A stretch of 64,000 bases of DNA from Dehalococcoidia bacterium. Its GTDB lineage: Bacteria; Chloroflexota; Dehalococcoidia; Tepidiformales; Tepidiformaceae. Below, in pieces: positions 1-64,000 of this stretch. The notes beneath the pieces are model-generated. The model searched no databases. It had not been told where the DNA came from and saw nothing but the letters and a program-made list of their open reading frames with translations. Each line of letters opens with the position of its first letter. Position 1 is the stretch's first letter. The stretch is from positions 1 to 64,000 of the forward strand of contig JAGQHB010000004.1 of NCBI GenBank assembly GCA_020432045.1, given 5' to 3'. Position numbers and translations under genes: made by a program.

Positions 1-7908
<7,908 letters not shown>

Positions 7909-8009
7909 CCTGTCGCAACTCCTTCAGGACCGCTGGTGAACTGGGCACAGTGAACTGAGGTAAGGGCGTTCGCCAATGTTTGAGCAATGGGCATATCGGG
8001 CCAACAGTA

Positions 8010-8039
8010 ATCGTAGCGGGTTTCAGGTCGCGGCGTCAA
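8010..8039 (-). promoter_or_regulatory. Candidate sigma-70-type promoter for rpoBC
   Basis: On the minus strand TTGACG (8034-8039) and TACGAT (8010-8015) are separated by 18 bp in the 183-bp clpC-rpoB gap. This predicts a start near 8003 and a 5' leader of about 95 nt before the rpoB ATG. Match to consensus only; no transcript data. Confidence 0.6.
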
Positions 8040-8040
8040 C

Positions 8041-8069
8041 GGCGAAGGCCGGGAAAGCCCGGCCTCGCC
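8041..8069 (-). terminator. GC-rich hairpin downstream of clpC
   Basis: An inverted repeat of about 12 bp (arms GGCGA-GGCCGGG and CCCGGCC-TCGCC, with one bulge) lies 22 bp past the clpC stop and just upstream of the rpoB promoter. It lacks a clear U-tract, so it is a possible rather than a certain terminator. Confidence 0.45.
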
Positions 8070-8091
8070 ATCGTTGCTATTTGAAGCTCCG

Positions 8092-10569
8092 CTAGACGGG
8101 AGCCAGCTCCCGGACCGTGGCAATCGCCAGTCCTTCGTCGCCGTCGCTCCGGTCGACTCGGACCGTGTCACCGGCGCCGAAGTCGCCTGAAAGCAACATC
8201 TCGCTGAGCTTGTCCTCGATAGAATCCGAGATAAGTCTGCGGAGCGGACGTGCACCGAACGCCTGGTCGTAGCCTTTTTCACCGAGCCAGTCCTTCGCAG
8301 CTTCGGTCACAACTAGCGTCACACCCTTCGTGAGGAGCTGCTTGGTCACCGCCACCAGTTCGAGGTCGACCACCTTGCGGATATCCTCGGCACTTAGCGG
8401 ACGGAAGACCACGGTGCTGTCAATTCGGTTCAGGAACTCCGGCCGGAACACATTCTTGAGCTCCGAAAGGACCTTCTCCTTCATTCGCAGGTAACGGTCT
8501 TCGACGTTCTTCACTTCGTCGCCGGTTCGCTGGAATCCGAGGCCCGAGTCCTTCTTGATCAGGTCCGAAGCGACGTTCGACGTCATGATCAGGATGGTGT
8601 TCCGGAAGTCGACCTTCCGGCCCTTGGCATCGGCCAGGCGACCCTCGTCGAAGATCTGGAGCAGGAGGTTAAACACCTCCGGGTGTGCTTTTTCGATCTC
8701 GTCGAGAAGAATCAGGCAGTACGACTTGCGCCGGACCGTGTCGGTGAGCTGCCCACCATCGTCGTAGCCGACGTACCCGGGAGGCGCCCCGATAAGCCGT
8801 GCAACGGTGTGCTTCTCGCTAAACTCGCTCATGTCGAGCTTAATCATGTTGTCCGCGCTGTCGAACATAAACTCTGCGAGCTGCCGTGCAAGATGCGTCT
8901 TGCCCGAACCCGTAGGCCCGACAAAGAGGAATACGCCGATTGGCCGCCGCGGGTCTTTGAGCCCGGCACGAGCGCGGCGGACTGCGCGGGCAATCGCCTC
9001 GATGGCCTCGTCCTGACCGATAACCCGGCTCTTGAGCGATTCCTCCATTCGGAGGAGCCGCGCACTTTCTTCACTGGCGATTCGGGATACCGGAATACCG
9101 GTCCACATCGACACAACTTCAGCAACGTCCTCGCCGGAGACCACGGGGGTCGCGATACCTTGCTCGCCCTCCTGCCAGTCACCAAGCTCAGCCATCTTGT
9201 CTTGCAGCTTGGCCTCGCGGTCGCGAAGTTCCGCTGCATACTCGAACTGTTGGGCCGCGGCTGCCTGATCCTTCTCGCGGCGAAGGCTTTCGAGACCTTT
9301 CATCGCTTCTTTGAGAGAAGGAGGCGTCGCAGCGCGCCGGATCCGGACGCGGCTCGATGCCTCGTCGACGAGGTCGATAGCCTTGTCCGGAAGGAACCGG
9401 TCAATGACGTAGCGGGCGGAAAGTTCCGCGGCGCTTTCCAGCGCCTCATCGCTAATCCGCAGCTTGTGGTGCTCTTCGTACCTGGGGCGGATGCCGCGCA
9501 GGATCTCGATCGTCTCTTCTACGGAAGGCTGGTCGACTACGATTGGCTGAAAGCGCCGTTCGAGCGCTGCGTCGCGCTCAATGTGCTTCCGGTATTCGTC
9601 CAGCGTCGTAGCACCGATGCACTGCAGTTCACCCCTCGCCAGAGACGGCTTCAGGATGTTCGCGGCATCGACTGCACCTTCCGCGGCCCCAGCGCCGACA
9701 AGCATGTGAAGCTCGTCGATGAAGAGGATGCAATTACCGGAATTCTTGATCTCCTCGATGACCTTCTTCAGGCGCTCTTCGAACTCGCCACGGTATTTTG
9801 TGCCAGCCACGAGTGATCCTACATCGAGGGTGAGCAGGCGCTTGCCTTCGAGCGTGTCCGGAACATCGCCACTGACGATTCGCTGGGCGAGCAGTTCGGC
9901 GATGGCCGTCTTGCCCACGCCCGGCTCGCCGATAAGCACGGGGTTGTTCTTTGTCCGCCGTGATAGGATCTGTACGACGCGCTCCAGTTCGTTCGAGCGG
10001 CCGATGACCGGATCGAGCGAGCCCGCGCGGGCAGCCTGGGTCAAATCAATACCAAGCTGGTCCACCGTGGGCGTCCGGCTCGTCTGGCGTCCACCGGAAC
10101 CCGCTGCTGCCGCCGCCTGTGGCTGCGATTGACTGAGGATCCGCGTCGTTTCTGCACGCACGCGCTCCAGGTTCACGCCGAGGCTTTCGAGAACGCCGGC
10201 GGCGATACCCTCACCTTCCCGCACAAGTCCGAGCAGGAGATGCTCTGTCCCGATGTAAGAATGGTTGAGCCGCCGCGCTTCATCGACGGCAAGTTCAATG
10301 ACCTTCTTCGCCCGGGGCGTGAGGCCGATCTCGCCCGTTACCGTGCGATCCCCCCGACCGATGATGAACTCGACAGCCGAACGAACCTTGTTCAGTTCGA
10401 CGCCGAGATTGGCCAGCACCTTGGCGGCGACCCCGTCGCCTTCGCGGACCAGTCCGAGAAGGATGTGCTCCGTCCCGATGTAGTTGTGATTGAAGCGGTG
10501 CGCTTCCTCCTGAGCCAGGGTCAGGACTCGTCGCGCCCGTTCCGTAAATTTGTCAAACCGATCCGCCAT
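8092..10569 (-). CDS. clpC: ATP-dependent Clp protease ATP-binding subunit ClpC
   Basis: Hsp100 AAA+ unfoldase that feeds substrates to ClpP, 825 residues, typical for ClpC. The tandem Clp_N repeats at residues about 5-145 contain the paired [16 protein letters not shown] and [16 protein letters not shown] motifs. The first ATPase domain has Walker A GEPGVGKT near residue 213. A UVR-type linker ([16 protein letters not shown]) near residue 430 distinguishes ClpC from ClpB. The second ATPase domain has GPTGSGKT near residue 550 and the ClpP-contact and D2-small regions follow. It starts 3 bp after the stop of the S1-domain gene, so the two are almost certainly one transcript. No CtsR or McsAB is adjacent. 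Confidence 0.97.
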
Positions 10570-10572
10570 GTT

Positions 10573-12243
10573 CTACTCCCGGCTGCTTGTCCCGACCTCT
10601 GATTGTTCTTCGGCGCTCTCCGCTTCCGCGGGCGTCTCTTCTAGCTTAGCCGATGGCTCCCCGGACGCATCTGCTACTTCATCTGCCACGACTGATGCCG
10701 CTTCCGTGGCGGGCTCGCTGGCCGTCACAGCTTCTTCAACCACAGGCTCAGCCGTGGCCACTGTCTCGTCTGCAACCGTCTCAGCCGGCGGAGTCATCTC
10801 CGCGACCGGCTCGGCCGCCACAGCTTCTGGTTCGGCAGGTATCCCACCTCCAACGAAGCTCGCCGCGTCGCGCACGATTGTGTTTCCGGTCTCCGCGTTT
10901 TCCAGGGCCCGCACCATCGCGGCAGCGAATGCGGAGACTGGCTCCGGCTCGCGCTCGACAGCACGCTCAATGGCTTCTTGCGGCGTCCGTGGTTCTGGCC
11001 GGCGCTGGACTGCCTTGTCCCGCGGGGGCATCCCATGTTCTTCACGTACATCGTCCGGGTAATCGATCACGGCACCATTGGCGTCGAATGCAAAGCCCAT
11101 CGCTTCCGCATCATTACGCGCCTGGCGGAGCGACAGTCCGAGGCGATGGCGATCGCGCTCCACCCGTACCAGCTTCACCGGCACGACGTCGCCCTCTTTA
11201 ACAATTTCCTTGGGATGCGTGATGCGCCGGTTCGAAAGCTCAGAAATGTGAATCAGGCCTTCAACGGGCCCATCGAGCCGCACGAAGGCGCCGAACGCCA
11301 TCAGCTTCGTGACTTTGCCGACCAGGACCTGCCCGATAACAAACCGGCTGACAGTGTCGTCCCATTTTTCCGGCTGAGCGCGCTTCAGCGAGAGCGAAAT
11401 CTTCTTCGCCTCGCGATCGACTTTCAGGACGTATGCCTGGACAACGTCACCGATATTGAAGAGGTCCTTTGCCTTCTTGCCGCGCTCCCACGTCAGTTCA
11501 GTCATGTGAGCCAGGCCGTCTGCGCCACCGAGGTCGATGAACACACCGAAGTCCGTGATGGACGAGACGCGACCTTCGCGAATTTCACCTTCCTGCAGCT
11601 CTTCGATGATTCGCTCGCGCTCCTCTTTGCGGTGCTCAGCCATAGCGGCGCGCTCCGAAAGAATCACGCGGTTCCGCTTCCGGTTGAGCTCCATCACCTT
11701 GAGACGTATAGCCTTGCCGACGAGGTTCTGGAGCTGGCTGGCAGCCTCAGGATCGTCACGGCGAATGCTGTCCACCTGCGAAAGGGGGACAAACGCGTTG
11801 ACGCCGTCGACATTCACCATGATGCCGCCGCGATTGTGACCTGTAACTTCGGCTTCGAAGATCTCGCCTGATTCAAGCCTGGCAGCGAGCGTGTCCCAGC
11901 CTTCTTCCCCACGCGCGCGATCGAGCGAGACAATGGCGTGACCCTCGGCCGAGGAGGGCTGCAGGACCATGACTTTCACGGTGTCGCCGGCGGAGAGCTT
12001 GGTCGCGCCCTCGGCGCCGAGCGAAAGCATCTCGCTCTGGGGAATCACGCCCTCGGTCTTCGTGCCCACGTCGACGATGAGGCCGTCGGCCGAAGCGCCC
12101 ATGACGACCCCCTCGACGATCTCGCCACGGCGAAGGCTGGTGGCCTGGGCTGCCTCGGAGGCGAGCAGGGCGCCCATATCCATTTCAGCTTCTTCGATGA
12201 CAGGTTCTGGGGTGGCGGTATCGTTGGACAAAACGGGCTCCAA
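10573..12243 (-). CDS. rpsA: S1-domain protein, 30S ribosomal protein S1-like
   Basis: RNA-binding protein with four S1 (OB-fold) repeats, beginning near residues 38, 120, 205 and 290; the third (DFGVFIDLGGADGLAHMTELTW) and fourth (AFGAFVRLDGPVEGLIHISELS) are the most canonical. The role is probably mRNA recruitment to the 30S subunit. The last 150 or so residues are a low-complexity acidic tail rich in Ala, Glu, Val, Pro and Thr, ending in a run of Glu/Ser. The open frame begins at TTG 12243; an internal ATG about 20 codons in is an alternative start. A TACACT -10-like hexamer lies at 12304-12309 without a convincing -35. Directly upstream of clpC. Confidence 0.88.
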   Translation of the reverse strand: MEPVLSNDTATPEPVIEEAEMDMGALLASEAAQATSLRRGEIVEGVVMGASADGLIVDVGTKTEGVIPQSEMLSLGAEGATKLSAGDTVKVMVLQPSSAEGHAIVSLDRARGEEGWDTLAARLESGEIFEAEVTGHNRGGIMVNVDGVNAFVPLSQVDSIRRDDPEAASQLQNLVGKAIRLKVMELNRKRNRVILSERAAMAEHRKEERERIIEELQEGEIREGRVSSITDFGVFIDLGGADGLAHMTELTWERGKKAKDLFNIGDVVQAYVLKVDREAKKISLSLKRAQPEKWDDTVSRFVIGQVLVGKVTKLMAFGAFVRLDGPVEGLIHISELSNRRITHPKEIVKEGDVVPVKLVRVERDRHRLGLSLRQARNDAEAMGFAFDANGAVIDYPDDVREEHGMPPRDKAVQRRPEPRTPQEAIERAVEREPEPVSAFAAAMVRALENAETGNTIVRDAASFVGGGIPAEPEAVAAEPVAEMTPPAETVADETVATAEPVVEEAVTASEPATEAASVVADEVADASGEPSAKLEETPAEAESAEEQSEVGTSSRE

Positions 12244-12372
12244 ATGGTCGCGCCGGAGTCTTGCTCGGCTCGGGCGTCAGGGTGATGGGGGATTACAGAT
12301 TTGAGTGTAGCAGTGGCCGATCCTTCTGGGAAACGAGCCAGCGGCGACGATTGGGTTTTCGCCAAAAATGGG

Positions 12373-12398
12373 AAAAACCGCGTCTTGGACGCGGTTTT
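12373..12398 (-). terminator. Intrinsic terminator of the 5S rRNA
   Basis: An 11-bp perfect stem (AAAACCGCGTC / GACGCGGTTTT) with a 3-nt loop begins 7 nt after the predicted 5S 3' end and is followed by T-rich sequence on the minus strand. Typical rho-independent structure. Confidence 0.9.
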
Positions 12399-12405
12399 CT
12401 CTTTG

Positions 12406-12523
12406 TACCGGCGACGGCCTATTTTCCCACCCAGTTGCCCAGGCAGTATCGTGAGCGCTGAAGCGTTTCACTTCCGTGTTCGGGATGGGAACGGGTGGAG
12501 CCACCTCGCTCTAGCCACCGATA
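12406..12523 (-). rRNA. rrf: 5S ribosomal RNA
   Basis: The minus strand holds the diagnostic 5S core CCATCCCGAACACGGAAGTG with the expected flanks. Helix I closes by pairing of TATCGGTGGC at the 5' end with GCCGTCGCCGGTA at the 3' end, which sets ends near 12523 and 12406 (about 118 nt). No 23S or 16S rRNA is adjacent: gap lies 55 bp upstream and the S1-domain gene follows, so this 5S copy is unlinked. Confidence 0.93.
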
Positions 12524-12528
12524 GACTC

Positions 12529-12556
12529 AGTATGCCACCGGCGGGCGTACATGCAA
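12529..12556 (-). promoter_or_regulatory. Possible dedicated promoter for the 5S rRNA
   Basis: TTGCAT (12551-12556) and CATACT (12529-12534) on the minus strand are 16 bp apart. They lie inside the 55-bp gap-5S spacer and place transcription initiation close to the mature 5S 5' end. Weak matches, but the position fits well. Confidence 0.4.
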
Positions 12557-12578
12557 TCCCCAGCACACAAACTTGATG

Positions 12579-13595
12579 CTAGATCCCCCGGCTCACCAGG
12601 TACGCGCAAAGGTCACTGATGCGGCACGCGTAGCCCCATTCGTTGTCGTACCAGGCCGCCACCTTCACGAGGTTTCCGCTAACCACGTTTGTCGAGAGAC
12701 CGTCGACGATGCTCGAACGCTCGTCTCCCTTCATGTCCATCGACACGACCGGGTCCATCGTGATGCCGAGAATTCCCTTCATCTTCTCGACTGCGGCCTC
12801 GCTCATCAGCGCGTTGACCTCTTCTTTTGTGGTGTCACGTTCGGTGAGCGCTACCAACTCCACAATCGAAACCGTCGGCGTGGGGACGCGATAGGCAAGT
12901 CCGTCCAGCTTTCCGTCGACGGCAGGGATGACGAGCCGCAGAGCGCGGGCGGCACCAGTCGATGTCGGCACGATATTGAGCGCGCCGGCACGCATCTCCC
13001 GCAGGTCCGAACCGGCTGCCTTATCGAGGATCTGCTGGGAGTTCGTGTAGCTATGAATGGTAGTCATCTGGCCTTTGACCAGGCCGAGGCTGTCCACGAT
13101 GACCTTCACGACCGGAGCAAGACCGTTGGTCGTGCATGATGCGTTGGAGACGACGTGATGCTTCGCCGGGTCGTAGGTGTCGGCGTTCACGCCGAGCACG
13201 ACGGTCACGTCTTCGTTCTTTGCCGGTGCGCTGATCACTACCTTCTTCACGGTGTCGCGGCGGTGAGCTACGGCCTTCGTTGCGTCCGTGAACAGGCCTG
13301 TCGATTCGATGACGATCTCGGCGCCAACGGAGCCCCAGGGAATCGCACCAGGGTCGCGTTCCGCGAACACCTTCACGGCGCGCCCGTCGACGATGAGCGA
13401 ATCGCCTTCCGCGCGTACTTCGCGGCCCCATCGGCCGTAGTTGGAGTCGTACTTGAGGAGGTTGGCATTCGTATCAACGGGAACCAGGTCATTGATCGCG
13501 ACAACTTCGAGTTGCCCTTCATAGCGGTCGGTGATCGCCTTGAGGACCTGGCGCCCGATCCGTCCGAACCCATTGATGCCGACTTTTGTAACCAT
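12579..13595 (-). CDS. gap: Glyceraldehyde-3-phosphate dehydrogenase, type I
   Basis: Cytosolic glycolytic enzyme that oxidises glyceraldehyde 3-phosphate to 1,3-bisphosphoglycerate, 338 residues. The N-terminal Rossmann motif INGFGRIGR is followed by AINDL, whose Asp36 suggests NAD preference. Catalytic Cys154 lies in SNASCTTNGLAP. The C-terminal SWYDNEWGY-type segment reads AWYDNEWGYA. An AAGGTGG ribosome-binding site precedes the ATG. A possible promoter lies about 40 bp upstream (ATGACC at 13657-13662, TACGCT at 13634-13639, 17-bp spacing). No pgk or tpi is adjacent, so this is a stand-alone gap gene followed by the 5S rRNA. Confidence 0.97.
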   Translation of the reverse strand: MVTKVGINGFGRIGRQVLKAITDRYEGQLEVVAINDLVPVDTNANLLKYDSNYGRWGREVRAEGDSLIVDGRAVKVFAERDPGAIPWGSVGAEIVIESTGLFTDATKAVAHRRDTVKKVVISAPAKNEDVTVVLGVNADTYDPAKHHVVSNASCTTNGLAPVVKVIVDSLGLVKGQMTTIHSYTNSQQILDKAAGSDLREMRAGALNIVPTSTGAARALRLVIPAVDGKLDGLAYRVPTPTVSIVELVALTERDTTKEEVNALMSEAAVEKMKGILGITMDPVVSMDMKGDERSSIVDGLSTNVVSGNLVKVAAWYDNEWGYACRISDLCAYLVSRGI

Positions 13596-13688
13596 TTGTT
13601 CCCACCTTCATCGATCTGGCGACTTGTCGCGCCAGCGTAAAGGGTTCCATCTCGCAGGTCATCCGGAACCCGGCCAGAATCCTCGCCG

Positions 13689-14009
13689 CTATCCGAGGCG
13701 AACGGCGGTGCCCGCAGCCGTAATCATCAACATCTGCCCGCCGACGGTCTCGTAGTCGATGTCGACACCGACAACAGCGTCGGCTCCCAACGCTTCGGCG
13801 GCAGCCACCATCTCCAGGATCGCCGTCTCGCGTCCCTTGCGAAGCTCTTCTTCGTACTTGCCAGCACGCCCACCGACGATGTTCCTGAAGCCGGCGGCAA
13901 TGTCCTTGAACATATTCACGCCGAGGATGGCCTCGCCGGCCACGATACTGATGTAGTCGCGGACGGGACGCCCTTCCACAGTGTTCGTTGTCGTCACTAT
14001 CAGCGGCAA
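13689..14009 (-). CDS. YbjQ/UPF0145 family heavy-metal-binding domain protein
   Basis: About 106-residue protein of the YbjQ family, whose members form small oligomeric beta-rich assemblies of uncertain function. The family signature is clear: [19 protein letters not shown]-like [31 protein letters not shown], and [15 protein letters not shown] chose the TTG at 14009 because AGGAG (14017-14021) sits 7 nt upstream and because the family normally starts at this point; an in-frame ATG further upstream would add about 21 residues. A TAGAAT -10-like element at 14039-14044 lies at a suitable distance for a short leader. Confidence 0.85.
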
Positions 14010-14190
14010 ACACAGGCTCCTCGGGATGGTGTGAACGGATTCTACCATGAAGCGGACGGCGTTTGTGTACAATCCGTCTGTGCATCGATAGCTTCGGGCT
14101 ATATCTCTTGCCGAGGGACGCTCGAAATTGATCTACCTCCCTCACATCCCGAGGTGTTCCATAGAGATACCCCCGCATTTGAGGTGTCCC

Positions 14191-14304
14191 ATGAACCGAG
14201 TAATTGTTTCCTGCCCGTCCTGCAACCTGACCTTCCAGTCAGCTCGCCAGAGGACGCTCTGCCCGAGCTGCCACCAGGTAGTCGAGCGGCCCCTCAATCA
14301 GTAG
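14191..14304 (+). CDS. 37-residue zinc-ribbon microprotein
   Basis: A short open frame with two CPSC motifs (CPSC at residues 8-11 and 24-27, 12 residues between them) in a 37-residue basic protein, MNRVIVSCPSC... to ...VERPLNQ. The double CxxC with this spacing is that of a zinc ribbon, as in small MJ0042/FmdB-like finger proteins; the function is unknown. GAGGTG stands 5 nt before the ATG. Its 3' end overlaps the 3' end of the convergent HAD gene by 11 bp. Too short for most gene callers, hence worth noting. Confidence 0.6.
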   Translation: MNRVIVSCPSCNLTFQSARQRTLCPSCHQVVERPLNQ

Positions 14305-14959
14305 CCGGCGGAACAGGATCGAGAAGCGACAGCAGGCCCCGCGGCGCGGCGAGTGCTGGGAATTCGCCGCTGGCGGTGCCGTCCCACGCAGACTCGTAGC
14401 AGGCGAGGCCAATGCCCGCCGCCAGCCGCAGTACCCCGACATCCGGGCTCACGACCGCGCACCTTCGGACGTCGTGCTCCATAAAAGACAGGCAGTCACG
14501 CACGGCAAGAAGAATATCCTCTGCTTTGTCCCCGCGTGCTGAGAGTGCCGTGAGGAACCGGTCTATTCCGGTGGATTCGGCTTGTTTGCGTGCAGTTTGA
14601 TGCGCCTCACGCGACACCGCCGCTACCTCCACCCCCTCCCCTCGAAACCGGTCGAGCACCATGCCGATGCCGTCATGCACCAGGAGGCGCTTCATCGCGC
14701 TCCGCTCGTAGATGTCCTGGCACAGAGATGCGATGGATCCGGTGCCGGACTCATCGCGGAGGACAATCGATAGTGCGTGGCGCCACGGCCGCAGGCGGTA
14801 CTCGGACGAGATCTTCGAGGCGTCGATGCGGTCGCCAGTCGTAGCGGCCACGGCTTCTTCGAGTGCATATCGCCACGCACGCTCGCGCAGAAGCAGCACT
14901 TCATCCAGGTCGACAATGACCGCGCGAAAGCGTCTAGGCGGCCGGCGCGCAATTGCCAT
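14294..14959 (-). CDS. HAD-superfamily phosphatase-like protein
   Basis: A 221-residue HAD-like protein. Motif I is DLDEVLL near residue 17 (Asp nucleophile and the +2 Asp present), motif II is probably the AAVSRE serine, and motif III is the lysine in RGDKAEDI. Motif IV is degenerate: where GDSxxD is expected the protein has VVSPDVGVL, so activity is uncertain. An all-helical cap is suggested by the region after motif I. It starts 3 bp after the stop of the MobA-like gene and is the last gene of the long minus-strand run. Substrate unknown. Confidence 0.7.
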   Translation of the reverse strand: MAIARRPPRRFRAVIVDLDEVLLLRERAWRYALEEAVAATTGDRIDASKISSEYRLRPWRHALSIVLRDESGTGSIASLCQDIYERSAMKRLLVHDGIGMVLDRFRGEGVEVAAVSREAHQTARKQAESTGIDRFLTALSARGDKAEDILLAVRDCLSFMEHDVRRCAVVSPDVGVLRLAAGIGLACYESAWDGTASGEFPALAAPRGLLSLLDPVPPATD

Positions 14960-14962
14960 AGC

Positions 14963-15550
14963 TCAAAAAACGTTGGACTGGGCGGCCGCTTCGCGGTAAT
15001 CCTCGGGAGTGTTTATGTCCACGAGAGACTCCGCGCCCGCTGCGATACTGTGAATCCTGTCGGCATGGCGCCGGAGGATTCCGCGAAGACCTTCGTCTTC
15101 GTCGGTCGCTACAAGCATCTCGTCACGCAACCAGCCGGAAATAATCACAGGATGGCCGCCGTGGCCGTCATGCTCTGGCCGAGTCGCCGCGAATTCTTGC
15201 CGATGCTCGTCAAGCAACCGCCGGATGAGCGCCGCCGGCCGTGGCTGGTCCACGTTGAGAACAACAATTGCTTCTGCATCGCGACTCACGGCCCTCGCGC
15301 CGAGGCGGAGTGACCACGCCCGGCCCATCTGAAAACGCGAGTTGAGCATGATCCGGCAGGGAAGGCGCCGAATTGCGCGCTGGATCTCATCGCTACGATG
15401 GCCGACGACGACGATTACCTCGTCACAGCCTGCTTCTTTGAGTTGATGTACCTGGTAGGAGAGGAGGGGCTCACCGCCCCAGTCGAGCAGGGCTTTCGGC
15501 TCGCCCATGCGTGTCGATAGCCCTGCTGCCAGCACAATGCCTGAAATCAT
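14963..15550 (-). CDS. MobA/MocA-like nucleotidyltransferase
   Basis: About 195-residue NTP transferase of the family that attaches CMP or GMP to molybdopterin (MocA/MobA) or uses related acceptors. It has the N-terminal nucleotide-binding signature GIVLAAGLSTRMGEPKALL, the Mg-binding VLNVDQPR (usually DxP), and the C-terminal GHPVIIS and VDINTPEDY motifs. I chose ATG 15550, which places the glycine-rich loop near the N-terminus; a GTG at 15565 is also possible. No molybdenum hydroxylase gene lies nearby, so the acceptor cannot be told from context. Confidence 0.8.
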   Translation of the reverse strand: MISGIVLAAGLSTRMGEPKALLDWGGEPLLSYQVHQLKEAGCDEVIVVVGHRSDEIQRAIRRLPCRIMLNSRFQMGRAWSLRLGARAVSRDAEAIVVLNVDQPRPAALIRRLLDEHRQEFAATRPEHDGHGGHPVIISGWLRDEMLVATDEDEGLRGILRRHADRIHSIAAGAESLVDINTPEDYREAAAQSNVF

Positions 15551-15619
15551 GAACGCCGCCGTCACATCGAGAGTAGATCGAGTCTAGGCACGGGACGGGC
15601 AGCGGGCGAATGCCGGCCG

Positions 15620-16780
15620 CTAGACGGGAGACGGCCACAGCGGCTTGCCCGCCGCCACCACAAGCCGGACGTGGGTCAACGCTGTGAGGTCCTGTGTCGG
15701 GTCGCCATCGACGACGAGAAGGTCCGCGCGCTTTCCGGCTTCAATCGTCCCACGGTCGCCAAGACCCAGGAGTTCAGCAGATCGGCTCGTCGCCAGCTTC
15801 AGCGTCTCGACGTCCGAGAGCCCGGCGATGTCTCGCAACACCTTCATGCCACCGGCAAGGGCATCGTGCGGGACTCCCGGAATGCCGCAATCAGTGCTCA
15901 TGAGCATTCGTGCACCCTGGTCGAGGAGTCCGCGGAGGACTCTGCCCCGCTGTCCAAGCCGCTCTGTATCAGCCCACTGCCCTGAGGCCACGCTCACCGT
16001 GGGCGACACGACGATGCCGGCCTCGGCGATTGCCGCAATCAGGTCAGGTACGTACTCAATGGCGCCGGGCGCGTTGAAACTGCAGTGCTCAATACCATCC
16101 ACGCGCGCGTCCACGGCAACGCGGATGCCTTCCGTACCGTGGCAGTGTGCGGTGACCTTACGGCCGAGGCGGTGGGCTTCCTCAACCGCCGCCTGCAGCT
16201 CTTCGACACGAAACTGCGCGGCAAGCGTATTGGTCCCAGGCGTCATGTTTCCGCCCGTAGCCATGATCTTTATCCAGTCGACTCCGGAGCGGACGAACTC
16301 TCGCACGCGCTTGCGCACTTCCAGCGCGCCATCGGCCTCGCCGCCGATGAAATAGCAATGGCCGCCAGTGGTCGTAATTGGCGCCCCGGCGACCAGCAGG
16401 TCCGGACCCGTCGCGAGCCCTGCCCGAAGCGCGTCACGAAGTTCAACGGCGAGCGCTGTCGGCGCCCCAAGATCCCGAACCGTCGTTATCCCGGCACGCA
16501 GCATGGACTGGGCGTTGCCCGCCATCCGGACCATCATCCGGCCGGGGGTGTCCGCGTCGTAGACCTGCCGCCAGTCGCGCTGAGCGTTGAAGCACAGGTG
16601 CGCGTGGGCCTCGATGAGGCCGGGGAGGATGGTGGCACCAGAAACATCGATCGTCTGCGGTGCCGACGCGCCGCTCCCGACCGCGCCGATAACGGCACCG
16701 TCGACGACAACATCTGCTTCGACGGTCGATACTGCGACACCGTCCCACACGCGTGCGCCGCGGAGGACCCAGTCACTCAT
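15620..16780 (-). CDS. Metal-dependent amidohydrolase
   Basis: A 386-residue amidohydrolase-superfamily enzyme with a TIM barrel flanked by beta segments. Metal ligands and catalytic residues are visible in order: HAH after LPGLIEA (near residue 59-61), the lysine of WIKIMATGG that is usually carboxylated, TAHCHG, GIEHCSF, and the aspartate in STDCG. The C-terminal GLGDRGTIEAGKRADLLVVDGDP is typical of imidazolonepropionase/Xaa-Pro dipeptidase-like members. Probable cytosolic hydrolase of a cyclic amide or acyl-dipeptide; substrate unknown. It overlaps the upstream LysR regulator gene by 4 bp (ATGA). Confidence 0.9.
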   Translation of the reverse strand: MSDWVLRGARVWDGVAVSTVEADVVVDGAVIGAVGSGASAPQTIDVSGATILPGLIEAHAHLCFNAQRDWRQVYDADTPGRMMVRMAGNAQSMLRAGITTVRDLGAPTALAVELRDALRAGLATGPDLLVAGAPITTTGGHCYFIGGEADGALEVRKRVREFVRSGVDWIKIMATGGNMTPGTNTLAAQFRVEELQAAVEEAHRLGRKVTAHCHGTEGIRVAVDARVDGIEHCSFNAPGAIEYVPDLIAAIAEAGIVVSPTVSVASGQWADTERLGQRGRVLRGLLDQGARMLMSTDCGIPGVPHDALAGGMKVLRDIAGLSDVETLKLATSRSAELLGLGDRGTIEAGKRADLLVVDGDPTQDLTALTHVRLVVAAGKPLWPSPV

Positions 16781-17727
16781 GCTTCATCGCTACCAACGGC
16801 CAGGGCTTCGACTTTCCCGAACGGGTTCTCTGCCCCATACACGCTCGTGAGGATGTCCAGGAAATCGCGCAACGGCGGTGCGATTGCCCGATTCCGGAGG
16901 ATATGCACCCCCACCTCCCGCTGAGCAGGCTGTTCCATGTCGTGGATGGCGACGGCAATGAGTTCGCCGACCTCCAGTTCACGCTGAACGGAAAACGCTG
17001 GGAGGATGGCTATCCCGAGGCCAGCCGAGACCATGTGCTTCGTCGCCTCAAGCGAATCCAACTCCATAACGGATTCGGGCACCACGCCAACCCGGAGGAA
17101 CATGCTGTACACGAGCGTGTGGTAGCTCGATCCTCGTTCGAAAAAGAGGAATGGTTCGCGGCCCACTTCGGCTACCGCGACTCGACCGGCGCGCTCAAAC
17201 GGGTGCCCCGGCGGCACGACCAGGGTGAGGTCATCGTTGTAGAGATGAGACCCTTCGATATCGGGGTGCTGGGCGAGGCGGGACACCGCGACGTGGATCT
17301 CACCAGCCAACAGGTGGTCAATCACCTCTTCGGTGCTTCCTGACGTCAGGTGAATATGGACCCGTGGCCGGGTCTTCCGGAACGCCTTCACGACTCTCGG
17401 CAGTACGTAGGTTGCGATACTTGAACTCGCCCCCACCCGGATGCTGCCCACGTCGCCGTGCCGCACCGCCTCGATCGCGTCCGTCCCTTCCTGGACGGCT
17501 GTTAGCGCACGTTGTGCGTGTGGCATGAATGCGATCCCTGCATCCGTGAGCGTGACGCTGCGGCCAGTCCGTTCGAAAAGGCGTTCACCGAGCTCGCGCT
17601 CAAGCGTCTGGATCCGCGCCGTCACAGAAGGTTGCGTAAGAAACAGAGCCTCGGCCGCCCGCGAAAATGAGCGATGGCGGGCGACCTGCAGGAATGCTTC
17701 GAGCTGAGCGAGTTCAACGTTCCCCAA
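16777..17727 (-). CDS. LysR-family transcriptional regulator
   Basis: A 316-residue LTTR. The N-terminal winged helix-turn-helix (residues about 5-63) contains FLQVARHRSFSRAAEALFLTQPSVTARIQTLERELGERLF in the standard arrangement, followed by an effector domain beginning at GSIRVGASSSIATYVLPRV. The start is TTG 17727, supported by GGGAG 7 nt upstream and by the fit of the family N-terminus. It is unusual in being inside a co-directional run rather than divergent from its target; the overlapping amidohydrolase downstream is the obvious but unproven partner. Confidence 0.93.
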   Translation of the reverse strand: MGNVELAQLEAFLQVARHRSFSRAAEALFLTQPSVTARIQTLERELGERLFERTGRSVTLTDAGIAFMPHAQRALTAVQEGTDAIEAVRHGDVGSIRVGASSSIATYVLPRVVKAFRKTRPRVHIHLTSGSTEEVIDHLLAGEIHVAVSRLAQHPDIEGSHLYNDDLTLVVPPGHPFERAGRVAVAEVGREPFLFFERGSSYHTLVYSMFLRVGVVPESVMELDSLEATKHMVSAGLGIAILPAFSVQRELEVGELIAVAIHDMEQPAQREVGVHILRNRAIAPPLRDFLDILTSVYGAENPFGKVEALAVGSDEA

Positions 17728-17730
17728 GAG

Positions 17731-17979
17731 TTACTCCCGATCCCGAAACCATTGTGCGTTCGATTCAACAAAGCTGATCCACTCGTCCGGCACAGATGCC
17801 TCGTGGAAGATGGCTGTCACCGGGCAAACCAATTCACAGGCTGCGCAATCGATGCACTGGTCTGGATTAATGTAGTACTGCGGTGCGTCGTCCGTGGAGT
17901 GGATGCAGTCAACCGGGCATACATCCACGCACGAAGCGTCCTTCACACCGATGCAAGGTTGCGTAATGACGTATGGCAT
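17731..17979 (-). CDS. Ferredoxin, FdxA-type [3Fe-4S][4Fe-4S]
   Basis: An 82-residue electron carrier. The first cluster motif is C9-x7-C17-x3-C21-P and the second is CxxCxxCxxxCP (QCIDCAACELVCP), the pattern of seven-iron FdxA ferredoxins. I took the ATG of MPYVITQPC as the start, matching the family; an upstream in-frame TTG would add six residues. It is followed 3 bp later by the LysR gene and preceded by a 2Fe-2S ferredoxin gene and a DUF512 gene, hinting at electron supply to an iron-sulfur enzyme. Confidence 0.93.
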   Translation of the reverse strand: MPYVITQPCIGVKDASCVDVCPVDCIHSTDDAPQYYINPDQCIDCAACELVCPVTAIFHEASVPDEWISFVESNAQWFRDRE

Positions 17980-18006
17980 CGACCACCGTGCCTCCAATCC
18001 CCGTGA

Positions 18007-18318
18007 TCAAAGGGGATCTACCCCTCGCTTATATACCACGACATCGCCCAGCACTCGCGCCTGACAGGCAAGTCGCAGGCGCGCGTCGTCGGTTGCACGC
18101 GGGCCGCGCTGGCGAATGAGGTTACTTCTCTCGTAGCGGCCCATGCCGGTCATCCGCGACAGGCCCGAGAGAACCTCCATCGCACAGTTCGTGCACTCCC
18201 CGTTTCGGGCACAGCCGACAGGCCAGAACAGACCGTGCCTCTCCGCCGCTTCCATCACAGACTCGTGTTGGTTCGCTTCGATGATCGACCCGAGTGGCTC
18301 AATACGAATGCGGGGCAT
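18007..18318 (-). CDS. 2Fe-2S ferredoxin
   Basis: A 103-residue plant/adrenodoxin-fold ferredoxin. The ligands are C36, C42, C45 (CARNGECTNC) and C85 (LACQA), the CX5CX2C...C pattern of 2Fe-2S domains. There is no signal peptide, so it is cytosolic. It lies between the DUF512 protein gene (9 bp upstream) and the FdxA-type ferredoxin, in the same transcript direction. Confidence 0.9.
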   Translation of the reverse strand: MPRIRIEPLGSIIEANQHESVMEAAERHGLFWPVGCARNGECTNCAMEVLSGLSRMTGMGRYERSNLIRQRGPRATDDARLRLACQARVLGDVVVYKRGVDPL

Positions 18319-18327
18319 GGATCGATC

Positions 18328-19791
18328 CTACACGCCCGCAGTCACGGGCTCATCCTGCTCGACCCAGGCGGCAGCGGCAGGGAGCGTACCCTCCATCGGC
18401 TGGCTCCACATAGCACCGTTCGAGTGCAAACCGCGTTCTGGGCGGCTTGCGCGTCCTTGAATGACTTCCGCAATTTCACTCCACTGGCTGGCGAAGACGA
18501 CGGGTACGCCAACGCTGCTTTCAACCTCGGCCGGAGTCATGCCATCCAGGAACCGCTGTCCGAAATAGTCCAGGCTCGGGCGGGGAAGCACGACGATGTC
18601 CGCTCCACCGGCCACCCCGGTCAGTGCGCGTACATAGTCCGCTCCGGGGAGCAGGCCGGCGACGTTGACGCGCTCACCGAAGAGCGTATTGCTTACCGCC
18701 ACGACCTCAATACTCGCGCCAAGCAGCGGGCCAGCCTCTGCCGCTATGTCCGCAAGGACCGGCGCGGCGAGGGACCCCGTGGCAATCACGAGCCGGCGCA
18801 CCACCGGCGAGCGAGGGCGGGCTCTGAGCCGGTTCCGCGCCCGGCGCCAGTCTTCAAACATGGTCCGCACCATCCCGACACCGTTCTCGTACTGTGAAAA
18901 TCCGTCGTATGCCGCTCTGCCCGGTATGCGCATCCCCGAAGCCAGGTAGTATTCGTCGCTGCACTGGGCCACCGTCACCCCGTGCTCCCGCCGGCATTGT
19001 CGCTGAATCGGCCGTAGCATCTCGACGATCGACCGTGCGTACTCGGCGGTTGGGCGCTCAAGGCGGATGCCATCACGGGATTCCGACCACTCTTCGAGCT
19101 TCGGACTTGCCCCCACCGGGACCACGGAAACGGTCTGCACCACCGGATACATGGCGACAAGTTCCCGGACGGACCGTTCCAGCTTCTGGCCATCGTTTAC
19201 GCCGGGACACAGTACGATCTGGGTGTGCACACGAAGGCCGAGGGCGCCCAGCCGCGCGATCTGTTCCAGCACATCCGGTGCTGTCGCATTACCGAGCATC
19301 GCCCGGCGGAGTTCCACGTCCGTGGCGTGGACTGAGACATTGAGTGGGCTCAGGCGCTGTTCGGCGAGCCGCTCCCAGTCCGAACCGTCCAGGTTCGTCA
19401 ACGTCACAAAGTTGCCGTGGAGAAAGCTCAGGCGGTAGTCGTCGTCTTTTAGGTACAGCGGCTTCCGTAGCCCGCGTGGCAGCCCCTTGAGGAAGCAGAA
19501 AAAACAGTTGTTATTGCAGAGCGTCAGGTCGTCCCAGGTCGCCCGCTCAAACTCGATGCCGATGTCTTCGTCGATTTCCTTTTCGAAGACGAGCAGTTCC
19601 TCCAGCCCGTTCGCTTTTCGGATGTGGACCTGTACCTCGTCAGCGGCCTGGTAGAACTGGTAGTCCACGGCATCGCGTAGGACGCGGCCATCCAGTTCTA
19701 GCAGTTCATCTCCCGGTTCGATGCCAGCAAATTCGGCGAGCGAGCCTGGACGAACACCGGAGATCAGAGCCGGGCCTGGAGTGCGGATCAC
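18328..19791 (-). CDS. DUF512 radical-SAM-like protein with N-terminal PDZ domain
   Basis: A 487-residue protein with a short N-terminal PDZ-like domain (VRPGSLAEFAGIEPGDELLELDG), a radical-SAM-like core with the Cx3Cx2C motif CNNNCFFC near residue 91-98, and a C-terminal DUF512 domain containing the conserved SQYENGVGM and IATGSLAAPVL segments. This architecture is known from Clostridia, cyanobacteria and Chloroflexota, and its reaction is unassigned. It overlaps ispH by 4 bp and is followed by two ferredoxin genes that could serve as its reductants (inference). Confidence 0.88.
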   Translation of the reverse strand: MIRTPGPALISGVRPGSLAEFAGIEPGDELLELDGRVLRDAVDYQFYQAADEVQVHIRKANGLEELLVFEKEIDEDIGIEFERATWDDLTLCNNNCFFCFLKGLPRGLRKPLYLKDDDYRLSFLHGNFVTLTNLDGSDWERLAEQRLSPLNVSVHATDVELRRAMLGNATAPDVLEQIARLGALGLRVHTQIVLCPGVNDGQKLERSVRELVAMYPVVQTVSVVPVGASPKLEEWSESRDGIRLERPTAEYARSIVEMLRPIQRQCRREHGVTVAQCSDEYYLASGMRIPGRAAYDGFSQYENGVGMVRTMFEDWRRARNRLRARPRSPVVRRLVIATGSLAAPVLADIAAEAGPLLGASIEVVAVSNTLFGERVNVAGLLPGADYVRALTGVAGGADIVVLPRPSLDYFGQRFLDGMTPAEVESSVGVPVVFASQWSEIAEVIQGRASRPERGLHSNGAMWSQPMEGTLPAAAAWVEQDEPVTAGV

Positions 19792-20717
19792 GCCGAGCAG
19801 ATCTCGACGACACGCTTCTCGACGGCATCAATCGAAGCGTCCGGCGTCGAAGCACCCGCCGTAAGTCCGACGCGGTCAACGCCAAGGAACCACGCGGGCT
19901 CTATCTCATCCGGGCCTTCGATGTGATAGGCCGCCGCGCCCTGCTCCCGGCAGACTTCTGCAAGATGGCGCGTATTCGCGCTCTTGCGGCCACCAACGAC
20001 GAGCATCACCTGGACGGACTGGGCCAGCCTTGCAGCTGCCTCCTGTTGCGCGGTCGTCGCATGGCACAGCGTGTTCACGACGTGGAGTTCGAAGTTGTGA
20101 TCGCGCTGCAGGAGCATCAGGTTGGACACGAACCTGGCAAAGTCCTCCACTTTGTGGGTGGTCTGGACCATCACGCCTACCTTGTTCGGGAATCCCCCGG
20201 GAAAGCCGTCAATCACCCCTCGAAGCACGTCGATATCCGGCGAATCAACAATCGTCGCTCTCGAAAGACCATCGTCATCAAGCGTCCAGCCCATGATCCC
20301 ACGGACTTCCTTGTGGCCCGGGTCTCCGAAGACCAGCAGATGCCACCCTTCTCGCACAAATTTCTGCGCATAGCGTTGTGCGCGCGTCACGATCGGGCAC
20401 GTGGTATCAACGATATCGAGGCCACTCTGCTCCAGCTGGCGGATCACCCGCTCACCGACACCATGGGCGGTGATGGCAATTCGACCAGATTGGACGCGTT
20501 CTGCCGTTGCCACGCCGATATCCCCGTCGACATCGTCGGGCCCGGGCAGCTGATGCACCCCGACCTCCTCCAGATGCCGCACAACATGCGGGTTGTGCAC
20601 GATTTCGCCCACACTGAACACGGGCGCGTTCGGCCGCGCTTCCGACTCCATGATCTGCACGGCACGGCGAACCCCCATGCAGAATCCCATGTCACTCGCG
20701 CGGATTACCTGGACCAT
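19788..20717 (-). CDS. ispH: 4-hydroxy-3-methylbut-2-enyl diphosphate reductase
   Basis: Last enzyme of the MEP isoprenoid pathway, converting HMBPP to IPP and DMAPP with an iron-sulfur cluster. 309 residues. The three cluster cysteines are C13 (MGFCMGVRRAV), C107 (DTTCPIV) and C218 (NTLCHATT). HNPHVV, TAHGV, GDPGHKEVRG and a SANTRHL segment match the active-site loops. Electrons could come from the ferredoxins encoded two genes downstream. It is preceded by the Cmk-PlsC fusion gene, an association seen in other bacteria. Confidence 0.96.
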   Translation of the reverse strand: MVQVIRASDMGFCMGVRRAVQIMESEARPNAPVFSVGEIVHNPHVVRHLEEVGVHQLPGPDDVDGDIGVATAERVQSGRIAITAHGVGERVIRQLEQSGLDIVDTTCPIVTRAQRYAQKFVREGWHLLVFGDPGHKEVRGIMGWTLDDDGLSRATIVDSPDIDVLRGVIDGFPGGFPNKVGVMVQTTHKVEDFARFVSNLMLLQRDHNFELHVVNTLCHATTAQQEAAARLAQSVQVMLVVGGRKSANTRHLAEVCREQGAAAYHIEGPDEIEPAWFLGVDRVGLTAGASTPDASIDAVEKRVVEICSA

Positions 20718-20741
20718 GTGTACGAACCCATCCCCTCAATC

Positions 20742-22169
20742 CTACTGCCGGCTACTTCCACTGGAACCAGTATAGGTACCCCCGTAAGCAGCCGGTAGCA
20801 GCGCCCTGATGGCGCCATCGATGGCGTCCGTAAGCTGGCTCACCTGCGCCTCCGTGGGCCGCTTCACGCGTTCGACCGGGATCGGCTCACCGATTCGGAC
20901 TGCGATAGCCGGCCTTCGCAGGAACACACGGACGCCCTTGATGCGCTCGGTCCCGGTGAGAGCGCAGGGCACGACCGTGGCGCCCGACCGCAGCGCGATC
21001 AGCGCCGTGCCGGGATGCGGGCGAGCCATCTGCCCATCCCGGCTCCTGGTGCCCTCGGGGAACATGCCAAGAGCTCCACCCTGGCGGAGGATCCGCTCGG
21101 CAGTGAGCATCGCGGCGACGTCCGCATCAAAGCGCCGCACGGGAAATGCACCATAGAGTTTCACAAGCAACCCCACGGGCCCCCTGAACAGCTCAGCCTT
21201 GGCCATGAACCGTACCCGTCGAGGGCGTCCGAGTGCCGTGCCAAGAATGGGTGGGTCGACAAAGTTCAGGTGGTTGGCGACGACGATCATGGGACCCTCT
21301 GGCGGGATCTCACCATCACGCGAGACAGACCAACGGGTCACCAGAAACAGGATGAGCCGGATTGGATATTGCGTCCCCCAGTAGAAGGGGGACACGAGTT
21401 TCGCCATCCACCCACTGGCAGCTGCAGCGCGCGGCCCGCCGGTCTTCGTTGCGGTGTCAGGCGTGCCGGCTGCCGCCGCTGCAAATTCCGCCCGGCTCAC
21501 AATGAGATCCCGCGCTTTCTGAAGTACTTCGGCCTCCGACAGTGCCGTGGAGTCAAGGACAAGGGCATCGGCAGCAGGTTTAAGCGGGCTCACTTCGCGC
21601 TTCGAGTCGGTCTCATCCCGGCCACTTATGTCCTGATGAGCTTTGTCGACAGACCCGGGCCCCCCGGATGCCTCGCTCTGGGCGCCTCGCCGCTTCGCCC
21701 GCTCTTCGGGAGAAGCAGTCAGGAAGATCTTTACCGGCGCATCCGGCAGGACCACGGTCCCGATATCGCGGCCCGCAAGGATCACTTGGCCAGCGGCCGC
21801 CAGTTCCCGCTGCCGGGCAACCATCGCCGTCCGGACGCCGGTAATGGCGCTGTACTCGCTGACCGAAGACTCAACGTCGTCGTCCCTCAGCCGGGCGGTC
21901 ACGTCCGTACCATCCAGGAGGATTCGTGTGTCGAGACTCACCTCGGTCGTCATCACGAGTTGCGACGCAAGCGCCTCGCACGCAGGTGTATCAGATGCAG
22001 GGATTCCCGCCTCTATCGCAGCGACCGTGAAGGCCCGGTACATCGCTCCGGTGTCCAGGAAACCGAAGCCAAACTCGCGAGCGAGGGCCCGGCCCACCGT
22101 TGTCTTCCCCGACGCGGCGGGGCCGTCAATCGCGATCGGCGATGGAACAGGCTGGGAGGAGGACGGCAT
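20742..22169 (-). CDS. cmk: Fused cytidylate kinase / 1-acylglycerol-3-phosphate acyltransferase
   Basis: Two enzymes in one chain of about 475 residues. The N-terminal half (to about residue 230) is CMP kinase: P-loop IDGPAASGKTT, FLDTGAMYRAF, GRDIGTVVLPDA. The C-terminal half (about 260-465) is a PlsC acyltransferase with the HX4D motif NHLNFVDP and FPEGTRSRDG, preceded by one hydrophobic segment near YPIRLILFLV that could attach it to the membrane. Pyrimidine nucleotide synthesis and phosphatidic acid synthesis are thus fused; CTP is needed for CDP-diacylglycerol, which may be the link. ATG 22169 is preferred to TTG 22178. It starts 11 bp past the rluB stop. Confidence 0.92.
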   Translation of the reverse strand: MPSSSQPVPSPIAIDGPAASGKTTVGRALAREFGFGFLDTGAMYRAFTVAAIEAGIPASDTPACEALASQLVMTTEVSLDTRILLDGTDVTARLRDDDVESSVSEYSAITGVRTAMVARQRELAAAGQVILAGRDIGTVVLPDAPVKIFLTASPEERAKRRGAQSEASGGPGSVDKAHQDISGRDETDSKREVSPLKPAADALVLDSTALSEAEVLQKARDLIVSRAEFAAAAAGTPDTATKTGGPRAAAASGWMAKLVSPFYWGTQYPIRLILFLVTRWSVSRDGEIPPEGPMIVVANHLNFVDPPILGTALGRPRRVRFMAKAELFRGPVGLLVKLYGAFPVRRFDADVAAMLTAERILRQGGALGMFPEGTRSRDGQMARPHPGTALIALRSGATVVPCALTGTERIKGVRVFLRRPAIAVRIGEPIPVERVKRPTEAQVSQLTDAIDGAIRALLPAAYGGTYTGSSGSSRQ

Positions 22170-22180
22170 CCGGCCCAATG

Positions 22181-22969
22181 CTACCGTCCCGCGCTCTTTC
22201 CGTGCGGCCCGGAGCGGCTTTCGGGGCCCACTGCGGCCGCATAGAGTGCTGCCACCTCGGCATCAGTGAGTTCGCGAAATGCGCCCCTTCCGAGCGTCCC
22301 GAGTGCAAGCGGCCCCACGCGCACGCGCCGCAGCAACAGCACCCGCTTACCTGCCACCGTCATCATCCGGCGGATTTCGCGCTTCTTTCCCTCGCCAAGT
22401 GTCAACAGCACCCAGGCCGCTGGAGGTAGCGACTCGTCGAATTCGGCCGCGGGAGGCATCGCCTCCACAACGGAAAGGGCACGGAGCCGCTCTCCCTCGT
22501 TCATCACGCCGCGAACGAGGCGGGCCTGGTCGGCACGCGAAAGCGGCGCGTCCAGCCCCACCAGGTACTGCTTCTCAACTTCGTGTTTGGGATGGATCAA
22601 GAGCTGCGTCAGGTTGCCGTCATTCGTAAGGATCAAGAGTCCTTCGCTGTCGGCATCCAGCCGGCCCACCGGGTGGAGTTTCACATCGCCGAGTGGGACA
22701 AGGTCCAGCACGGTCTCCCGGCCCTGTTCGTCACTCGCCGTGGTGATAATCCCGGCCGGCTTGTTGAGCAGGATGTAGCGGTAACGTGAGCGGTCGACGG
22801 GCACACCGTCGACCATAACCTCATCGGAATCGAGGTCAGCGCGCGCGCCGAGTTCGACGACAACAGTGCCGTTCACAGCGACGCGTCCATCGAGGATCAT
22901 CTCCTCGGCCACGCGCCGCGAAGCGATGCCAGCATTCGAGAGGATTTTCTGGAGTCGTTCAACCACCAC
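22181..22969 (-). CDS. rluB: RluB/RsuA-family rRNA pseudouridine synthase
   Basis: A 262-residue protein with an N-terminal S4 RNA-binding domain (ERLQKILSNAGIASRRVAEEMI) and a pseudouridine synthase domain. The catalytic Asp is in GRLDADSEGLLILTNDG, and LNKPAGIITT, EVEKQYLV and EGKKREIRRM are family hallmarks. It modifies a uridine in 23S (or 16S) rRNA; the exact site cannot be inferred. The start is GTG 22969, overlapping the stop of the secreted lamin-tail protein by 11 bp. ScpB, a common neighbour of this gene, is not adjacent here, although scpA is elsewhere in the window. Confidence 0.93.
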   Translation of the reverse strand: MVVERLQKILSNAGIASRRVAEEMILDGRVAVNGTVVVELGARADLDSDEVMVDGVPVDRSRYRYILLNKPAGIITTASDEQGRETVLDLVPLGDVKLHPVGRLDADSEGLLILTNDGNLTQLLIHPKHEVEKQYLVGLDAPLSRADQARLVRGVMNEGERLRALSVVEAMPPAAEFDESLPPAAWVLLTLGEGKKREIRRMMTVAGKRVLLLRRVRVGPLALGTLGRGAFRELTDAEVAALYAAAVGPESRSGPHGKSAGR

Positions 22970-24938
22970 GCGTTGCCCTCAGTTCCCGGCGAAGCCTTTC
23001 GATGGCGAAGGGCGCGCTGAAGACTCCAATGGTCACGCAGATACCAAGGATGATCCATGGCGTCCGCTGCGGTGCCGGTTCCGGCCGCATGGCGAGGTCG
23101 CGGTCAAGCAGTGACTGGCCGGGCTCGGAGCCCGTGGGGGTGTCGGTCGCCATCGCCATGCCCGGGCTCGGCCGTGCCTTCGAATACCATTCCCCGGTGG
23201 TGATGTCCCGCGAGAGCGACCTGCCGGCGCCGGGCGCAGGAAATCCGCCCAGGTCCGCCCCATACGCGATCGAGTCGACCACCTCGCCGTCCGGATTCAG
23301 GAGCCTGACGACGTCGCCGTCGTTCGCCAGACCCGTCCCGATCTCACCGTCAGGCACGATGACAGCCGGCACGTCACCGACGTCAGCGGAACGGCCGCGG
23401 ATAACAAGGAATCCGCCGGGATCGAGCAACGCCGGCCCCGGAATCGCGTCCATTGCGGTCGCGTCACCGACGTACCAACCACCCAAATCGACCACGTCGG
23501 ACCCGTTGTTGTACACCTCGATCCACTCGTACGGCCCGTCGCGTCCGCTCTCTGGCGGGTCCGGCATTATTTCGCTCAGGCAGATGGAGCAGTTGAGCGC
23601 GGGCCACAACCCAGAGCCCGTCCGCGGCGGAAGCGGGATAACGGGACGGGGAGACGCCGAAACGCCAGGTGTACCTGTCTCCATGGCGGTGGCCATGGGA
23701 GTGGGCGTTCCGGCCATCTCAGCCGCGGGCGTCGCCGACGGCATGGGCATCGAATCCTCTGGTACTGAGACCTGGACAAACGAAGCGTCGTCGAACACTG
23801 CAGCTGCAGGAAACGGCGAGCGAAGCATGATTCGAAACCGGGCAGAGCGCACGCCCGGCGGCGCCTGGACGGGGCCTGTGTCGAGCTGCACCCACGTCGT
23901 TGACGGCGAGCGCAGTGACTCCGTCCCATCAACCGAAGGGCCGTCGCCGTCGAACGTTGGATACCAGAGGACGCTCACGGAGAGTTCGGCGCTTCCGGCA
24001 GTCACACGACCCATCGCCCCACCCCGGTACCAGGCACCCGCTTCGACCGCGACAAGCTGGTGCACCCATTTTGTGGAATCAGTCTGCGAGATAAGGACTG
24101 CCGCGCCTGAACCGTCGATCCCGGACGGCGACGCCGAAAGGATGCCACCGAACTTCGCCCACATGAGCGGAAGCCCATCGACGATGAACTCGAATCCGGG
24201 ATTCTGGAGCAGCTCTTCGCCAGGCTCGCGACCGGTGGGACCGGGGATCGCGACCCCTGGCTTCGACACAGTCCCACGGGGTGGGGTGGACGTGCGAATG
24301 CCCGGCCGTACCGGCGTCGCGCCTGGCATGGGCGTCTGCGTGCCCGTCGATGTCGGAGTCGGCGTTGCTGTGTTTGTGGCGGTGGGCGTAAAGGTCGGCG
24401 TTGGGCTCGGCTGAGGGGCGTCATCGAGGGAGGCATCGTCGAAGACGGCTGCGGCGCCGGCGCCAAGCGGGGACACGGCGAGACGCATCCCTACGTACGC
24501 CGCTCCCGCCGGCGCTGTGGCGACAACCTGGATCGATGTGAAACTCGACGGCGCGAGGATGGTGGTCTCGACCGGAAGCACGACCTCCTGGAGCCCGCTG
24601 TTCAGGAACGTCAATCGCAGGGAGAGCTGCGAACTGCCGGTGGCGGCCACCGCCTGAACCGAACCGGTGTACACCGTTCCCGGGGTCGCGGCGACGTACT
24701 GTGAAAGCGAACCGGCCCCGTCGATGCGCGCAGCCGATCCGGACACCGAAGGCGTGGACACGGCGGTGACATTCCCCGATGCCGACCAGCCGAGTGGCTC
24801 ACCTGCGTCCCAGATCTCGAACGATCTGTTCTCGACCAACTCGGCGGCTGCGGCCTGCCGGGCACGGGGCGAGCCGAGGGCCCCCGCCGCAAGCAACAGG
24901 CCCAGCACCAACAAGGAGGCCGTGAGGAGCGCTCGCAC
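22959..24938 (-). CDS. Secreted lamin-tail-domain protein with C-terminal membrane anchor
   Basis: About 659 residues from a GTG at 24938; the open frame extends further upstream but into the divergent gene's promoter region. The N-terminus is a signal peptide (RALLTASLLVLGLLLAAGALG). Two similar modules follow, each starting with a NRSFEIWDAGEPLGW / NPGFEFIVDGLPLMW motif and resembling carbohydrate-binding-like jelly-roll folds; they are joined by a Pro/Thr-rich linker. A lamin-tail domain (SEIMPDPPESG...YEWIEVYNNG...LGGWYVGD) comes next. The end is one membrane helix (WIILGICVTIGVFSAPFAI) and a basic tail, so the protein is displayed outside and anchored. First gene of the minus-strand run. 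Confidence 0.82.
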   Translation of the reverse strand: MRALLTASLLVLGLLLAAGALGSPRARQAAAAELVENRSFEIWDAGEPLGWSASGNVTAVSTPSVSGSAARIDGAGSLSQYVAATPGTVYTGSVQAVAATGSSQLSLRLTFLNSGLQEVVLPVETTILAPSSFTSIQVVATAPAGAAYVGMRLAVSPLGAGAAAVFDDASLDDAPQPSPTPTFTPTATNTATPTPTSTGTQTPMPGATPVRPGIRTSTPPRGTVSKPGVAIPGPTGREPGEELLQNPGFEFIVDGLPLMWAKFGGILSASPSGIDGSGAAVLISQTDSTKWVHQLVAVEAGAWYRGGAMGRVTAGSAELSVSVLWYPTFDGDGPSVDGTESLRSPSTTWVQLDTGPVQAPPGVRSARFRIMLRSPFPAAAVFDDASFVQVSVPEDSMPMPSATPAAEMAGTPTPMATAMETGTPGVSASPRPVIPLPPRTGSGLWPALNCSICLSEIMPDPPESGRDGPYEWIEVYNNGSDVVDLGGWYVGDATAMDAIPGPALLDPGGFLVIRGRSADVGDVPAVIVPDGEIGTGLANDGDVVRLLNPDGEVVDSIAYGADLGGFPAPGAGRSLSRDITTGEWYSKARPSPGMAMATDTPTGSEPGQSLLDRDLAMRPEPAPQRTPWIILGICVTIGVFSAPFAIERLRRELRATRGG

Positions 24939-25077
24939 GGTGACCGGAATCCTACCCGAACCAGCGTGCGCTCGGAAAAAGAAGCCGCTCCCTCCAAACG
25001 ACAGCTGGCGCGCATTCGTCGTAGGCTGATGCCAATGGCGAAGACACCGCGGCCGCCGGCGCAGCAGGTCCCGAGCC

Positions 25078-28000
25078 ATGAATAGACCGATCACCCGGCG
25101 TTCGCGCGTCTGGGCCCGAGCACATCACGGCTCCATCTGGTTCGCCGCGCTGGCATTGGTGTTCATCCTCGGCGCGGGACTGCGGTTCCACGGCCTCGAC
25201 TGGGATCAGCCATCCGGGTCATCGATCCCGGCCCAGATGCATCCCGACGAGCGCTTCATCTCGATCGTTAACGAACGCATCGATTGGCCCGGTTCCGCGG
25301 GTGCGTATTTCGACACGGCCAACAGCCCGCTAAACCCATACAACAGCCCTGAGACGCCGTCGTTCGTCTATGGGACGTTCCCAATATTTCTCACCAAACT
25401 CGTCGCAACCGCCGCCGGGTCGGACATTCCGGTCCTCGCTGAAACCGGCCAGCTGTTCTGCAGCGGCGACGGATACGACACGACCGTTGTCTGTGGACGC
25501 AGGCTGGCTGCTATGGCTGACAGCCTCACGATCCTCGTCGTCGCCGCACTCGGTGCTGTCCTCTTTGGCCGTCAAACGGGCCTCCTCGCGAGCCTGCTCT
25601 ACGCCCTCGCCGTCCTGCCGGCGCAGCTATCGCATTTCTGGACCGTGGACCCCTTCGTCGTCCTGCTTGGGACAACGACGGCGCTGCTGTCGGCGCTCTG
25701 GATCGCGGAACCCCGGCGCCATGACGCGTCCAGGCTGAGAGGGTTTCGTGAACCGGCACTCGTGTTGAGCATTGGCCTCGCCGTTGGCCTCGGCCTCGCG
25801 AGCAAGGTGACCGCGTGGCCAATCATCCTGCTGCCCATTTTGGCGGCGGCGGCCCGCATTGGCCTCCGGGACGCGCCAGCGCTTGGCCTGCGTTTCCGCG
25901 GACGCCGGCCGAGACCCGGCGGGCACTGGTCGTACGACGTGGCCTGGCTCTGCCTGGCCCTGCTGCTCGCAGGTCTCACCTTTCGGATTACGCAGCCATA
26001 CGCCTTCGCGGGGCCATCGTTCTTCGATATGGCGATCAACCCTCAATGGCGCGCGGACATCGAGCGCGAGATCGACTTCCAGAACGGCAACGTCGACTTT
26101 CCTCCGTTCATACAGTTTGCGGGACGGACGCCGTTACTCTGGCCTCTGCAAAATCTCGTGCTCTGGGGCCTCGGCCCGGCACTCGGATTTTCGGCGCTGG
26201 CCGCAACCGCCTGCGCCACGGTCATGCTCTTTCGCCGCCGCGAACTTGCGGTACTGCTACCCCTTGCGATGGTGGTCGCCATCGTCGGCTTCCAGGGGCC
26301 GCGGTTCGTCGCCTACATGCGGTACTTCGCACCCGCTTACCCGTTCCTCTGCCTGTCCGCCGCGTGGGGGCTAAGGGCCTTGCCCGGCCTCGCGGCGGAC
26401 TTCTCGGAACCGGTGAACCGCGCGCTTGACCGTGTCCACCTGCCCGTTCGAATCAGCTCTCGCTCGCTCGCCCGAACCGGCACAGCTCTTGCGGTCGCAG
26501 CCGTCCTCTCGACGTTGTGGTGGTCGCTCTCATTCCAGGCCATCTTCACCGCCGAGCACCCACGGCTCGCGGCAAGCCGCTGGATCGATGAGAACCTGCC
26601 CCCGGGTACCCCGATCACATCCGAGATCTGGGACGACTCGCTCCCCTATCCGATCCCCGGTTTTGAAAGCAGCATCTACCCGATCGTTGCCACCTTCCCC
26701 TTCGACACCGATTCGCCGGCCAAGGTCCAGACGCTGGTCTACGGACGCGTCGAAGGCGACCCTACAGCCGGTCTCAACGGCGCTGACTACGTGGTCATCG
26801 CCTCCGACCGCGCCCGTGCAGCCGTCCGGCGTTTGGAACGCGAGTACCCGGCAACCATCCGTTACTACGAGCTGCTGGACTCCGGCGAACTCGGATTCGA
26901 ACTGGTCGCCCACTTCGAATCCCGGCCCACGCTCTTTGGCATCGAGATTGATGATTCCGGCTCCGAAGAGTCGTTCACCGTCTATGACCATCCCGAAGTG
27001 CGGATCTACCGCAAGACAGCCGCGTGGGATCCGGAGCGGGCTCTCGCTCTGCTGCTCCAAGCGCATCCGGAACGAGCGATAAACCTCCTGCCACGGCAGG
27101 GGAAGACCAACGGATTGTCCTTCACCGCCGAAGGCGCGGCTGTTCAGCAGGCCGGCGGCACATTCAGCGACCTCTTCGACCGTGACGGATTCGCGAGCCA
27201 CCTGCCATGGGTATGGTGGCTACTCTGGATTCAGATCCTTGCCGCGGCCGTCCTGCCCTGGACCACGTGGCTCTTCCGTGCCCTCCCGGACCGGGGCTAC
27301 GGCGCTTCCAAGCTCATCGGCTTTGCAGGCAGCGGCCTGCTCACCTGGCTCCTGGTGGCATGGGGCGCGTCCCACTTTACAAACTGGCTCATCTGGGGCG
27401 TTGCATTCGCGATCCTGGGCGCTGGCATTACGACGGCCGTACTGCGTCGCGACGGCCTTGTCGCGGATGCGCGCAGCCAGTGGCTGCACTGGGTCGCGGC
27501 AGAGGCCGTCTTCCTTACGGCATTCTTCGTTGTCCTCATGATGCGGTACCAGCTGCCCGACCTGTGGCACAACTACCAGGGAGGCGAGAAGCCCGTAGAG
27601 CTCGCATTCCTCACCGCTATCGCCCGCTCGACCGAGATGCCTCCCTATGACCCGTGGTTTGCCGGCGGCACCATGAACTACTACTACCTGGGGTGGTTCT
27701 TCGCGGTTGTGCCGATGCGTGCCCTGCGCCTGTTGCCGGAGGTAGGCTTCAACCTAGCCCTCCCTACGTACGCGGGCCTCGCGGCCGCAACGGTGTACAG
27801 CGCTGGCGCCGGGCTCGCGGCGCTGTCCCGGCGCCCGCATGTCTCGCGCTCGTCTGCCGTCTCCGCAGGGTTAGTGGCCGCCTTCCTGCTGCTTGCGATC
27901 GGGAACCTCGACGCCGCCCACCAGGCGATCGAACGCTTTCAGTCGCTCAACCTGGCCACCGTGGCGGCGGACGGCCAGCCGGTCTACCACTGGTCACTCT

Positions 28001-29691
28001 TTAGCGACACGCCATTCCTTGGCGGTGCTGTTGGACTGCTTTCCGGCGCCTATCGCTGGGTCTTCCAGCACGGAGCGTTGCCGCCATTCGACTGGTGGCG
28101 GCCAAGCCGCGTGCACTACCCCGCGTTCGACATCACCGAGTTTCCATACTTTTCGTTCCTGTTCGGCGACCTTCACGCGCACCTTATGGGCCTCCCATTC
28201 TTCGGGTTCACGGTCGTCCTTGGCATCACATACATCGCCTCCGTGCCAGGTTCCCGGGCGCGTAGCTGGGCCCTCGCGGCAACGATGGGTGTGGCGGCCG
28301 GGCTCGTCCGCACCGTACATACATGGGACTTCCCAACGGCCGTCCTGCTCATCGGCGCCGCGCTGGCGGCAGGGCAGACCCTCCGGCGAGGTCCGTGGCA
28401 ACAGCGCTGGTGGGATTTCGTGGGCCACGCCGCACTCGCCGGGGCCGTGACTTTGCTTGTCTTCGCGCCCTACACACAGCACAACGAAGTGTTCGAGACC
28501 GGCCTCGTCCGCGCCCGCGAAACGACCCGCGCAAACCAGTACTTTGCCCATTTCGGACTGTTTGTGGCGATCACGCTGACGTTCCTGGTCGTCCGCTACC
28601 GCGAAGAGCTCAATGCCCATCGGGCCTCCAGCCGGAACATCGCCTTCGCGCTCGTCGCGGGTCCGTGGGAAGTGTTCGCGCTTGCGACATTCGTCGCCGG
28701 TCTTACTGCGTTCACATGGCGCTGGGGCCTCACGACGGTCGCCCTGAGCCTCCTCGCACTGCTGTTCCTCGCAAACCTTCTCTGGGTCGAATACCGGAGG
28801 CCACAGCGAGACACGGGCCGAATCCTGGCAACGGCTCTGTTTGCCGTAGGGGTCGGCATCGCCGGTGGCGTCGACGTGGTCCAGGTTAAGTACGACATCG
28901 CCCGGATGAACACGGTGTTCAAATTCTCGCTGCAAGCGTGGCAGGTCTATGCCATCGCAAGCGCCTACGGCCTCTGGTACGTCGCCCAGCCGAGACGGCT
29001 GATGCCGTCGGCCAGCAACCCCGGTCGCCTGGGGGCGCTAAGGTGGGTGCCAGCCTTCGTCACGGTGACGACGCTTGGCATCCTCCTGGCCGGATCAATG
29101 TTGTATCCATGGTCCGGGACGCGCGCCCGGATGGAGGCTCGCTTCCCCGGCTCACCATCCGGGACGCTCGACGGCCTCGCGTATCTGCCGTACGGATTCT
29201 TCAGCGAAAACGGGGGAAATGATGACCCGCGCGACGACCAGGTCGTCGTCCTCGCCGACGACGCGCCGCTCATCTGGTGGCTCCGCCAGAACGTCGAAGG
29301 CTCGCCCGTCATCACCGAGGCGGTCGGCCCGCTCTATCACTGGACCAGCCGCATCTCGTGGCACACCGGATTGCCCACCGTCGTCGGCTGGGATTGGCAC
29401 GAGGTGGCCTACCGGACCGGCTACGAATACCTGGTGCAGCAGCGCCGCCTCGAAACAGCGCGCTTCTATGCGGATCCCAGCGCAGCGTTCGCGCGCGATT
29501 ACCTTCGTCGTTACAACATCAGCTACGTCGTCGTCGGCACGCAGGAGTACATCTTCGGGACGGATGAGGGGATCCGGAAGCTGGCGGGGATGCCCGAACT
29601 GAAGGAAGTCTATCGGAGCGGTAAGTACCTCATTTATGAAGTGGAGAAAGATCGCCTCGGTCTGGCGACGGCCGCCGCGCGATCACCATGA
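25078..29691 (+). CDS. Giant polytopic membrane protein: GT39-like N-terminus fused to DUF2298 (YYY) domain
   Basis: 1537 residues with many hydrophobic helices. The N-terminal half (about 1-560) resembles ArnT/PMT-type lipid-linked glycosyltransferases: a first helix, then the external MHPDERF segment near residue 58-64, repeated helices, and a soluble periplasmic domain at about 500-680. The C-terminal half (about 720-1537) is the DUF2298 Chlor_Arch_YYY family: NYYYLGWFF near residue 866 and FPYFSFLFGDLHAHLMGLPF near residue 1022-1040. The family is common in Chloroflexota and archaea and is presumed to act on surface glycans; activity unproven. It is divergent from the lamin-tail protein and overlaps the convergent methyltransferase by 62 bp. 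Confidence 0.88.
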   Translation: MNRPITRRSRVWARAHHGSIWFAALALVFILGAGLRFHGLDWDQPSGSSIPAQMHPDERFISIVNERIDWPGSAGAYFDTANSPLNPYNSPETPSFVYGTFPIFLTKLVATAAGSDIPVLAETGQLFCSGDGYDTTVVCGRRLAAMADSLTILVVAALGAVLFGRQTGLLASLLYALAVLPAQLSHFWTVDPFVVLLGTTTALLSALWIAEPRRHDASRLRGFREPALVLSIGLAVGLGLASKVTAWPIILLPILAAAARIGLRDAPALGLRFRGRRPRPGGHWSYDVAWLCLALLLAGLTFRITQPYAFAGPSFFDMAINPQWRADIEREIDFQNGNVDFPPFIQFAGRTPLLWPLQNLVLWGLGPALGFSALAATACATVMLFRRRELAVLLPLAMVVAIVGFQGPRFVAYMRYFAPAYPFLCLSAAWGLRALPGLAADFSEPVNRALDRVHLPVRISSRSLARTGTALAVAAVLSTLWWSLSFQAIFTAEHPRLAASRWIDENLPPGTPITSEIWDDSLPYPIPGFESSIYPIVATFPFDTDSPAKVQTLVYGRVEGDPTAGLNGADYVVIASDRARAAVRRLEREYPATIRYYELLDSGELGFELVAHFESRPTLFGIEIDDSGSEESFTVYDHPEVRIYRKTAAWDPERALALLLQAHPERAINLLPRQGKTNGLSFTAEGAAVQQAGGTFSDLFDRDGFASHLPWVWWLLWIQILAAAVLPWTTWLFRALPDRGYGASKLIGFAGSGLLTWLLVAWGASHFTNWLIWGVAFAILGAGITTAVLRRDGLVADARSQWLHWVAAEAVFLTAFFVVLMMRYQLPDLWHNYQGGEKPVELAFLTAIARSTEMPPYDPWFAGGTMNYYYLGWFFAVVPMRALRLLPEVGFNLALPTYAGLAAATVYSAGAGLAALSRRPHVSRSSAVSAGLVAAFLLLAIGNLDAAHQAIERFQSLNLATVAADGQPVYHWSLFSDTPFLGGAVGLLSGAYRWVFQHGALPPFDWWRPSRVHYPAFDITEFPYFSFLFGDLHAHLMGLPFFGFTVVLGITYIASVPGSRARSWALAATMGVAAGLVRTVHTWDFPTAVLLIGAALAAGQTLRRGPWQQRWWDFVGHAALAGAVTLLVFAPYTQHNEVFETGLVRARETTRANQYFAHFGLFVAITLTFLVVRYREELNAHRASSRNIAFALVAGPWEVFALATFVAGLTAFTWRWGLTTVALSLLALLFLANLLWVEYRRPQRDTGRILATALFAVGVGIAGGVDVVQVKYDIARMNTVFKFSLQAWQVYAIASAYGLWYVAQPRRLMPSASNPGRLGALRWVPAFVTVTTLGILLAGSMLYPWSGTRARMEARFPGSPSGTLDGLAYLPYGFFSENGGNDDPRDDQVVVLADDAPLIWWLRQNVEGSPVITEAVGPLYHWTSRISWHTGLPTVVGWDWHEVAYRTGYEYLVQQRRLETARFYADPSAAFARDYLRRYNISYVVVGTQEYIFGTDEGIRKLAGMPELKEVYRSGKYLIYEVEKDRLGLATAAARSP

Positions 29692-30553
29692 GGATGTCTC
29701 GCGGGTTGGCGTAGACAGATGCTCTGCCAAGGCCAGCCGCATTCACCGCCTTCTCCATGAGTTTCGCAAAGGGGCCCGCATAGAGCTGCAGTCGGCGTGA
29801 AAAGAATTCGAGCGACACGTCTTTGCCGATCGGGCGCATCTCGACGACCTCGAACCCGGCGTGCGCGACAGCCTTCTCAACGGTATTACGGTCGAAATAG
29901 ACGAGGTGTTCTTCCGCCAATTTGAATCCCATCCACCGGGATTTCGTCACTTTTGCCAGCCTGCTTCCGATGTCCGGTGTCGACAGCACGAGCAGCCCGC
30001 CGGGGCGGAGAAGGCGCCGCATCGCCCGCAGTTCGCCGACCGGGTCGGTCACATGCTCGATCACATCCCAGGCGGTGACGACGTCGTAGGTGCCCGATTC
30101 GAATGGAACCGTTTGAAGCGTCCCGGTGCGGGCATCGATCCCGAGCTCGTCACGCGCGTACGAGGTCGCGTGTTCGGAGATGTCGACGCCCTCCACGAGC
30201 CAGCCACGGCGCGTTGCCGCCTCCATGAAGAATCCGAGCGCGCAGCCCACATCGAGCAGCCGCCCACGCGTAGGCACGAACTTCTCGATCGCTTCAAGGC
30301 GCCGGTTTGCCGTGCGGAGGATGCAGAAGCGGTCAGCCTCGTAGTCGTCATACCCGATCTCGTCGCTCCGGGAGTTCCGGAAATACGCCTCACCATAGAC
30401 GGCGTGGAGGTCCTCGGGACGCGGCATCTCGCGCACTGACACGAGGCCGCAGGTCCGGCAGCGGTGCAGCGAATCAATCCGTGATTGGCGTGCCCCACGG
30501 CGAGGCGCGCGCAGGGGTTCGAAGAGGTTGTTGTGGCAGAGCGGGCATTCCAC
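29630..30553 (-). CDS. Zinc-ribbon class I SAM-dependent methyltransferase
   Basis: About 307 residues. An N-terminal zinc ribbon (CPLC at residues 3-6 and CRTC) is followed by a Rossmann methyltransferase: motif I LLDVGCALGFFMEAA, VEGVDISEHA, and the motif IV region YDVVTAWDVIEHV, then LRPGGLLVLSTPD. Members of this type often modify sugars or quinone-like lipids. GTG 30553 is chosen because it precedes the zinc ribbon directly; the open frame continues upstream without family similarity and across the T-box leader. The 3' end overlaps the end of the convergent membrane protein gene. Confidence 0.82.
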   Translation of the reverse strand: MECPLCHNNLFEPLRAPRRGARQSRIDSLHRCRTCGLVSVREMPRPEDLHAVYGEAYFRNSRSDEIGYDDYEADRFCILRTANRRLEAIEKFVPTRGRLLDVGCALGFFMEAATRRGWLVEGVDISEHATSYARDELGIDARTGTLQTVPFESGTYDVVTAWDVIEHVTDPVGELRAMRRLLRPGGLLVLSTPDIGSRLAKVTKSRWMGFKLAEEHLVYFDRNTVEKAVAHAGFEVVEMRPIGKDVSLEFFSRRLQLYAGPFAKLMEKAVNAAGLGRASVYANPRDILMVIARRPSPDRGDLSPLHK

Positions 30554-30597
30554 ACGCTCGAGTGTAGCCGCCCCCCAGCCGCCGGCGCCAAATGATC

Positions 30598-30627
30598 TTG
30601 ACGAGGCTGGCAAGCCGGGCCTACGCT
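30598..30627 (+). promoter_or_regulatory. Candidate promoter of the trp operon T-box leader
   Basis: TTGACG (30598-30603) and TACGCT (30622-30627), 18 bp apart, predict a start near 30634, just ahead of the T-box stem I. Confidence 0.55.
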
Positions 30628-30633
30628 CTCGCT

Positions 30634-30930
30634 CAACCGAAAACGTTGAAAAGCGCTGATCGGGACGAGTAGCCAGCAAGGCGAACCTCCAGAGAGCCGG
30701 GGATGGTGCAATCCCGGCGGTGACGCAGCAGGTGAATGGACCCGGGAGCTCCGTTAGCGAACGGCCAGAAGCCAAGTAGCCACCGGCGGAATTGGGCACC
30801 GTTACCAAAGCCCGGGCGATTCGCCGCGCACGCCGCGGCCGTCGTCGCAGAGTGCCCCGGCTACCCATGCCGGGGAACAAAGGTGGCACCACGAGACCCC
30901 TCGTCCTTTGATGGCGAGGGGCTTTTTGTT
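30634..30930 (+). ncRNA. T-box riboswitch, tryptophan (UGG specifier)
   Basis: The leader contains the parts of a transcriptional T-box in order. The stem I distal region has AGAGAGCCGGGG...GGTGC...CCCGG at about 30691-30718. The specifier context GAA-TGG-A has UGG (Trp) at 30737-30739. Stem III is the perfect hairpin CCCCGGC/GCCGGGG at 30855-30875. The T-box sequence AAAGGTGGCACCACG is at 30879-30893, and a terminator follows. Uncharged tRNA-Trp is expected to pair with specifier and T-box and to stabilise the antiterminator, turning on trpB2, trpS and the trp genes downstream. The downstream genes independently support tryptophan as the ligand. Confidence 0.92.
30896..30930 (+). terminator. 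Conditional terminator of the trp T-box
   Basis: CCCCTCG (30897-30903) pairs with CGAGGGG (30915-30921), followed by CTTTTTGTT. The 5' arm overlaps the bases needed for the antiterminator next to the T-box sequence. Confidence 0.88.
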
Positions 30931-30971
30931 GCCGAGAATCTATGGCGGCCGGGAGGCATGGAGGAACTGAG

Positions 30972-32333
30972 ATGACACAGAAGAAGTACGTACTGCAGGA
31001 GTCGGACATCCCAACGCGGTGGTACAACATCGCCGCCGACCTGTCGTCGCCTCCGCCACCACCACTCCATCCCGCGACACACGAACCGATTGGGCCGGAG
31101 GCTCTGGCCCCGCTCTTCCCGATGGAGCTGATTAAGCAGGAAGTGTCGCAGGAGCGTTGGATCGATATCCCGGACGAGGTCCGAGAGGCATACCGCCTCT
31201 GGAGGCCGACACCGTTGATCCGTGCGACCGGCCTGGAAAAGGCCCTCGATACGCCCGCTCACATCTACTACAAATACGAAGGCGTCTCGCCGAGCGGTTC
31301 CCACAAGCCAAACACCGCGGTAGCGCAGGCCTACTACAACAAGCAAGAAGGCGTGAAGCGCATCGCGACGGAGACTGGTGCTGGGCAATGGGGTTCATCG
31401 CTCGCCTTCGCGTGCAACATGTTCGGGATCGAAGCCAAGGTCTACATGGTGAAGGTTTCCTACACCCAGAAGCCCTACAGGCGATCGATGATGCAGATCT
31501 GGGGCGGGGCAGTAGTGCCGAGTCCAAGCCCGGACACCAATGCCGGCCGTGCGATCCTCGCGCAGGACCCCGACAGCACCGGCTCGCTCGGTATTGCCAT
31601 CAGCGAAGCGGTCGAAGACGCCGCGATGCGTGAGGACACCAAGTACTCGCTCGGAAGCGTCCTCAACCACGTGCTCCTGCACCAATCGGTAATCGGACAG
31701 GAGGCCATTCAACAGATGGAGATGGCGGGCGAGTATCCGGATGTCGTCATCGGTTGTGCCGGAGGTGGATCCAATGCCGCCGGCCTCATGTTCCCGTTTC
31801 TGAAGGAGTCGATCCAGGGCCACCACCCGAAGACGCGATTCCTCGCGGTCGAGCCCGCTTCCTGCCCGAGCCTGACGAAGGGCGAATATCGCTACGACTT
31901 TGGCGACACGGCGGGCATGACGCCTCTGATGAAAATGTATACGCTCGGCCACACGTACATGCCGCCAGGAATCCATGCTGGGGGCCTGCGCTACCACGCG
32001 ATGGCGCCAATGCTCTCGCACCTGCACAGCGAGGGCCTCATCGAAGCCCGTGCCTATACGCAGAATCCCTGCTTCGAAGCGGCGGTGCAGTTCGCCGCGA
32101 CCGAAGGGATCATCGTTGCCCCGGAGAGTAGCCATGCTATCAAGGGGGCTATCGATGAAGCGCTGGCGGCCAAAGAAGCCGGCGAAAAGCGCGTGATCGT
32201 CTTCAACCTTAGCGGCCATGGTCTGCTGGACCTCCAGGCCTACGACGACTACCTGGCCGGCAACCTCATCGACGACGCCTACCCCGCGGAAAAGGTCCGC
32301 GAAGCGATGGAAGGCCTGCCAGTCATCGCCTGA
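30972..32333 (+). CDS. trpB2: TrpB2-type tryptophan synthase beta chain
   Basis: 453-residue PLP enzyme of the TrpB2 subfamily, which converts indole (or an indole-like acceptor) and serine to tryptophan, often without TrpA partnership. It has the TrpB2-specific N-terminal WYNIAADL and [12 protein letters not shown] segments, PLP lysine K112 in SGSHKPNTA, the [10 protein letters not shown] loop and the phosphate-binding [13 protein letters not shown] 30972 follows GGAGGA; upstream in-frame codons run into the T-box terminator. It is the first gene under the T-box. A canonical trpB1 is encoded about 9 kb downstream in the same operon. Confidence 0.95.
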
Positions 32334-32386
32334 ACCAGCCCCTGCCCATCCCTGTTATTGGGCATTCAGCCAAAAGGAGACCGCGC

Positions 32387-33067
32387 ATGAACGCTTCCGC
32401 CACGCCACCGCAGCTCGAAAAGGACTTGCGCGCCGTGCTCGATAGCAAGTCGCTGCTGAAGCATCCCTTCTACGTCGACTGGACAAATGGCACGCTACCG
32501 ATGGATCGGCTGCAAGAGTACGCGCGCCAATACTTCCATTTTGAATCTGCGTTCCCCCGCTTCCTGAGCGCGGTCCACACGCGTGCCGAATCGCCCGCAA
32601 TCCGTCAGCACCTGCTGGACAACCTGTGGGACGAGGAGCACGGCGACCGCAATCATGTGGCGCTCTGGCTGGAATTTGCAGCTGCCCTGGGAGTCGACGC
32701 CGAATCGGTGCGGACTTCCATCCCCGGCGCAGAAACGGCCGAGCTGCTGGAACACTTCCGAAATGTTTGCGCCAACGCACCCGTCAGCGAAGCGCTTGCA
32801 ACGCTATTCGCGTACGAAGGCCAGGTTCCGCGGGTCGCGTGGGAAAAGATGCGCGGGCTTACGGAGCACTACGGTATGCAGCCCTCGCAGTTCGAGTTCT
32901 TTTCCGTGCATCTCGTGGCCGACGTATCGCACGCCGGCGCCGAAATGGCGGCGATCGCCGAGACCGCGGGAGAGGGCAACTCCCGTGTCGTGGAAGCAGC
33001 CGAACGCGCGTGCGACCGTCTGCTCGCGTTCCTGGATGGCTGCTACCGCCCGGCCGCGGCCGTCTGA
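32387..33067 (+). CDS. CADD-family (heme-oxygenase-like) protein, putative self-sacrificing p-aminobenzoate synthase
   Basis: 226 residues, helical heme-oxygenase-like diiron fold related to PqqC/TenA. Family motifs are LLKHPFYVDWTNG, YARQYFHFESAFPRFLSAVHT, WDEEHGDRNH, FAYEGQVPRVAWEKM and FFSVHLVADVSHA, which supply the Glu/His metal ligands. The Chlamydia member CADD makes p-aminobenzoate from its own Tyr27 with an essential Lys152 (as I recall the literature). Here Y29 and K154 sit at the matching positions. Placement in a chorismate/tryptophan operon fits a folate-precursor role. It overlaps the next gene by 1 bp. The exact reaction is inference. Confidence 0.75.
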   Translation: MNASATPPQLEKDLRAVLDSKSLLKHPFYVDWTNGTLPMDRLQEYARQYFHFESAFPRFLSAVHTRAESPAIRQHLLDNLWDEEHGDRNHVALWLEFAAALGVDAESVRTSIPGAETAELLEHFRNVCANAPVSEALATLFAYEGQVPRVAWEKMRGLTEHYGMQPSQFEFFSVHLVADVSHAGAEMAAIAETAGEGNSRVVEAAERACDRLLAFLDGCYRPAAAV

Positions 33068-33543
33068 TGGCCGAGTTTGCGTACCAGGACAGCGAAGCGT
33101 GGGCGACGACGGTCAAGCTGGCAGCCGCCGTTGGAAGGCTCCGTATCGGCTCCAACCTCAAGGCTGCCGCGGATGCCCAGGCGCACGCCTTCGAACAGGC
33201 CGGGCTCGCATGTGCGTACGTGGCGGAAGGCGCCATGCGTGACGGCGGATCGCAGGCAGCTATGTACCGCGACGCCCGGGCGTCACTCGCCCGCTGCCGC
33301 TCGTGGATCCATGTGCTGGCGGCCGTCACGAACGAACAGGACTCGCTCTTCGGGAACGAGCTCGACCTCGCCGAGACAGCCTCCCGCCAGCTGAACGCGG
33401 TGCTCCGGTCACTCGACCGCGGCGGCCCGCCAGCACCGGGCGCCCGGCCTCCTGCGCAAGGCTCTCGCGGCGGTCCGCCGCCCAGGGGAGGCGCGGGCGG
33501 CAGCGGGCCGCGATTCCCCGGCCCCGGCCGCGGGAGGGACTAG
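33067..33543 (+). CDS. Small four-helix-bundle-like protein with Pro/Gly/Arg-rich tail
   Basis: 158 residues starting at the ATG that overlaps the previous stop by one base. Residues 1-118 are predicted helical, with heptad-like hydrophobics (VKLAAAVGRLRIGSNL, EQAGLACAYVAEGAM, ARASLARCRSWIHVLAAV, ETASRQLNAVLRSL); this resembles four-helix-bundle (23S IVP-like) proteins. The last 40 residues are low-complexity Pro/Gly/Arg. trpS begins immediately after the stop. Function unknown. Confidence 0.6.
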   Translation: MAEFAYQDSEAWATTVKLAAAVGRLRIGSNLKAAADAQAHAFEQAGLACAYVAEGAMRDGGSQAAMYRDARASLARCRSWIHVLAAVTNEQDSLFGNELDLAETASRQLNAVLRSLDRGGPPAPGARPPAQGSRGGPPPRGGAGGSGPRFPGPGRGRD

Positions 33544-34587
33544 ATGGCGGAACGCAAACGGATCCTCACGGGCGTGCGGCCGACTGGTTCGCTCCACCTC
33601 GGACACTACGCGGGAGCCCTGGAGAACTGGGTCCGACTCCAGGGCGAATACGAATGTTTCTTCCTCATCGCCGACTACCAGGTCTCTGACTACGCCGACG
33701 ATATCAGCCGGGTCCGGGATTCGGTCTGGGAAGTCGCCCTCGACTGGCTCGCCGTGGGCCTCGACCCGGAGAACAGCAGTTTTGTGGTCGAGAGCCTCGT
33801 CCCCGAACATGCCGAGCTGACGACGTGGCTCTCCTGGTTCCTTCCGCTCGGCATGCTCGAACGGAATCCCACGTTAAAGGCAGAGATGGAAGCACTCGAG
33901 CGTGGCGATGAGACGCACGCCGGGAAATCCGTGCCTGTGGCCTTCTATACCTACCCCGTCATGCAGGTGGCGAACATCCTGATGCCCCGTGCCCACCTGG
34001 TGCCCGTGGGTGAGGACCAGCTACCGCACATCGAGCTGACCCGCGAAGTTGCACGGCGGTTCAACCGGGACTTCAAACCCGTGTTCCCCGAGCCCGAAGC
34101 ACTGGTCGGCCGTGTGCCACGCCTGGTGGGCACTGATGGGAATGCGAAGATGAGCAAGTCCCGCGGAAACACGATCGACCTCAAGGAACCGCGTGAATCC
34201 GTCGCAAAAAAAGTGAAGGGCATGTACGCCGGCCCGCCACGAGGCGCGACGGAGCCCGGAGTCGCCGAAGAGAATCCGATCTTTCTCTACCTCGAAGCGT
34301 TCGACCCGGACAAGGCTGAGGTTGCGAGCCTGAAGGAGACGTACGAAAAGTCCGGGCTGCCGAATAAGGTGCTCAAAGATCGGCTCGACGGCGTGCTCAA
34401 TGCGCTGCTGGACCCGATCCGCGAACGCCGGTCTTACTACGAAACCCGGATGCCACTGGTCCGCGACGCGCTCGCAGCCGGGAGTGCGCGGGGCCGTGCT
34501 GCGGCGCAGGAGACGATGGGATTCGTCCGGGAGGCTCTCGACATCAACTACCTGGAAAAGCACCGCAATGCGGGTCCGGGACAATGA
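33544..34587 (+). CDS. trpS: Tryptophan-tRNA ligase
   Basis: 347-residue class I aminoacyl-tRNA synthetase charging tRNA-Trp. The HIGH-type motif is TGSLHLGHYAGAL and the KMSKS motif is KMSKSRGN, preceded by the GEDQLPHIELTRE tRNA/Trp pocket segment. The start codon abuts the previous stop and the stop overlaps the trpE start by 4 bp. Its position in a T-box-controlled operon means the sensor of uncharged tRNA-Trp also raises the enzyme that charges it. Confidence 0.97.
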   Translation: MAERKRILTGVRPTGSLHLGHYAGALENWVRLQGEYECFFLIADYQVSDYADDISRVRDSVWEVALDWLAVGLDPENSSFVVESLVPEHAELTTWLSWFLPLGMLERNPTLKAEMEALERGDETHAGKSVPVAFYTYPVMQVANILMPRAHLVPVGEDQLPHIELTREVARRFNRDFKPVFPEPEALVGRVPRLVGTDGNAKMSKSRGNTIDLKEPRESVAKKVKGMYAGPPRGATEPGVAEENPIFLYLEAFDPDKAEVASLKETYEKSGLPNKVLKDRLDGVLNALLDPIRERRSYYETRMPLVRDALAAGSARGRAAAQETMGFVREALDINYLEKHRNAGPGQ

Positions 34588-36077
34588 CACTCCGCCCAAC
34601 GCTGGATGAGGTCCGAGCGCTCGCCGGTTCAGCCGATGGCAACGTCGTGCCGGTATTTCGTGACGTCATGGCCGACCTCGAGACACCCGTCACGGCATTC
34701 CTAAAGCTCCGCGACGGCCCGTACTGCTTCTTGCTGGAGTCGGTCGAGGGCGGGGAACGCGTGGCCCGCTATTCGTTCATTGGTTCCGAGCCGTACCGCG
34801 TGCTGAAGACGGGCCCTGGCCAGGAATGGGCGGGCGACCCGCTTATCCCACTCGAAAAAGAGCTGGACCGCTACCGGCTGATCAATACGCAAGGACTTCC
34901 GCCGTTCACGGGAGGGGCCGTCGGCTACGTTGCGTACGATGCCGTGCGGCACTTCGAACCGCGCGTCGACAGGCAGCTCGAAGACACGCTCGGAATCCCC
35001 GAGGCCGTATTCATGTTTTGCGACGCGATGGTCGTGTTCGACCATGTGCACCACACGCTGAAGGTAATCGCCCATTGCCGTCTCGATGGCGACATCGACA
35101 AGGCGTACGCCGCCGCGGCTGCCCGCATCGAACGCATGGTTGAGCGCCTTTCCAACCCAACGGTCCCGCTCCCGAAGGAGTCGGCCGGGCGTGTCGCCAT
35201 CACCAGTGAGCCCCCCGTCTCCAACCAGGGCCGCGAGGGCTATATGGGGATGGTCAGCACGATCAAAGATTATGTCGTTGCAGGCGATGTCATCCAGGTT
35301 GTGCCTTCGCACCGGCTGGCACGGAAAACTGCCGTGGATCCCTTCAACGCCTACCGCCAGATGCGCATGGTGAATCCCTCTCCCTACATGTTTTACCTGG
35401 ATCTAGACGGCTTCCAGATCGTTGGGGCGTCCCCGGAACTGCTCGTACGCGTAGAGAACGGCGTCGTGATCAACCACCCGATCGCGGGCACGCGGCGGCG
35501 GGGCGCGAACGAAGCCGAGGACGCCGCAATCGCGAAAGAACTACTGGCGGACGAGAAGGAAGTCGCCGAGCACATCATGCTCGTGGACCTTGGGCGCAAC
35601 GACGTCGGCCGCGTCGCGGAACCGGGCACCGTGAAGGTTGATCTATTTATGGATGTCGAGCGCTTCTCGCACGTCATGCACATCGTTTCCCACGTCTCGG
35701 GCAAGCTGGCGAAAGGAAGGACCCGCTTCGATGCATTTCGCTCGATCTTCCCGGCTGGCACACTCTCCGGCGCACCGAAAATTCGCGCCCTGGAGATCAT
35801 CAGCGAGCTGGAGGGCGAGCGCCGCGGCGTCTACGGCGGGGCCGTGGGCTACGCCGCCTTCTCGGGGAGCCTCGATACGTGCATCGGCATCCGGACCGTC
35901 CTGTTCAAGGACGGCGTCGCCTATTTGCAGGCCGGGGGCGGGATCGTCTTCGACTCGGACCCTGCAGCAGAGTACGAGGAAACCGTCAACAAGTTCGCCG
36001 GGCCGATGCGGGCCATCGATGCGGCGGAGATAGCGGCCGCGGAACGATGGGCTGCGTCCAGGAGTGACAGGCAATGA
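34584..36077 (+). CDS. trpE: Anthranilate synthase component I
   Basis: 497 residues. It converts chorismate to anthranilate using ammonia delivered by TrpG. The N-terminal LLES motif (FLLESVEGGERVARYSF), which binds feedback tryptophan, is present. The catalytic half has FYLDLDGFQIVGASPE, PIAGTRRRG, HIMLVDLGRNDVGRV and AGTLSGAPKIRA. Allosteric control by tryptophan is therefore expected in addition to the T-box. It overlaps trpS and the downstream Nudix-like gene by 4 bp each. Confidence 0.97.
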   Translation: MTLRPTLDEVRALAGSADGNVVPVFRDVMADLETPVTAFLKLRDGPYCFLLESVEGGERVARYSFIGSEPYRVLKTGPGQEWAGDPLIPLEKELDRYRLINTQGLPPFTGGAVGYVAYDAVRHFEPRVDRQLEDTLGIPEAVFMFCDAMVVFDHVHHTLKVIAHCRLDGDIDKAYAAAAARIERMVERLSNPTVPLPKESAGRVAITSEPPVSNQGREGYMGMVSTIKDYVVAGDVIQVVPSHRLARKTAVDPFNAYRQMRMVNPSPYMFYLDLDGFQIVGASPELLVRVENGVVINHPIAGTRRRGANEAEDAAIAKELLADEKEVAEHIMLVDLGRNDVGRVAEPGTVKVDLFMDVERFSHVMHIVSHVSGKLAKGRTRFDAFRSIFPAGTLSGAPKIRALEIISELEGERRGVYGGAVGYAAFSGSLDTCIGIRTVLFKDGVAYLQAGGGIVFDSDPAAEYEETVNKFAGPMRAIDAAEIAAAERWAASRSDRQ

Positions 36078-36910
36078 GTGCCCAGCGTATCGAGCTGCGC
36101 GCCCTCGTATCCCGCCTAGACGAAGTCCTCCTCATCCGGCGGTTGGGCGACACGTGGGAACTACCGGGTGGGTCGTTTGACGACGACGCCGACGACATGG
36201 ACGCGGCAATGGATTCGCTGCTGCGGGGGTACGGCATAGCCACGACGGACATCGCCCAGGCGTTCCTCCGGACATGCTACGACCGCGAGGGCGACACGCG
36301 GGTCGTCATTAACCTGTACGCGCCACTCGAATGGTTCGGAGAGCCAGCAGTCCCAACCAGCGCGGAGCTAACGTGGGTCCCTGCCGCCGAACTGCCCCAC
36401 ATGGAGATCGGCAGCGGGATGCTGAAGGCCGCGCTCATCGGCCTAGGTATGGCCATCGAGGACGAGCCCGTCATCCCAGGGATGGCGGCGATTGCCGGAG
36501 AGGGCTTGCGCTTCCCGGATCGGCACGCTGGTGGCCTCGACGTGTTGCGGACCCTCCGTGCGACCGATGACGCCGGCCCGGCCTTCGAAACGATGCAGGG
36601 GTCGCTGCACGAACTCGCACCGGACGTGGTCGACTTCGCGCTAGGCGAGGTCTGGACACACCCGGCACTGGACCGCAAGACACGCAGCCTCCAGGTGGTG
36701 GCCATGTTGGCCGCACTCGGCGGGAAGCCATCGGCCCTGCGCTCGCACCTGAACGGGGCCCTGAATCACGGTGCGAGCCCGGCTGAGCTGGTCCAGACAT
36801 TGCGGATGGTCGCCGTGTACGGAGGCTTCCCTGCTGCTCTGGAAGCATGGCCCGTCATGGAGTCCGTCTTCGACGCACGAGGCATCGCACGCCCAGGAGG
36901 CACTCCGTGA
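36074..36910 (+). CDS. Fusion of a degenerate Nudix domain and a carboxymuconolactone-decarboxylase-like domain
   Basis: 278 residues. Residues about 1-135 follow a Nudix fold (LIRRLGDTWELPGGSF...), but the Nudix box is degenerate: the REUXEE stretch is replaced by AMDSLL, so phosphohydrolase activity is unlikely. Residues about 155-275 match the AhpD/CMD family (EVWTHPALDRKTRSLQVVAMLAALGG, HLNGALNHGASPAEL, YGGFPAALEAW); the redox CxxC of AhpD is absent. It overlaps trpE by 4 bp (ATGA) and the HAD gene by 4 bp (GTGA). I know of no tryptophan-pathway role. Confidence 0.75.
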   Translation: MSAQRIELRALVSRLDEVLLIRRLGDTWELPGGSFDDDADDMDAAMDSLLRGYGIATTDIAQAFLRTCYDREGDTRVVINLYAPLEWFGEPAVPTSAELTWVPAAELPHMEIGSGMLKAALIGLGMAIEDEPVIPGMAAIAGEGLRFPDRHAGGLDVLRTLRATDDAGPAFETMQGSLHELAPDVVDFALGEVWTHPALDRKTRSLQVVAMLAALGGKPSALRSHLNGALNHGASPAELVQTLRMVAVYGGFPAALEAWPVMESVFDARGIARPGGTP

Positions 36911-37566
36911 AGGCGATCTTCTGGGACCTCGACGACACAGTCCTTAACACGCTCCCGGGCCGCATGGACGCGCTCCGCCATACCTACGAGCGGTGCGTTG
37001 GTGGCCAGGTCAACCCGTTGGAGCTGTGGAAATCCCACCGGGGGGGCTCCCTGGAAGCACTCGGCAGGCAGCTGATTGGAGACGACTGGAAGCGTTTTTC
37101 GGAGACCTACCGCGATCACTACTACAACCGGCAGGGTCCGCCACCGGTCGCGTTCGACGGAGTCAAAGAAGTCCTGGACGAGGCACTGGAATCAGGCCTC
37201 CAGATGGCGATCGTCACCTCCAAGATCTCCTGGGGCGCGATCGACGAACTCGAACGGTCCGGGCTCCTTTCATACTTCCGCACCGTCGTCGGCCACGATG
37301 ACGTGGACCACCCCAAGCCGGATCCGGACCCGATCTACGAAGCAATGGCACGGCTGGTCATCGACGATGCGGAACAAGTCCTCTTCGTGGGCGACAGCCC
37401 GGCCGACATGCTCGCTGCCAGAAACGCCGGGTGTCCCTCCGTCGCCGCCATGTGGGGCGCGCTGGACCCGGAAGTATTGATCGGCACAAGTCCAGCCTTC
37501 GTTGCACGCACGCCAAAGGGGGTGCTCCAGGCCCTGGAGTCCATCGCCGCGGAGCGAGCCCGATGA
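36907..37566 (+). CDS. HAD hydrolase, phosphoglycolate-phosphatase-like
   Basis: 219 residues from GTG 36907, which overlaps the previous stop as GTGA. All four HAD motifs are visible: FWDLDDTVLN (I), IVTSKIS (II), the lysine in DHPKPDPDPIYEA (III) and LFVGDSPADMLAARNAG (IV), with a helical cap between I and II. It probably dephosphorylates a small metabolite (2-phosphoglycolate, a sugar phosphate or a nucleotide). Its place inside the trp operon could be repair of a phosphorylated by-product, but this is speculation. Confidence 0.88.
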   Translation: MKAIFWDLDDTVLNTLPGRMDALRHTYERCVGGQVNPLELWKSHRGGSLEALGRQLIGDDWKRFSETYRDHYYNRQGPPPVAFDGVKEVLDEALESGLQMAIVTSKISWGAIDELERSGLLSYFRTVVGHDDVDHPKPDPDPIYEAMARLVIDDAEQVLFVGDSPADMLAARNAGCPSVAAMWGALDPEVLIGTSPAFVARTPKGVLQALESIAAERAR

Positions 37567-37886
37567 CGCTGACGAAGTCGATGACCCACCTGGCTGTGCG
37601 CTTCTACCGGTCGGGAGGCGTCGAACTGGTGCTCGTGCCGCTGCTGGCCGAAGTCGCGCAGTTCACGCGGTCGGCTGGGGACGGCTACTTCCTGGTCTCG
37701 CTGACCGGCGAACCGGGGACCGCATATCCCCTCAATCTGAACTCCCCCGCCGCCTTCGAACCGGAGTACCTGGCGGAAAAGTTTCGCCTCGACCGGCGCG
37801 GCTACGGGTACACACCTGAAGAACTGTCCGCGGTATTACGGGATATCGCTGCCGACATCCAGGGAGAGGCAGGATTCGACGCATGA
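37563..37886 (+). CDS. Small conserved-context protein of unknown function
   Basis: 107 residues beginning at the ATGA overlap with the HAD gene and ending at the ATGA overlap with trpG, so it is translationally coupled on both sides. The sequence ([61 protein letters not shown]) suggests a small alpha/beta protein. No motif recognised. Confidence 0.7.
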
Positions 37887-38470
37887 ACGTCCTCCTGATC
37901 GATAACTACGACAGCTTCACCTATAACCTGTACCAGTTCCTCTGCGAACTCGGAGCCGAAGTAACAGTGGTTCGAAATGACCAGGTGACGATCGCCGATT
38001 GCCTCGCGCTCGCACCGGACCATGTGGTCATTTCGCCGGGGCCATGTACGCCCGCCGAGGCTGGCATTTCGAGCGACGTGATTCGCGCATTCGCGGGCAA
38101 GGTCCCGGTCCTCGGCGTCTGCCTTGGGCACCAGTGCATCTACGAGGTGTACGGTGGCACAGTGGCAGGCGCAGGCGAAATCCGGCATGGCAAGACATCG
38201 AAAATCCTGCACGACGGCAAGGGCGTGTTCGCTGGTTTGCCCAAGGAATTCACCGCCATTCGCTATCACTCCCTTGCAGGGACGCCACCAACGCAGCCTG
38301 AAGTCCTGGAAGTGACCGCCAGGACTGGTAACGGCGTCATCATGGGCATCCGCCACAACGAACTGACGGTAGAAGGCGTCCAGTTCCACCCGGAATCGAT
38401 CGCCACGGAATACGGACACGAACTGCTCAAGAACTTTCTCGAGATGTCCGGCGGGAGGTGGCGGACGTGA
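37883..38470 (+). CDS. trpG: Anthranilate synthase component II (glutamine amidotransferase)
   Basis: 195-residue class I glutamine amidotransferase supplying ammonia to TrpE, possibly also to an aminodeoxychorismate synthase. It has [11 protein letters not shown], the oxyanion segment ISPGPCTP, nucleophile C80 in GVCLGHQ, and the His/Glu of the catalytic triad in FHPESI. It is separated from trpE by three unrelated genes. Overlaps the previous and next genes by 4 bp. Confidence 0.96.
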
Positions 38471-39483
38471 TCCAGGATGCTATCCACGCGCTGATCGAAC
38501 GGGGAACAATCTCCGGCGAAGAAGCGGCCGCGGCGATCGAACAAATGATGGCCGGCGAGGCAACCACGGCGCAGATTGGCGCCTTCCTCACCGCCCTGCG
38601 CATTCGCGGCGAAACGCCCGAAGTACTTTCCGCTTGCCTGGGCGTCATCGAAGCCCACGCCGAGGCCGTTCCTGCCGCCGACGTGGTCGACATCGTCGGT
38701 ACCGGCGGCGACGGCGTAGACACATTCAACGTCTCCACGGCGGCGGCCCTGGTTGTCGCTGGCTGCGGTGTCCGCGTCGCCAAGCACGGGAACCGGGCGG
38801 CATCGTCGAAGTGCGGCAGCGCGGATGTACTCGAAGCACTCGGGGCACGCCTCGAACTCGACGGTGCGCACGCAGCCCGCGTTGTTGACGGCGCCGGGTT
38901 CTGTTTCCTGTTCGCTCAGCGCTTTCATCCGGCTTTCCGCCACGTCGGCCCGGCCCGCCGGGAGATCGCGATCCGGACGATATTCAACGTCCTCGGACCG
39001 ATGGCAAACCCGGCCCGGCCGCGCGCGATGCTGGTCGGTGCGGGTGTTGCTTCCGTGGCACCCCTGCTTGCAGAGACCCTCCGAATCCGCGGCATGCGCC
39101 GCGCGATGGTTGTCCACTCGGCGGAAGGAATGGACGAGATCAGCCCCGCCGGGCCCACCGCGGCGTGGATCGTGGAGGGCGGGCACGTCCGCGAGCAGGA
39201 ACTCCTCCCGGCCGACTTCGGCCTGCAGGCACATCCGCTGCCGGATGTCCTGGGCGGCGACGCGGCAGCAAATGCCGTCACCCTCCGGGCTGTGCTCGCC
39301 GGTGAGCAAGGCCCAATGACCGACTTCGTGCTGATGAATGCAGGCGCTGCACTGGTCGTGGCCGAAGCAGCAACGGACTTCCGGGCGGGTGTGGTGATGG
39401 CACGCAAGGCCATCGCGGACGGCCGGGCAGCGAATGTCCTGGATGACTACGTGCGGCTGTCGAACGAAGGCTCCAGTGGCTGA
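38467..39483 (+). CDS. trpD: Anthranilate phosphoribosyltransferase
   Basis: 338 residues from GTG 38467, which forms a GTGA overlap with trpG and has GGGAGG 8 nt upstream; an in-frame GTG at 38458 overlaps the ribosome-binding site and is less likely. It transfers the phosphoribosyl group of PRPP to anthranilate. The PRPP loop [32 protein letters not shown] and [15 protein letters not shown]-type ([15 protein letters not shown]) motifs are intact. Confidence 0.97.
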
Positions 39484-40297
39484 GCCAACGATCCTCGACC
39501 GGATCGTCGAACGACGGCGGGTGGATGTCCGCGACGCAGCGGCCGTTGTGCCGAGGGCTGCGTTGGAGCGCAGCGCGGCTTCTGCTCCGCGCGCCATTTC
39601 GTTCACAGGCCGGCTGAGGGCAGCGGGTCCGATGGCCCTGATCGCCGAAATCAAACGGGCATCGCCAAGTAAAGGTGACATCGCGCCCGGCATGGATGCG
39701 CCGGCCCAGTCGCTCCGTTACGCGAAGGCGGGCGCCGCCGGCATCTCCGTCCTGACGGAACCAACCTGGTTCAAGGGAACGCTGGACGACCTTGCAGCCG
39801 TCCGTGCAGCGGTCGACACGATGGGAGGCAACCGCCCGGCGATCCTCCGCAAGGATTTCATTATCGACGAATACCAGGTCGTCGAGGCACGGGCCTACGG
39901 GGCTGACGCACTCCTGCTTATCGTCGCAGCCCTGGACGACGACACGCTCGCCCGGCTGTTCCGATTCACCGGCGAGTTGGGGATGGAGTCGCTCGTCGAG
40001 GTCGACACGGTCGAGGGGATGCAGCGTGCAGTCGCACTCGGCGCGCCGTTCATCGGTATCAACAACCGCGACCTCCGCAGCTTCACCGTTGACCTGAGGA
40101 CTACCGATACGTTGGCGACTCTGGCTCCGCGAACAGCGCTGCTCGCTGCGCTCAGCGGCATCCAGCAGCGTGCAGACGTCGAGCGATTCGCCTATGCCGG
40201 CGCCGAAGCCGTGCTCGTCGGCGAGGCACTCATGCTTGCGGGTGATCCGTCGGCCGCGGTCCGTGAACTCCTCGGTTTCGCTGGTTCGAAGTCATGA
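39476..40297 (+). CDS. trpC: Indole-3-glycerol phosphate synthase
   Basis: 273 residues from GTG 39476 (8-bp overlap with trpD; GAAGG upstream). TIM-barrel enzyme closing the indole ring. It has the catalytic EIKRASPSKG segment, LTEPTWFKGTLDDL, LRKDFIIDEYQV, and INNRDLRSFTVD. It is followed by a 151-bp non-coding spacer, the largest break between trp genes before trpA. Confidence 0.96.
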   Translation: MAEPTILDRIVERRRVDVRDAAAVVPRAALERSAASAPRAISFTGRLRAAGPMALIAEIKRASPSKGDIAPGMDAPAQSLRYAKAGAAGISVLTEPTWFKGTLDDLAAVRAAVDTMGGNRPAILRKDFIIDEYQVVEARAYGADALLLIVAALDDDTLARLFRFTGELGMESLVEVDTVEGMQRAVALGAPFIGINNRDLRSFTVDLRTTDTLATLAPRTALLAALSGIQQRADVERFAYAGAEAVLVGEALMLAGDPSAAVRELLGFAGSKS

Positions 40298-40448
40298 CAG
40301 GGAACCGTGGCACCGTCCAGACGCATTGCGAGCCGGGTGCCCACAGGAGCACCGTGGGCCTGGTAGTCCCGTCCTCCGGGCGCAGTTTAGACGGCGGCGG
40401 CGCTGGCCATTCCGCGGATGCGAACCGTGGATTCTGGAGGGACTGCGA
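40298..40448 (+). other. Non-coding spacer with hairpins between trpC and trpF
   Basis: A gap in an otherwise overlapping operon. GCCCAC (40341-40346) can pair with GTGGGC further on, and alternatively GGTGC with GCACC, giving two mutually exclusive hairpins. A string AACCGTGGCACCG near 40304 resembles a T-box but no stem I or specifier is visible. The function is unclear; attenuation or RNA processing is possible. Confidence 0.35.
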
Positions 40449-41187
40449 ATGACGGTCGTCAAGATCTGCGGACTCCGCGACCCGGACACCGCGGTGGAAG
40501 CAGCGAAGGCCGGCGCCGACATGATCGGCCTGATGTTCGCAGAATCCCGGCGCCGAGTGACGCCCCAGGAGTGCTTCGACGTTTGTGAAGCGATCCGTGG
40601 CATCGAGCGGCGCACACATCCGCCCGTGCAGTTCGAAGCACCCGCGAGAGACGAAGTACGCGGTCTCGGCTGGTTCGGCGCCTGGGCCGAAGCCATCGAT
40701 ACCTCACTCATCCGATGGCGACCCCTCCTCGTCGGCGTTTTCGCAGACCAGCCATTCGCCGAGGTGAACGAGATCTCTGAGGCAGCGGGGCTCGACTTCG
40801 TGCAGCTTTCGGGCGGCGAGGACGCCGAGTTCATCGCAAGTGTGCGCTTCCCGGTGCTCAGCGCCGTACACGTTGCCGCATCGACAGACTGTGATGACAT
40901 CCTCGACCGTGCCCGGGAGCGGCGATCGGCCGCTGCCATTCTCCTTGATACAGCCGCCGGTACTGCTCGTGGCGGCACCGGCGAGGCTTTCGATTGGGAT
41001 GTCGCCGCAGGCGCAGCCGAGCGATTGCCGTTTCTGCTCGCAGGCGGCCTTACGCCGGAAAACGTGGCGGACGCCGTCGCACGCGTCCAGCCGTGGGGTG
41101 TCGACGTCTCGTCCGGCGTCGAGACCGGCGGCGCCAAGGACATTACGAAGGTGCGAGCCTTCATCCGTGCAGCCAAGGAGGCTACCC

Positions 41188-41198
<11 letters not shown>
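40449..41198 (+). CDS. trpF: Phosphoribosylanthranilate isomerase
   Basis: 249 residues from ATG 40449 with GGAGGG 7-8 nt upstream. TIM barrel with [11 protein letters not shown] at the N-terminus (catalytic Cys), [33 protein letters not shown] (usually QLHG), [33 protein letters not shown] and GVDVSSGVE. It is longer than usual by about 40 residues because of an insertion around residues 55-90 ([20 protein letters not shown]). Overlaps trpB by 11 bp. Confidence 0.95.
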
Positions 41199-42378
<1,180 letters not shown>

Positions 42379-42398
42379 GCGCAGAACCAGTGCAGCGA

Positions 42399-43229
42399 AT
42401 GCCACGAGGGCCCTGGTCCGGCAAGCAGCTCCTGCTCGGGCTCTCGTGGGCTGTATTCTTGCAGGTGACGACGACTGCCTTGTTCATCGCGATCCTCGCG
42501 GCGACCTCCCATGCTTTCCACCTGGAGGATTCGGGAGACGACGTGTTCGACCGTGCCGGAACGATCTGGCGTTGGGGCGACGAACGCCTGAAGGCCGCGT
42601 CCGATGGCGTTGCGTTGCCGGACCCACCTCGGATTTTCGCCGATGTTACGAGCCTGAAGATCGGCTTCGCGACGACGATGGTGTATGAGCTCGGCCTCGT
42701 CGGCCTCTGCTACCTGTTCGCTCGAAAAAAATCCGTCGGCGAGACGCTTCGGGCGCTTCACCTTCGAGAATTCTCCTTCGACGAACTCTGGGTGCCCATT
42801 GGAATGGTCATCGTCATGTATGCCTTCGTCGTAGGTTGGGGGCTGTTCGCGGAATACACGGACATCGACCTGCTAAAGCCACGAAGCAACGTCCCGGAGC
42901 CGATTGTGCGGGATGGCGTCGCCCTCGCCATGGCCGGCGTCCTGGCCTGCATCCTCGCGCCGTTCTCCGAGGAGCTGTTCTTCCGCGGATTCCTGTTCCG
43001 AGGTCTGCTCCGCTGGGGCTTCTGGCCGGCTGCCGCCCTCTCCGGCTTCGTCTTCTCACTCGCACATCTCAGTACCGGAGCACTGATCCCGTTCTGGATC
43101 GTCGGCATAACGCTGGCATGGCTGGCATGGCGCCGGGGCCGCATGTGGGACGCAATCGTGTTCCACTTTCTCTTCAACACCACAAGTTATGTACTGCTCG
43201 CCACGGGCGCCGGAGGTCGGAATGTCTGA
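42399..43229 (+). CDS. CPBP-family intramembrane metalloprotease
   Basis: About 276 residues with six to eight hydrophobic helices. The CPBP/Abi motifs are clear: EExxxR as SEELFFRGFLF near residue 190, then FSLAHLST and FHFLFNTTSY with the two metal-binding His residues. Related enzymes process prenylated proteins or act in immunity of bacteriocins. ATG 42399 is preferred; GTG 42390 is in frame. It is wedged between trpB and trpA, overlapping trpA by 8 bp, with no evident link to tryptophan synthesis. Confidence 0.9.
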   Translation: MPRGPWSGKQLLLGLSWAVFLQVTTTALFIAILAATSHAFHLEDSGDDVFDRAGTIWRWGDERLKAASDGVALPDPPRIFADVTSLKIGFATTMVYELGLVGLCYLFARKKSVGETLRALHLREFSFDELWVPIGMVIVMYAFVVGWGLFAEYTDIDLLKPRSNVPEPIVRDGVALAMAGVLACILAPFSEELFFRGFLFRGLLRWGFWPAAALSGFVFSLAHLSTGALIPFWIVGITLAWLAWRRGRMWDAIVFHFLFNTTSYVLLATGAGGRNV

Positions 43230-44043
43230 GCTGCTTCGAGAGCGATTCGCTGCCGGCAAGGCCGAAGGCCGCCCACTCTTCATCGGCTATTTGACCGCGG
43301 GCTACCCGACTCGAGCCGACACAGTCGATGCTCTGCTTGGAATGGAGGCAGGGGGCGCCGACGTATTGGAGTTGGGTGTCCCTTTCAGCGACCCGATGGC
43401 TGACGGCGCAACGGTCCAGGGCGCAAACCAGGTCGCACTTGAACAGGGCATTTCACTCGCCGACTGCGTACAACTTGTCCGCGAGGCGCGCGCTGCCGGC
43501 CTTGCGGCACCGGTCGTGCTGATGGGGTACTACAACCCGATCCTGAGTTACGGCGAAGCGCGCCTTGCCCGGGATGCCGCTGCAGCGGGGGTCGATGGGT
43601 TCATCGTGGTCGATCTCCCACCCGAAGAAGCCACCAACTTCGTCGCAAACTGCCGCAGTCATGGACTTTCGTTCGTCCCGCTGGTAGCCCCGACCACGCG
43701 CGACGAACGGATCGGAATCCTCGCGGGCGTCGCCGATAGCTTCCTTTACTGCGTGAGCGTTACGGGGACGACTGGCAAGGGGAACGTCGTACTAGACGAC
43801 CTGCCAGAGTTCATCCGGCGGATCCGGGCGCAAACAACCCTTCCGCTGGCGGTTGGATTCGGCATCTCGACACGTGCCAATGTTGAAGCGGTGGGCAAAC
43901 TGGCAGATGCTGCTGTCGTCGGGTCTGCTATCATCTCCGCTATCGCGTCAGCGGCGCCAGAGCGCCGAGCAGAGCGCGTTCGGGAGTTTGTGGAGGATGT
44001 TTCCGGCCATAAGCGGGCAGGTGGACCTGGCTCAGCGAGCTAA
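43222..44043 (+). CDS. trpA: Tryptophan synthase alpha chain
   Basis: 273 residues from ATG 43222 (GGAGG 5 nt upstream). TIM barrel cleaving indole-3-glycerol phosphate. The catalytic Glu is in ELGVPFSDPMADG, the catalytic Asp in GFIVVDLPPEE, and FLYCVSVTGTTGKG and VGFGIST complete the phosphate site. Partner of TrpB1 encoded just upstream. Confidence 0.97.
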   Translation: MSELLRERFAAGKAEGRPLFIGYLTAGYPTRADTVDALLGMEAGGADVLELGVPFSDPMADGATVQGANQVALEQGISLADCVQLVREARAAGLAAPVVLMGYYNPILSYGEARLARDAAAAGVDGFIVVDLPPEEATNFVANCRSHGLSFVPLVAPTTRDERIGILAGVADSFLYCVSVTGTTGKGNVVLDDLPEFIRRIRAQTTLPLAVGFGISTRANVEAVGKLADAAVVGSAIISAIASAAPERRAERVREFVEDVSGHKRAGGPGSAS

Positions 44044-44349
44044 TACGGGCGTGTGCCAACCGGCACTGCTTCTGTCGCTCGCGAGCCGCGGATACGCATA
44101 CCCGCCGGCCGGGGTGTTTATGTCGACGGCCAGGTAGGCTTCACATCCCGCTCGCCGCGCTTGCAACGTGCCAGGGCGTTCCGCTTTCTTCGAGCAAAGC
44201 CCTAAGGCCGACAGCACCACCGCGTGACCGTATTCCCAAGGAACAGACATCGGATGAGAGTCCTTCGACCCGCCGAGCCGGGCGCCGGCGGTGTCCCACC
44301 GTTATCGGGAAGCGCCGCTGCGCACCCACAACCGAAAGCAGGTGAACCC
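44044..44349 (+). other. 306-bp intergenic region before the DAHP synthase gene
   Basis: I see no convincing gene. It contains a short hairpin (GTGCC/GGCAC) near 44052 and a compact GC-rich fold before aroF in which CGGTG-TCC-CACCG is nested within GGCGC...GCGCC (about 44280-44325). This could be a leader or attenuator, but no known riboswitch consensus was recognised. Confidence 0.3.
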
Positions 44350-45393
44350 ATGATCATCGTCCTTGCCGAAAGCGCGAACGAAGCAGATATCCGCCACGTC
44401 GTCGACCGTATCGAGGAGAGCGGGCGCAGCGCCCATCTTTCCCGAGGTGTCGAACGCACCATCATCGGCGTTATCGGCCCAGACGACCCGGCAATGCAGG
44501 ACATGTTCGAAACGTTGCGAGGCGTCGAGTCAGTCCACCGTGTGACGAAGCCTTACCACCTCGTCAGCCGTGAGTTCCACCCGTCCGGCACCATCGTCGA
44601 CTGCGGCCGCGGGGTGAGCGTCGGCGGCACTGAGCTCGCCGTGATGGCCGGCCCTTGCTCCATCGAAGACGAGCGCCACATCGTTGAAACCGCGATCGCT
44701 GTAAAGGCCGCCGGGGCAAACATCCTGCGCGGCGGCGCATTCAAGCCCCGAACGTCGCCGTACGCCTTCCGTGGCCATGGCGAACGGGCCCTGGAGTTCC
44801 TCGCCAACGCCGGCCGTGAATCGGGGATGCCCGTCATCACCGAGGTGATGAGCGTCCGCGACATCGACGCGGTTGCCCGCTCGGCCGACATCATCCAGAT
44901 CGGCGCGCGGAACATGCAGAACTTCATCCTGCTGGACGAAGTGGGGAAGACCCATAAGCCCGTCATGCTGAAACGCGCGCTCAGTGGCACCATCGAAGAA
45001 TGGTTACTCGCCGCCGAATACATCGTCGCCCAGGGCAACCCGAACGTCATCCTCTGCGAGCGCGGCATCCGCACCTTCGAAACGGCCTACCGGAATACGT
45101 TCGACATCAACGCTATCCCACTGGCAAAGTCCCTGAGCCACCTCCCTGTGATCGCTGACCCGAGTCACGGAACGGGGAAGTGGAAACTGGTCCAGCCCGT
45201 AGCCATGGCATCGATCGCTGCCGGTGCCGACGGCCTCATGATCGAAGTCCATCCCAACCCTGACCACGCACTGAGCGATGGCGCCCAATCGCTGACCTTC
45301 GAGTCATTCGAGCGGATGCTTGGTTCGGTGTCGGCCATCGCTACCGCAGTCGAGCGGCGCGTCCCGTTACATGCTTCAGCATCGACTGGATAA
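44350..45393 (+). CDS. aroF: 3-deoxy-7-phosphoheptulonate (DAHP) synthase, type I-beta
   Basis: 347 residues from ATG 44350 with AGGTG upstream. The first 70 residues form the ferredoxin-like regulatory domain (MIIVLAESANEADIRHVVDRI) typical of the Thermotoga/Bacillus-type enzyme and used for aromatic amino acid feedback. The barrel has AGPCSIE, LRGGAFKPRTSPYAF, QIGARNMQNF, LCERGIRTFE and IADPSHGTG. It is the first step of the shikimate pathway, so the operon covers entry to and exit from chorismate metabolism. Confidence 0.96.
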   Translation: MIIVLAESANEADIRHVVDRIEESGRSAHLSRGVERTIIGVIGPDDPAMQDMFETLRGVESVHRVTKPYHLVSREFHPSGTIVDCGRGVSVGGTELAVMAGPCSIEDERHIVETAIAVKAAGANILRGGAFKPRTSPYAFRGHGERALEFLANAGRESGMPVITEVMSVRDIDAVARSADIIQIGARNMQNFILLDEVGKTHKPVMLKRALSGTIEEWLLAAEYIVAQGNPNVILCERGIRTFETAYRNTFDINAIPLAKSLSHLPVIADPSHGTGKWKLVQPVAMASIAAGADGLMIEVHPNPDHALSDGAQSLTFESFERMLGSVSAIATAVERRVPLHASASTG

Positions 45394-45411
45394 ACCCTCG
45401 TTGATTTCACG

Positions 45412-45434
45412 GCCGCCGTACCGAGCTCGGCGGC
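45412..45434 (+). terminator. Possible hairpin terminator after aroF
   Basis: GCCGCCG (45412-45418) pairs with CGGCGGC (45428-45434), 18 bp after the aroF stop. There is no U-tract, so termination is uncertain. The following 220 bp before scpA have no supported gene. Confidence 0.35.
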
Positions 45435-45658
45435 TGTGGGAACAGACGCACATGGGCGGATCCGATGACCACCCTCGATCCCCGCATCCTTGACCATCCC
45501 TTCGTGCGCACAGATGATGCGGGCGGTCACCGGCATCGACGCCGCCGTCGAGCGGACGCACAGTGGAACACACGCGTCTGCAGCGGCACGATGACGGGAA
45601 TGGTCGACTGACCAGCGCGGGCGCGCTGCTGCGGGGCAGCGCTGTGCCGCAGGTGCCA

Positions 45659-46384
45659 ATGCAAGCAGAACTACACCTGCCAGCCTTCGATGGGCCACTG
45701 GAACTCCTCCTGCACCTCATCGAGCGCAACGATCTGGATATCACGGCCATCTCGCTGGTAGCCGTGACTGATCAGTATCTCGCGGCGATCAGGACGGACG
45801 ATGGCTTCGATCCCGGAGCACTCGCCGAGTTCGTTGCGATCGGGGCGAAGCTGATCTACTTGAAATCCCGAGCGCTGCTGCCGCGACCGCCAATCGACCC
45901 CGCACTCGACGAAGAAGAAGACGTTGGCCAGGAGCTCATCGACCTGCTCAACGAGTACCGGCGGATAGCGACCGTCACCGACATCCTCCAGGAACGCCAG
46001 GACCAGGGGCGGCGCCATCACACCCGCATGGCTATGGCACCGCTGCTGCCAGAAGGGCCGGGACTGGATGGAGTCACCGTTGATCTCATGCGGAAGATCA
46101 TGCTGGATGTCATGCGACGCCGTCCGTCCGAGCCACGGGCTGTGCTCCCGCGCCATCGTTCCACCCTTGCGCAGCAGATCGCGGTTCTGCGCGACCACCT
46201 CCACCGCAACGGGAGGTTTTCCTTCCGGGAGGCGATCTCAGAGTGCGTGACGCGACTCGACATCGTCCTTTCCTTCCTCGCCGTGCTCGAACTCCTCAAG
46301 GGTGGCGAGTGTGATGCACGGCAGGATGTACTCTGGGGCGATATCGAAGTTGTGGCGACCGTCCCAGCGGCAGCAGCCGGCTGA
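45659..46384 (+). CDS. scpA: Segregation and condensation protein A
   Basis: About 241-residue kleisin subunit of the SMC-ScpAB condensin. The N-terminal FDGPLELLLHLIERNDLDITAISLVAVTDQYLAAI is diagnostic, followed by AEFVAIGAKLIYLKSRALLP, and the C-terminal winged helix contains FSFREAISECVTRLDIVLSFLAVLELLK. The start is chosen at ATG 45659, where similarity begins; upstream codons in frame look non-coding. ScpB, usually adjacent, is not in the window. Confidence 0.93.
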   Translation: MQAELHLPAFDGPLELLLHLIERNDLDITAISLVAVTDQYLAAIRTDDGFDPGALAEFVAIGAKLIYLKSRALLPRPPIDPALDEEEDVGQELIDLLNEYRRIATVTDILQERQDQGRRHHTRMAMAPLLPEGPGLDGVTVDLMRKIMLDVMRRRPSEPRAVLPRHRSTLAQQIAVLRDHLHRNGRFSFREAISECVTRLDIVLSFLAVLELLKGGECDARQDVLWGDIEVVATVPAAAAG

Positions 46385-46467
46385 ACAGACGGCCCGTGAT
46401 CCTCAAGGCTGTGCCGAGGCAGGCCGTCGCGTAAGCTGGAAGCACGACGAAGACAGGGGAAGACGCT

Positions 46468-46920
46468 TTGGATCAGCCGCGCGAAGAATCGATCAGGAAG
46501 ATGTGGAACTACGCCGAGAAGTTCGCGGAGAAATCCGGGACGCATCTTCACCCGGACCGCTCGATCACCGAGGGCGTCGTCCTCGGGCTGGCTTATCACA
46601 TCGACCGGTATGGGCGGCCGATTTGCCCGTGCAACTTCTATCCCGAGAAAGACGCGAACGGGGAGTGGCCGGACGACCTCTATCTTCCTCGTGAGGAGGA
46701 AGCCAAGCGCCGCACGTGGATTTGCGCGTGCGACGAGATGCAAATCTACAAATACTGCCACTGCCTCCTGTTCGTGAACGAAGATGGGCTCCCAATCACG
46801 GAATACCTGCCTGAGGATCACGAGGGCCGGGAGATCTATGGCCTCATCAAAGATCCCACGCCCGATAAGGGCCGGGCTCTCGCGAAAGCGCTCGAAAAGA
46901 AGAAGGACGCCGGCGCCTAG
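46468..46920 (+). CDS. Ferredoxin:thioredoxin reductase catalytic subunit-like protein
   Basis: 150 residues from TTG 46468 (AGGGGAAG upstream). The six cysteines of the FTR catalytic chain are present as three CxC pairs: C53/C55 (CPC), C86/C88 (CAC) and C97/C99 (CHC). They would hold the [4Fe-4S] cluster and active disulfide that reduce thioredoxin with ferredoxin electrons. Compared with the cyanobacterial spacing, the gap between the first and second pair is about 14 residues longer and the second pair is CAC rather than CPC. No FTR variable subunit is visible. Two ferredoxins are encoded elsewhere in the window. Confidence 0.85.
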   Translation: MDQPREESIRKMWNYAEKFAEKSGTHLHPDRSITEGVVLGLAYHIDRYGRPICPCNFYPEKDANGEWPDDLYLPREEEAKRRTWICACDEMQIYKYCHCLLFVNEDGLPITEYLPEDHEGREIYGLIKDPTPDKGRALAKALEKKKDAGA

Positions 46921-46947
46921 CCGTCGCGAGAGACAGGAGAAGTGGAA

Positions 46948-46969
46948 CAGGCCCGCACATGCGGGCCTG
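46948..46969. terminator. Bidirectional terminator between convergent genes
   Basis: A 10-bp perfect stem CAGGCCCGCA / TGCGGGCCTG with a 2-nt centre lies between the 3' ends of the FTR gene and sucC, suited to end both transcripts. Confidence 0.7.
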
Positions 46970-46995
46970 CTGCATTTCCAGTACCAGATTACCGA

Positions 46996-48258
46996 TCAGG
47001 CAGCCCTGTTCGCCGCCTCGACGGCCTTCGCTGCCGCATCACCGAAATCAGTCGCCCGGATGGCAGGGATGCCCGACGCTGCAAGCAGCTGCTCGCCTTC
47101 AGCAAGGTTGGTGCCGACCAGGCGCATGACGACTGGCACTTCGATCCCGAGCTGCTTGAAGCCGTCGATCACGCCCTGGGCGATAATATCGACGCGCGCC
47201 ATGCCGCCGAAGATGTTAACCAGGATCGCCTTCACGGACGGGTCCTTGATGATCACCTGGAGGGCGCTGACAACGCGTTGGGGGTCGTTCACGGTGCCGA
47301 TATCGAGGAAGTTCGCGGGTTCGCCGCCCGCGAACTTGATGGCGTCCATCGTCGCCATCGCGAGTCCGGCCCCGTTGACGATGCAGCCGATATTCCCGTC
47401 GAGCTTGATGAAGTTCGAGACGCCCATCTCCTGCGCCATCACTTCGAGAGGGTCCTCTTCGTCCTTATCACGAAGGTCCGCGAGGTCCTTGTGGCGGTAC
47501 AGCGCGTTGTCGTCGATGGTCAGCTTGGCATCGACCGCGACCACACGGCCGTCGGCGGTGAGCGCAAGCGGGTTGATCTCCACCAGACTCGCGTCGGTTG
47601 CACACGCGGTCTTGTAGAGCGCCTCAGCCAGCGTGGCGAACTGTGCGGCCTGGTCCCCGGTGAACCCCAGGCGCTGCGCGAGAGTGCGTCCAACGTAGCC
47701 TTCCCAGCCGCTCGCCGAGTTCACGGCGACGCGTGCGATGGCATCAGGATTCGTGGCGGCGACGTGCTCGATCTCCTGGCCACCTTCGGCCGATGCGATG
47801 AACAGGTGCCCGTTCACCGAGCCGTCAACCAACACCGAGAGGTAGTACTCCTTGACGATGTCGGTCTGTTCGGCCACCAGTACGGTCTTGACGAGCTTGC
47901 CTTCCGGGCCTGTCTGGATGGACACGAGGTGTTTGCCAAGAATCGCCCCTGCAGCTGCCTCGGCCTCGGCGACGGTATCCGCCAGCCGGACGCCTCCAAC
48001 GCGGTCGCCCTTCACCTGGCCCGCATTGTTGGCGGGATCGGACGTCAGCTTTTCGTACATCGCCGCGGTTTCGGATGCCTCAACGAGGCGACCCTTGCCA
48101 CGGCCACCAGCATGGATTTGTGCCTTGACGACGACCTTGCCGCCGAGCTCGCCAGCGACTTTCCCGGCCTCAGCAGCGGTCCGCGCAACGCGTCCACTGG
48201 TCACGGCGACGCCGTTGGCGGCCAGCAGGTCGCGAGCCTGATATTCGTGCAGTTTCAT
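46996..48258 (-). CDS. sucC: Succinate-CoA ligase (ADP-forming) subunit beta
   Basis: 420 residues from ATG 48258, where the canonical MKLHEYQARDLL begins; upstream codons in frame belong to degenerate sequence. ATP-grasp subunit of the TCA-cycle enzyme. It has the KAQIHAGGRGKGR nucleotide region, EINPLALTADGRVVAVDAKL, GNIGCIVNGAGLAMATMD and LVNIFGGMARVD. It is somewhat longer than the usual 385-400 residues. sucD, its obligate partner, is not adjacent. Confidence 0.96.
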   Translation of the reverse strand: MKLHEYQARDLLAANGVAVTSGRVARTAAEAGKVAGELGGKVVVKAQIHAGGRGKGRLVEASETAAMYEKLTSDPANNAGQVKGDRVGGVRLADTVAEAEAAAGAILGKHLVSIQTGPEGKLVKTVLVAEQTDIVKEYYLSVLVDGSVNGHLFIASAEGGQEIEHVAATNPDAIARVAVNSASGWEGYVGRTLAQRLGFTGDQAAQFATLAEALYKTACATDASLVEINPLALTADGRVVAVDAKLTIDDNALYRHKDLADLRDKDEEDPLEVMAQEMGVSNFIKLDGNIGCIVNGAGLAMATMDAIKFAGGEPANFLDIGTVNDPQRVVSALQVIIKDPSVKAILVNIFGGMARVDIIAQGVIDGFKQLGIEVPVVMRLVGTNLAEGEQLLAASGIPAIRATDFGDAAAKAVEAANRAA

Positions 48259-48533
48259 GATCGAGACGCTCCCGAATTCGTGTGCGCGAAGCGTACCCTC
48301 ATGAACCGGAACGGGGAACGCTGCGAGACACTGGTGATAACCCGGAGCCTTCCTGTTTTCCGCGATCCACCGGTTTGCGATGAGCCGCACGAACAGTGCA
48401 CCAGCCAGCGCTCCACGGTCGCGTTATGCAGCAAATGCGTGGGCAAGTGTTCCGTGTCGTTGCCAGCCAGGATCGCGTGCACGAGGGCCAGCGCAAACAC
48501 GAGGTAGGTGGCGAGGTGAAGGGAGCGCCAAAC
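48259..48533 (-). pseudogene. Decayed ferric-reductase-like transmembrane gene fragment
   Basis: In the 409-bp space upstream of sucC one minus-strand frame reads WRSLHLATYLVFALALVHAI followed by LAGNDTEH. This resembles the transmembrane heme-binding segment of ferric-reductase-like (FRD/MsrQ-type) proteins, with the WRxLH and VHAI histidines. An in-frame TAG (48534-48536) lies just upstream, and the similarity fades within about 40 residues into SucC-proximal sequence, so it looks like a broken remnant. There is no ribosome-binding site or complete domain. Confidence 0.4.
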
Positions 48534-48667
48534 CTAGAACGGACCGGGGCCCACCCTCCAGGTCGACGTATCTCGGGACGAAAGGGCCCTTCTGGCCGGG
48601 CATGCGCCCCGTCCTTACACAGCAACGTCGGACTCGGTCGAACGCTGCCCGAGCGTGAAATCCGGCT

Positions 48668-49207
48668 CTATTCGGCCCGGAGTTCGCCTTCGAGCAGGCC
48701 CATGATGATGACATCGTGGTAGGTGCCGTACTTGAAGAACGCTGCCCTGCGGCACCCCTCGACCTGGAACCCGACGCTCTTGTACACGTGTTGCGCACGC
48801 TCGTTCCCGGCGAACACTTCCAGCTCGATGCGATGGAGATTCATCATGTCGAAGCCAAAGCGGCAGACGACGCGCATCGTGTCCGTACCGTAGCCACCAT
48901 CCCAGTACGTCTTATCCCCGATGGCGATACCGAGCGAGGCGCTTCTGTTTTCCGGGCTGGTTTGCTCCAACCCGGCGGCCCCGATCAGCTTTCCGTCGAA
49001 CGTCTCCACGGCAAAGTTGACATGGTTGTAGGACGGGTAGCCCACGCGTTCCAAGAACTCCCGCTCCTGTGCATGTGAGAGCGGATAGCGGATGGTCAGG
49101 TGTTCCGTCACTTCCGGGTCGTTGAACCACTCAAAGATCACTGGCTCCTCGTCCGGTTCTCGCGCGCGAAGGCGGACCAGCTTTCCTTCGAATGGGTTGT
49201 AACGCAT
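48668..49207 (-). CDS. GNAT-family N-acetyltransferase (RimJ/RimL-like)
   Basis: 179 residues. ATG 49207 is preceded by AGGAGG. The fold follows RimJ/RimL-type acetyltransferases: LVRLRAREPDEEPVIFEWFNDPEV at the start, LIGAAGLEQTSPENRSASLGIAIGDKTYWDGGYGTDTM with the acetyl-CoA loop, and NLHRIELEVFAGNERAQHVYKSVGFQVEGCRR at the end. Substrate unknown. Divergent from rnhB with a 177-bp intergenic region. Confidence 0.9.
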   Translation of the reverse strand: MRYNPFEGKLVRLRAREPDEEPVIFEWFNDPEVTEHLTIRYPLSHAQEREFLERVGYPSYNHVNFAVETFDGKLIGAAGLEQTSPENRSASLGIAIGDKTYWDGGYGTDTMRVVCRFGFDMMNLHRIELEVFAGNERAQHVYKSVGFQVEGCRRAAFFKYGTYHDVIIMGLLEGELRAE

Positions 49208-49384
49208 GACGGCCTCCTGCAGAGCCGCCAGCGTAGCATGCCACGGTCGCTATCCCTCGCGAGGCCGGCAGTGCCCGGACCTGGGAGCGGATGGCTGCCA
49301 GGTCGACCGCACCGGTCCACGACCTGCACTACCCAGCGTAGGAGGCGCCCAACACGGCTGGCCGCTCGCCCTCCGGGGCGTAGC

Positions 49385-50023
49385 ATGAGGTTCGTGGCTC
49401 CAGGGAATCCGACCCCAACATTGAAGTTCGAACGGGAGGCGTGGCGCGCGGGAGCAGCATGGGTCGCGGGTGTGGACGAGGCCGGCGCCGGGCCGCTTGC
49501 CGGACCTGTCATGGCGGGTGCCGTTGCGCTCGAAAAAGGGCGGCGTCACCGTTGGTACAAGTGGGTCAACGACTCCAAAATCCTGAGCCTGCGAGCACGC
49601 CAGGAGTTGGCAGTTGAGATCCGCTCCAGCGTCCCCTGGGCCGTAGCGTCCGCGTCACACGAAGAGATCGACGAGATAAACATCTACCAGGCGCGGAAGT
49701 TGGCCATGTTGCGCGCCATCGAAGCGCTATCTGTCACGCCCGATGCAATTATCAGCGACGCCCTTCCGCTGCCGCTGGCGAATGTCCGGGCAGTGATTGA
49801 CGGGGACGCGCTCAGCATCGCCGTTGGGGCAGCCTCTATCGTGGCAAAGGTGGACCGCGACGCGTACATGATCGCCATGTGCGCGAAATACCCCGGCTAC
49901 CTCTTCTGCAAGCACAAGGGCTATCCAACACCAGAGCACCGGGAGCTTCTCCGGAAGCGCGGTCCATCTCCCATTCATCGCAAGAGCTACGCACCGGTTG
50001 CCCAGTTCGCGCTTTCGATATGA
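49385..50023 (+). CDS. rnhB: Ribonuclease HII with altered GRG motif
   Basis: 212 residues from ATG 49385. It removes ribonucleotides from DNA. Catalytic acidic residues are present: D and E in GVDEAG, D in VNDSK, and D in VIDGDALS; SIVAKVDRDAYM and KHKGYPTPEHRE follow the family. The normally conserved GRG triad after DEA, which contacts the RNA-DNA junction, reads GAG here (DEAGAGPLAGPV), so the arginine is alanine. The gene overlaps yraN by 4 bp (ATGA), a common rnhB-yraN pairing. Confidence 0.93.
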   Translation: MRFVAPGNPTPTLKFEREAWRAGAAWVAGVDEAGAGPLAGPVMAGAVALEKGRRHRWYKWVNDSKILSLRARQELAVEIRSSVPWAVASASHEEIDEINIYQARKLAMLRAIEALSVTPDAIISDALPLPLANVRAVIDGDALSIAVGAASIVAKVDRDAYMIAMCAKYPGYLFCKHKGYPTPEHRELLRKRGPSPIHRKSYAPVAQFALSI

Positions 50024-50397
50024 CGGCCCGCCAACGTCTCGGCGCATTCGGCGAGCGTGTTGCGCGCCATCACATCGAGAATGCCGGGCTGACGGTGGTC
50101 TCCACGAACGTGCGTCTCAAGGCAGGTGAAATCGACATCCTCGCACGGGACGGAAGCGAACTCGTGTTCGTCGAAGTGCGCACGCGAAAAGCCCCGCCTG
50201 GTAGTGCCGCGGAGACCCTGACCCCGGCGAAGCTTCGGCGCCTTTGGGCATGTGCGATGGAATACTGCGAACTCGAACAGGCTGACCCAGACGCCGTCCG
50301 GCTCGATCTCGTGTGCATCGACCTGCACGAGTCGGGGCAGGTCGCTTCGATGGAACACATCAAGGGATTGGAAATCCCCGCAGAGCACTTTACGTGA
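50020..50397 (+). CDS. yraN: YraN family endonuclease-like protein (UPF0102)
   Basis: 125 residues. Restriction-endonuclease-like fold with LGAFGERVARHHIENAGL, the signature GEIDILARDGSELVFVEVRTRK (D and ExK), and KLRRLWACAMEYCE. Exact function unsettled; frequently coupled with rnhB as here (4-bp overlap). Confidence 0.92.
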   Translation: MTARQRLGAFGERVARHHIENAGLTVVSTNVRLKAGEIDILARDGSELVFVEVRTRKAPPGSAAETLTPAKLRRLWACAMEYCELEQADPDAVRLDLVCIDLHESGQVASMEHIKGLEIPAEHFT

Positions 50398-50406
50398 GGG
50401 CGCTCC

Positions 50407-50772
50407 ATGCGCTTTGATCAAGATATGCCGATCTACGAGTTCCGCTGCGAAGACTGCAGGAAGATAACCAACCACTTCACGCGAAAGGTCGATACCGTGG
50501 TCAAAGTCAGCTGCGAGCACTGCGGCAGCGACCGGACCGCACGCATGATGTCCAAGTTTGGCCGCTCCTATACGCAGGCCGACATCATCGACAAATATGG
50601 GGATCCGGCCGGTGGCCGCGGGGGCCCGGACGACTACCGTGACCCGCGCCAGATTGGGACCTGGGTCGAAAAACGGTTCCAGGACTACGGAATGGATCTG
50701 CCCGACGGCGCTCGCGAGATGATCGATGCGGCACGCGAGGGCGAGTTCCCCGACCCCGTAAAGGACCTGTGA
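50407..50772 (+). CDS. FmdB-family zinc-ribbon protein
   Basis: 121 residues. The N-terminal zinc ribbon (IYEFRCEDCRK...SCEHCGSD) is typical of FmdB regulators, followed by a charged C-terminal tail. ATG 50407 has GAGGG at good spacing; many homologues start at the internal MPIYEF (50425). It is followed 12 bp later by the translin-family gene. Confidence 0.85.
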   Translation: MRFDQDMPIYEFRCEDCRKITNHFTRKVDTVVKVSCEHCGSDRTARMMSKFGRSYTQADIIDKYGDPAGGRGGPDDYRDPRQIGTWVEKRFQDYGMDLPDGAREMIDAAREGEFPDPVKDL

Positions 50773-50784
50773 TGGCATCCCGCC

Positions 50785-51531
50785 GTGGCTGATACCTCGC
50801 CACTCGAAAGCACAATTCCTCGCATTGTGGAAGCGTTCGCGGCCAAGAACGCCGCACGTGAATTGGCACTTAGCTCCTGCCGGATCATCATCCGGCTGAG
50901 CGCGAACACTATCCGTGCGGTCCACCGCGAGGACTGGACGCAGGCGCGGAGCCTGATCACCGAGGCTGAGGCCGTACACCGTCAGACGCTCGCTGCGTTG
51001 GATGGCCATCCCGCCGTGTACCACGCGGGCTTCCTCCACGACGCCCAGAAGGAACTCGCCGAGGCCGGCGCCACGCTGGCACTGCTCTCAGGTGCACCCC
51101 TCCCAACGCCGGAGGACATGGGCGTCGAGGACGCTGCATGGCTCAATGGGATCGCCGAAGCCATCGGTGAGATGCGTCGCTGGATCCTCGACCGGCTTCG
51201 CCGCGGGGACTATGAAGCCTGTGAGCCAGTACTCGGCACGATGGACGACATCTACGCCGTGCTCGTCACTATCGACTTCCCGGACGCACTCACGGGCGGC
51301 CTACGACGCACAACAGACCAGTCCCGAGGGATCCTGGAGAAGACACGTGGCGACCTGACGATGGCCATGGTGCAGCGCGAGGCGATCGAGGCGATGGCAG
51401 TGGTGCGGAGTCCAACCCAAGCCGGAGGTGAGATGGCCGCCCGGCCTTCGAAAGAGGGGCAGGCGACCGTGTCACGAGGCTTCGCAGCCCCGACGATAGG
51501 AGTCGTGACGAGGGAGGAAAGCAGCACATGA
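50785..51531 (+). CDS. Translin-family protein
   Basis: 248 residues from GTG 50785. An all-helical chain with the translin pattern: ARELALSSCRIIIRLSANTIRAVHRED, a LAEAGATLALLSGAPLPTPEDMGV central helix pair, AWLNGIAEAIGEMRRWILDRLRRGDYEAC, and the terminal GGLRRTTDQSRGILEKTRGDLTMA helix. Eukaryotic translin is an oligomeric single-strand DNA/RNA-binding protein and, with TRAX, an RNase; prokaryotic members are little studied. The last 50 residues are a low-complexity tail. It overlaps the next gene by 4 bp. Confidence 0.82.
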   Translation: MADTSPLESTIPRIVEAFAAKNAARELALSSCRIIIRLSANTIRAVHREDWTQARSLITEAEAVHRQTLAALDGHPAVYHAGFLHDAQKELAEAGATLALLSGAPLPTPEDMGVEDAAWLNGIAEAIGEMRRWILDRLRRGDYEACEPVLGTMDDIYAVLVTIDFPDALTGGLRRTTDQSRGILEKTRGDLTMAMVQREAIEAMAVVRSPTQAGGEMAARPSKEGQATVSRGFAAPTIGVVTREESST

Positions 51532-51947
51532 ACGAACCGCGACCGGGCTCAATGACGAGCGACGAGAGCCGGAAACATCGGCGGATCGCGTATCGCGTCC
51601 AGCTCAACCGCCCATTTCGCCACTCCGAGGACACGGACATCATCGATGGCGTCTACAGCGATGGCACGAACGGTGCACTCGGTCCAATCCTCCTCCCGAG
51701 CGGGGACCATGATGGCAGGGCGTTGTTGGTCCTGCCGGAGGAGGATATCCCGCTCATCCATGTCGAAGCGGCAATGGACAATGATCATCGTGTCGACAGC
51801 TTCGAGCAGGTGTTCGGACTACTCTATGACCCGGACGAGCCTGTGCCAGGCGGCGTGGGCGGGGTTGGGGACCGCTGGGACGCGGGCGATCTAATTGTGT
51901 ACACCTTCGAGAGTGATGAGGACGCTGTCGAGGCACAGGGAAGCTGA
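51528..51947 (+). CDS. Uncharacterised acidic protein coupled to the translin-family gene
   Basis: 139 residues, start codon within ATGA of the translin-family stop and AGGAAAG upstream, so translational coupling is likely. It is strongly acidic (many Asp/Glu; GDRWDAGDLIVYTFESDEDAVEAQGS end) with no domain I recognise. It could be a partner of the translin-like protein (inference from coupling only). Confidence 0.75.
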   Translation: MNEPRPGSMTSDESRKHRRIAYRVQLNRPFRHSEDTDIIDGVYSDGTNGALGPILLPSGDHDGRALLVLPEEDIPLIHVEAAMDNDHRVDSFEQVFGLLYDPDEPVPGGVGGVGDRWDAGDLIVYTFESDEDAVEAQGS

Positions 51948-51963
51948 GCCCACCTGCCGTGGC

Positions 51964-51981
51964 GCCAAGCCTGAGCTTGGC
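51964..51981 (+). terminator. Perfect hairpin before tRNA-Phe
   Basis: GCCAAGC-CTGA-GCTTGGC, 7-bp stem, 17 bp after the preceding stop. There is no U-tract; it could be a processing site, a weak terminator or a REP-like element. Confidence 0.4.
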
Positions 51982-52001
51982 CTACCATTCAACGCTCGGG
52001 A

Positions 52002-52078
52002 GCCGAGGTAGCTCAGCCCGGTAGAGCACTTCACTGAAAATGAAGGTGTCCCCAGTTCAAATCTGGGCCTCGGCACCA
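52002..52078 (+). tRNA. tRNA-Phe (GAA)
   Basis: 77 nt with encoded CCA. Acceptor GCCGAGG/CCTCGGC, D-arm AGCTCAG...GAGC, anticodon stem CTTCA/TGAAG with loop CTGAAAA (anticodon GAA), and T-arm CCCAG-TTCAAAT-CTGGG. Discriminator base A. All arms close. Confidence 0.97.
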
Positions 52079-52091
52079 CCCGAAGAAACGT

Positions 52092-52116
52092 AAAGGCCTC
52101 GAGTCGGGGCCTTTTT
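52092..52116 (+). terminator. Terminator of tRNA-Phe
   Basis: AAAGGCC (52092-52098) pairs with GGCCTTT (52108-52114) followed by TT; it lies 13 bp past the tRNA and ahead of the convergent GGDEF/EAL gene. Confidence 0.8.
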
Positions 52117-52132
52117 CACGTCGGCGTGACAG

Positions 52133-54595
52133 TCAGGCCGCGTTCGGCCAGCGTTGGCGCCGGAGGCCCGAAAGAAATTCCACCGGTAGCACCGGGGCGC
52201 TGAATAAATATCCCTGGCCCTCGTCCACACCCGCGTGCACGAGCAGCTTGAGCTGAGCCTCGTTCTCGATTCCTTCGGCCACCACACCGAGGCCCAGCGC
52301 CCGGCCCATCGCGACGATTGCACTCACGAGCGCGAGCGAACGCGCGTCGTGTTCGATCTCGCGGACGAACTCTCGCGGGACCTTCAGGACATCGACCGGC
52401 AGGTCCTTCAGGTATGAGAGGGACGAGTAGCCCGTGCCGAAATCATCGATGTACACCTTGAGCCCTGCTGTCCGGAGGTCGGCCAATGCCTGGAACACGC
52501 CGGGGTCCTGGACCAGCAGACGTTCGGTAATCTCGATCCCAAGTGTGTGCGGCGCGACCTTCGCTGCCGCCGCGTGCAACGTCGCGAGTACGCGCGGGCT
52601 GGTCAGGTCACCAGGACTGAGATTGAGGGACATGGTAATGCCCGCGCCTGGTACGCCGGCCAGGCATGCCATCGCACCGTCGATGATGTGCTGCGCGAGC
52701 GCCCCCGCCAGCCCGTGTTCCTCTGCGACCCGGACGAACTCGTCTGGTGCGACGCGGCCAAGTTGGGCTGACTCCCAGCGCGAGAGTGCCTCGCCGCCGA
52801 CAATCTTCCGGTCACGCAGCGTCACGACCGGCTGTATGACGGTATCCAGTTCCCCGGCGCCCAGAGCTCCCCGGAGCGCATCGGTCATGGCGTACTTCCG
52901 GGCAACCGCGTCGTGCATCGCCTGGCTGAAGCTTTGCGCACGACCTTTCCCCAGTCGCTTTGCCTCGTAGAGCGCGGTGTCGGCGTTTCGCAGCAGCATC
53001 GAGGAGGTTGACACTCCGTCGGCGAGGGCGACACCAATGCTGACGCCCAGGGTAAACGGTCCTTCCGGGGTTTCCAGCGGTGGGGCAAAGGCACGGAGGA
53101 TTTCATCAGTCAGGCTCTGCCATCCATCGGCTGGCACATCGCCGAAGACGGCGAACTCGTCGCCGCCGAGTCGAGCCACCATGGCGCCGGGAGCGGCCGC
53201 CTTCAGGCGGGCTGCCGCTTCCACGAGTACAGCGTCTCCCATCGCATGCCCGAATGTGTCGTTGATGCCTTTGAAGTCGTCCATGTCAATCAGGAGGAAG
53301 ACGCGATTCGAGTCACCGGGGTTGGCACAGAACGCGTCGACCTCCCCGAGCAACCGCCTCCTGTTCGGCAGGCCGGTCAATACATCCTCAAAAGCGAGGC
53401 GGGTGAGGCGGGTGTGAGAAGCGACGCCATTGCAGATCGTCTGGACGAGGGCCGTGTCCGCGTCGTTGAACGTGCGGAATGCACCGCCGTGGCTGGCGAC
53501 GACCAGTGCCCCGAGCGCTTCGGTACCCGAGGAAAGCGGCGCAACCAGCGCCTCGGCGAGATCTGCATCGTCAAGCTCCTGAACGATTCGGGCCCAGAGC
53601 AGATCAGCCTGCGGGTCACGTGGCACCTCCGGCTGAGGAGCATGCACACGGGCGGCGCGCCCCGTAGCGGATGAGACCTCGAGGATGCCCTGGACGGAAT
53701 CAGCGGAAATGACGCTTCGGTGGTTCCCATGAGGGTCCACCCGGAGGTCGACAATGCCGCCCAGGCCCATCGGCACCAGGAGACGCACGTAGTCACACGG
53801 CAGGGAGTCCAGGCATCGCTTCAGGGCTGCAAACAGTCCATCGTCCGACTGTTCGGCCTCCCGGAGCTCTCGTGACGTTTCATAGACCAATTCGAGGCTC
53901 TCACGCCGCTGACGCTCCGATTCGTATGCCCGGTTACCCATAAACACGGCTCCGAGGGGCACACAGACGAGAGGCAGAGCCATGGGAGCCACGTCCCAGA
54001 TGATTGCCGTCGACACGCCCATGCTGGCCCCGCCGACTGACGTGAGAAGGCCGAAGACGACAGAAGTACGGAGGTCGCGGAATGCGAGCCGCCGCTCCGC
54101 GATCGCGATGACACCGAAAACAAGCAATGAGCCAATGATCGAGGCACACATCGCACCGCTCACGGCAGCAACCCAGGTCAGAGGATCGAGGACTCCACCG
54201 CCGTGGGGCAGCGCCCGGTAGACGACAGCCGCGATCGTCGCCGTGAGGCCAAATGTGGCCGTATTGAATAGCAACTTCATTGGCGGCTGGCGGCGATGGG
54301 CGACGAGCACGAAGCCGCTGCCGAGCGTGTACGCAACGACCAGCATCAGGGGTGGTGCGAGCATCAGCCCAAACGTGAGCGGAAGCTCCAGCAGCGAAAA
54401 GGAGTGTGCGCTCTTGCGGACGTGCACGTGCACGACAAGTAACTCCGCAATGGGGGAGGCAGCGAGGAGCATCAGCCCGATGCCGATTTCCTGGCGGCTG
54501 AACGGGCCGTAGTCGTGAACGAGCAGCGGATAGGCGCCGATAGCCACAACCGCCACCACAACCACGTACAACCAAAGGGCCCTCGCCGTGCTCAA
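52133..54595 (-). CDS. Membrane GGDEF-EAL protein (c-di-GMP turnover)
   Basis: 820 residues. Residues 1-225 hold about seven membrane helices of a MASE-like sensor. A coiled linker (ESERQRRESLELVYETSRELREAEQ) and a GAF-like domain (about 240-395) follow. The GGDEF domain (about 400-565) has an intact LGGDEF near residue 475, but the position of the RxxD inhibitory site reads APGA, so product inhibition is unlikely. The EAL domain (about 575-810) keeps GGEALSRW, NLSP, ITERLL, DDFGTGYSSL, the catalytic lysine in LKVP, AEGIE and GQGY, so it should be an active phosphodiesterase. Net activity cannot be told. It is divergent from the peptide/protease locus. Confidence 0.93.
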   Translation of the reverse strand: MSTARALWLYVVVVAVVAIGAYPLLVHDYGPFSRQEIGIGLMLLAASPIAELLVVHVHVRKSAHSFSLLELPLTFGLMLAPPLMLVVAYTLGSGFVLVAHRRQPPMKLLFNTATFGLTATIAAVVYRALPHGGGVLDPLTWVAAVSGAMCASIIGSLLVFGVIAIAERRLAFRDLRTSVVFGLLTSVGGASMGVSTAIIWDVAPMALPLVCVPLGAVFMGNRAYESERQRRESLELVYETSRELREAEQSDDGLFAALKRCLDSLPCDYVRLLVPMGLGGIVDLRVDPHGNHRSVISADSVQGILEVSSATGRAARVHAPQPEVPRDPQADLLWARIVQELDDADLAEALVAPLSSGTEALGALVVASHGGAFRTFNDADTALVQTICNGVASHTRLTRLAFEDVLTGLPNRRRLLGEVDAFCANPGDSNRVFLLIDMDDFKGINDTFGHAMGDAVLVEAAARLKAAAPGAMVARLGGDEFAVFGDVPADGWQSLTDEILRAFAPPLETPEGPFTLGVSIGVALADGVSTSSMLLRNADTALYEAKRLGKGRAQSFSQAMHDAVARKYAMTDALRGALGAGELDTVIQPVVTLRDRKIVGGEALSRWESAQLGRVAPDEFVRVAEEHGLAGALAQHIIDGAMACLAGVPGAGITMSLNLSPGDLTSPRVLATLHAAAAKVAPHTLGIEITERLLVQDPGVFQALADLRTAGLKVYIDDFGTGYSSLSYLKDLPVDVLKVPREFVREIEHDARSLALVSAIVAMGRALGLGVVAEGIENEAQLKLLVHAGVDEGQGYLFSAPVLPVEFLSGLRRQRWPNAA

Positions 54596-54784
54596 CCTGG
54601 CGCAACCTCCCGCAGCCCGCCCGTTGAGCCGGCACGCGGTGGTACGCGTGCGGCAACGAGCCCGCTATAAGGAGAGTTCGTCCACCGCGGCACACTTCGT
54701 CAGCACTCCCGCCATCAACCTTGCTGCCACCGCTGGCTACCAATCCAACGAGATCCAGGTCGCCATGCAAGCGGCAGTGGCGAC
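54596..54784. other. Intergenic region between the GGDEF/EAL gene and the peptide A leader
   Basis: No supported gene. It holds a 7-bp inverted repeat (GCACGCG/CGCGTGC, about 54634-54653) and an AT-poor TATAAG/TATAGC -10-like element near 54665 that could serve either strand, but no good -35 was seen. Confidence 0.4.
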
Positions 54785-54941
54785 AGTACGGTAACCAGCC
54801 GGGTAAACGTAAAGGCGTACTGGCGGTGGCGTGTACCCCGGACTGTCACGTTCTCGCTTCCTCTGCCTCGGGCCGAGTGGCTCATTCTGCGGTGGGCGCT
54901 CCTCACGAGCGCGAGAAACCAAGGCAAGAAGGAACCTCATC
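54785..54941 (+). promoter_or_regulatory. Conserved leader upstream of peptide A (paired with 58465-58617)
   Basis: Aligning back from the start codon, this region matches the leader of peptide B without net gaps. GTGTACCCC/GCGTATCCC lies 111 nt before the ATG, TGTCAC ends 93 nt before it, TCGCTTCC ends 81 nt before it, and AAGAAGGAAC lies at the ribosome-binding site. The hairpin GCGCTC-GAGCGC (54896-54912) ends 29 nt before the ATG and matches GCACTC-GAGTGC in the other copy, a compensatory change. It is probably a structured 5' UTR. No known riboswitch was recognised. Confidence 0.65.
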
Positions 54942-55082
54942 ATGAAGAAGCTTTCACTCCTCGTCGTCGCCGCTGCCATCCTCATAGGTGCGGGGCTTTT
55001 CGCCCAGGGCGCGCAATCAGCAGATGCCGCGGGCCCGCTGCCGCCGCCGCTGTATCAGCCAAACGGCAGCACCTGGTCCTAG
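54942..55082 (+). CDS. Short secreted peptide A ending in GSTWS
   Basis: 46 residues. MKK followed by a hydrophobic stretch (LSLLVVAAAILIGAGLFAQG) and AQSADA gives a clear Sec signal peptide with probable cleavage near ADA-AG, leaving a mature peptide of about 17-18 residues, GPLPPPLYQPNGSTWS-like. The last five residues, GSTWS, equal one unit of the tail repeat of protease A, which begins 40 bp downstream. AAGGA stands 8 nt before the ATG. It is short enough to be missed by gene callers. The homologous peptide B at 58618 supports it as real. Confidence 0.75.
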   Translation: MKKLSLLVVAAAILIGAGLFAQGAQSADAAGPLPPPLYQPNGSTWS

Positions 55083-55122
55083 CCACCGCTGCGTACAGGG
55101 GCAGGTGAAGGAGGGGAAGCAG

Positions 55123-56673
55123 ATGGGATCATCCATCCGCAAACACAGGGACGGGGGCTTGCCGCGATTCGCGCCGATGCTGGCGGTCTTCGCCGTCGTC
55201 GCGGTCGCGCTACTCAGCGGCGGCTCCGCGCTCGCGACAACGTACAACCCGGCCACCGACATGAACTCGATGTACAACACGGCGAAGTACACCGGCGCCG
55301 AAGCCTGGTGTAATGCCGGCTACACGGGCGCCGGCATCGATGTCGCCGTGATCGACACGGGCGTTTCGCCGGTACAGGGCCTGGCGACGCCGGGCAAGAT
55401 CATCTACGGCCCGGACCTGTCACTCGAATCACAGGCGCCGAACCTCCGTAACCTCGACACCAATGGCCACGGCACGTTCATGGCCGGCCTTATCGCAGGC
55501 AAAGACTCGAACCTGACCGTGCCCTACGCGAACGCGCCCGCCACGGCGTACCGCGGTATCGCGCCCGACGCCCGTATCGTCAGCATCAAAGTCGGCGTCG
55601 CCGACGGTGGCGTCGACGTCTCCCAGGTGATCGCCGGGATCTACTGGGTCATCGAACACAAGAACGACAACGGCCTCAACATCCGTGTCCTCAATTTGTC
55701 GTATGGCACCAACTCTGCGCAGTCCTACCTGGTGGACCCGCTCGCCTACGCGGTGGAACAAGCATGGGAAGCTGGCATCGTCGTCGTCGCTGCTGCCGGG
55801 AACACCGGCTATCAGCGTGGCTCCGATGCTCCCGGCCTTGCCAGCCCGGCCGCCGACCCGTTCGTGATCGGCGTCGGCGGCTCCGACTCTATGGGTACTG
55901 CCAGCATCAGCGACGACCGGGTGGGCGACTACTCGGCCAGCTCGGCGGCCTGCGGCTCGCAGTGCAAGAACCCGGACTTCCTTGCTCCGGGCTCGCACAT
56001 CCAGGGCCTCCGCGTGCCGAACTCATTCGTTGATACCAACCATCCGCAGGGACGAATCGACGGCCGTTACTTCCGCGGCAGCGGTACATCTCAGTCGGCG
56101 GCCATTGTCTCGGGCGCAGTGGCACTCGTCCTCCAGAAGCATCCAACCGCAACGCCTGACCAGGTAAAGCGGATGTTCCGCGACCAGGCAAAGAAGCTCG
56201 GCGGATTTGACACGCAGGCGCAGGGTGCAGGCGAGATCGTCCTCTCCAAGATGCTTCCAAAGGCGCCCTCCAAGTTCACCCAAAACTTCGTTCCCTCGAC
56301 CGGGACCGGCTCGCTGGAACTTTCCCGCGGCCATGACCGCATCTCCCGCGATGGCGTTGCGCTCACGGGCGAAAAGGACATCTTCGGGCGGACGTTCAAC
56401 TCGGCGCAGGTCGCCGCCATGGCCGCTTCCGGCAGTACATGGTCCGGTGGCATCTGGAACGGCAGCCCATGGTCCGGTTCCACATGGTCCGGCTCGACCT
56501 GGTCAGGCAGCACCTGGTCGGGGTCTACATGGTCCGGCTCGACCTGGTCGGGCAGCACCTGGTCCGGGTCCACCTGGTCCGGTTCGACGTGGTCGGGCAG
56601 CACCTGGTCCGGGAGTTCCTGGTCCGGAAGTAGCTGGTCCGGCGACAGCTGGGCGACCGGGAGCTGGAACTAA
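55123..56673 (+). CDS. Subtilisin-like (S8) protease A with Trp-pentapeptide tail
   Basis: 516 residues from ATG 55123 (GGAGGGG 6 nt upstream). A signal sequence at about 15-38 (PMLAVFAVVAVALLSGGSALA) is followed almost directly by the catalytic domain: D78 (AVIDTGV), H116 (NGHGTF), oxyanion N227 (AAAGNTG) and S323 (GSGTSQSAA), all intact. No I9-type propeptide is visible. A 45-residue module (SLELSRGHDRI...KDIFGRTFNSAQ) shared with proteases B and C precedes the tail. The tail, residues 437-516, has 16 tryptophans at exact five-residue intervals, mostly GSTWS. A secreted endopeptidase is expected; the tail function is unknown. Confidence 0.93.
   Translation: MGSSIRKHRDGGLPRFAPMLAVFAVVAVALLSGGSALATTYNPATDMNSMYNTAKYTGAEAWCNAGYTGAGIDVAVIDTGVSPVQGLATPGKIIYGPDLSLESQAPNLRNLDTNGHGTFMAGLIAGKDSNLTVPYANAPATAYRGIAPDARIVSIKVGVADGGVDVSQVIAGIYWVIEHKNDNGLNIRVLNLSYGTNSAQSYLVDPLAYAVEQAWEAGIVVVAAAGNTGYQRGSDAPGLASPAADPFVIGVGGSDSMGTASISDDRVGDYSASSAACGSQCKNPDFLAPGSHIQGLRVPNSFVDTNHPQGRIDGRYFRGSGTSQSAAIVSGAVALVLQKHPTATPDQVKRMFRDQAKKLGGFDTQAQGAGEIVLSKMLPKAPSKFTQNFVPSTGTGSLELSRGHDRISRDGVALTGEKDIFGRTFNSAQVAAMAASGSTWSGGIWNGSPWSGSTWSGSTWSGSTWSGSTWSGSTWSGSTWSGSTWSGSTWSGSTWSGSSWSGSSWSGDSWATGSWN
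56431..56670 (+). repeat. 15-bp coding repeat array, protease A tail (GSTWS units)
   Basis: Sixteen consecutive 15-bp units each encoding one Trp (W440 to W515). Ten units encode GSTW; the others are GGIW, GSPW, GSSW twice, GDSW and TGSW. Serine and threonine codons vary freely between units (TCC, AGC, TCG, TCT; ACA, ACC, ACG), so the array is conserved as protein, not as DNA. Confidence 0.95.
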
Positions 56674-58319
56674 TGAGCAGCCACCGACCTCCTACACCTG
56701 ACCGGCACCCGGGTGGACGCCTCCCTGGCGACTATCAAGGCCTGAACCGGTGGAAGAAGACCCTGCTCCTGGCAGCCAGCGGCGCACTCGCGCTGATGGT
56801 TGCCGGGCAGCCCACCCTCACCTCTGTCGCACAGGCGGCACCGCAGAGCGTCAAGGCCACCGGTGGCACGGCCGTCGTCGCGCCGCCCCCGGCTCCAGTA
56901 CTCGACGCCGGCTCGATGGTACTCGTCACCGACAGCACCGGCGCCCGCGCCTACTGGAAGGCCGGCTATACCGGAAAGGGCGTCGACATCGCCATCGTCG
57001 ACTCGGGCGTCGCCCCGGTCGAAGGCCTTTCGACGCCCGGCAAGGTCATCCTCGGCCCCGACCTCTCGTTCGAATCGCAGGACCCGGCGAACCGGTACCT
57101 CGATACGAATGGCCATGGCACCCACCTGGCCGGCATCCTCGCCGGTCGCGACGCGGCGGCCAGCGGCAACTACGCCGATGATGTGACCAGCTTCCTGGGC
57201 ATGGCGCCAGATGCCCGGCTCGTCTCCGTGAAAGTGGCGGACGCCCAGGGCCACACCGATGTCACCCAGGTGATCGCAGCGATCAACTGGGTTGCCCAGC
57301 ACAAGAACGACAATGGCATGAACATCCGCGTCCTGCTGCTCGCCTTCGGTACCGATTCGGTATCGCCCTGGGAGCATGACCCGCTTGTGTTCGCCGCTGA
57401 ACAGGCGTGGAAGCAAGGCATCTTCGTTGTTGTCTCTGCGGGCAACGACGGGCCGGCCGCCTTCAAGCAAAGCACGCTCACGAACCTGGCTTCGAGCCCC
57501 AACCTCTTTGTGATCGGTGCGTCGGACACGCAGGGCACCGCAACACTGCTCGACGATGCCGTCGCACCGTTCTCGTCGGGCGCCAGGGGCGAACGCGCCG
57601 TGGACGTGGTCGCCCCTGGCAGCCATATCATCGGCCTGAAAGCACCTGGCTCCTACGTTGACCAGAAGTTCTCATCGACTGGCGCGTACGGCGACCGTTT
57701 CTTCCGCGGGAGCGGTACCTCCCAGGCAGCGGCCGTGGCGGCCGGTGCTGCAGCGTTGGTCATCCAGGAACAACCGGGTGTCACGCCCGACGCGCTGCGT
57801 GCGCTGCTGATGCGTACTTCCACTCCGCTGGCCGGTACTTCGTGGTCTGCCCAGGGCGAAGGCGCGCTTACGCTCGCCAACGTACTTGGCAGGAAGGCCG
57901 GCAAGACCAAGTCGAGCAACTACTGGTCCGACGGACTCGGAACACTCGACTCAGCCCGCGGGTCCAACCGGCTCGCCTTTGACGGCCAGGTCCTATCCGG
58001 CCAGATCGACATCTTCCGGGCCCCATTCGATAGCGCAGCGATGGCGAAGGCGGAAGCGAATGCCTTCAGCTGGTCTGGCGGCGCATGGAACGGGAATGAG
58101 TGGGCCGCATCAAGCTGGTCTGCGAGTTCCTGGTCGGCAAGCAGCTGGAGTGCGTCTAGCTGGTCAGCAAGTTCCTGGTCAGCCAGTAGCTGGAGCGCGT
58201 CCAGCTGGTCGGCGAGTTCGTGGTCGGCCAGTAGCTGGAGCGCGTCCAGCTGGTCAGCCAGTTCGTGGTCGGCCAGCAGCTGGAGCGCCAGCTCCTGGTC
58301 CTCCGCCGCCTGGGAGTAG
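56673..58319 (+). CDS. Subtilisin-like (S8) protease B with Trp-pentapeptide tail
   Basis: 548 residues; its ATG shares one base with the stop of protease A (TAATG), so translation is coupled. The N-terminal signal is at about 28-56 (KKTLLLAASGALALMVAG...AQAA). The catalytic domain starts near DAGSMVLVTDSTGA with D110, H148, N258 and S350 in standard contexts. As in protease A there is no obvious I9 propeptide. The shared pre-repeat module is TLDSARGSNRL...IDIFRAPFDSAA. The tail (from W467) has 17 tryptophans every fifth residue, mostly SASSW, ending SAAWE. Terminated by a strong hairpin. Confidence 0.93.
   Translation: MSSHRPPTPDRHPGGRLPGDYQGLNRWKKTLLLAASGALALMVAGQPTLTSVAQAAPQSVKATGGTAVVAPPPAPVLDAGSMVLVTDSTGARAYWKAGYTGKGVDIAIVDSGVAPVEGLSTPGKVILGPDLSFESQDPANRYLDTNGHGTHLAGILAGRDAAASGNYADDVTSFLGMAPDARLVSVKVADAQGHTDVTQVIAAINWVAQHKNDNGMNIRVLLLAFGTDSVSPWEHDPLVFAAEQAWKQGIFVVVSAGNDGPAAFKQSTLTNLASSPNLFVIGASDTQGTATLLDDAVAPFSSGARGERAVDVVAPGSHIIGLKAPGSYVDQKFSSTGAYGDRFFRGSGTSQAAAVAAGAAALVIQEQPGVTPDALRALLMRTSTPLAGTSWSAQGEGALTLANVLGRKAGKTKSSNYWSDGLGTLDSARGSNRLAFDGQVLSGQIDIFRAPFDSAAMAKAEANAFSWSGGAWNGNEWAASSWSASSWSASSWSASSWSASSWSASSWSASSWSASSWSASSWSASSWSASSWSASSWSASSWSSAAWE
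58065..58319 (+). repeat. 15-bp coding repeat array, protease B tail (SASSW units)
   Basis: Seventeen Trp at five-residue spacing (W467 to W547), 13 of them in ASSW units. The segment 58105-58319 matches 60534-60748 of protease C with 5 mismatches in 215 bp by eye and no gaps. Confidence 0.95.
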
Positions 58320-58356
58320 GCCAGCGAATCACGACTATCGATCTACGACCTACTTA

Positions 58357-58386
58357 GGAGGGCGGCCCGAAATCGGGCCGCCCTCC
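58357..58386 (+). terminator. Strong intrinsic terminator after protease B
   Basis: A 13-bp perfect stem GGAGGGCGGCCCG / CGGGCCGCCCTCC with loop AAAT, 37 bp after the stop, followed by TTGGCGTTT. It separates the first unit (peptide A, proteases A and B) from the second. Confidence 0.85.
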
Positions 58387-58464
58387 TTGGCGTTTCAGCG
58401 CAGACCCTGCCCGAGCGGTCGCAGGAGCGCGCCTCACGCCGCGCTCCTGGAACCGACGCCGGCA

Positions 58465-58617
58465 CAGTAAAGAGTGGGTGAGTAAAGCAGGCGGATCACC
58501 GGTGACGCGTATCCCTGAATGTCACTGGTTCGCTTCCGCGGTGGATGGCTGGCACTCGCATTCTGTGATGACGCACTCACTCGAGTGCGAGCATCAAAGG
58601 TAAGAAGGAACACCATC
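58465..58617 (+). promoter_or_regulatory. Conserved leader upstream of peptide B (paired with 54785-54941)
   Basis: Second copy of the leader described for peptide A. GCGTATCCC begins 111 nt before the ATG, TGTCAC and TTCGCTTCC lie at identical distances, and the hairpin CGCACTC-ACTC-GAGTGCG (58572-58589) ends 28-29 nt before the ATG. Upstream, CACAGTAAAG and GAGTAAAG-like segments also align to CAGTACGG and CGTAAAGG in the first copy. Confidence 0.65.
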
Positions 58618-58782
58618 ATGAAAAGGCTCTCACTCTTCGTTTTCACCGCGGCCGTCGCCATCTCCGGTGGTATTGCAACCCAGGGTCTCGACGCGGCAAG
58701 CGCCGGTGGTCCGCCACCCGTCGTCAAGTTCTTCAAGCTCCTCGAACCGATATTCAACCTGCTCGGGAGCACCTGGTCGTAG
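58618..58782 (+). CDS. Short secreted peptide B ending in GSTWS
   Basis: 54 residues. MKRLSLFVFTAAVAISGGIATQG is a Sec signal core; cleavage is likely after ASA or nearby (GLDAASAG), leaving roughly 25 residues with a Pro-rich start (GGPPPVV), a hydrophobic amphipathic middle (KFFKLLEPIFNLL) and the C-terminal GSTWS shared exactly with peptide A. AAGAAGGAAC precedes the ATG at the same distance as in peptide A. Protease C follows 94 bp downstream; a small hairpin (ATCCC/GGGAT around a TTCG loop) right after the stop might attenuate read-through. Confidence 0.75.
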   Translation: MKRLSLFVFTAAVAISGGIATQGLDAASAGGPPPVVKFFKLLEPIFNLLGSTWS

Positions 58783-58876
58783 AAATCCCCTTCGCGGGAT
58801 GACGTGGGCCCTCGAAGGTCCGCAGCTCGCCCTCGGGCTGCGTCTCCGGCGACCGTATGAAGACAGCAGGAAACAC

Positions 58877-60748
58877 ATGACCCCATCCAATGAACCATCA
58901 CCATCAATGAAACGGATGTCTCTGACGGCAAGGCTCGGCGTCCTCGCCACCGGCGTGCTCGCGGTTGCGGCGGGCATGATTGCCACCCACCCGGCGACCG
59001 TTGACACGTTCCCATCGAACGGCGGCGAACTCCAGGCTGTCATCATCCAGACAGACGGCGACAGTGCCGCGCTGGTCCGCGCCATTGACGCAAACGGCGG
59101 CCGCATCGAACGGGAACTCCCGATCATCAACGGCATGCAAGCCTACGTGCCGTCCGGTGATATCGCGACGCTCCGGGCTTACCCCGGTGTGCTTGCGGTC
59201 ACACCAGACCTGAGCCTGGAAAGCCTCGGCAAGAAGGATAAGGGCGGCTCAGGCACTTCGACGGCACCCGCCACTTTCGATGCCGGTTCGATGGCCCTCA
59301 TCACCCAGAGCACCGGTGCCCGCGACTACTGGAACTCGGGCTACACGGGCAAAGGCGTCGATGTCGCCATCATCGACACGGGCATCGCTCCGGTGAACGG
59401 CCTGTCGGCACCAGGGAAGGTCGTACTCGGCCCCGACCTTTCCTTTGAATCACAGAGCAAGAAGACCCGGTACCTCGATACCAACGGGCACGGTACGCAC
59501 CTGTCGGGGATCATCGCTGGCCGTGATGACTCTGTGAGCGGCAAGTACCAGAACAACACCACCGATTTCATCGGCATGGCACCCGATTCCAGGCTGGTCT
59601 CCGTCAAGGTTGGCGACAGCTATGGGCATGCCGATGTAAGCCAGGTCATCGCGGCAATCGACTGGGTTGTCCAGCATAAGAACGACAACGGTTTGAACGT
59701 TCGCGTCCTGAATATCGCGTTCGGAACGAACTCCAAGATGGCGTGGTGGCACGATCCGCTGGTACAGGCCGCCGAAGTGGCGTGGCGCAACGGCATCTTC
59801 GTCGTGGTCTCCGCCGGAAACGACGGCGAGGGCCCGAAGTTCACCGGTGCGCTGAGCAACCTCGCCAAGAGCCCCAACCTGATGACCGTGGGTGCAACCG
59901 ATACGGTCGGCACCCTCAGGCAGAGCGACGACTGTATCCCGTCCTTCTCGTCCAGCGGTGACTTCCTCCGTCGCGTGGATGTGGTCGCGCCTGGCAAGTC
60001 TGTCATCAGCTTGAAGGCTCCAGGTTCCTTCGCGGACGAAAGCTTCGGGGCGACCGCGACCTACAACGACCGCTTCTTCCGCGGGAGCGGAACATCCCAG
60101 GCGGCGGCCGTGGTCTCCGGTGCAGCAGCGCTGGTCATCCAGCAGCACCCGGATATCTCGCCCACCGACCTCAAGAACCTCCTACGCGGGACTGCCACGC
60201 AGCTGGACAACGAGAAGCCGGAAGCCCAGGGCGCCGGACAGATCAACCTCGCCTCGGCCCGCACGGCCACGGTCAGCAAGACTATTGACATCTATATCGG
60301 CGGGCTCGATCCGCTGCGGACTTTCTACGAGACGGGAATCAGCGGCAAGGTCTGGTCAGATGGCCGTGGCTCCATCGACGAAGCCCGCGGCACCCACCGC
60401 CTCGTCCACAAGGGCGTTGAACTGCGGGGCGACATCGACATCTTCGCCGCCCCGTACGACAGCACGGCCACGGCAGTCGCCCGCGAACAGGCTTCCAGCT
60501 GGTCCTCCGGCTGGTGGAACGGAAACAAGTGGACCGCATCAAGCTGGTCTGCGAGTTCCTGGTCAGCAAGCAGCTGGAGTGCGTCTAGCTGGTCAGCAAG
60601 TTCCTGGTCAGCCAGTAGCTGGAGCGCGAGCAGTTGGTCGGCGAGTTCGTGGTCGGCCAGTAGCTGGAGCGCATCCAGCTGGTCAGCCAGTTCGTGGTCG
60701 GCCAGCAGCTGGAGCGCCAGCTCCTGGTCCTCCGCCGCCTGGGAGTAG
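58877..60748 (+). CDS. Subtilisin-like (S8) protease C with I9-type propeptide and Trp-pentapeptide tail
   Basis: 623 residues from ATG 58877 (AGGAA 5 nt upstream). The signal segment is at about 15-36. Unlike A and B it has a propeptide at about 50-115 (LQAVIIQTDGDSAALVRAID...INGMQAYVPSGDIATLRAYPGVLAVTPD) of the inhibitor I9 type. The catalytic residues are D167, H205, N315 and S407. The shared module SIDEARGTHRL...IDIFAAPYDSTA precedes a tail with 17 Trp every fifth residue (W542 to W622), ending SAAWE as in B. By eye the catalytic domain is closest to that of protease B (about two thirds identical). Confidence 0.94.
   Translation: MTPSNEPSPSMKRMSLTARLGVLATGVLAVAAGMIATHPATVDTFPSNGGELQAVIIQTDGDSAALVRAIDANGGRIERELPIINGMQAYVPSGDIATLRAYPGVLAVTPDLSLESLGKKDKGGSGTSTAPATFDAGSMALITQSTGARDYWNSGYTGKGVDVAIIDTGIAPVNGLSAPGKVVLGPDLSFESQSKKTRYLDTNGHGTHLSGIIAGRDDSVSGKYQNNTTDFIGMAPDSRLVSVKVGDSYGHADVSQVIAAIDWVVQHKNDNGLNVRVLNIAFGTNSKMAWWHDPLVQAAEVAWRNGIFVVVSAGNDGEGPKFTGALSNLAKSPNLMTVGATDTVGTLRQSDDCIPSFSSSGDFLRRVDVVAPGKSVISLKAPGSFADESFGATATYNDRFFRGSGTSQAAAVVSGAAALVIQQHPDISPTDLKNLLRGTATQLDNEKPEAQGAGQINLASARTATVSKTIDIYIGGLDPLRTFYETGISGKVWSDGRGSIDEARGTHRLVHKGVELRGDIDIFAAPYDSTATAVAREQASSWSSGWWNGNKWTASSWSASSWSASSWSASSWSASSWSASSWSASSWSASSWSASSWSASSWSASSWSASSWSASSWSSAAWE
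60494..60745 (+). repeat. 15-bp coding repeat array, protease C tail (SASSW units)
   Basis: Seventeen Trp at five-residue spacing, 13 in ASSW units. It is colinear with the protease B array and nearly identical in DNA from 60534 onward, including silent positions. Confidence 0.95.
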
Positions 60749-60776
60749 CTCTCAGACGGGGCCAACCAACTTCGGC

Positions 60777-60812
60777 GAAACATGGCAGCCCGGAAACGGA
60801 CTGCCATGTTTC
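60777..60812 (+). terminator. Intrinsic terminator after protease C
   Basis: A 12-bp perfect stem GAAACATGGCAG / CTGCCATGTTTC with a 12-nt loop, followed by ATTT, 28 bp after the stop. Confidence 0.8.
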
Positions 60813-61004
60813 ATTTACCAAAGCCTAGCCGCGGTTTGCACAGGTCAGCGCCTTCCGATACGAATGGTGCGGCGCACCTCGCTTCTATCGGGTTGGCGTG
60901 CTGGCCGGGTCACGCCTTCACGCGGCAACAGACCGTTGCACTGCCGGCCGGCACGCTAGCGCCGAGACCCATAGCCTTCCACCCGGTCACGCTAGAATTT
61001 CCAT

Positions 61005-61601
61005 GTGGCGGCCCCTCAAGTGATCATTCAGCTGCGGCACGGCCCGTTCTGGAACTTCAGCTACGTCGTAGGAGTCCCCGGATCCGAAGCACTGGTGATC
61101 GACCCTGCGTGGGATATCCCCGCGATCCATGCCGCCGCTTCCGAGCACGATATGCGCATCACGCACGTCGCCGTGACGCATGGCCACCACGATCACGCGC
61201 ACGGATTGACGGAACTGGTTGAGCGGACAGCGGCCACCGTATTCGTGCACCAGGCAGAAGCAGCGATGCTGGCTGAAACCTTTGGCGGACGGGTCACGGC
61301 CGTTGAGCACGACGCAAACGTGCTGCTCGGCCCCCTGCGGGTGCGGTTTCTCCATACACCGGGCCACACGCCCGGTTCCATGGCACTCTATGTTGGCGAG
61401 CACGTATTCACGGGAGACACGCTGACGACCGCGGGCCGCGGGCGCCACGGAGCGTACGAAGGCGCAGCAGCACAACTCGACTACTCGCTTACACGCGTCC
61501 TGGCCGCACTGGCACCAGGAACGGCAATGTATCCCGGACATGATTCGGGACCTTCCCGATCCGCTGTGCTCGGCGATGTCCTGGCCCGCGTCCGGCGCTA
61601 A
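61005..61601 (+). CDS. MBL-fold (glyoxalase II-like) hydrolase
   Basis: 198-residue metallo-beta-lactamase-fold protein. It has the metal-binding HGHHDHAHG motif, then HTPGHTPGS and FTGDTL, and a final GHDSG (metal-bridging Asp and last His). A small thioesterase or glyoxalase II-like hydrolase is likely. The start is GTG 61005: a TAGAAT -10 element at 60993-60998 ends 6 nt before it, so the mRNA may be leaderless; no ribosome-binding site is seen. Its stop overlaps the stop of convergent glgB (CTAA). Confidence 0.88.
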   Translation: MAAPQVIIQLRHGPFWNFSYVVGVPGSEALVIDPAWDIPAIHAAASEHDMRITHVAVTHGHHDHAHGLTELVERTAATVFVHQAEAAMLAETFGGRVTAVEHDANVLLGPLRVRFLHTPGHTPGSMALYVGEHVFTGDTLTTAGRGRHGAYEGAAAQLDYSLTRVLAALAPGTAMYPGHDSGPSRSAVLGDVLARVRR

Positions 61602-63502
61602 GCTTCCGGCCTGTGCACAAACCAGACGGCTCCCAGAGGCGGGAGCGTCACCATCAGGGAATGGAGACGCCCGTGGGCAGGCATCGGTGTTGAATCGACA
61701 CCGCCCAGATTTCCAACGCCGCTGCCTGAATATACGGCTGCATCCGTATTCAGGACCTCGTCCCAGCGTCCCGGCAATGGAACACCGATCCGGAAGTTAT
61801 GGCGCACAAGTGGCGTGAAATTGAACGCACAGACGGTGAAGCCGCGCCCGTCGCGGGTCCGCCGAAGGAAAGTCAGCGTGCTTTGCTCTGAATCGTGCGG
61901 GTCGATCCATTCGAATCCGGCAGCATCACAGTCACCATCAAACAGTGCCGGTGTTTCGCGATAGACACGGTTGAGGTCGCGGACGAGCGCCTGCATGCCC
62001 CGGTGCTGACCGAACTCGGTGAGGTGCCAATCGATACTGCGGTCGTGGCTCCATTCGGCCCATTGGCCGATCTCGCCCCCCTGGAAGAGCAGCTTCTTGC
62101 CGGGCTGCGCCCACTGGTAGGCAAACAGGAGCCGCAGGTTCGCGAACTTCTGCCAATCATCGCCAGGCATCTTACCGATAAGGGAACCTTTGCCGTGGAC
62201 AACCTCGTCATGCGAAAGCGGCAGCACGAAATTCTCTGTATAGCCGTAGAGCATACGGAAGGTGAGCACGCCGTGGTCGTACTTGCGATGGATGGGGTCC
62301 TTGGACATGTACAGCAAGGTGTCATGCATCCAGCCCATGTCCCACTTGAAGCCGAAGCCAAGTCCGCCGAGATACGTCGGCCGTGAAACCATCGGCCATG
62401 CAGTTGATTCCTCCGCGAACGTCTGAGCGCCCGGTTGCGACGCGAAGACTGACTCGTTCATCTGTTGCAGGAAGGCGATCGCTTCGATGTCCTCGCGACC
62501 ACCGTACTGGTTGGGAATCCACTCCCCGGCCTTCCGCGAGTAGTCGAGGTAGAGCATGGATGCGACCGCATCAACACGGAGGCCGTCGGCATGGAACACT
62601 TCCAGCCAAAACGTCGCACTGCTGAGCAGGAAGCTTCGCACCTCGTTGCGGCTGTAGTTGAAAACAAGCGTCTTCCAATCGGGATGGAAACCCCGGCGTG
62701 GGTCCGCATGTTCGTACAGGTGAGTGCCGTCGAAATAGGCAAGCCCGTGCTCGTCAGTCGGGAAGTGGCTCGGCACCCAGTCGAAGATGACGCCAATTTC
62801 GGCCTGATGCAGGCGGTCGATGAGGTACATCAGGTCCTGCGGTGTCCCGTAACGGCTCGTCGCAGCGAAAAACCCCGTCACCTGGTAACCCCAGGAGCCA
62901 TAGAATGGGTGCTCCATAAGGGGGAGGAACTCCACGTGGGTGAATCCCAGGTCCTTCAGGTAGGCGGGCAGCACGTCTGCCAGTGCCCGGTAGGACAGCG
63001 GCTGACCGTCACCGTCCCGCATCCATGAACCGGCGTGGACCTCGTAGATCGAAACCGGTGCATCAAGCGCGGAGCGCTTCACCCGCGTCTCCATCCACTC
63101 CTTGTCGGACCATTCGTAATCCGTGTCCCAGACAACGGAGCCGGTCTTGGGCGGCGTCTCAGCGTGGACGGCGTACGGGTCGGCCTTATCCACGCGATGG
63201 ACTCCGTCGCGAGAGACGATGTGATACTTATAGACGGTGCCCCGGGAGATTCCTGGCACGAATCCTTCCCAGATGCCAGATGACTCTCGCGGATGCAGCT
63301 GCGTCGCCCCGGGCTGCCAGCCGTTGAAGTCGCCGATGACGCTCACGAAACCGGCGTTTGGCGCCCAGACAGCGAACTGTGCTCCGGCCGTGCCATCGCG
63401 TACCACGGCATGCGAACCGAGCCGCTCCCACAACCTCGCATGGGTTCCTTCGTTGAACAGATACAGATCCTGGCTTGTCACCAGGCTCGTGGTTCCGGGC
63501 AT
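61598..63502 (-). CDS. glgB: 1,4-alpha-glucan branching enzyme
   Basis: 634-residue GH13 enzyme making alpha-1,6 branches in glycogen-like glucan. An N-terminal CBM48 (GAQFAVWAPNAGFVSVIGDFNGW) is followed by the barrel with YEVHAGSW, HVEFLPLMEHPFYGSWGYQ, nucleophile Asp in DGLRVDAVASML near residue 313, acid Glu in FAEESTAWP, and LSHDEVVHGKGS. It is shorter than E. coli GlgB, lacking the extra N-terminal domain. A maltokinase-like gene lies 29 bp upstream in the same direction, which suggests maltose-1-phosphate/trehalose-linked glucan metabolism (inference). Confidence 0.96.
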   Translation of the reverse strand: MPGTTSLVTSQDLYLFNEGTHARLWERLGSHAVVRDGTAGAQFAVWAPNAGFVSVIGDFNGWQPGATQLHPRESSGIWEGFVPGISRGTVYKYHIVSRDGVHRVDKADPYAVHAETPPKTGSVVWDTDYEWSDKEWMETRVKRSALDAPVSIYEVHAGSWMRDGDGQPLSYRALADVLPAYLKDLGFTHVEFLPLMEHPFYGSWGYQVTGFFAATSRYGTPQDLMYLIDRLHQAEIGVIFDWVPSHFPTDEHGLAYFDGTHLYEHADPRRGFHPDWKTLVFNYSRNEVRSFLLSSATFWLEVFHADGLRVDAVASMLYLDYSRKAGEWIPNQYGGREDIEAIAFLQQMNESVFASQPGAQTFAEESTAWPMVSRPTYLGGLGFGFKWDMGWMHDTLLYMSKDPIHRKYDHGVLTFRMLYGYTENFVLPLSHDEVVHGKGSLIGKMPGDDWQKFANLRLLFAYQWAQPGKKLLFQGGEIGQWAEWSHDRSIDWHLTEFGQHRGMQALVRDLNRVYRETPALFDGDCDAAGFEWIDPHDSEQSTLTFLRRTRDGRGFTVCAFNFTPLVRHNFRIGVPLPGRWDEVLNTDAAVYSGSGVGNLGGVDSTPMPAHGRLHSLMVTLPPLGAVWFVHRPEA

Positions 63503-63531
63503 TGGACTCTCCTTCCCGGTTTTGGCCGGCT

Positions 63532-64000
63532 TCAGACCTCTCGACCGATGCAGTCGAGGATCCCTTCAAGGGGCACGTTGATCCATGCGGGCCGGTTCTG
63601 AAGCTCGTAGTTGACTTCGTACAGTGCCTTTTCGAGGAGCAGAAGCGAGAGCATGCGCTCCCGTTCTTCATCCGTAGGTGGGAGGAATGGGCTCCCGTCG
63701 GCGCCGGCAAAGTAGCCGCGAAGGAAGGCCGCTGCCATCCACGTGAACCATGCGTCGGCCCACGGCCGTAGCCATTCGGCGTCCTGCTCGCTGATCCCGC
63801 CTCCACCAAGCTGCTGGAGGACGAAGTGTGCTGCATAGTTGTAGGAACGGACCATGCCCGCAACATCGCGGAACGGGGAACGCTTGATTCGACGCTCGCT
63901 AAGTGAGCGGGCAGGTTCGCCTTCGAAATCGATGATGACGAAGTCCCGGCCGGTGAAAAGCACCTGGCCGAGGTGGAAGTCGCCGTGATGGCGCATGCGC
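63532..64000 (-). CDS. Maltokinase-like protein, C-terminal part (5' end beyond window)
   Basis: About 155 C-terminal residues of a kinase-fold protein; the frame is open to the window end. HGDFHLGQVL is the catalytic loop and VIIDFEGEPARSLSERR the metal-binding segment, as in Mak/Pep2 maltokinases, which are often fused to trehalose synthase (TreS). FRDVAGMVRSYNYAA and LEKALYEVNYELQNRP also match that family. Whether a TreS part precedes it cannot be seen. Confidence 0.88.
   Translation of the reverse strand, partial: RMRHHGDFHLGQVLFTGRDFVIIDFEGEPARSLSERRIKRSPFRDVAGMVRSYNYAAHFVLQQLGGGGISEQDAEWLRPWADAWFTWMAAAFLRGYFAGADGSPFLPPTDEERERMLSLLLLEKALYEVNYELQNRPAWINVPLEGILDCIGREV

Follow-up and report, generated by a model that had tools for sequence, protein, structure and literature searches.

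The genes described here lie in a stretch of 64,000 nucleotides from a Dehalococcoidia bacterium (assembly GCA_020432045.1, contig JAGQHB010000004.1, positions 1–64,000, forward strand; the window, below). They appear, from their sequences, to form one signaling module with an extracellular input, in which secreted subtilases with long tryptophan-repeat tails would be the outer partners of a membrane sensor enzyme and small secreted peptides would act as copies of the tail end; we put the probability of this whole chain at about 0.5. The pairing of the protease and sensor genes is well supported, and the mechanism is inferred.

Layout of the cluster

52133–54595, minus strand: sensor-GAF-GGDEF-EAL enzyme, 820 aa, divergent from the peptide and protease genes
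54826–54861, plus strand: 36-bp element, copy 1, inverted repeat of the GTGAC-N14-GTCAC type plus TCGCTTCC
54942–55082, plus strand: micropeptide 1, 46 aa, predicted signal peptide, C terminus NGSTWS
55123–56673, plus strand: S8-1, predicted secreted subtilase, 516 aa, 16-Trp tail
56440–56670, plus strand: W-x4 tail of S8-1, mainly WSGST, 16 Trp
56673–58319, plus strand: S8-2, predicted secreted subtilase, 548 aa, translationally coupled to S8-1 by a TAATG overlap
58071–58316, plus strand: W-x4 tail of S8-2, WSASS, 17 Trp
58356–58387, plus strand: strong hairpin, 14 bp, likely terminator of unit 1, −35.9 kcal/mol including flanks
58502–58537, plus strand: 36-bp element, copy 2
58618–58782, plus strand: micropeptide 2, 54 aa, predicted signal peptide, C terminus LLGSTWS
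58877–60748, plus strand: S8-3, predicted secreted subtilase, 623 aa, with an additional propeptide-like N-terminal region
60500–60745, plus strand: W-x4 tail of S8-3, WSASS, 17 Trp in register
60777–60812, plus strand: hairpin, likely terminator of unit 2, −26.2 kcal/mol

The peptide and protease genes fall into two units, micropeptide 1 with S8-1 and S8-2 and micropeptide 2 with S8-3, each closed by one of the hairpins. A first-pass annotation had described two GSTWS micropeptides, three S8 proteases in which the triad is intact, and arrays holding 16, 17, and 17 Trp residues, and its coordinates and counts are accurate; its division into two terminated units, each opening with a peptide gene, is borne out by the two hairpins. 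Both hairpins lack a T-run and for that reason were not listed by a simple terminator scan. No known riboswitch leader was found, Rfam giving only chance-level matches over the locus. The membrane sensor enzyme lies outside the region covered by that annotation, yet it is part of the cluster and is the commonest neighbor of W-tail proteases.

Subtilases with tryptophan tails

S8-1, S8-2, and S8-3 match Pfam Peptidase_S8 (PF00082) with 135–148 bits, against a cut-off of 21.8, and alignment places the Asp/His/Ser triad (IDTG/VDSG, GHGT, GTSQ) in all three; profile and triad together make them S8 subtilases. Foldseek also leads to subtilisins, with only ordinary subtilases among the matches listed and Bacillus subtilisins as the closest solved structures. 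The nearest NCBIfam model is TIGR03921, the mycosin of type VII secretion systems (T7SS), but that identity is ruled out by scores of 109–138 bits, far under the equivalog cut-off of 278.75. A PADLOC scan for anti-phage defense systems, run on the S8 proteins, micropeptide 1, and the sensor enzyme, gave a generic subtilase model at 90–103 bits and weak IetS matches, with none for micropeptide 1 or the sensor enzyme. In catalytic fold and triad the proteases are like the S8 subtilases of MEROPS, from which they differ in their long Trp-repeat tail, a conserved linker (GSLExARG...DIFG), and the neighboring sensor enzyme. The N-terminal extension of S8-3 (58877–59270; LQAVIIQTDGD...AVTPDLSLE) is propeptide-like, has no match in Pfam, and is absent from S8-1 and S8-2; it might serve all three proteases.

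The Trp residues of the tails are in exact five-residue register, and the arrays are not a product of chance, since all 41 forward W-x4 hits in the whole genome fall inside the three tails. The final 221 bp of S8-2 (58099–58319) and S8-3 (60528–60748) are 97% identical in DNA, compared with 68% for the catalytic and linker parts, which suggests that the tails were recently exchanged or underwent gene conversion. The strict period of five residues (six in Acidobacteriota, Bacillota, and others) is like that of β-solenoid repeat proteins, and the tail might be a solenoid or polymer with the peptide as its cap or seed; the first-pass annotation had offered a surface or polymer-binding solenoid of this kind as one option. 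An AlphaFold2 run with 12 homologues produced a poor model. Raising the number of homologues to 40 gave confident catalytic and linker parts (323 residues at 90 or above), and the first tail units, to about residue 452, were docked onto the protease body; residues 453–516 were below 50 with no secondary structure. It should be noted that the pLDDT of the tail, about 25–30 across both runs and about 30 even with 40 homologues, comes from a method that is weak on low-complexity sequence, so that the lack of structure may be a failure of the model. The models nevertheless speak more for a flexible, multivalent chain than for a solenoid, no Pfam repeat matches the tails, and assembly of tail and peptide is, in our estimate, very improbable. 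The pentapeptide-repeat proteins (PF00805) share the five-residue period, but the tails carry Trp rather than A(D/N)LXX, lack the Pfam match, and are modeled as unstructured where those proteins form a β-helix; membership of that family was rejected.

Relatives of S8-2 were found in 31 of 400 Chloroflexota genomes searched, and nearly all of those fetched have Trp at every fifth residue in a unit that varies by lineage (WSGSS, WDNVT, WDSVG, WEGIS, WSTSS). In a named GTDB collection, W-tail S8 proteins occur in Actinomycetota (Blastococcus, Dactylosporangium, Paractinoplanes, Geodermatophilus, Acidimicrobiia, and Thermoleophilia), and six-residue units such as WGSNAL, WADNAL, and WSDTIL in Acidobacteriota, Bacillota, and an Abditibacteriales genome. 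The 116 distinct W-tail S8 genes collected, at loci sampled through similarity to the protease of the window, have period 5 in 98 cases and period 6 in 18. Two further features of these proteins may be recorded. The Trp-repeat S8 proteins of loci L218, L222–L224, L226, L231, L233, and L234 (Acidobacteriota and others) often have a short conserved Gly-Glu/Asp end (NGEN, GENx) after the repeats. Directly N-terminal of the signal anchor, 9 of 97 W-tail S8 proteins (L039, L040, L041, L042, L043, L044, L045, L057, and L181) carry a Trp motif, GWS[IL] or [GI]-[IVL]-S-W-[DE], that is expected about once by shuffling and is like the GISWE unit of micropeptides.

The membrane sensor as probable partner of the protease

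The sensor enzyme has a hydrophobic, MASE9-like N terminus with ∼6–8 transmembrane-like segments, a weak GAF match, and both a GGDEF (109.6 bits) and an EAL domain (203.6 bits), with the RLGGDEF, EAL, and DDFGTG motifs intact. It shares with MASE-type sensors of c-di-GMP enzymes (MASE9, PF20972) a multi-transmembrane N-terminal sensor on GGDEF or HD-GYP proteins, but the GGDEF-EAL branch to which it belongs is under the Pfam cut-off of 24.3 bits (13.5 bits for the sensor of the window), whereas the HD-GYP-type neighbors of other W-tail proteases are above it (29–40 bits).

A profile of the sensor domain, trained on the neighbors of W-tail S8 genes, was run in identical form on these genes and on control positions. 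Among the 77 W-tail S8 genes flanked by 2.5 kb or more on both sides, 61 adjoin the domain, compared with 6 of 191 positions 5.5–7 kb distant on the same contigs (Fisher p ∼5e-38, indicative only because the control positions are mutually non-independent). These positions were used because an intended control of “tail-less” S8 homologues failed, those of Acidobacteriota and Bacillota having six-residue Trp repeats and HD-GYP neighbors themselves. A c-di-GMP enzyme adjoins 55 of the 77 genes and 13 of the 191 controls; the genome of the window has only 13 GGDEF matches. The outputs attached to the sensor comprise 47 GGDEF-EAL proteins, 37 HD-GYP proteins, and others, among them plain histidine kinases (L168, L175, L210, L203, and L208) and GGDEF-histidine kinases (L072 and L077). 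Alignments of the sensor built separately from GGDEF-EAL and HD-GYP proteins match over ∼214 columns (hhalign probability 99.2, E 1e-19). The protease and the sensor are a constant pair while the output varies, and the protease is therefore read as the outer partner of the sensor; that their pairing is functional is very likely. Cultured organisms that carry the pair include Blastococcus aggregatus DSM 4725, Dactylosporangium, and Geodermatophilus. Beside S8 genes of Acidobacteriota, open reading frames of ∼250–270 codons (L237 2846–3625, L238 8404–9153, and L239 2101–2904) seem to encode a sensor domain to which no output domain is attached.

The main rival of this explanation is that the Trp tail serves to anchor the protease on a polymer of the envelope or matrix, with the peptide as a soluble competitor or filler for this polymer and the neighboring enzyme regulating only expression or the biofilm state without touching the protease. 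Aromatic repeats are frequent in glycan-binding parts of proteins, the matrix is often under the control of c-di-GMP, and an unstructured, multivalent tail as modeled by AlphaFold2 would suit such an anchor, but the retention of the same sensor domain when the output becomes a histidine kinase fits a sensor partner better than a c-di-GMP matrix program, and we consider anchoring rather unlikely.

Micropeptides that resemble the tail unit

Both micropeptide genes of the window have a ribosome-binding-site-like stretch, AAGAAGGAA, and a predicted Sec-type signal sequence; their products are 50% identical. A third copy, on another contig of the genome (G000:C77:3438–3629; with its upstream element, L122 3328–3629), ends in LLGSTWS and is an orphan between metabolic genes with no protease neighbor. 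The leaders of all three copies share the 36-bp element (GTGAC...GTCAC inverted repeat), and the pattern derived from them has no further site in the 3.48-Mb genome when as many as 3 mismatches are allowed. A peptide profile run on 38 genomes of the order found relatives in G018 (end LGSTWS, E 5e-10) and G015 (end GGTWS, E 0.003, inspected by eye). Four members of the order carry W-tail S8 genes (G000, G001, G015, and G018), that of G015 being cut by the contig end before the tail, which was assigned from close similarity of the catalytic part and from the sensor neighbor. Peptide genes occur in 3 of the 4 genomes that have W-tail S8 and in 0 of the 34 that lack it (Fisher p = 5e-4). The idea that GSTWS serves generally as a C-terminal sorting tag was discarded: G-S-[ST]-W-S ends only the three micropeptides in the genome and one antisense-type open reading frame, which recurs in genomes without W-tails.

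A second, distant lineage elsewhere in the phylum encodes, downstream of an S8-HD-GYP operon, a peptide that bears the lineage's own unit (L078: ADTGGISWETAPDPIDPWGISWE). Of the 29 genomes in that order, 17 match the profile of this peptide, with one to three tandem genes (pairs in G437, G443, G285, G442, and G444 and a triple in G112); some contigs end before the protease, and the S8-HD-GYP-peptide order was read where the operon is complete. Values of dN of 0.12–0.35 where dS is 0.64–1.05 indicate that these peptides are under purifying selection. The peptide is absent from the paralogous second-family W-tail operons examined (e.g. L063, L070, L071, and L097–L099) and marks, for that reason, one operon type.

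By the evidence of both lineages, the micropeptides can be taken as real and as belonging to the W-tail system. That they are non-functional fragments of duplicated tails or chance open reading frames was already disfavored: they are short and missing at most W-tail loci, but dN well under dS, conservation over the full length, tandem copies, a fixed position, and the common upstream element make this scarcely credible. The profile of the window's own peptide type gave, in 400 Chloroflexota genomes, only this genome and two weak partial matches within long frames; no convincing micropeptide was found at Actinomycetota W-tail loci; and since no peptide gene is detectable at the majority of W-tail loci, the peptide is not a core part of the system. 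The peptide genes of G018 and G015, like the third copy, adjoin no W-tail protease. The first-pass proposal that peptides and tails form one system is upheld by their enrichment in the order of the window and by their co-occurrence in the second lineage; adjacency of peptide and protease as a general rule is not supported, nor is the solenoid with its cap, and the membrane sensor had been missed.

The peptide end follows the tail unit of its own lineage. In the order of the window, the peptides end in G-[SG]-T-W-S, with Ser after Trp in 5/5 peptides and in 80% of the tail units; those of the second lineage end in G-[IV]-[ST]-W-E (GISWE/GVTWE), with Glu after Trp in nearly all ends, and the tail units there have Glu (82%) or Asp (18%) after Trp and Val/Ile two residues before it. 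The match is inexact in the window, where micropeptide 2 (GSTWS) precedes S8-3 with its SASSW tail and only S8-1 has an exact GSTWS unit.

The peptide could instead be a substrate, signal, or inhibitor at the protease active site, where it would be cleaved or where its Trp-Ser or Trp-Glu end would sit. Short propeptides frequently act as subtilase inhibitors, the N-terminal extension of S8-3 is missing from S8-1 and S8-2, and in the window the peptide shares a transcription unit with the protease. The conserved portion of the peptide is nevertheless its tail-like end and not a protease-like prosequence, the second-lineage peptide comes after the HD-GYP gene and not after the protease, and orphan peptide genes occur, all of which renders an active-site role improbable. 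That the peptide acts at the binding site of the tail seems the probable reading.

A candidate surface-to-interior signaling system

In the mechanism that we propose, the secreted subtilase, with its long and probably unstructured chain of Trp units, would be the outer partner of the MASE9-like multi-transmembrane sensor, the cytoplasmic part of which would here both make and break c-di-GMP through its GGDEF and EAL domains. As multivalent binding elements, or “stickers,” the Trp units may keep the protease at the sensor or at some component of the envelope that the sensor monitors, and each micropeptide would be secreted as a single-unit copy of the tail end, GSTWS in the window and GISWE/GVTWE in the second lineage. 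By occupying the site of the tail unit as a diffusible ligand or competitor, the peptide would alter the output of the sensor, and with it c-di-GMP, or release the protease.

Gram-positive peptide-pheromone systems of the Agr and RRNPP type, in which the gene of a small secreted peptide lies next to those of a protease and a receptor-type signaling protein, may work in a similar way. The present cluster differs from them in that the peptide end copies the repeat unit of the protease tail, in that a MASE-type sensor is joined to an output through c-di-GMP or a histidine kinase, and in that no cyclization or import genes were seen.

The individual parts are of known kinds, and the recurrent module with tail-copy peptides is in no description found; the searches for a published account of the tail, the sensor, or a protease/c-di-GMP link covered subscription journals thinly, so that an earlier description is possible. 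In the accessible literature no secreted protease linked to a MASE-type sensor was found, and a review places MASE1 among sensory domains without a discernible purpose (PMC8846402). For multi-transmembrane MASE-type sensors, the protease that adjoins them across phyla and outputs and the peptides that copy its repeat unit are concrete candidate ligands that can be synthesized, among them the mature peptides AGPLPPPLYQPNGSTWS and DTGGISWETAPDPIDPWGISWE. We suggest only tentatively, as the less probable outcome, a new class of bacterial peptide signaling in which MASE9-like sensors would recognize a Trp pentapeptide unit, the Trp-repeat subtilase would be a multivalent, proteolytically active ligand and the micropeptides diffusible single-unit ligands, and an extracellular protease would, in several phyla, be connected to an output by c-di-GMP or by a two-component system. 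The module offers a hypothesis of function for a large set of proteases now annotated merely as S8 peptidases, and the related clusters in several phyla point to an undescribed system of signaling from the cell surface to the interior.
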